A stretch of 22,075 bases of DNA from IMG/VR virus record IMGVR_UViG_3300043436_001092, positions 1 to 22,075 of that record. The stretch is one strand, 5' to 3'. This stretch comes from a virus. The notes below the pieces were generated by a model that was given only the letters and a program-made list of their open reading frames with translations, was not told the DNA's origin and did no database searches. The translations under genes were made by a program, and so were the position numbers. Numbering within the stretch: the stretch's first letter is position 1; every line of letters starts with the position of its first letter. This document shows, one piece after another, positions 1 through 22,075 of the stretch.

Positions 1-92
1 TGTGCTGCGACTGTCAGTTCTCGGATTTCTGCCTTCATTGATTTGAAGTCAGGTTTGTTGACGGTTAAGTCAATAGATGCGTTTAATGCCAT
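1..92 (-). CDS. Start of a phage tail-module protein (partial, cut by window edge)
   Basis: Only the first 30 codons are inside the window, starting MALNASIDLTVNK. The start codon overlaps the stop of the preceding 907-residue tail gene as TAATG, so it is translationally coupled to it. Its place after the tail genes and a start resembling some phage tape-measure proteins (a short beta-strand-like segment, then a charged helix) suggest a tape-measure or other tail protein. Thirty residues cannot settle this. The gene continues beyond the left edge. Confidence 0.6.
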   Translation of the reverse strand, partial: MALNASIDLTVNKPDFKSMKAEIRELTVAA

Positions 93-2815
93 TATTTTTC
101 TGCTATTATAAAGTAATCCACGCCATCAGTTTCAAAGATGTGTGATGCCCAATGTTGATTGATTGAATGTGTATCCGCACCGTCAATCTTTGCCGTTCCA
201 GTTGTATCAACGGTGATGGTATGTGCGGAAGTTAATTTTTTCACTACAAATTGTTTCCCGCTTAAACCCGTTGGATCAGGCAAGGTGATTGTCTTGTTTC
301 CACTTGTGGTATCAACCAAAAACAATCTGTCGTCTTTTGTTGCCGTTGTGTTTGCCGTTACCGTCTTCACCGAACCACCACTCAAAAATGATGGGTACAT
401 CTCGTAATTGCCGACATAGAGTGTATCGGGTTTTGTTACGGTGAAATCCTCACAAACCAAAGCAACTGAACCATCACTCCCCAAACCAAAGACAACATCC
501 TTCAAACCAAAGCCCGAATTGTTGTTGTTTACTGCTGGTTGAATTATCCCATCACCTACAAAAACCCCATTTCCACCACCCTCATTTGTACCTACGCTGA
601 TACCTCGGATATTTGGGTTTACTGGATTGCTTCCGCTTGGATAAATATCACCGTAGGTTTCCTCACTTTGTCCTCCACCCGTTCCGCTTCCAATCGTTTT
701 GTTTGTGATGGTTGCCGGTTGTATAAACTGAGCCAATAAGAATTCGCACAAATACACACCATCGGTCATTGGATTGTAGTTCTCAACTTGATTTAATCTC
801 CAGTATTGTCCTTCAAAGAAATATAGATTCTTGAATTGTAGGTTGTACCAATCAGTTGGAGTGATGCGAAAATATGCTCTAACTATCTTTGAGTTTTTGT
901 TGGTGATTTCACTCAAAAAACGATAGTAAAAATTCGTTACCAAATTTGAATTCCCATAACGATATCCAGCACCAACACCAATCTCTTTTGGCATACCAAA
1001 AAGAATGTCAAAAGTTGGATTGCTCAATGAATCGTAATGAATTGTCAATGGCAAAGTGCTTCGGGTTGAATAGGCGGTAGGACTTGCAAACAATCTCCAA
1101 GTCACGCCCGATTGCAAACCTGAATAATACAGGATCCTCAAATCACCATCCTTTTGTGAATCCACATAACTCAAGATGAAGTTTCTTTGCTTGGTGGTAT
1201 AACTCTTGATTTGAGTTGGTGCAAAAATGATTTCTATTTTCTTGTCGGTCTTGACAAAATCATTATCAATTTGGTATGTCCGTGATCCGTAGGTTGATTG
1301 GTAGTTGGCTTGATATTCTTTGTTTGATGTATCGTTGCCTTGCTTGTAACTGAACATATACGGATTGGCATCCAGTTCCCCCATTGGAACAATTTCCACA
1401 GGTTGTGAATAATCCAATTTGTCTGTCCAATCTACATTCACCCCATTATAGAATTCATCTCTTGGAACACATCGCAGAATCTTGGGTTGGTCTTTGTCGG
1501 GTTCAATGTATAGGTTGAACATCTTGACAAACGACATCAACATCTCGCTTTGCTTCACCTCGGAGTTCAAGAAAGTTCCCAAATCTATCGCATCCCCATA
1601 GCCAATTGTAGTGGCGTTTTGGTCATTCCAAAATACGGAGTTGGTTAACAAGCCAATTGAAAATTGAGCATTGCCCAAATATCCTGAAGGTGAACCGGCA
1701 TTGTAAATTCCTTTGAATCGTATTGTGACCTCATCCCCAGCATTCAAATTGATGTTGTTGAATGTGATATAGGAATTGTGGGTGAATACAAATTGAATTG
1801 ATCCAAGTGATTCCCAACTTACCTCAACAAGTTGATTGTTGACATACAAGCCAATCTCTAAAGTGGTATCCGTATACAACCCAACGGGTGTGATTTGAAG
1901 TTCCAAATCTGCATTGAATACAAATTGTCCCGATACTGGTGCGGTATATGTTCCAGTAGTCGGATTGTAATCGTTCCCGTTGTCAAAGTTTCCACTCGTT
2001 GAATCGTTTTGAAACAAAAAGATTGTTCCGTTTTGAATGGATTGTGCCGTTGTGATTCTTGTTGCTTGGAATTGTCTGCCTTGAATGGTGGATGAACTCA
2101 ATGACAATCCGTTTGGTGGTGGGATTACAAGCCTTTTGAATCTCTCGTTATTGAAATACGAATCGTTGGTGTATGAATACCCAGCATCGGTAAAGATTTT
2201 GTCAACAATGGTCTTTGCATAAAGGCAAGGTGTCATCCCAATCACGGCAAAATCCAAGATGTTCCGTGTGTTTGAGAATCCCTTATCAATCATTGAATAC
2301 AGATAACCTTCTCCGAGTGCAAATGCTTGTGAGCTTCCGTTCTTAATTATGGAAGTATCCCACGAATCAACCACCACGCCCGAAGACAAGGTGTGATTGT
2401 ACTCGCTGAAATCCAACTCATTTAGTTTGCGTTCTGCGATAGTTGTGAATAGGTCAGCAGTTTGTCCGTGAATGCTACATTCGTAAACGATTGCCGTGCT
2501 ATCTGTGACATTAATTTGAATCAAGCGGATGAATCCCCTCAACTGCTCTATCTCGTCCAATAGAACAACCGCAGATGCCTTTTTGTTTGGGTTGAAATCG
2601 GGTGCGAATTGTGTGGATGTTCTAACCGTGTGTTCAACCTCAAAGATGTGGGAGAATAGTTTGTTGTTTTGTGCCGTTCCTGGGATGGTGATTGTCTTTG
2701 TCCATTCCGAAGATCGTGATTGTGGTTCACGGATGTCGGCAATTGCCTTGTTGATTGAGATGTCAAAATCAGCAGACAAATCAACTGGGGTGTTGTTGAC
2801 CAATAGCCTGATCAT
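92..2815 (-). CDS. Large phage tail/baseplate-like structural protein (907 aa)
   Basis: This is the longest complete gene in the window, on the transcript distal to the tail-chaperone locus. The N-terminus (MIRLLVNNTPVDL, followed within about 40 residues by a SSEWTKTITIPGT segment) resembles a class of Bacteroidetes phage tail proteins of unknown exact role. The middle is rich in aromatic, Thr, Asn and Gly residues, as in beta-sandwich virion proteins. A Gly/Ser-rich linker near residues 715-770 precedes a C-terminal domain with DDRLFLVDTTSGNKTITLP and ending FETDGVDYFIIAEK, which looks like the terminal beta domain of receptor-binding or fibre proteins. The start overlaps the upstream stop as ATGA, and the stop overlaps the next start as TAATG. 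I infer a distal tail or host-contact protein; no enzymatic motif is visible. Confidence 0.75.
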   Translation of the reverse strand: MIRLLVNNTPVDLSADFDISINKAIADIREPQSRSSEWTKTITIPGTAQNNKLFSHIFEVEHTVRTSTQFAPDFNPNKKASAVVLLDEIEQLRGFIRLIQINVTDSTAIVYECSIHGQTADLFTTIAERKLNELDFSEYNHTLSSGVVVDSWDTSIIKNGSSQAFALGEGYLYSMIDKGFSNTRNILDFAVIGMTPCLYAKTIVDKIFTDAGYSYTNDSYFNNERFKRLVIPPPNGLSLSSSTIQGRQFQATRITTAQSIQNGTIFLFQNDSTSGNFDNGNDYNPTTGTYTAPVSGQFVFNADLELQITPVGLYTDTTLEIGLYVNNQLVEVSWESLGSIQFVFTHNSYITFNNINLNAGDEVTIRFKGIYNAGSPSGYLGNAQFSIGLLTNSVFWNDQNATTIGYGDAIDLGTFLNSEVKQSEMLMSFVKMFNLYIEPDKDQPKILRCVPRDEFYNGVNVDWTDKLDYSQPVEIVPMGELDANPYMFSYKQGNDTSNKEYQANYQSTYGSRTYQIDNDFVKTDKKIEIIFAPTQIKSYTTKQRNFILSYVDSQKDGDLRILYYSGLQSGVTWRLFASPTAYSTRSTLPLTIHYDSLSNPTFDILFGMPKEIGVGAGYRYGNSNLVTNFYYRFLSEITNKNSKIVRAYFRITPTDWYNLQFKNLYFFEGQYWRLNQVENYNPMTDGVYLCEFLLAQFIQPATITNKTIGSGTGGGQSEETYGDIYPSGSNPVNPNIRGISVGTNEGGGNGVFVGDGIIQPAVNNNNSGFGLKDVVFGLGSDGSVALVCEDFTVTKPDTLYVGNYEMYPSFLSGGSVKTVTANTTATKDDRLFLVDTTSGNKTITLPDPTGLSGKQFVVKKLTSAHTITVDTTGTAKIDGADTHSINQHWASHIFETDGVDYFIIAEK

Positions 2816-3945
2816 ATGCGTTGCGATTTGTCAGCGAATGAAAGAGTGATGTCAAGTTCTAAGTTAAACATCCTATCTTGTACCGTCTTTTTCTGCTCAT
2901 AGTTGGCATTATCAATGTTGACCGCATACAAAGTGCCGTCATACATATACACCACCGGAGATTCAATCAGGTCTTTCAGCCAAACAGATTCGGTGTCGTT
3001 TATCCAGTTGCTGAAGAGTTTGATTTTTTGGCTTGTTTCTGTGTGATAATTTGTGCGAGTTCTTGCGGATGTTTGATATCCGTATGTTGCACCGAGTGTG
3101 TATGGGTTCTGTTGGAATTGCTTTCGTGTGACTTCAAAGTTGTCTCTTCTCACCATATTAAAACGGAAGGATTCAAATCCTCCCAAACGGTTCATAAAGA
3201 AGATGTCAGTTGTTTCATACTTACTGCACTCATCCTTTATGTTGAATCGGTATGTCTCGGATTTGGAAGTACCTCCAGCCTTTAACACCACATCAAAATA
3301 GGTTGCACCACCGGGGATTGTCAATTGACTGCCCACGGGGATTCTCACAACCTTAGACGAAGGCAAAGAGAATGTTTGTGTACTGGCATCGGAGTAAGTA
3401 ATTAAAACGCTTGTAGCATCTCCCTTCAAACAATAGAGCCAATCCTTTTGCGTTCTATGGATTGTCCGTGTTCTCACATTGGTCAAGAACTTTGCGGATG
3501 TGGATGTGGCGAGATATTGCCCTTCAGCATATGTCACCAAATCAAATGGATTCAAGGATGCGTTCCAAACCGTTCCAGTTGCCGAAGTCAAGTCAAGGTA
3601 TTCGGTGATTGTTCCCGTTGCCGATGGTGAATACTCATAACCAAATTCAACCTCGTAATCCGTGAATGAGTTTACGCATCCGCTTGGTGATGAATCGGTG
3701 AACTCCCAATTGTTAGTCACATAAGATTCCAAGATTCGCCCAATGTTGAACACACCTTTGTTCGTACTTCCAAAATAGATGGGTGCTTTGAGTTTTGCAA
3801 CGGTAGTTGATGCGACCTTGACATCAGCAATGAACTTGAAATTGTCCTTTGTGTAGATACCACCTGAAGATTCCGTGATCACGAAGTTCGTGTCATTGAA
3901 TGCTGGATGATAAGTATTGGGTTGTTGAGTGATAGATAATGCCAC
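2812..3945 (-). CDS. Phage tail-module protein, unknown exact role (377 aa from a GTG start)
   Basis: The open frame extends up to 4044, but the extra 33 residues are Cys- and Trp-rich, unlike the rest, and overlap the end of the upstream frame at 3980. I prefer the GTG at 3945, which gives a protein starting VALSITQQPNTYHPAFND and an AT-rich upstream region (ctatttttgtgt). The protein is Thr-, Tyr- and Asn-rich with alternating hydrophobic residues, typical of beta-rich virion proteins. The C-terminal part (about residues 280-377) keeps aromatic segments such as GGFESFRFN. Its stop overlaps the next gene as ATGA. The position between the probable tail chaperone and the 907-residue tail protein argues for a tail or baseplate component. 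I do not recognise a specific family. Confidence 0.7.
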   Translation of the reverse strand: MALSITQQPNTYHPAFNDTNFVITESSGGIYTKDNFKFIADVKVASTTVAKLKAPIYFGSTNKGVFNIGRILESYVTNNWEFTDSSPSGCVNSFTDYEVEFGYEYSPSATGTITEYLDLTSATGTVWNASLNPFDLVTYAEGQYLATSTSAKFLTNVRTRTIHRTQKDWLYCLKGDATSVLITYSDASTQTFSLPSSKVVRIPVGSQLTIPGGATYFDVVLKAGGTSKSETYRFNIKDECSKYETTDIFFMNRLGGFESFRFNMVRRDNFEVTRKQFQQNPYTLGATYGYQTSARTRTNYHTETSQKIKLFSNWINDTESVWLKDLIESPVVYMYDGTLYAVNIDNANYEQKKTVQDRMFNLELDITLSFADKSQRI

Positions 3946-3979
3946 ACACAAAAATAGCACTCGTTGGAATGCGTTCCAT

Positions 3980-4740
3980 TTACAACATTTCGTGCAGACA
4001 AGCCACAACATAAGCATTGAATCCCTTTGTCGCTGCCTGTTCAATTCGCTTCTGTCTCTCCTTTGTTTTCTGCTTATAGAATGCGATGGTGTTCAAGAAC
4101 TCAATCAACGGCATTGTGAGAATCGCATCCCACTTTGTACGATCTCCTTTGACAATTCTGTCAACTAATTCCAACCAACCTAACGGACTTGCGTTATCTC
4201 CTTGTTCAACTTCTCCATCTCCTTGATCAAATAAGATTGGATAGTTTTCAATAACTCTGGATAAACTGCCGAAAAAAAAAGCGAATAAGAATAGGGAAGC
4301 GGAACTTCCATTGACAGAAACAAATCACACTTGTCTTGATAGTGTGCTTGTGCATCTTTGATGGTCTTTGACTTGCCGAAGAAATCCACCTCGTATGCAA
4401 GTAAAGCCATTATCTTGTGAAGGCTTTCAATCGTATCTCCGTTGAACACTTGCTGGAGTTCAATGAAATGGTGTCCACAAATCTCGTTTGGTGTTTTTGC
4501 CAATCGGAAGTATCTGCCTTTGTGTTTGAACATAAATTGCACAGGACGGTTTGGAAGCTCATTCAAGAACTCCAACTTTTTGAATTCTCTGGTAAGGTCA
4601 TCAATCGGCATTGATTCCACCTTGTCCATTGACCAATGGTTAACGATGGCAAGAATGTTCATTGTCCGTTCAATGTTGGACATATCACGACAAGAGTGAA
4701 TCTCTTGCAGTTGGTGGATGGTTATGTTGTTCCAGTTCAT
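3980..4740 (-). CDS. Predicted -1 frameshift fusion of the probable tail assembly chaperone (253 aa)
   Basis: The 186-codon gene starting at 4740 contains the codons CTT TTT TTT TCG at 4281-4270, a run of nine T. A -1 slip on T TTT TTT (4279-4273) moves ribosomes into a frame that stays open to a stop at 3980. It would join 156 residues to a 97-residue extension that begins FGSLSRVIENY and contains GWLELVDRIVKGDRTKWDA. The extension also holds the lone 64-codon frame that starts at TTG 4174. It reads as real protein: a helical segment and a charged KQKTKERQKR stretch. Long-tailed phages conserve this layout in lambda G/GT-type chaperones, which bind the tape measure and tail-tube proteins. 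Slippage is inferred from sequence. An independent TTG-initiated protein, or a homopolymer sequencing error, are the alternatives. Confidence 0.6.
4180..4740 (-). CDS. Probable tail assembly chaperone, unshifted form (186 aa)
   Basis: The protein starts MNWNNITIHQLQEIH and is mostly helical, without transmembrane or catalytic motifs. Residues 65-85 (VQFMFKHKGRYFRL) form a short beta-like segment. The last 30 residues after the slippery run (SAVYPELLKTIQ to ITQVR) are a plausible amphipathic helix, so the unshifted ending looks genuine rather than a broken frame. It lies 21 bases downstream of the large terminase and just before the tail genes. The short form and the frameshifted form would together act as the chaperone pair in tail-tube assembly. 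The assignment depends on the frameshift architecture and the position, not on a recognised domain, so the function is an inference. Confidence 0.7.
   Translation of the reverse strand: MNWNNITIHQLQEIHSCRDMSNIERTMNILAIVNHWSMDKVESMPIDDLTREFKKLEFLNELPNRPVQFMFKHKGRYFRLAKTPNEICGHHFIELQQVFNGDTIESLHKIMALLAYEVDFFGKSKTIKDAQAHYQDKCDLFLSMEVPLPYSYSLFFSAVYPELLKTIQSYLIKEMEKLNKEITQVR
4273..4279 (-). promoter_or_regulatory. Slippery heptamer T TTT TTT for -1 ribosomal frameshifting
   Basis: On the minus strand the frame-0 codons read CTT TTT TTT TCG within a nine-T run (4280-4272). This fits the X XXY YYZ form exactly. The -1 frame beyond it is open for 97 codons. I saw no strong downstream stem-loop by eye. 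Confidence 0.55.
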
Positions 4741-4761
4741 ATCGTTTCAATTTGTAACGGT

Positions 4762-5949
4762 TTAAGCAAAATAAAATGTTCCCGGTCTATTGTGTTTCTT
4801 GCAGTCAACTGCCAAAGCCAAAGCCATAACACAGTCATCGTGCAACCCTTGTGGTGCAGTATACCTCACACCCGTTCTTGTGTATTCAAATTCAAAGTTC
4901 TCCATCTCCGAGCCTATGGGTTCTTCAGGAAAATACACCTCCCTATTTTGTACGCTGATGACCAAGCCTTCAATGAGTTGTTGTTTGCTCTGTGATGTGA
5001 ACTTAAACCCTTTGATTCTTGGATGGCTTCGTTGTAATTGCTCAACGATAGGATCACCCACACCAGTTGAATCCACGAATGCTGGAATCACACCAATCAA
5101 TGTCGTAATCTTTGCCAATGTTTGCGACCAATCCGCTTGGAATCGGTCTACATATGATACGCAATTATTCGCATCTAAACCAATGATCACCGTATAATCC
5201 GAATACTTTGCCAAATCCACACCCCAAGCAACAACACTTTTGTTGGTTACTGGCTTATAACAACTACGGATTGCATCAATTCCAAATGGGTTTGTCTTGT
5301 CATCCGCTGGTTCTGCCAAATACAACTCGTTAAAGACATGAAGTGGGAGATCTCGTTTGGCTTGTTCAACCTCTTCAAGTTTGAGAATCCCTTCCTTGAC
5401 CGCATCATATGCAGTTATCTTGAAATACTTATACTCATTCTCACCGCTTCTCGCCCTTTCGCCTAACTTGTAGAACCAATTCTTTTTCCCTTTGACATTC
5501 CCAATCAGTTTGCACTTGCCTTGTGTCGCAGTTAGGGTTGAACGCATAGCATACCAACTCTCCTCACGCATACGAGATGCTTCATCAATCACGGCAGCAT
5601 ACACATCATCCCCATACAAGTTGTCCGGCTTCTCCCCTGATTTGAATTCTATCCTTGCACCCGTTGGAAGAGTGAGCAATAGTTTGGTTTCGTTGCTGAT
5701 GAAGAAGTTCTTGTCGGTTACTTGTGACTTCATCCTTCGGAATGCAATCTCCGCTTGTTGGTATACCGGTGCAACCCACCAAACCGATTGATTGTCCTTG
5801 CATTTTAACGCTTGTTCAAATAACCATATGATGTGAGATGCCGTCTTGCCTGTCTTGGTTGATGCAGCAGTAATGGTAAAACGAGCATCACAATCAAGGA
5901 TGTCTTTTTGGTAACTCGTGACATATGGTCTTTGATAGGTTATTTGCAT
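4762..5949 (-). CDS. terL: Phage terminase large subunit (395 aa)
   Basis: This is the ATP-driven DNA packaging motor and headful or cos nuclease. The N-terminal ATPase domain shows a Walker A motif AASTKTGKT at about residues 28-36 and a Walker B motif AAVIDEA at about 118-124 with its catalytic Glu. A likely coupling motif follows at LIGNVKGKKNWFY (148-160). The C-terminal RNase H-like nuclease domain has GVDLAKYSDYT (Asp245), a central acidic residue in FVDSTGVGDP (Asp293), and a late HDD at 370-372. The length is near the short end for the family but all motifs are present. The start overlaps the end of the upstream glycosyltransferase by 10 bases. The tail-chaperone locus follows directly. 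No portal gene is adjacent; it lies about 14 kb away in this window. Confidence 0.93.
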   Translation of the reverse strand: MQITYQRPYVTSYQKDILDCDARFTITAASTKTGKTASHIIWLFEQALKCKDNQSVWWVAPVYQQAEIAFRRMKSQVTDKNFFISNETKLLLTLPTGARIEFKSGEKPDNLYGDDVYAAVIDEASRMREESWYAMRSTLTATQGKCKLIGNVKGKKNWFYKLGERARSGENEYKYFKITAYDAVKEGILKLEEVEQAKRDLPLHVFNELYLAEPADDKTNPFGIDAIRSCYKPVTNKSVVAWGVDLAKYSDYTVIIGLDANNCVSYVDRFQADWSQTLAKITTLIGVIPAFVDSTGVGDPIVEQLQRSHPRIKGFKFTSQSKQQLIEGLVISVQNREVYFPEEPIGSEMENFEFEYTRTGVRYTAPQGLHDDCVMALALAVDCKKHNRPGTFYFA

Positions 5950-6926
5950 AAACTTTGGTACACACTTAATCGTGTTAGGTTGTGCAGTTCGAGGTTGTGG
6001 TATGTCTCACAATAGATGCGATTTGATTCGCCCATTGATTGTCTCACCGAATGACCAGCATCAATCAGTTTCTCAATGGATGCCTTCCAGTTGTTTTGGG
6101 TTGCGAAGATCACGCCATCATTTCCGGTATGGTATAGGTATGGGTAAACCGCTGAACAGATGATGGGGATAGAATAGGCAGCGGCTTCCACAATCTTCAA
6201 CTCCGATTTGCAGTTGTTAAAGTGGTTGTCCTGAAGTGGTGCAAGTACGAAATCAAAGTGCTTGTATACCTCGCCATATTCAAAAACCGAAGTGCCTTGA
6301 ACGATGTTGGCTTTGGGAATCAGTTTCACGATGTTGTTCCAATAATCACTTGGAGTGTATCCGCAAATGTAGAAATCCACATCCATTGAATTGATGTCAT
6401 CCGCAATGAGCTTCAAATCCTCCTCGTGTGTGATTCCACCAACCCATCCTATTTTAACTCTCTCGTTCTTCTCCTTTGGTTGCTTCCATTGGTTGTGAGA
6501 TGTATCCAGGCAGTTTGGCACAATGTAGACATTCTCGTTGATTGTCCTCACTTCATTGGCGAGTTTTTGAGTTGTGCAGAATACCGCATCCGCATAGTTG
6601 ATGGCATCCTTGATGGAGTTCTTGATCCCTTTGCGATAAGCCCAGTATGCTGGATTGTATTTCGGCAGTACCCAATAATCATCCACATCAATCACATAAG
6701 GCTTCCCGGCATCGGTGATTCGTTTCAAGACATCGTACTGATTCTTACCGAGCCATCTTGAGAAGACAATCACATCGTAGGGTGCAAGGTCAACCGTCAT
6801 CCATTCGGCTTGTGATTGGCAGACATCAACCACCGCTTCTCCGTTTATTTGCATTCTCAAATGTGGTGCATAGATGCGATGGTAAACCACACCATTGATT
6901 CCGTCTGTTAGTATTAAAAGTTTCAT
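5940..6926 (-). CDS. GT4-like glycosyltransferase (328 aa)
   Basis: The protein has the two-domain layout of GT-B glycosyltransferases. The N-terminal half contains YVIDVDDYW (about 77-85), a segment common in GT4-like enzymes of this kind. The linker carries VYIVPNCLD (133-141). The second domain starts with KIGWVGGITHEED (158-170), matching the usual start of a GT4 donor-binding domain. The sugar-nucleotide-binding helix is SELKIVEAAAYSIPIICS (241-258), where the Glu residues normally contact the donor. It has no signal peptide or membrane segment, so it should act in the cytoplasm. Its start overlaps the stop of the GT9-like gene as ATGA, and it runs into terL, so the pair is co-translated with packaging genes. 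The acceptor (surface glycan, virion protein or DNA) cannot be told from sequence. Confidence 0.85.
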   Translation of the reverse strand: MKLLILTDGINGVVYHRIYAPHLRMQINGEAVVDVCQSQAEWMTVDLAPYDVIVFSRWLGKNQYDVLKRITDAGKPYVIDVDDYWVLPKYNPAYWAYRKGIKNSIKDAINYADAVFCTTQKLANEVRTINENVYIVPNCLDTSHNQWKQPKEKNERVKIGWVGGITHEEDLKLIADDINSMDVDFYICGYTPSDYWNNIVKLIPKANIVQGTSVFEYGEVYKHFDFVLAPLQDNHFNNCKSELKIVEAAAYSIPIICSAVYPYLYHTGNDGVIFATQNNWKASIEKLIDAGHSVRQSMGESNRIYCETYHNLELHNLTRLSVYQSLCK

Positions 6927-7666
6927 AGGGTATTAAGTAAAAAGTTAAAGCCTTGATTCGTTACATAGTCAAAGCCATTGTTTACGGGGATAACATTTGG
7001 TGAGTGAACGCATACCTCAAGCAATCGTTTTACCTTCATCTGCTCTGCGATTGCGTAGGTGCTTGACTGATTCCCAATGAACGCCTTGCAACTGCCGACA
7101 ATGGTTGCCAACATCAAAGCATCCTGACATTTCAAGAGTTCACAATCCAACTGCCATCTCTCGGTGAATGCGATGTATTCGGATTCGTATCCAAAGAAAA
7201 CACACTTGTGTTCCTTTAATGGGAAATAGTTGATGTCGTGATTGCGATAACGAGCAGAGAAGTTTAAAAGAATCTTATCCGCAAAGTATGGGATAGGTTC
7301 ACTCGCTTCAATGCAAGGTTCGTGAAGGTCTGTTATCAATTCAGGATACACAAGAAAGTGATTCCGTCTCAAATCACCAGCAGCGAGATTCAATCCGTGA
7401 TGCCTGAACTTATCAAAGTCATACCCCATATCAATGTGCGAGTGCATCTCAACCTTTCTAATGTAGGATTGATGCTCAAGTAATGGTTTGATATATTCGT
7501 ATGAGTTTAAGTTCATACAGTATCCACCGCTTGGATGACCGGAAACAGTATTCTGCTCACGGAATCCGATGTGGAAATCTACCGCACCGTGTAACTCTGC
7601 AACTCGCTTGGTTGCGGTGAGTGAATAAATCAAATCACCAAGATGACCGGATTGGATTACTCTCAT
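6923..7666 (-). CDS. GT9/heptosyltransferase-like glycosyltransferase (247 aa)
   Basis: The N-terminus reads MRVIQSGHLGDLIYSLTATK. The GDLIYSL part matches the GxLGDxIxxLP-type start of GT9 (ADP-heptose:LPS heptosyltransferase-like) proteins. Near the C-terminus, AFIGNQSSTYAIAEQM (195-210) resembles the GT9 donor-site loop, where a Gly-Asn/Asp-Ser segment is followed by an alanine-rich helix. The protein is shorter than typical heptosyltransferases (about 320-350 aa), so it may be a minimal or divergent member. It is ATGA-coupled on both sides, to the 59-codon gene upstream and the GT4-like gene downstream. Together the two enzymes could build a short glycan or modify a phage or host component. 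That role is inference. Confidence 0.72.
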   Translation of the reverse strand: MRVIQSGHLGDLIYSLTATKRVAELHGAVDFHIGFREQNTVSGHPSGGYCMNLNSYEYIKPLLEHQSYIRKVEMHSHIDMGYDFDKFRHHGLNLAAGDLRRNHFLVYPELITDLHEPCIEASEPIPYFADKILLNFSARYRNHDINYFPLKEHKCVFFGYESEYIAFTERWQLDCELLKCQDALMLATIVGSCKAFIGNQSSTYAIAEQMKVKRLLEVCVHSPNVIPVNNGFDYVTNQGFNFLLNTL

Positions 7667-7842
7667 AGTTCTTGCAGTATTTGTTTGACCTCCAAATAGA
7701 ACATCAACTCATTGCGATTCTCCCAAGTTTTATGAGACAACGCTTCAATGATTTGGTCAACTGCAACCAATGAGCAATCCTTCACCGTCAACGAGTTGTT
7801 GAACGATTCTTTGATTTCTTGTGCTTTGTCTTGTGATGTCAT
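7663..7842 (-). CDS. Small protein of unknown function (59 aa)
   Basis: A 59-codon frame starts MTSQDKAQEIKES at the ATG of an ATGA junction with the DUF551-like gene. It ends in a second ATGA junction with the GT9-like gene, so it fills the space between them exactly. The product is mostly helical, with an amphipathic C-terminal segment (MFYLEVKQILQEL). No domain is recognised. The precise double coupling is the main evidence that it is real. Confidence 0.75.
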   Translation of the reverse strand: MTSQDKAQEIKESFNNSLTVKDCSLVAVDQIIEALSHKTWENRNELMFYLEVKQILQEL

Positions 7843-8024
7843 TCGTACGGCAGTAAGGGGATGGGCATCCAGTACAACATCTCCACAAAGTTCCCTGTGA
7901 ATTCATCAATCCAATAACCCTCAATGTAACGGGCAAGGTGTTTGATTTCTTGGTTATCACTCACCACACAAAGTCGTTCATCTTCAGGTGGTAGGATGTT
8001 CTCATCTCTCCAGTTTGCTTTCAT
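7839..8024 (-). CDS. DUF551-like small protein (61 aa)
   Basis: The sequence shows the DUF551-type layout. An N-terminal W with LPPEDERLCVV (11-21) suits the 'P..ge.VLv.' part of that family. A central aromatic segment follows, and the end YWMPIPLLP matches the family's W-M-P-L-P-type terminus. DUF551 proteins are common in phages and their function is unknown to me. The start lies 23 bases inside the end of the small-terminase-like gene, and the stop forms ATGA with the 59-codon gene. Confidence 0.75.
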   Translation of the reverse strand: MKANWRDENILPPEDERLCVVSDNQEIKHLARYIEGYWIDEFTGNFVEMLYWMPIPLLPYE

Positions 8025-8391
8025 CTAAATTCAAAGTTATTGTGAAATTCTTACTTTCTATTGTTTGGTCAATTGTTTCTTTTGGTTTGCCTTGTGATCG
8101 TGTGAGCAACATCTCCAAGTTGAACAGGGAGTTCTTGTCGTGCGACTTCACCAAAGCACCTGCAATGATTCTCTCAAGGATGGTGAACTCTTCACCCTTG
8201 TCAATCTTCTCAAGGTCTTTGCGTGACATAGTGAGCATCGTGTTGACCGTGTCCTCAACTTGGCTTTTTTGATATCCAATTTCTTTCAATTGGGTAATCA
8301 ACTTCTTTGGTCTGCCGTGCGGATTTAGGACTTCTCCTTTCTCCGGTCTTGTCAAACTTCCTCCGTGTGGTTGCTTTTCTTGTGTTGCCAT
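8002..8391 (-). CDS. Probable terminase small subunit or packaging-associated DNA-binding protein (129 aa)
   Basis: The basic N-terminus contains GEVLNPHGRPKK (19-30), the G-x-x-x-N-P-x-G-R-P motif found in phage DUF5681-type and small-terminase-associated proteins. It is followed by helical segments at 31-60 and 62-105. The C-terminal tail TITLNLDESK is strand-like. The gene sits downstream of an HNH nuclease and upstream of terL, which is where TerS usually lies, although two glycosyltransferases and two small genes separate it from terL. No winged-helix motif can be proven by eye. The TerS call is from context and the N-terminal motif. Confidence 0.6.
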   Translation of the reverse strand: MATQEKQPHGGSLTRPEKGEVLNPHGRPKKLITQLKEIGYQKSQVEDTVNTMLTMSRKDLEKIDKGEEFTILERIIAGALVKSHDKNSLFNLEMLLTRSQGKPKETIDQTIESKNFTITLNLDESKLER

Positions 8392-8412
8392 ATCTCCGAA
8401 TTTCCCCCGAAT

Positions 8413-8568
8413 TTATTTAAGCCATTCAAATTGAAACGACCAAAATCCAAATGCAAGACCTATTGCATATTCACCTTGCCCTACCGATGTGGTTTTGCTA
8501 TAATAGAATCCCAATTGAAATTGAGTTTCATTATCATTCCGACTATTCCTTTTTAGAGTTATTGCCAT
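8413..8568 (-). CDS. Small protein of unknown function (51 aa)
   Basis: This 51-codon frame starts MAITLKRNSRN and shares a TAATG junction with the HNH gene. The product is rich in Phe, Tyr and Gly, with GFYYSKTTSVGQGEY and an aromatic end (FWSFQFEWLK). It ends 21 bases before the start of the small-terminase-like gene. No domain is recognised. A role next to HNH and terminase is not evident from sequence. Confidence 0.65.
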   Translation of the reverse strand: MAITLKRNSRNDNETQFQLGFYYSKTTSVGQGEYAIGLAFGFWSFQFEWLK

Positions 8569-8822
8569 TATGCTTTATTTAATTTCTCTTGGTGCTTCTC
8601 TTTCAAGAACTCCTTGTATTGTTTCTTGTCACCATATTTGATGTGACATTCTCTGCACAATGCTTGTAGATTCTCAATCACATCCTTTGTCTTTGTCCCT
8701 CCCATTTGTCTTGGTTCAATGTGATGGATGTCCACGGCAGTTTTGCCACACACCTCACAAGGGATGAAGTCACTTATGTCATATCCAAAATGGTTTAGGT
8801 ATGTCATTGTGTGTTTCTTCAT
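8568..8822 (-). CDS. HNH endonuclease (84 aa)
   Basis: This compact HNH (ββα-metal) nuclease carries a zinc pair CEVC (Cys22, Cys25), the catalytic DIHHIEPR (31-38) with His33 and His34, Asn51 in NLQALC, and the second zinc pair CREC followed by His60. The length is normal for phage stand-alone HNH proteins. Such proteins next to terminase genes in long-tailed phages have been shown in some systems to assist TerL in genome cleavage. Here the HNH gene lies just upstream of the small-terminase-like gene. Its start is coupled as ATGA to the 90-residue gene. Confidence 0.9.
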   Translation of the reverse strand: MKKHTMTYLNHFGYDISDFIPCEVCGKTAVDIHHIEPRQMGGTKTKDVIENLQALCRECHIKYGDKKQYKEFLKEKHQEKLNKA

Positions 8823-9091
8823 TGCTCATTCTTTCTCCTTCTCTTTGGCTTCTGCTCATCATCTGCCAACTGTGCTTTGGTGATGGCTTCTTGTTGTTGG
8901 TTAGCCCATATCAAAAGTGAGTGCAATGCTTCGGTTACACAAGTACTGCAATTTGGCAAGTTCCTTCCGAAGATTTCACGGTGGACATTGTTTAGGATTG
9001 CCCCTTGTTCTGGTGATGGTGCAAATACTTGTGTTTTCTTCCAGTTGTCGTATAACGGTTGGAGTGATAGTATGAATTCAATGTTGCTCAT
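8819..9091 (-). CDS. Conserved-looking phage protein of unknown function (90 aa)
   Basis: It starts MSNIEFILSLQPLYDNWKKT. A short motif LPNCSTCVTEALHSLL (45-60) contains CSTC, and the lysine/arginine-rich tail PKRRRKNEQ could bind nucleic acid. No catalytic motif is visible. It is coupled by ATGA on both sides, to the membrane-protein gene upstream and the HNH gene downstream. I cannot assign a family with confidence. Confidence 0.7.
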   Translation of the reverse strand: MSNIEFILSLQPLYDNWKKTQVFAPSPEQGAILNNVHREIFGRNLPNCSTCVTEALHSLLIWANQQQEAITKAQLADDEQKPKRRRKNEQ

Positions 9092-9342
9092 AGTTTTGTT
9101 TCAAGGAGTGCGACAATCACAGTTGCGATGGATGCGTAAAGTATCCCCACCCAACCGTATGTGTATAGGAAAAAGGACAAGCCCAACCACCACGACAAGC
9201 AGAAAGCACAGTCAAGGGGTTTCATTCGCTTCCATTTGGAATAGTCACTACCGTACAGATAGCGTTTAAGAAGGTCGGCTGGTTTGCCAAAGTTTACGAT
9301 GATGATTGCCAAACAAGCAATTCCAATTATTTCTGTGTGCAT
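9088..9342 (-). CDS. Small membrane protein (84 aa)
   Basis: The sequence has an N-terminal hydrophobic segment (IIGIACLAIIIVNF, about 5-18), a basic loop (KRYLYGSDYSKWKRMK), a CAFCLSWWLGL motif (45-55), and a further hydrophobic stretch to residue 80. This suggests two or three membrane passes. The CxxC followed by aromatic residues at the start of a membrane segment is seen in small phage membrane proteins of unknown role. A holin is possible but not supported by a lysin nearby. The start lies 16 bases inside the end of the sigma-like gene. Confidence 0.72.
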   Translation of the reverse strand: MHTEIIGIACLAIIIVNFGKPADLLKRYLYGSDYSKWKRMKPLDCAFCLSWWLGLSFFLYTYGWVGILYASIATVIVALLETKL

Positions 9343-9836
9343 CGGTCTTTCATTAATTTAATTACTCTCAACACTTCACGAACGGAGATGTCGGTCTTTC
9401 GGTGGATTGCCCTTGCAGACATTCCTGAACACCATAGTTTAAAAAGTTCTCGTTCATAGAAATATGCTGATTCTGTGACTTGGTTTATTTTGTTGATTCT
9501 TTCAAGTTCAATTCCTTCCGTTTGCTCTCTCTCATCCAGTAAGTCAATGTCTTCAGCGAAGTCAAGCTCGTAAACATCGTGTTGATCATATATTCTTGAT
9601 TCGCCAAAGGGATGCCGGTTGCCGTTGATACAAAGGTATAAAAGACGGATTGACCAAAATTGGATGTATCCGTCTCTGTATATTTTCTCGATTTGTTCAT
9701 CAGGTTTCTCAAGTATTGTCAAAAAGTAAAATTGATACAACTCCCTCGCCAACTCATTGTTTTTTGCAATGTTCTTGGTTGCTTTCTTCAGCCAATCGGC
9801 TTTGGATAACTCCAATATGATGGCATCTTTATTCAA
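9327..9836 (-). CDS. Sigma-70-like (ECF-type) phage transcription regulator (169 aa)
   Basis: The N-terminal half (WLKKATKNIAKNNELARELY, 15-34, then FLTILEKPDEQIEKIYRDG) resembles a degenerate sigma region 2 as seen in small phage sigma-like proteins. The C-terminal part (128-165) contains ELFKLWCSGMSARAIHRKT followed by ISVREVLRVIKLMK, a clear helix-turn-helix of region-4 type. The length suits a short ECF-like factor. The gene has its own probable promoter on the other side of a 72-base gap and is first in the cluster leading to terminase and tail genes. It could therefore switch on late transcription. That role is inferred; an active sigma function would need a test. Confidence 0.7.
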   Translation of the reverse strand: MNKDAIILELSKADWLKKATKNIAKNNELARELYQFYFLTILEKPDEQIEKIYRDGYIQFWSIRLLYLCINGNRHPFGESRIYDQHDVYELDFAEDIDLLDEREQTEGIELERINKINQVTESAYFYERELFKLWCSGMSARAIHRKTDISVREVLRVIKLMKDRCTQK

Positions 9837-9854
9837 TTTTTCTTTTCAATAATG

Positions 9855-9862
9855 CAAATATA
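9855..9862 (-). promoter_or_regulatory. Probable promoter -7 element TATATTTG before the sigma-like gene
   Basis: In the 72-base gap the minus strand reads TATATTTG, a perfect match to the Bacteroidetes TAnnTTTG element, 18 bases upstream of the sigma-like ATG. It is followed by CATTATT, making the 12-mer ATTTGCATTATT that recurs in the gap at 18.1 kb. No clear TTTG lies at the usual -33 distance. Confidence 0.55.
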
Positions 9863-9908
9863 ACCATCTTTTTCGTACTTTTTTTGACATCTCAAAACTT
9901 GCTCTTCC

Positions 9909-10382
9909 TCATACAAGATGTGTATCGTGCTGGAGAGTCCTTTGGTGCAAGTAATCACATAATAACTGAACGGATGTTTCATAGGTTTGTCTTGTGGTTT
10001 TGTCGTGTGTAACTAAATTATCAAAGACATTGATGGCATTCATCACGCTGGAATGGTCTCTCCCCAATATATAGCCAATTGAACTAAATGTCATCTTCAA
10101 GTGCTTACGGCAAAGGAAGGAAAACATATGACGGGCATACACAACCGATTGTTTTCTCAAGGATGAAATCACAAGATCAGGTGTGACATCGTAGGCTTGA
10201 CAACAAACCCTCATCGCATCTGTCCAGTCAGCATCAATGCTATTCAAATCGCACTTGGGTTGAATGATTTCTTGTTTAAGCCTTTTAATTTCTTTGTCGT
10301 GCTTGACGGTTATGTCAGCAATCTGTAAACGCAATCTGCGAATCTCTTGCTTCAGGTTGTGGGTTTCTTGATACGGGTTCAT
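9909..10382 (-). CDS. DnaA domain IV-like DNA-binding protein with coiled-coil N-terminus (157 aa)
   Basis: Residues 5-40 are a heptad-like, highly charged coiled coil (LKQEIRRLRLQIADITVKHD). Residues 53-145 match the C-terminal DNA-binding domain of DnaA: RKQSVVYARHMFSFLCRKHL (76-95) and the signature GRDHSSVMNA (107-116), which in DnaA contacts the DnaA box. The AAA+ ATPase domain is absent. The protein could dimerise by its coiled coil and bind DnaA boxes at a phage origin, or it could regulate host DnaA. The start overlaps the zinc-ribbon gene's stop as TAATG. DnaB helicase lies two genes upstream of that zinc-ribbon gene, so a role in replication initiation or its control is reasonable but inferred. 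Confidence 0.82.
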   Translation of the reverse strand: MNPYQETHNLKQEIRRLRLQIADITVKHDKEIKRLKQEIIQPKCDLNSIDADWTDAMRVCCQAYDVTPDLVISSLRKQSVVYARHMFSFLCRKHLKMTFSSIGYILGRDHSSVMNAINVFDNLVTHDKTTRQTYETSVQLLCDYLHQRTLQHDTHLV

Positions 10383-10693
10383 TAAAATGTGATTTTACAT
10401 TTGTTACACTTATGTTTGTTTACGGTTTTCAGCAACCATACTTTCCCAAGTTGATTACACTTTGGGCATTTTGGATGTTCTGCAAGTACGATTGAATCAT
10501 AGACGGATTGCCAATACTCGTGACCTTGTGGCGTTTTATCCCATTTGAACGCATCTAACAGCATATCTTGGAGTGTGTTGTAGCATTGTACCTTTTTATC
10601 CTTTTCAACGAGTGAGATGAATTCCTTGTACATTGGCAAATCTTTTGCTTTTGTTCGCAGTTGGTTGAATCTGCGGTAGTCAATTATTTTCAT
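10382..10693 (-). CDS. Zinc-ribbon protein of unknown function (103 aa)
   Basis: The C-terminus holds CPKC (76-79) and CNKC (96-99) separated by about 16 residues, a simple treble-clef or zinc-ribbon arrangement, in a basic context (KTVNKHKCNKCKITF). The N-terminal part is helical, without known motifs. The gene begins 14 bases inside the end of the methyltransferase gene and is coupled to the DnaA-like gene. A nucleic-acid-binding role in replication or modification is likely from the zinc ribbon and neighbours, but the exact job is unknown. Confidence 0.75.
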   Translation of the reverse strand: MKIIDYRRFNQLRTKAKDLPMYKEFISLVEKDKKVQCYNTLQDMLLDAFKWDKTPQGHEYWQSVYDSIVLAEHPKCPKCNQLGKVWLLKTVNKHKCNKCKITF

Positions 10694-12227
10694 TTAGTTC
10701 TTGTATTATTTCAAAAAGTTGATATGCGATTTGTGGAACTATGGCATTGCCGTATCCTTTGATTGATTCTGCTCTCCACTTTGGAAAGGTAATTCCGTCC
10801 AGTTCGGTGGGAAGCCCATCATCTCCGCCACAAACCGGGGATTGAGTTGGGAAGTTTTGCCAATTTGTTGGCTGACATAATGTTTTAAATCCGTTTCTCT
10901 CGGATAATTTTCCGATAAGATTGGAGTTCCGCTGTACTGATCCGATGCCGTTGGTGTCGGTAGCATCCCCATTGCCATTGCTCTTGCTAATGTCACCGAG
11001 TGCATACTCCCCTCTTTGACTTGTGTTGATTTCATTGTTGCCGTTGCGTTCGTTGAATCCATTGCCGTTGGTGTTGGTAGCATCCCCGTCCATTCTATTG
11101 ATGATTGTTCCATCATCCTCGCATTCATTTGTTCGGTTACCGGAAATATCTCCGCAATCTTTATCCATTCCTCTATGCTGGGGTGACTGAATCCCTTCGC
11201 ATCCATCCTGAACCAATGTTCCACCGTTGAGAGTTTCACATCTATTAAGTTTGATAATTCCTTTGAATTGGTCACACTCCGTATCCAATCTACAAATTCC
11301 TTCTGCGGTGGCAAGTTGGTTCGTTTCAACATTGGCTTGTTCGCCAATTCTTGCATCAATGGTTGATTGTCCGACAAGATTTGTTGATGTATCTCCATTG
11401 TCAAAGTTTTTTGAATTGGCTGACCACTTGAACGGTGTGTTGCACCTTGCATCATTTTGGCGGCTGCTGTCATATCTCCATTGTTTGTTGAGTCCATCAC
11501 TGTTGGAGTTGGTAGCATTGAATTTAGTTTCTGTCCCAATGAATAACCTCTTGTCACTCCTATGCTCGGTGCATCCTTCCCGTTCCCTATTGTGTCCTTC
11601 CAGTCCCTCGCATTTGGGGTCGGTAGCATCCCCCTTTGGTAGATAAATCCCGTTTGAACCTCTTGGGCAAGTGTTCCCGAATTCCCGAATCGTTGCTCCT
11701 TCTTGGTGAGATTCTCCGTGTACGCATCCGCTGAACAAGGGGTTTTGAGCAATAAACCAGCATCTGTCTCTGCGATGCGGAGCGTTTTTGGCTGCAGCAC
11801 AAATAATAAACGGCTGAACTTCGTACCCTTCATTTTCCAAGTCAAGGCACACCTGCTCGAATACCAATCCGCCATCAATATTCGTGATACCAAAAACATT
11901 TTCTGCGATGACATATTTGGGTTTAATCTCTTGTATTGCTCTAAGCATCTCGCCCCACAAGTAGCGTTCATCATCTGTGCCTTTTCTTTTTCCGGCAAGG
12001 CTGAAGGGTTGGCAAGGGAATCCTCCAGTAAGAATGTCAATTTTGTTTGCATATTTTTTAAAGTCAGTTTTACATATATCAATGTGACTATCCGCATTTG
12101 GAAAGTGATAGTCCAATACTTTTCGTGGGAACTCCATCCATTCGCAATGAAAGACATTCTCCCATCCCATCCACTCGGCAGCGAGATCAAACCCACCTAT
12201 TCCGCTAAACAATGACCCGTGTTTCAT
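10680..12227 (-). CDS. DNA (cytosine-5) methyltransferase (515 aa)
   Basis: This Dcm-type enzyme transfers a methyl group from S-adenosylmethionine to C5 of cytosine. Motifs appear in order: motif I FSGIGGFDL (7-15), motif IV GGFPCQPFS (68-76) with catalytic Cys72, motif VI ENV (109-111), motif VIII APHRRDRCWF (149-158), and motifs IX/X KWRAESIKGYGNAIVPQIAY near the end. Between about 165 and 450 the sequence is poor in hydrophobic residues and rich in Asn, Gly, Asp, Thr and Arg with GDATxTNG-type repeats. This is a much longer variable region than usual. That same DNA holds a second long frame. No restriction enzyme is adjacent, so it is an orphan methyltransferase, probably protecting phage DNA from host restriction. 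It is coupled by ATGA to dnaB. Confidence 0.92.
   Translation of the reverse strand: MKHGSLFSGIGGFDLAAEWMGWENVFHCEWMEFPRKVLDYHFPNADSHIDICKTDFKKYANKIDILTGGFPCQPFSLAGKRKGTDDERYLWGEMLRAIQEIKPKYVIAENVFGITNIDGGLVFEQVCLDLENEGYEVQPFIICAAAKNAPHRRDRCWFIAQNPLFSGCVHGESHQEGATIREFGNTCPRGSNGIYLPKGDATDPKCEGLEGHNREREGCTEHRSDKRLFIGTETKFNATNSNSDGLNKQWRYDSSRQNDARCNTPFKWSANSKNFDNGDTSTNLVGQSTIDARIGEQANVETNQLATAEGICRLDTECDQFKGIIKLNRCETLNGGTLVQDGCEGIQSPQHRGMDKDCGDISGNRTNECEDDGTIINRMDGDATNTNGNGFNERNGNNEINTSQRGEYALGDISKSNGNGDATDTNGIGSVQRNSNLIGKLSERNGFKTLCQPTNWQNFPTQSPVCGGDDGLPTELDGITFPKWRAESIKGYGNAIVPQIAYQLFEIIQELNENN
10739..12196 (-). CDS. Second overlapping frame inside the methyltransferase gene (up to 485 aa)
   Basis: This frame is shifted +1 relative to the methyltransferase and stays open for 485 codons. 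The start is uncertain; ATGs at frame residues 1, 14, 75, 76, 95, 100 and 108 are candidates. From about residue 110 it reads like protein: DWYSSRCALTWKMKGTKFSR (110-129), KKEQRFGNSGTLAQEVQTGF (165-184), and four LPTP units (191, 228, 373, 412). A helix-turn-helix-like segment SKELSNLIDVKLSTVEHWFR (311-330) follows, and the end has SQLNPRFVAEMMGFPPNWTE (449-468). I recall these signatures from phage DNA-methyltransferase-associated proteins. The first 100 residues are not recognisable. It could be a separate protein from an internal start, a frameshift extension, or a relic frame. Expression is not demonstrated. Confidence 0.5.
   Translation of the reverse strand: MGLISLPSGWDGRMSFIANGWSSHEKYWTITFQMRIVTLIYVKLTLKNMQTKLTFLLEDSLANPSALPEKEKAQMMNATCGARCLEQYKRLNPNMSSQKMFLVSRILMADWYSSRCALTWKMKGTKFSRLLFVLQPKTLRIAETDAGLLLKTPCSADAYTENLTKKEQRFGNSGTLAQEVQTGFIYQRGMLPTPNARDWKDTIGNGKDAPSIGVTRGYSLGQKLNSMLPTPTVMDSTNNGDMTAAAKMMQGATHRSSGQPIQKTLTMEIHQQILSDNQPLMQELANKPMLKRTNLPPQKEFVDWIRSVTNSKELSNLIDVKLSTVEHWFRMDAKGFSHPSIEEWIKIAEIFPVTEQMNARMMEQSSIEWTGMLPTPTAMDSTNATATMKSTQVKEGSMHSVTLARAMAMGMLPTPTASDQYSGTPILSENYPRETDLKHYVSQQIGKTSQLNPRFVAEMMGFPPNWTELPFQSGEQNQSKDTAMP
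10947..11634 (-). repeat. Dispersed degenerate repeats encoding LPTPT / GDATxTN
   Basis: Four related copies lie near 10947-10970, 11064-11088, 11501-11520 and 11611-11634. On the plus strand their shared core is close to TTGGNGTNGGTAGCAT, usually followed by CCCC. In the methyltransferase frame they give GDATDTNG-like peptides. In the overlapping frame they give MLPTPTAxD. Confidence 0.7.
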
Positions 12228-13456
12228 ATCTTCTCCTTGTAACTTGTATACATCCCTTCAAAATATGTCGGTATTGTGACGCACTCTCCGTTCCGGTTCT
12301 TTGCGATAATCAACTCGGCTTCTTCCATTTCGGGTTTCTCTTGCTCGTAATACATCGGACGGAATGGAAACATCACGATGTCAGCATCTTGTTCAATTGC
12401 ACCTGATTCCCGAAGGTCACTCAACATAGGTCTCTTGTCTGCTCTCTCCTCACTCTTCCTTGATAACTGTGCAAGTATCATCACCGTGATTTTGAGTTCC
12501 TTTGCAAGGAGTTTTAATGTGCGTGATATCTCTGCAATCTCTTGTTCACGGTTTGTCTTTGTCCCTTTGATTAACTGAATGTAGTCAATGACAAGCAAGT
12601 TCAATCCCTTCGTTGATTTGTGAAGTTTGGCTTTGGCTTTGATTTGTCCGATGCGAGAATCCACATCATCATCAATGAAGAACTCAATCGTTTGGCTGTT
12701 GGCAATGTCACACACCTGAAGGATTTCATTCTCTCTCAATTGTCCGTTGCGAATCTTCCAATTGGCAATGTCTCCGATCAGGGAAATGTATCTCTTTGCA
12801 AGTTGCTCATTGGACATCTCAAGTGAAATAAACAAAGCCTTCCCACCAAGTTGTGCAAACTCCTTTGTTAATGTCAAAGCAATTGCCGTCTTCCCCATAC
12901 CCGGTCTTCCAGCAACCACAATCAAATCCCCTTCGTTGTATCCACCAATATACTTGTCAAGAAATCTCCATCCTGTTTGCTTTCCCGTTAAGTTGCCACC
13001 GTTCTGTGCATTGAATACAATTTGATCAACTACTTTGTTAGTCACCTTCACAATACTGGATGGTTCTTTATGGGTTGAGAATGTTGTGCGTTCAACTACA
13101 TTCTGTATGTCGGTCACAAGCTCATTCAATTCCTTCGTGACATCTAACGACAAAACGCCTTCAACAACTTGCTTCTTGATATAATCGTGTTCAAGTTGCA
13201 TCAGGTGTGGTTTGATGTCCGTGATGCCGGATGCCTGTTGTTGAAGTTGGATAATCTCAATCACTTGAACTCGGTCAAAGTGTTTGGATAAACTCACATA
13301 GTCAATGGCTTCGTTGTTGTAGTACATCTCTGTCATAACCTCAATCAATTTGGATGACATTGTATCCGTAAACCAGTTCTTGTTGATTCTTGGTAGGAAG
13401 TGTTTTGCGTCATCGTAAAACAACATATTTGATAGGATGATTCTTTCTGTGTTCAT
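12224..13456 (-). CDS. dnaB: Replicative DNA helicase, DnaB family (410 aa)
   Basis: The enzyme unwinds DNA at the phage replication fork as a hexameric RecA-like ATPase. The N-terminal helical domain spans about 1-95. The C-terminal domain has Walker A GRPGMGKTA (183-191), Walker B LLVIDYIQL (287-295), the motif AQLSR (329-333), and the late LIIAKNRNG segment (382-390) that normally provides the arginine finger region. The length is slightly short of cellular DnaB (about 450-470), as usual for phage versions. It is ATGA-coupled to the DUF6291-like gene upstream and the methyltransferase downstream. The upstream gene is the obvious candidate loader. Confidence 0.95.
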   Translation of the reverse strand: MNTERIILSNMLFYDDAKHFLPRINKNWFTDTMSSKLIEVMTEMYYNNEAIDYVSLSKHFDRVQVIEIIQLQQQASGITDIKPHLMQLEHDYIKKQVVEGVLSLDVTKELNELVTDIQNVVERTTFSTHKEPSSIVKVTNKVVDQIVFNAQNGGNLTGKQTGWRFLDKYIGGYNEGDLIVVAGRPGMGKTAIALTLTKEFAQLGGKALFISLEMSNEQLAKRYISLIGDIANWKIRNGQLRENEILQVCDIANSQTIEFFIDDDVDSRIGQIKAKAKLHKSTKGLNLLVIDYIQLIKGTKTNREQEIAEISRTLKLLAKELKITVMILAQLSRKSEERADKRPMLSDLRESGAIEQDADIVMFPFRPMYYEQEKPEMEEAELIIAKNRNGECVTIPTYFEGMYTSYKEKI

Positions 13457-14025
13457 AGGGTTGCAATTTTAGGTTTGTTTGTTTTGATTTCCTCGGTTTG
13501 AAGATTATTTAATTTCCAAGTTCTCACGGATGCTTTCCAATCTTTCATTTTGTTTTTACCAACCAACCAACCGTTTGATTCATAATGAGACATCCATCGT
13601 TCGGAGATGTCATTCATTCCTTGTTCTTTCATATAAGTTTTAACATCTTGAATGGTTGGTTTCTTAAATACTTTTTTATCAGTTACAGTATCAGTATCAG
13701 TTACATTATCAGTATCAGCTTTTTTGGGTTCTTCAAAAAAGGCTTGGGTTTTTTGGGTTTCGTTGGCTTTCTTTGGTCTACCACCTTTTGAACCGTTAGC
13801 ACTTTGTTTCTCAATGTAATCCTCGTATTTGACCAAATCCCTTTTTAATTGCGTTTTAATGGGTTCAAATGCAATTGACAATAGTAAGTCATCACAAGGT
13901 GGATTTTCATCGTTCACATAAGCGAAGATGTGTTTAATTAATTTCCCAGCAATTTCATCAGGGAGTTTGTTGAATACCCCTTGTTGGTCACAATAAAGGA
14001 TAAATGATTTCTTATTTTTTGCCAT
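13453..14025 (-). CDS. DUF6291-like replication protein, possible helicase loader (190 aa)
   Basis: The start is placed at the ATG of MAKNKKSFILYCDQQGVFNK; upstream codons of the same frame are read-through of the leader. Residues 3-75 match the DUF6291-type N-terminal domain found in phage replication proteins (KLPDEIAGKLIKHIF). A basic GSKGGRPKK (72-80) and a Thr/Asp-rich repetitive linker (TDTDTV) follow. The C-terminal domain (about 118-178, ISERWMSHYESNGWLVGKNK, then WKASVRTW) resembles the DnaT/DnaD-like ending of replisome organiser proteins. Its position directly before dnaB supports a loader or origin-binding role. An SD-like AGAGGGA lies 7 bases before the ATG, inside a possible hairpin. 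Confidence 0.8.
   Translation of the reverse strand: MAKNKKSFILYCDQQGVFNKLPDEIAGKLIKHIFAYVNDENPPCDDLLLSIAFEPIKTQLKRDLVKYEDYIEKQSANGSKGGRPKKANETQKTQAFFEEPKKADTDNVTDTDTVTDKKVFKKPTIQDVKTYMKEQGMNDISERWMSHYESNGWLVGKNKMKDWKASVRTWKLNNLQTEEIKTNKPKIATL
13678..13718 (-). repeat. 18-bp tandem repeat in the linker of the DUF6291-like gene
   Basis: Two near-identical 18-bp units (13678-13695 and 13696-13713, one mismatch) and a 5-bp partial third copy lie in tandem. They encode TDTDxV-type linker residues. Being a multiple of three, copy changes would keep the frame. Confidence 0.8.
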
Positions 14026-14031
14026 AAAAAA

Positions 14032-14121
14032 ATCCCTCTCAAATTGCGGTGGTAGAAGCACACACAACTCAAAAGGGATAAAAGGGTTTTAACTTTCGGT
14101 ATCTTCTACATACCAGTTAAC
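14032..14121 (-). promoter_or_regulatory. Structured 5' leader of the replication operon
   Basis: Between the predicted promoter and the ATG at 14025 lie two inverted repeats. The first, at the transcript's start, pairs GGTAT with ATACC (14110-14114 with 14098-14102, 7-base loop), extended after a 3-base bulge by GTTAACT with AGTTAAAAC. The second pairs ATCCCT (14079-14074) with AGGGAT (14037-14032), which covers the SD-like AGAGGGA and precedes a seven-T run. This suggests control of translation or attenuation. Confidence 0.4.
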
Positions 14122-14125
14122 GATA

Positions 14126-14133
14126 CAAATATA
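14126..14133 (-). promoter_or_regulatory. Probable promoter -7 element TATATTTG before the replication genes
   Basis: The minus strand reads TATATTTG, matching the Bacteroidetes TAnnTTTG element, directly after the ParB-like gene. It would start a transcript near 14120 with a leader of about 95 bases. No clear -33 TTTG is seen. Confidence 0.5.
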
Positions 14134-14134
14134 A

Positions 14135-14911
14135 TTAAAAGAATCTTAACTTCTCGCCTCGTTCACGAAAATTGTAAACTTCTTCAAGCAGAGCAAGATA
14201 TGTTTTTGTATTAGTACAATCCACTAATTTGGTTGATTGATACTGAAGTTTTTGCATCATTTTCTCGTGATTATAACCTTGTATTTCGTAAAGATGAACC
14301 AATGCAAAAACAAATGATCTCCTACTCGCACCATCATAATGCTTCATCCAATCTTTTATCCATTGGAACATAATTAATCCACGATTTTTATGAATCAATT
14401 TAAGTTCTCCTTCTCTTAAATTATACAAAGTTGAACCCGAAGTAGTACCAGCTGCCAAAATTCCCAATAATACTGTTACACCTAATCCCGTTTTAACCAT
14501 TTGAGATTTCAAATAACAGTATTCTTGCAATCCCATATCACAATAACCATCAATGTAATCTTCAATTTTCCAGTTTTTTGTATTGGCATTTAAGGTTTGA
14601 ACTTCGGAAAGTCCAAAATTTTCAACCAATAAATAATGTATTGGATGTCCCAAATCTTTGCAAACTGTGAAACGATGTTGTCCATCAATAATTTCAAATT
14701 TCTCGTTGACCAAAATTGGATTTGCAAACAATAAATTTTTTGCCATAACGGAAGACCGTAATCTTTTCAGGTGCAATTCATTTAACTGGCGATTACCTCC
14801 AAGAGTTTTGAACTTTGAGTAATCATTTGTTTTCATTACGGTGTTCACCGTTGTGTCTTTCTGCGTGTGGTTACTGCTCTTCACCATTGACGCTGTTTGT
14901 GTGTTATACAT
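14135..14911 (-). CDS. ParB/Spo0J-like nuclease-domain protein (258 aa)
   Basis: The N-terminal half holds the ParB-type fold: LNELHLKRLRSSV (43-55), NPILVNEKFEIIDGQHRFTV (64-83) with the DGQHR motif, and LNANTKNWKIEDYI (107-120). No ParB C-terminal dimerisation domain or partner ParA gene is visible, so a partition role is doubtful. Related phage proteins act as DNA-binding regulators or nucleases. A predicted hydrophobic patch (TVLLGILAAGT, 145-155) is probably buried core. The start at 14911 is preceded by AAGG 10 bases upstream; MKTNDYSK (26) is an alternative start. The gene is visibly more AT-rich than its neighbours, which suggests separate acquisition. It ends at a new promoter. Confidence 0.8.
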   Translation of the reverse strand: MYNTQTASMVKSSNHTQKDTTVNTVMKTNDYSKFKTLGGNRQLNELHLKRLRSSVMAKNLLFANPILVNEKFEIIDGQHRFTVCKDLGHPIHYLLVENFGLSEVQTLNANTKNWKIEDYIDGYCDMGLQEYCYLKSQMVKTGLGVTVLLGILAAGTTSGSTLYNLREGELKLIHKNRGLIMFQWIKDWMKHYDGASRRSFVFALVHLYEIQGYNHEKMMQKLQYQSTKLVDCTNTKTYLALLEEVYNFRERGEKLRFF

Positions 14912-14923
14912 TTTGTTTTTACC

Positions 14924-15205
14924 TTATGGTTTTGTTTTGTATCCCAGTTCTGTTAGGATTTTTTTTTGGTGTTTTTGTCGCAGCTCATAGGTCGCACCTC
15001 TCAATTCGGGATCATCTAACTGCAACCGTTGACGGCATCTGCGGATGGTTTCCGCTGGTGTTAACTTGCCTGATTCCAAACGATGGAAGAAGTTGAACAG
15101 ATTTGATTCGCTTCGCCAAATCATTGACATCAAAAGGTTGTCATTGTCTCTTGTTTGTGGATATTGCTCAAGCAATTTCAACACAAGTTTTTTGGTTACA
15201 TTCAT
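14924..15205 (-). CDS. Conserved-looking phage protein of unknown function (93 aa)
   Basis: It starts MNVTKKLVLKLLEQYPQTRD and contains the segment KLTPAETIRRCRQRLQLDDP (47-66) followed by ELRGATYELRQKHQ. This resembles small helical proteins I associate with Bacteroidetes phages. In them a 'gklt..etI.R.rqklq...pelRg..ye.R' pattern recurs. Basic residues in this helix may indicate DNA binding, but no standard motif is present. The start overlaps the stop of the 57-residue gene as ATGA, and the stop is 13 bases before the ParB-like start. Confidence 0.75.
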   Translation of the reverse strand: MNVTKKLVLKLLEQYPQTRDNDNLLMSMIWRSESNLFNFFHRLESGKLTPAETIRRCRQRLQLDDPELRGATYELRQKHQKKILTELGYKTKP

Positions 15206-15375
15206 ACGGTTTCTTGTTGATAGATTTTTTTTGCGTTTGCAAACCCGGCATTGTATGCGAGTTGTTGTTCCATTTTTTCAAGTTGTTTGAAATTGAAGAT
15301 CAGGTGTGGGCTGATATCCAAATCGGGAAACTCCGTGCGTAGGTGTTCAACCAAGCGATCAATTGGTGTTTTCAT
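15202..15375 (-). CDS. Small protein of unknown function (57 aa)
   Basis: A 57-codon frame starts MKTPIDRLVEHLRTEFP and is predicted to be largely helical (KQLEKMEQQLAYNAGFANAK). Its start lies 17 bases inside the end of the 49-codon gene, and its stop forms ATGA with the 93-residue gene. It has no recognisable domain. Coupling on both sides and a natural amino acid composition support it. Confidence 0.7.
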   Translation of the reverse strand: MKTPIDRLVEHLRTEFPDLDISPHLIFNFKQLEKMEQQLAYNAGFANAKKIYQQETV

Positions 15376-15508
15376 TTTCTGCCTTGATTATTTCTTGAAT
15401 CTGTTGTGAGATTGCTTTGACCAAACTGATGATGTCAAGATTGTGATTGATGGTCTTGATGTCTTCAAGTTCAATTTCGGTGTTTCTGTGTTTAACCCTG
15501 ATCTTCAT
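15359..15508 (-). CDS. Small helical protein of unknown function (49 aa)
   Basis: A 49-codon frame starts MKIRVKHRNTEIELEDIKT and continues as an amphipathic helix (ISLVKAISQQIQEIIKAENE). The start is decided by a strong Shine-Dalgarno sequence, GGAGG, 6 bases before the ATG, which is unusual in this AT-rich-initiating genome. It overlaps the upstream 104-residue gene by 4 bases (ATGA) and the next gene by 17 bases. The function is unknown. Confidence 0.7.
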   Translation of the reverse strand: MKIRVKHRNTEIELEDIKTINHNLDIISLVKAISQQIQEIIKAENENTN

Positions 15509-15819
15509 TGCTCACCTCCTCCGTAGGTTTGTTTGTAGTATTGTTGAACTATGTCATCATCGTCCGTTTCCAAGCGCATGGGATTTTCCGAAGCGATTTT
15601 ATTCATCCATTTTAATAATCCAATCATTCTTTCCTTCTCCATTTCTTTGGCTTGTTTCCAATCTGCAACGGTTAACTCTCTATTATATGCAATCCCATAC
15701 AACCACTCAACTGCCGTTTGTTGTTTTGGCTTATCCGTGTTGTTTTCTTTTGCAAATTGATTAACCTTATCAAGGTACTCAACTGCATTAATCTCCGTTT
15801 GTTGTTTATTGTTTGTCAT
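15505..15819 (-). CDS. Phage protein of unknown function (104 aa)
   Basis: It starts MTNNKQQTEINAVEYLDKV. The protein is acidic and helical, with AVEWLYGIAYN (36-46) and KEMEKERMIGLLKWMNKIAS (58-77). I have seen similar 'aveWly......e.a..me..qi' proteins in Bacteroidetes phages without known function. It is coupled by ATGA to the genes on both sides. The last residues (TYGGGEQ) contain the SD of the next gene, GGAGG. Confidence 0.75.
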   Translation of the reverse strand: MTNNKQQTEINAVEYLDKVNQFAKENNTDKPKQQTAVEWLYGIAYNRELTVADWKQAKEMEKERMIGLLKWMNKIASENPMRLETDDDDIVQQYYKQTYGGGEQ

Positions 15820-15953
15820 TGTCTGTCTATAAATTCTGCGTAATCTCGTGCATCTTTTTCCGTTTCAAATGTGGCGAGTAATTCTCCAGCGAAGTATACC
15901 CGCCACTTGCAAATGGAATTAATTGTTGCTTTCACTACCCTTGCGTTTAACAT
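15816..15953 (-). CDS. Very small protein of unknown function (45 aa)
   Basis: A 45-codon frame starts MLNARVVKATINS and reads as a compact alpha/beta domain: a strand (RVYFAGELLATF) and a helix (ETEKDARDYAEFIDRQ). This strand-helix pattern resembles small modification or DUF-type phage proteins, but I cannot name one. The stop forms ATGA with the 104-residue gene. The start is inside the end of the membrane coiled-coil gene, a 35-base overlap. Confidence 0.65.
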   Translation of the reverse strand: MLNARVVKATINSICKWRVYFAGELLATFETEKDARDYAEFIDRQ

Positions 15954-16221
15954 TTTTCAAATCTGTAAATTGGTTCTTGAAAGTTTGCAACTTGTCTTCC
16001 AGTTCTGCAATCCGTTTCTCGCTGATCATCTTCGCTTGGTTTAAATCATCCTTGCCTTGCTGAATGGTTGACCGAATGGTTAAGATTTCAGTTTCCAAAT
16101 CCCAAATGTTGCGATTCTTTTTGTTAATTGATTCTTGCAATTCCTCTGCGTTTCTCTCAACTTGCCACAACCGGTAAGCGAGAAGGACAGTTACACCGCC
16201 CAAAATTAAGTAAGTTATCAT
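15919..16221 (-). CDS. Membrane-anchored coiled-coil protein (100 aa)
   Basis: An N-terminal transmembrane segment (MITYLILGGVTVLLAYRLW) is followed by a charged coiled coil from about residue 20 to 90, with ERNAEELQESI and EKRIAELEDKLQTF. The form resembles an inner-membrane spanin, but no lysin or outer partner is adjacent and the location is among early genes. It may be a superinfection-exclusion or structural membrane protein. The start forms ATGA with the 68-residue membrane gene's stop. Confidence 0.72.
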   Translation of the reverse strand: MITYLILGGVTVLLAYRLWQVERNAEELQESINKKNRNIWDLETEILTIRSTIQQGKDDLNQAKMISEKRIAELEDKLQTFKNQFTDLKNVKRKGSESNN

Positions 16222-16424
16222 TTTGCTTTTCCTTTATAAAATTTGTGATTGAAGATGGCTTGACTGAATTGGTCAAACTCTGGTTTGTACTCGTCCCTTT
16301 CAAACTGGTATGGTTTGGCTTCGGGAAGTTCTTTGTTCATTGCTTTCTTAATGCAATGTAGACCGTAACCCACCGCAAAAACGATGGGTGTTAAAACGAT
16401 TGGATAAATTATGTCAAGTGCCAT
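16218..16424 (-). CDS. Small single-pass membrane protein (68 aa)
   Basis: The N-terminus MALDIIYPIVLTPIVFAVGY is a membrane segment. It is followed by a charged, aromatic cytoplasmic or periplasmic tail (PEAKPYQFERDEYKPEFDQF). The gene is the first after a 69-base gap containing a TAAATTTG element, so it probably leads the run of small genes that follows. No family is recognised. Confidence 0.68.
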   Translation of the reverse strand: MALDIIYPIVLTPIVFAVGYGLHCIKKAMNKELPEAKPYQFERDEYKPEFDQFSQAIFNHKFYKGKAK

Positions 16425-16456
16425 AGTTCAAAACAACATACTTTCTTTCACTTATG

Positions 16457-16464
16457 CAAATTTA
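16457..16464 (-). promoter_or_regulatory. Probable promoter -7 element TAAATTTG before the small-gene run
   Basis: In the gap 16425-16493 the minus strand reads TAAATTTG followed by CAT, matching the Bacteroidetes TAnnTTTG element, 32 bases upstream of the ATG at 16424. A -33 TTTG is not seen at the usual distance. Confidence 0.5.
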
Positions 16465-16493
16465 TTTTCTAATTGGCTTTGTGAATGAACGAT

Positions 16494-17141
16494 TTATTTT
16501 GTGATTGACAAAAACAACTCCCCAGCGTAGGTCAATTTCTCATCAATGATTTCTTGTATGTCCTCTTCCAAAGTGATGAGAGTGGTTGTGAGCTTCTTGC
16601 CGATGGGCATTCGGGGATCATAACTGACAAACAAACCTTCTTCCAATCCGGTTGCAATCATCCCCATCTGCATTTGGTAAAAGTATTCCGTGCGTTTGCT
16701 CTTCAACTGCTCGTTGTTTTTGATGAAGAAGTTTTGAAGGTGGTTGCCTGAATTGAATGGACATTTGATTTCTACCAACTGGTGACCAAGTGCATCAGGT
16801 GAATACCCACCCCATTCGCCATAAGTGATGAAAGTGTATGTCTCTGCACCATAGTAAGTGAAGAAGTCATCTGTCTGTTGGGAGAAATAGTGGAAGGCTT
16901 CCTTCTCGTGTTCCTTGCCCCAATCCAAAGCACGACCATAGATCTCCGATTTCGCACCTGTTAGGTATTCCGCTGCCTTTTCAAAGACAAATGATTTTGC
17001 AGTTTCCGAAAGGAACTCCGATTTGTTTTTCGGAGTTCCCATCAGTTTGTGGATTTCGGAAGCGGTGAAGCGTGAACTTCTCAACCTTTGCCAATCTTCT
17101 TCGTTCAAAGAAGTGTGAATAACTGGATGTGTGTTATTCAT
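16494..17141 (-). CDS. YqaJ/lambda-exonuclease-type recombinase exonuclease (215 aa)
   Basis: This PD-(D/E)XK nuclease degrades the 5' strand of double-stranded ends to make single strands for annealing. RLRSSRFTASEIHKLMG (19-35) is the family's N-terminal segment. The catalytic core is GGYSPDALGHQLVEIKCPF (111-129), with Asp116, Glu124 and Lys126. Upstream, DWGKEHEKEA (73-82) supplies the early Glu, and YFYQMQMGM (153-161) supplies the conserved Gln. The length matches phage YqaJ enzymes. It is coupled by ATGA to the ERF annealing gene, forming the standard two-component phage recombination pair. Confidence 0.92.
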   Translation of the reverse strand: MNNTHPVIHTSLNEEDWQRLRSSRFTASEIHKLMGTPKNKSEFLSETAKSFVFEKAAEYLTGAKSEIYGRALDWGKEHEKEAFHYFSQQTDDFFTYYGAETYTFITYGEWGGYSPDALGHQLVEIKCPFNSGNHLQNFFIKNNEQLKSKRTEYFYQMQMGMIATGLEEGLFVSYDPRMPIGKKLTTTLITLEEDIQEIIDEKLTYAGELFLSITK

Positions 17142-17674
17142 TTCTCACCGATTAAAAGTTTCATATTGACCGGAGATACCTCAAACTTGCTTGTGATGTC
17201 TGTCATCAATCCACCCGTCTTCAAATGCTCAACGGCTTTTGTCCAAGATGGATGCTTTGGTGTGAGTTCATCTTTCTTTGGAATCTGTCTTCCCATTGCT
17301 TTCTCACCGTCATCGTCATCATCAATGTTCAAGTTTAGGATAGAACCAATGGATTGCCTTCTCGCATAAGTGATGGCAGACCCCATTGCTTGGGGATCGT
17401 TCTGCTTTGCAACCGGCATCACATAGGATGACTCCATCCACTCACCTGATTCAGCGTGAAGGATGATTGTTGTGAGTGCATTGGCATCAGGGAATTGACT
17501 GATTGCCAAACCGCATTCGCTCAATGGCTTTTGGATGGTGTCCAGTATGTTTGCTAAACTTGCATACTTGGATTTGAAGAAAGGATTGTTGGCTTCCTTT
17601 GCTACCTTGCTCACCGATGCTTGGAATTTTACCAACGCACCAGCAATGTTTTTGATTGATTCGCTTTTATTCAT
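17138..17674 (-). CDS. erf: ERF-family single-strand annealing protein (178 aa)
   Basis: ERF proteins coat single-stranded DNA and anneal complementary strands during phage genome circularisation and recombination. The N-terminal part has NNPFFKSKYASLANIL (29-44). The family core continues to DPQAMGSAITYARRQSIGSI (93-112), followed by LNLNIDDDDDGEKA, a characteristic acidic stretch. Beyond 130 the sequence is a linker with a short C-terminal helical region. It is ATGA-coupled to the exonuclease on one side and the 85-residue gene on the other. Confidence 0.93.
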   Translation of the reverse strand: MNKSESIKNIAGALVKFQASVSKVAKEANNPFFKSKYASLANILDTIQKPLSECGLAISQFPDANALTTIILHAESGEWMESSYVMPVAKQNDPQAMGSAITYARRQSIGSILNLNIDDDDDGEKAMGRQIPKKDELTPKHPSWTKAVEHLKTGGLMTDITSKFEVSPVNMKLLIGEK

Positions 17675-17928
17675 AGGAAATTTGTTTTGTGTCCGAGCAT
17701 AAATAATACTGTAAACTTGTCGGGTTCAAGGAAAAAGAATCTTTCCGTCTCAATGCCGACCAAATTGGTCTCAACGCATCCACCGAAATACACATCTCGC
17801 TTGATCAGGTACGGTTCAAGTTCATCAAAGTGATGCTCAAGTAAATAGTCATCAACTTGCTTGTCAATGTAAACATACCTATCACCACCGATTGTGAGAA
17901 TCCATCCGTTGATTGTTGCTTCAATCAT
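17671..17928 (-). CDS. Protein of unknown function (85 aa)
   Basis: It starts MIEATINGWILTIGGDRYVY. A beta-rich N-terminus precedes an acidic helix (DDYLLEHHFDELEPYL) and an aromatic C-terminus. The start is supported by a clear SD, GGGAGG, about 7 bases upstream of the ATG. It lies between the helix-turn-helix gene (8-base overlap) and erf (ATGA). A role in recombination or its control is possible from position only. Confidence 0.7.
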   Translation of the reverse strand: MIEATINGWILTIGGDRYVYIDKQVDDYLLEHHFDELEPYLIKRDVYFGGCVETNLVGIETERFFFLEPDKFTVLFMLGHKTNFL

Positions 17929-18106
17929 TGTTCACCTCCCTCAATGCAATTTCAATGACGGCTTTTGCTTTTGGTGAAACGATGTTTCCCTCAACCAAAT
18001 ACTTCCTAACGGTTGGAAGTGATACACCAGTTTTTCGTGCGACTATTTGAAATAGTCCTTGTCTGCGTTTCAGTTTAATTGTTTCAATTGCTTTGTTGTA
18101 ATCCAT
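17921..18106 (-). CDS. Small helix-turn-helix DNA-binding protein (61 aa)
   Basis: The sequence IVARKTGVSLPTVRKYLVEG (22-41) is a clear helix-turn-helix, preceded by a basic helix (KLKRRQGLF). At 61 residues it is a minimal Cro-like or repressor-like protein. It is the first gene after the structural block and lies next to a promoter with two direct repeats that could be its operator. It could control its own operon, which contains the recombination genes. Only the helix-turn-helix is seen; the regulatory role is inferred. Confidence 0.8.
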   Translation of the reverse strand: MDYNKAIETIKLKRRQGLFQIVARKTGVSLPTVRKYLVEGNIVSPKAKAVIEIALREVNND

Positions 18107-18114
18107 AACGAAAG

Positions 18115-18150
18115 CAAAAGTAAAATAAACTTTCTAATAATGCAAATAAA
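18115..18150 (-). promoter_or_regulatory. Probable tandem Bacteroidetes-type promoter of the recombination operon
   Basis: The minus strand has TTTG (18146-18143), 20 bases, then TACTTTTG (18122-18115), matching the Bacteroidetes TTTG-N20-TAnnTTTG consensus; transcription would then start very close to the ATG at 18106. An alternative -7 element TTTATTTG (18150-18143) continues as CATTATT, as at the 9.85-kb promoter, and would leave a leader of about 30 bases. Confidence 0.6.
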
Positions 18151-18154
18151 CTTT
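18123..18154 (-). repeat. Two 11-bp direct repeats, possible operators
   Basis: AAAGTTTATTT occurs at 18133-18123 and at 18154-18144, exactly 21 bp apart (two helical turns). One copy lies in the promoter spacer and the other covers the -33 element, which fits binding of a regulator. Confidence 0.55.
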
Positions 18155-18162
18155 TCTTTTTG

Positions 18163-18699
18163 TTACAATTTTATATCTTCCGAGAATATCAAATCTCCGA
18201 AACGAGCATTTAACTCATTCACCAATTCCATCTGTATTGATTCCGTGAACGCACTTTCAAGGAATGGCTTTGGCTTTGTACCTACTTTGTGAATCTTTTT
18301 TGCAATGGCTTTTGCATATGAATCATAGGTAAAATCTTCAGGTGGTTTGACGGCTTTGAATGCCATCCATTCTGCGATTGACTGCCACAAATATGGTGTG
18401 CCTTCAATGTGACCATTTCTTGTTGGCTTCCTTCCGTATTCCACGAACTCCCAGTAATCTTCTGCGAGAAGAATCGTGTTGATGGATGTGGGTGATTTGG
18501 TTATCTGTCCGGGGACAAAAGATTGTCTCAACGAAGATGATGCGTTTATCTTTTTACTGTCAAGATTCGCCCAAATCGGAGGGATCACCTTCTTGTTCCA
18601 CCAATCAATGATGATTTGCTGAAGGAGTGAGCCTTCGGAAGCATCCCCTAAATAAGTATCAAGGGCATCGGGTAATTTGTCAAGGTCTATTGTAGCCAT
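18163..18699 (-). CDS. HK97 gp10-like head-tail connector or tail-completion protein (178 aa)
   Basis: The N-terminal half contains a helical region (DALDTYLGDASEGSLLQQII). The central YWEFVEYGRKPTRNG (82-96) is typical of the HK97 gp10-like family in which a 'EyGt.p...' segment is found. The C-terminus KPFLESAFTESIQMELVNEL (143-162) is also typical, matching the family's 'pfl.pA......' helix. The gene overlaps the upstream membrane gene by 13 bases. It is the last structural gene before the recombination operon. The assignment to a neck or tail-completion role rests on this pattern and on neighbours. Confidence 0.7.
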   Translation of the reverse strand: MATIDLDKLPDALDTYLGDASEGSLLQQIIIDWWNKKVIPPIWANLDSKKINASSSLRQSFVPGQITKSPTSINTILLAEDYWEFVEYGRKPTRNGHIEGTPYLWQSIAEWMAFKAVKPPEDFTYDSYAKAIAKKIHKVGTKPKPFLESAFTESIQMELVNELNARFGDLIFSEDIKL

Positions 18700-19031
18700 C
18701 CCACAAGCGTTAAAATTCCTAAACCTATACTTATACCCTTAAACAACTTTAAAGTTGTAATAATGGCTTTATTTTGCCTCAAAAGTGAATTATTCTCCTC
18801 ATTCAAGTATGCGATGTTTACCTTTTGTTTGGTGATGACAGAATCTTGTTCGGCAATAATGATGGAATCCGAGTGAACAACCTTGAGTAATTGGCTGACT
18901 TTCTGCCGTGCAATCGCACCCTTAACAAGATAACTATTCGCAGTTCGTAGAGTCGCAGAATCTATGGAGATTGATTGCCCCTTCAAGCCCTGAAGATGTA
19001 GCATCAAAAGTATCAAGAAAAATCGTATCAT
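18687..19031 (-). CDS. Small exported coiled-coil protein with C-terminal membrane segment (114 aa)
   Basis: A hydrophobic N-terminus (MIRFFLILLMLHLQGLKGQS) looks like a signal peptide without a lipobox cysteine. A predicted coiled coil follows (about 40-95: RQKVSQLLKVVHSDS, ITKQKVNIAYLNEENNSLLR). The C-terminus is a hydrophobic helix (GISIGLGILTLVGWLQ). The two-ended topology recalls a u-spanin, except that no lipid-attachment cysteine is present. It overlaps the previous membrane gene by 98 bases in another frame. No lysin is nearby, so a lysis role is unproven. Confidence 0.65.
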   Translation of the reverse strand: MIRFFLILLMLHLQGLKGQSISIDSATLRTANSYLVKGAIARQKVSQLLKVVHSDSIIIAEQDSVITKQKVNIAYLNEENNSLLRQNKAIITTLKLFKGISIGLGILTLVGWLQ

Positions 19032-19224
19032 AGTGGTTGAGTTCTTTCAGTAGTGTGATTCGTTTGATCTTCTCTTTTTCAATGATCCTTTCGTGCATCT
19101 CAACATTTAGTGGTTTGATATAGCGGACTGGTTCATCATAATTGAAGAAAGCCCACAACCAACTAAACAGGAACAACGCAAGTATTATGTAGATAAGGAG
19201 TGAGGACTTGGAAGTTGATTGCAT
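18934..19224 (-). CDS. Single-pass membrane protein with short extracytoplasmic domain (96 aa)
   Basis: I place the start at the ATG of MQSTSKSSLLIYIILALFLF; the open frame reaches 15 codons further. A transmembrane segment (9-27, LLIYIILALFLFSWLWAFF) precedes a charged, helical domain (ERIIEKEKIKRITLLKELNH) and a C-terminal end with two cysteines. The gene overlaps the preceding gene by 62 bases and the following one by 98 bases, an unusually deep overlap at both ends. No family is recognised. Confidence 0.65.
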   Translation of the reverse strand: MQSTSKSSLLIYIILALFLFSWLWAFFNYDEPVRYIKPLNVEMHERIIEKEKIKRITLLKELNHYDTIFLDTFDATSSGLEGAINLHRFCDSTNCE

Positions 19225-19603
19225 ATCCAGCGAGAATATCAGTTTTTGAATCGTAGAATGGGGAAGCATTGCCGTTGATCACAATCTCAAAATCCTCATC
19301 GTTTTGGGTGTTGTCCTCAATCAACGCAAAGATGTCGGTCATAATCTGTGCAGTATCCGAAAGCACTTCAATGGTGTTTGATTCGCTTTCAAATACACGA
19401 TCCATCACGAGCAATGCAAAGTTGTAGGTTTGAAGATTGCCACCGGACTGCAAATTGAATCCATCAGGGTACAACCAAACCAAAGGATAATACTCAACAT
19501 TCTCAACAGTCATATTTGACTGCTGACCAACGCCAAACTTGTGAACCATCTTATGGCTTTCGGCTGCCGTTTGAATCTTTGCTATTATTTGGTTTAGTGT
19601 CAT
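19163..19603 (-). CDS. Tail-terminator or tail-completion-like structural protein (146 aa)
   Basis: The N-terminal helix (MTLNQIIAKIQTAAESHKMV) is followed by beta segments with VEYYPLVWLYPDGF (35-48) and NFALLVMDRVFESESNT (62-78). A long helix (EVLSDTAQIMTDIFALIED) follows. This layout matches small connector and tail-completion proteins of Bacteroidetes phages, although I cannot name a family. The C-terminal end (INFQVLTPYLHNTCVVPV) overlaps the next gene in another frame. Position after the gp6-like connector supports a neck role. Confidence 0.65.
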   Translation of the reverse strand: MTLNQIIAKIQTAAESHKMVHKFGVGQQSNMTVENVEYYPLVWLYPDGFNLQSGGNLQTYNFALLVMDRVFESESNTIEVLSDTAQIMTDIFALIEDNTQNDEDFEIVINGNASPFYDSKTDILAGYAINFQVLTPYLHNTCVVPV

Positions 19604-19647
19604 TCTTGAGAAATTTGAGAAGTTTGGCTTCGTTGTTTTTTTGCCAC

Positions 19648-20208
19648 TTATTTGTCCTCGTTGGGGAAGTCATAGTTCCAAAAGCAATCTTGTGAAGTTG
19701 GAAGATAAATGCCACCGACAAAAGCGGTGTTCTTTGGTCGGATTGTATCAAAGGTACTGCCGGGATTTAGGAACAAAGGATAATCATTGGTATATGTGCG
19801 AAGATAATCCCTCAATCTGTTGGCATAGTATTCCGCTTTGTCACGATAACGACCTTCGATCATTGTCATTTCCTCAACTGATACCGCCCTCGCATTGTCA
19901 CTCTCACGAGATGCAACCGATTTGTTCATCAATTTGAAGGTCATTGGAAGCATTGCTTCGGTCAATGTATAATACTTCAAACAAGGTGCGATGTATGAAT
20001 CCAAAAGGGTAGTATTCAACTGGGTTAATGTTCCAGCAAATGCCTGTACTTGCAACTCATTGTAAATGCCTGAACCAATCACATCACGGATGTAGATTTC
20101 TTGAGCTTCTTTGATTGCTGACTTCAGCAACTTGTCATCAACATTCTCATTCAAAGGCGTGTTCGACTTCAAAAAACTGGTTGATATGAAATATACAAAA
20201 TTGGTCAT
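19648..20208 (-). CDS. gp6-like head-tail connector, DUF6712-like (186 aa)
   Basis: The start is set at the ATG of MTNFVYFISTSFLKSNTPLN, which forms ATGA with the portal stop; upstream codons are read-through. The helical core has KSAIKEAQEIYIRDVIGSGI (29-48) and LDSYIAPCLKYYTLTEAMLP (69-88), then EYYANRLRDYLRTYTNDYPL and NPGSTFDTIRP, a pattern I associate with Bacteroidetes phage connectors of the gp6/DUF6712 type. These proteins sit beneath the portal. Its place directly after the portal fits. Confidence 0.78.
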   Translation of the reverse strand: MTNFVYFISTSFLKSNTPLNENVDDKLLKSAIKEAQEIYIRDVIGSGIYNELQVQAFAGTLTQLNTTLLDSYIAPCLKYYTLTEAMLPMTFKLMNKSVASRESDNARAVSVEEMTMIEGRYRDKAEYYANRLRDYLRTYTNDYPLFLNPGSTFDTIRPKNTAFVGGIYLPTSQDCFWNYDFPNEDK

Positions 20209-22075
20209 CGTTTGATTCTCCTTAATAATTGTTGTTGCCAAATGTGACGGCATTGTGGCGTGGTGATTCCAGTATCAGGGTTTGTATACCATTCACCTCT
20301 CCTCTTCCATACATCGTAACCAAGTTGTGCAGACATTGCGTTAATGTCCTCCCTTGAATACACACGATTGCTTTCCACGATTTGACGGCAGAAATCACGA
20401 GTGGTTGGGATAACCAAAGTACCTTTGATTCCAGCGGCTAAAGCGTAGCCATAACGCACCACAATTTCGGTTTGCAATCTCTTTACTTCTTCAACTCCTT
20501 TCGGGGTTGTTTCCAATCCATCCTCGTATGATTTGATCAACTCCGCTTTGGCAAGTTTAGCAATGGCATCAGCGACAACCTTCGCATCCAGTTTGGTGAT
20601 GTTCACGATGTCACCGACTTGAAGACCTTTATTCTCTTTCAATACATTCAAGATGGCAGTTTCAACGGCATCCACGAACTCAAACTTGTAGGCTTCAAAG
20701 TTGTCTGCACTCTCTCCGTATTGTTGAAATACCTTGATGTCTCTTTCATCATCCCATCCAAAAGGATTTTGTTTTGATAGGGCAACTGGTGCAGCGGATG
20801 GCAATGAATCTCCTCCAGCAATCGGTGGAAGATTTGCCAATTGGCGTTTCTCGTTGATTGTCATATTTGACAACACATTGTTTGCAACCAACGGACTCAA
20901 AGCATTGATGGCATCGTTCAAAGATGATTGCTTCACATCGGTAATCAATGGCAATCCAAGTTCCTTTCTTGCTTCTTCGTTGGTGATAACACCAGCAGTA
21001 AACAAAGCCTGATAGTCAAGACCGATAGGTGGTTTATTGATGGTTTCTAAACGAACAGATGCGATAGGTTCAAGCAAGTACGCAAATGTATCATCAATCT
21101 TTTGTTGACGGGGTTCAATGTAGGCGTGATGAAACATCTCATATGCTTCAATCAACTCACTACGACCACCCAATTGTCCCTCTACACGAACTCCAAACAA
21201 CATTGGAGAGTTGACCTTGTGTGCAACAAATATCTCTTGTTGTACGGTCTTATTTAATAAGTCAAATTGCTTGTCAAAATCCGAAGGTTGAAGGTTGTTG
21301 ATGACTGATTCCTTTTCTGTCGGATCGTTGTATTGGATAATTAACCCACCGGCATTGTCCGTGCCTTGATAACTTTCCTTGAATCTCCTTGCGGTTGCCC
21401 TAGCTTCTTCGGCAGAGGGGTACCCCTTGAAGAGCTGAATATGGGTTTGTGCCGTGAATCCGTTCTTAATGCTATTCAAATAATAGTTAGATATCTCGGT
21501 ATCAACCTCAATGTATTTCAACGCACCAACATAATCCGGTAAAGGGTATTCGCCTTGTCCGGGACGGTAAAATTGGCAATAGTAAATTTGTTTTGATTCC
21601 CTTGTGATTGGGTTGTATGGTTGATAATGGATTTTCTCCGCTTTGCTATCTGTCCAGTCAGCACAATACACGAAATCACCGTCAAGACCTTTGCGAATGT
21701 CTTTAAATGGGATGTGATAGAATTCCGAAGGTGCGGTCTTTGCCTTGTTCCAAATCACCTCAACTGCAAACCCATTGAACAACTCGGCATCGTATGCAAC
21801 TTTTGCTTTGAGTTCTTCGTAGGTCTCGTAGGCGTTTATATTTTTGAGTTTGGCTTCGGCTTTTGCAATCTCCTCCGTGTTTGAACCAAATACCTCCGTA
21901 CCTATTCCAGCAACATAGGATGCTTTGGCAGAAACGATGGCATTGTGCTTGGGTGATTTATTGAATAACTCAATGAGAAAATCAGGATAGAGATTGTCAG
22001 CACCAAATGTCACGAATCCCTTTGCTTTGTTCTCTTTGAAAACAGGCAGTTTGTTATCGTGAAAGTTTAATCTTT
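20205..22075 (-). CDS. Phage portal protein with C-terminal winged-helix and MuF-like domains (partial, N-terminus cut)
   Basis: The frame continues past the right edge. The GTG at 22013 is internal, because in-frame codons upstream (LNFHDNKLPVFKENKAKGF) continue the protein. Numbering from that GTG, SPKHNAIVSAKASYVAGIGT (20-39) and VNSPMLFGVRVEGQLGG (267-283) are portal-type segments. Residues 448-514 look like a winged helix (AILNVLKENKGLQVGDIV, then AIAKLAKAELIKSYEDG). Residues 538-602 end with NPDTGITTPQCRHIWQ, a MuF-like Cys-Arg-His-x-Trp motif of head-morphogenesis proteins. The portal forms the head vertex for DNA entry. Fusion to these domains extends it beyond the usual portal length. 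It is coupled by ATGA to the connector gene. Confidence 0.85.
   Translation of the reverse strand, partial: RLNFHDNKLPVFKENKAKGFVTFGADNLYPDFLIELFNKSPKHNAIVSAKASYVAGIGTEVFGSNTEEIAKAEAKLKNINAYETYEELKAKVAYDAELFNGFAVEVIWNKAKTAPSEFYHIPFKDIRKGLDGDFVYCADWTDSKAEKIHYQPYNPITRESKQIYYCQFYRPGQGEYPLPDYVGALKYIEVDTEISNYYLNSIKNGFTAQTHIQLFKGYPSAEEARATARRFKESYQGTDNAGGLIIQYNDPTEKESVINNLQPSDFDKQFDLLNKTVQQEIFVAHKVNSPMLFGVRVEGQLGGRSELIEAYEMFHHAYIEPRQQKIDDTFAYLLEPIASVRLETINKPPIGLDYQALFTAGVITNEEARKELGLPLITDVKQSSLNDAINALSPLVANNVLSNMTINEKRQLANLPPIAGGDSLPSAAPVALSKQNPFGWDDERDIKVFQQYGESADNFEAYKFEFVDAVETAILNVLKENKGLQVGDIVNITKLDAKVVADAIAKLAKAELIKSYEDGLETTPKGVEEVKRLQTEIVVRYGYALAAGIKGTLVIPTTRDFCRQIVESNRVYSREDINAMSAQLGYDVWKRRGEWYTNPDTGITTPQCRHIWQQQLLRRIKR

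Follow-up and report, generated by a model that had tools for sequence, protein, structure and literature searches.

Uncultured tailed phages of one large family carry, directly after the DNA-packaging gene (terL), a gene that very likely makes both a short and a long protein, as judged from its sequences. The best explanation is that decoding changes frame by -1 in a programmed manner at nine consecutive Ts, and the two products are most likely tail-assembly chaperones.

The gene and its slip site

The window, a 22,075-base IMG/VR viral record, carries the chaperone-like gene on its minus strand (Table 1). Decoded normally, it would yield a 186-residue protein. In a minority of cases, decoding would slip at the T run, and the predicted product is a fusion of 253 residues, composed of the 156 shared residues and a new, helical C-terminus of 97 residues, which replaces the 30 residues unique to frame 0. 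The codons across the run are CTT TTT TTT TCG (wider context TCG CTT TTT TTT TCG GCA), so that a heptamer of the X XXY YYZ type, T TTT TTT, lies in frame, and the first codons after a -1 shift read TTC GGC AGT from position 4273 downwards. The initial annotation had proposed this heptamer and the 97-codon open -1 frame. Both were found as described, and its figures for the fusion, the frame-0 tail and a 64-codon orphan frame are all correct. The latter, a TTG frame in the ORF listing (3980-4174), is merely the end of the -1 frame.

Table 1 Features of the frameshifted gene and its neighbours in the window.
Feature	Position	Strand	Details
Frame-0 gene, short (G-like) product	4180-4740	-	186 aa; ATG 4740, stop 4182-4180; residues 1-156 common to the fusion, 157-186 frame-0-only tail
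T9 slip site	4272-4280	-	C-TTTTTTTTT-C; T TTT TTT at 4279-4273
-1 frame extension, C-terminal part of the predicted long (GT-like) product	3980-4273	-	97 codons and stop (3982-3980)
Overlap with dual coding, open in frame 0 and in -1	4183-4273	-	Lowered synonymous divergence
Terminase large subunit (terL)	4762-5949	-	Immediately upstream of the frameshift gene
388-aa protein	2812-3978	-	phrog_35281, unknown function; family of P12024S gp44; immediately downstream
907-aa probable tail fibre/baseplate protein	92-2815	-	

In the AlphaFold model of the frame-0 protein (pLDDT 87), the slip site is located inside the last helix (147-185). The model of the C-terminal extension is of low confidence (pLDDT 64), and its structure search was uninformative. 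The window contains a second nine-base homopolymer, an A9 on the minus strand (14967-14959) near the end of a 93-aa gene (14924-15205), which lacks an extended alternative frame. The T9 is therefore not unique in the window, and its distinctive features are its conservation and the new frame that it opens.

Conservation of the T run and dual coding

Relatives were collected by scanning viral contigs, with single proteins or with alignments as queries, and a scan returned up to 276 of them. The fetched loci were reduced to 136 distinct sequences, whose frame-0 proteins form 42 clusters below 97% identity, the most distant being 36% identical to the window protein. Many of these loci may share a sampling campaign, and some hardly differ from one another. 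They are thus only partly independent, and the weight rests on the 42 clusters. A scan of bacterial genome contigs found no relatives.

The run is T9 in 121 of the 136 loci and T10 in the remaining 15, and its phase is identical in all of them. The slip codons follow the pattern NTT TTT TTT TNN throughout, with CTT or GTT as the first codon. The T10 runs arise because the next codon, TCG, is replaced by TTG, which leaves the frames unchanged. The -1 frame is open in all loci except two, both of which run off the contig end. The conservation of the run and of the open -1 frame, which the initial annotation had named as a check, thus holds among the relatives. Its refuting outcomes did not appear in the relatives: no relative has a T8 or a fused frame, and none has the two frames as unrelated, separated genes.

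As the run occurs in the same phase at every locus, its conservation is far beyond chance in these sequences. Elsewhere in the gene, Phe is encoded by TTT in 45%, Leu by CTT in 21% and Val by GTT in 33% of cases, and in the 1,230 nt upstream, which served as a control, no homopolymer of at least seven bases is common to more than 9 of 128 loci. The conservation of the T9 is, however, in part imposed by Phe residues that are conserved in both frames.

Divergence within the gene points to dual coding behind the run. The mean frame-0 synonymous difference rate per column is about 0.4-0.6 over most of the gene and 0.32-0.36 in the first 20 codons, falls to zero at the three slip codons and stays at 0.15-0.3 downstream of the slip site. 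Among the 42 cluster representatives, the 66 nt after the run contain no stop in either frame 0 or -1, and 139 stops in +1. Over the same stretch, amino-acid identity between diverged pairs is highest in -1 (0.60), followed by frame 0 (0.49) and +1 (0.47). Being both stop-free and the most conserved, the -1 frame is clearly coding after the run. Frame 0 also stays open there, and its tail is only weakly conserved. The identity of this tail, barely above that of the +1 control, speaks against a programmed pair.

The position of the shift is narrowed by a -1 stop that lies only 8 nt before the run in some relatives, which places the shift at or after the run. The T run is the only slip-prone sequence seen at this location. 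Across the family, the first 50 codons in -1 contain no conserved ATG or other start codon. Together, the close upstream stop and the absence of a conserved start argue that decoding enters the extension by shifting at the run and not from a second start, and the conserved -1 protein starts with the run (FFFGSLS...). On these sequence grounds, the frameshift is almost certainly real and programmed.

A counterpart in Nonlabens phage P12024S

In a tblastn search of 50,697 annotated phage records, the frame-0 protein gave no match. The neighbouring phrog_35281 protein, the portal and the DUF6712 protein all lead to Nonlabens (Persicivirga) phage P12024S, in which the gene order is terL (gp37), gp38, gp39, ..., gp44. 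P12024S gp38 holds a T9 in the same phase, and the -1 frame is open from there through gp39 (locus L331, 7137-7831). The two genes are annotated as separate hypothetical proteins (phrog_32199 and phrog_38404).

The fold search is in line with this arrangement. In BFVD, Foldseek matched the frame-0 AlphaFold model to P12024S gp38 with an E-value of 6e-8 and a probability of 1.0. The hhalign comparison of the two frame-0 families was non-significant, yet it aligned the LFF/FF slip position; that of the -1 halves was also non-significant. We take the relationship between the window frame-0 protein and gp38 as real homology on the basis of the modelled fold. The P12024S pair thus resembles the window pair in its position after terL, the T9 and its phase, the -1 frame open into gp39, the fold and the overall gene order. 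It differs in that it has no BLAST-detectable identity to the window family and is followed by more small genes.

Slippage by RNA polymerase or by the ribosome

The run suits a ribosome that slips on T TTT TTT and an RNA polymerase that slips on nine Ts equally well, and the sequence of the fusion is identical in both cases. The initial annotation had assumed a ribosomal shift of the lambda kind. The heptamer fits this assumption, but polymerase slippage at the nine Ts explains the sequence just as well. We mildly favour the polymerase, because no stimulatory RNA structure is visible and no constraint is seen just upstream of the run.

If the polymerase slips, transcripts with 8, 9, 10 or more Us would be produced, and the 10-U class would encode the fusion by ordinary translation. 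We give this mechanism about an even chance. It agrees with the length of the run, which is T9 or T10 at the frame change in all relatives and in P12024S and never falls under nine, whereas a ribosomal heptamer needs seven. According to a review (PMC5009743), runs of 9 As or Ts cause bacterial polymerase to slip. RNAalifold gave no pair and the single-sequence z-scores scatter around zero, so that no stimulatory structure was found among nested structures, and no synonymous constraint is present just upstream of the run. The excess length is not decisive, since the outer two Ts are partly forced by conserved residues in both frames, and T TTT TTT is a legitimate ribosomal slip site as well.

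A -1 shift of the ribosome on T TTT TTT, like that of lambda G/GT, is a somewhat less probable mechanism. All relatives have the exact heptamer in frame, and ribosomal frameshifting is an established mechanism in tail chaperones (PMC5009743). The relatives, however, show no conserved downstream stem, no Shine-Dalgarno-like stimulator is obvious by eye upstream of the run, and the run is always longer than a ribosomal site needs.

Among known systems with slippage at homopolymers, the window gene resembles Citrobacter rodentium tssM1 (A11) and Thermus dnaX in having a homopolymer of at least nine bases, no visible ribosomal stimulator and two predicted length variants. Both of these are cellular genes with A runs, and for tssM1 polymerase slippage was demonstrated by mass analysis of its heterogeneous mRNA (PMC4256274).

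Frame changes at A runs of 8-9 nt upstream of a tape-measure gene in two other phages add to the case for the polymerase. In Flavobacterium phage 11b (locus L335, 17864-20359), an A9 lies at 18173 near the end of gp38, and the -1 frame opens exactly there and continues through gp39. The candidate shift is unannotated, and the pair is located between the major tail protein gp36 (phrog_1407, E 6e-29) and the tape-measure-like gp40. In Croceibacter phage P2559S (locus L336, 14349-15175), gp20 ends at an A8 (14747), and an unannotated +1 frame, about 116 codons long, begins there, just before the tape-measure gene gp22; as a ribosomal site, A8 with a +1 change would not be canonical. In AT-rich phages, however, many ordinary gene ends have a homopolymer with an alternative frame, A runs among them, and the 11b and P2559S cases may be coincidence. 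We therefore regard them as leads and not as firm evidence.

In Flavobacterium phage 6H (locus L334, about 10048-10927), gp10 has 191 aa, the length of a Foldseek match (R9VW65), and behind it lie about 300 unannotated bases in which the -1 frame is open. It was rejected as a T-run case, as only a T6 is present and the frame change could not be placed, and hhalign of the window frame-0 protein against it was non-significant. Among the papers searched, none describes a shift at a T run for a tail chaperone of a Bacteroidota phage. It is conceivable, though we lean against it, that in phages of Flavobacteriia and in their uncultured kin the polymerase, and not the ribosome, sets the short-to-long chaperone ratio by slipping on homopolymer runs (T9 in the window and P12024S, A9 in 11b, A8 in P2559S).

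Genome context and the probable chaperone role

The surroundings of the pair are best read in a circularly permuted relative with overlapping ends, in which the whole gene order can be followed: terL, the frameshift pair, proteins of 391, 818 and 539 aa, an S78-type protease, a scaffold-like protein and the major head protein, then ..., portal, a DUF6712-like protein, ..., lysis, Erf and replication. The tape-measure candidate is the protein of 539-558 aa (558 aa in locus L318: phrog_1506, E 8e-6). It follows the counterpart of the 907-aa protein in relatives and falls beyond the end of the window, and two genes separate it from the frameshift pair. In P12024S, the tape-measure candidate is gp49 (phrog_58, E 2e-4). 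The placement of the pair in the initial annotation, after terL and before tail genes, is correct, with the refinement that the tape-measure-like gene follows two genes further downstream. Chaperones of the G/GT type are expected between the tail-tube and tape-measure genes, but no tail-tube gene was recognised around the pair. This lack, the two intervening genes and the position directly after terL weigh against the chaperone reading.

Several other features were noted in these genomes. The 907-aa protein has a sub-threshold C1q-like stretch at 250-368, and its C-terminus resembles a hypothetical protein of Halorubrum tailed virus 4 and a baseplate wedge protein. In a complete relative (locus L329, 3179-3859), a GIY-YIG homing endonuclease (phrog_314, E 5e-30) lies between the head genes and the portal. 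At 10680-12227, the window has a 515-aa cytosine-methyltransferase-like frame with a middle rich in N, G and D, which is overlapped in another frame by a 485-codon open frame (10739-12196, minus strand).

The chaperone role is probable. It is suggested by synteny upstream of a probable tape-measure gene, by the short/long design and by a weak fold match to the HK97 chaperone. In lambda, the frameshift chaperone plan of G/GT comprises a short and a long product encoded upstream of the tape measure (PMC5009743). The window gene is similar in that one gene of the tail module, upstream of a tape-measure-like gene, has a conserved frameshift and predicted short and -1-extended products. If the analogy with lambda gpG/gpGT holds, the tape-measure protein would be coated by the common domain, and tail-tube subunits would be brought in by the extended form. 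The lambda slip heptamer is G GGA AAG, and the lambda pair adjoins the tape-measure gene. The window gene differs from it in its T9 run, its position after terL and the lack of profile-level sequence similarity.

The initial annotation had proposed the gene as the phage's G/GT-type chaperone pair. The programmed -1 shift and the conserved extension are strongly supported by the relatives, whereas the G/GT identity is likely only, as searches of both halves against the chaperone profiles of Pfam and PHROG gave no match. The same was true of PHROGs searched with all 42 cluster members, and the best PHROG match among the halves and these members is a family of unknown function (phrog_10547, E 0.0015). 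Tail chaperones of the G/GT type are very divergent, and the window family is absent from the Pfam and PHROG libraries.

Structural comparison gave weak matches in the same direction. In VIA-align, the HK97 tail assembly chaperone 2OB9 ranked first of 510 aligned PDB chains, with a Z of 3.2 over 57 residues, which is within the tool's described noise range; all Z values for the frame-0 model were below 5. The alignment covers the N-terminal helical part of the window protein (residues 1-63), while its beta hairpin and C-terminal helices are unmatched. Foldseek of the frame-0 model in the PDB found no match at E 0.001 or better, and in the BFVD fold search proteins annotated as tail assembly chaperones appear as weak matches at ranks 43, 48 and 50. 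Given the tail-module context and the weak fold evidence, together with the absence of profile support, the pair likely works like G/GT and is a candidate member of that type.

A conserved frameshifted pair could also serve another role, for example as a packaging or head-completion protein. The position directly behind terL would suit such a role, as would the lack of a chaperone profile match and of a recognised tail-tube gene. Against it, the downstream tail genes lead to the tape-measure candidate in an order similar to that of P12024S, the HK97 chaperone is at the top of the aligned PDB chains and annotated chaperones occur in BFVD, and a short/long pair made by a shift is a hallmark of tail chaperones. 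We consider such a role unlikely.

The T9/T10 run and -1 frame conserved among relatives, the drop in synonymous divergence and the match to P12024S make an indel artefact, a pseudogene or two independent genes very unlikely. Two separate overlapping genes, the second with its own start, would agree with the annotation of P12024S gp39 with its own ATG, but the conserved -1 protein starts at the run and the family has no common start codon behind it, which leaves this reading highly improbable. Still less credible is a homopolymer indel error or a broken gene: such runs are error-prone in some sequencing chemistries, but 136 of 136 distinct sequences, from many metagenomes, and one isolate agree in phase, and the dual-coding constraint is present.

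Possible implications for tail assembly in uncultured phages

The programmed-shift gene adds a large, unnamed chaperone-like family, with well over a hundred distinct IMG/VR sequences and an unusually rigid slip site. The family is new, its kind, a frameshifted short/long pair, is already known, and its slip mechanism is possibly unusual. In the cultured phage P12024S, annotation splits the frameshifted gene into two. As the T run is conserved in this culturable isolate, the question of ribosome versus polymerase in tail-length control is directly testable by RNA-seq.
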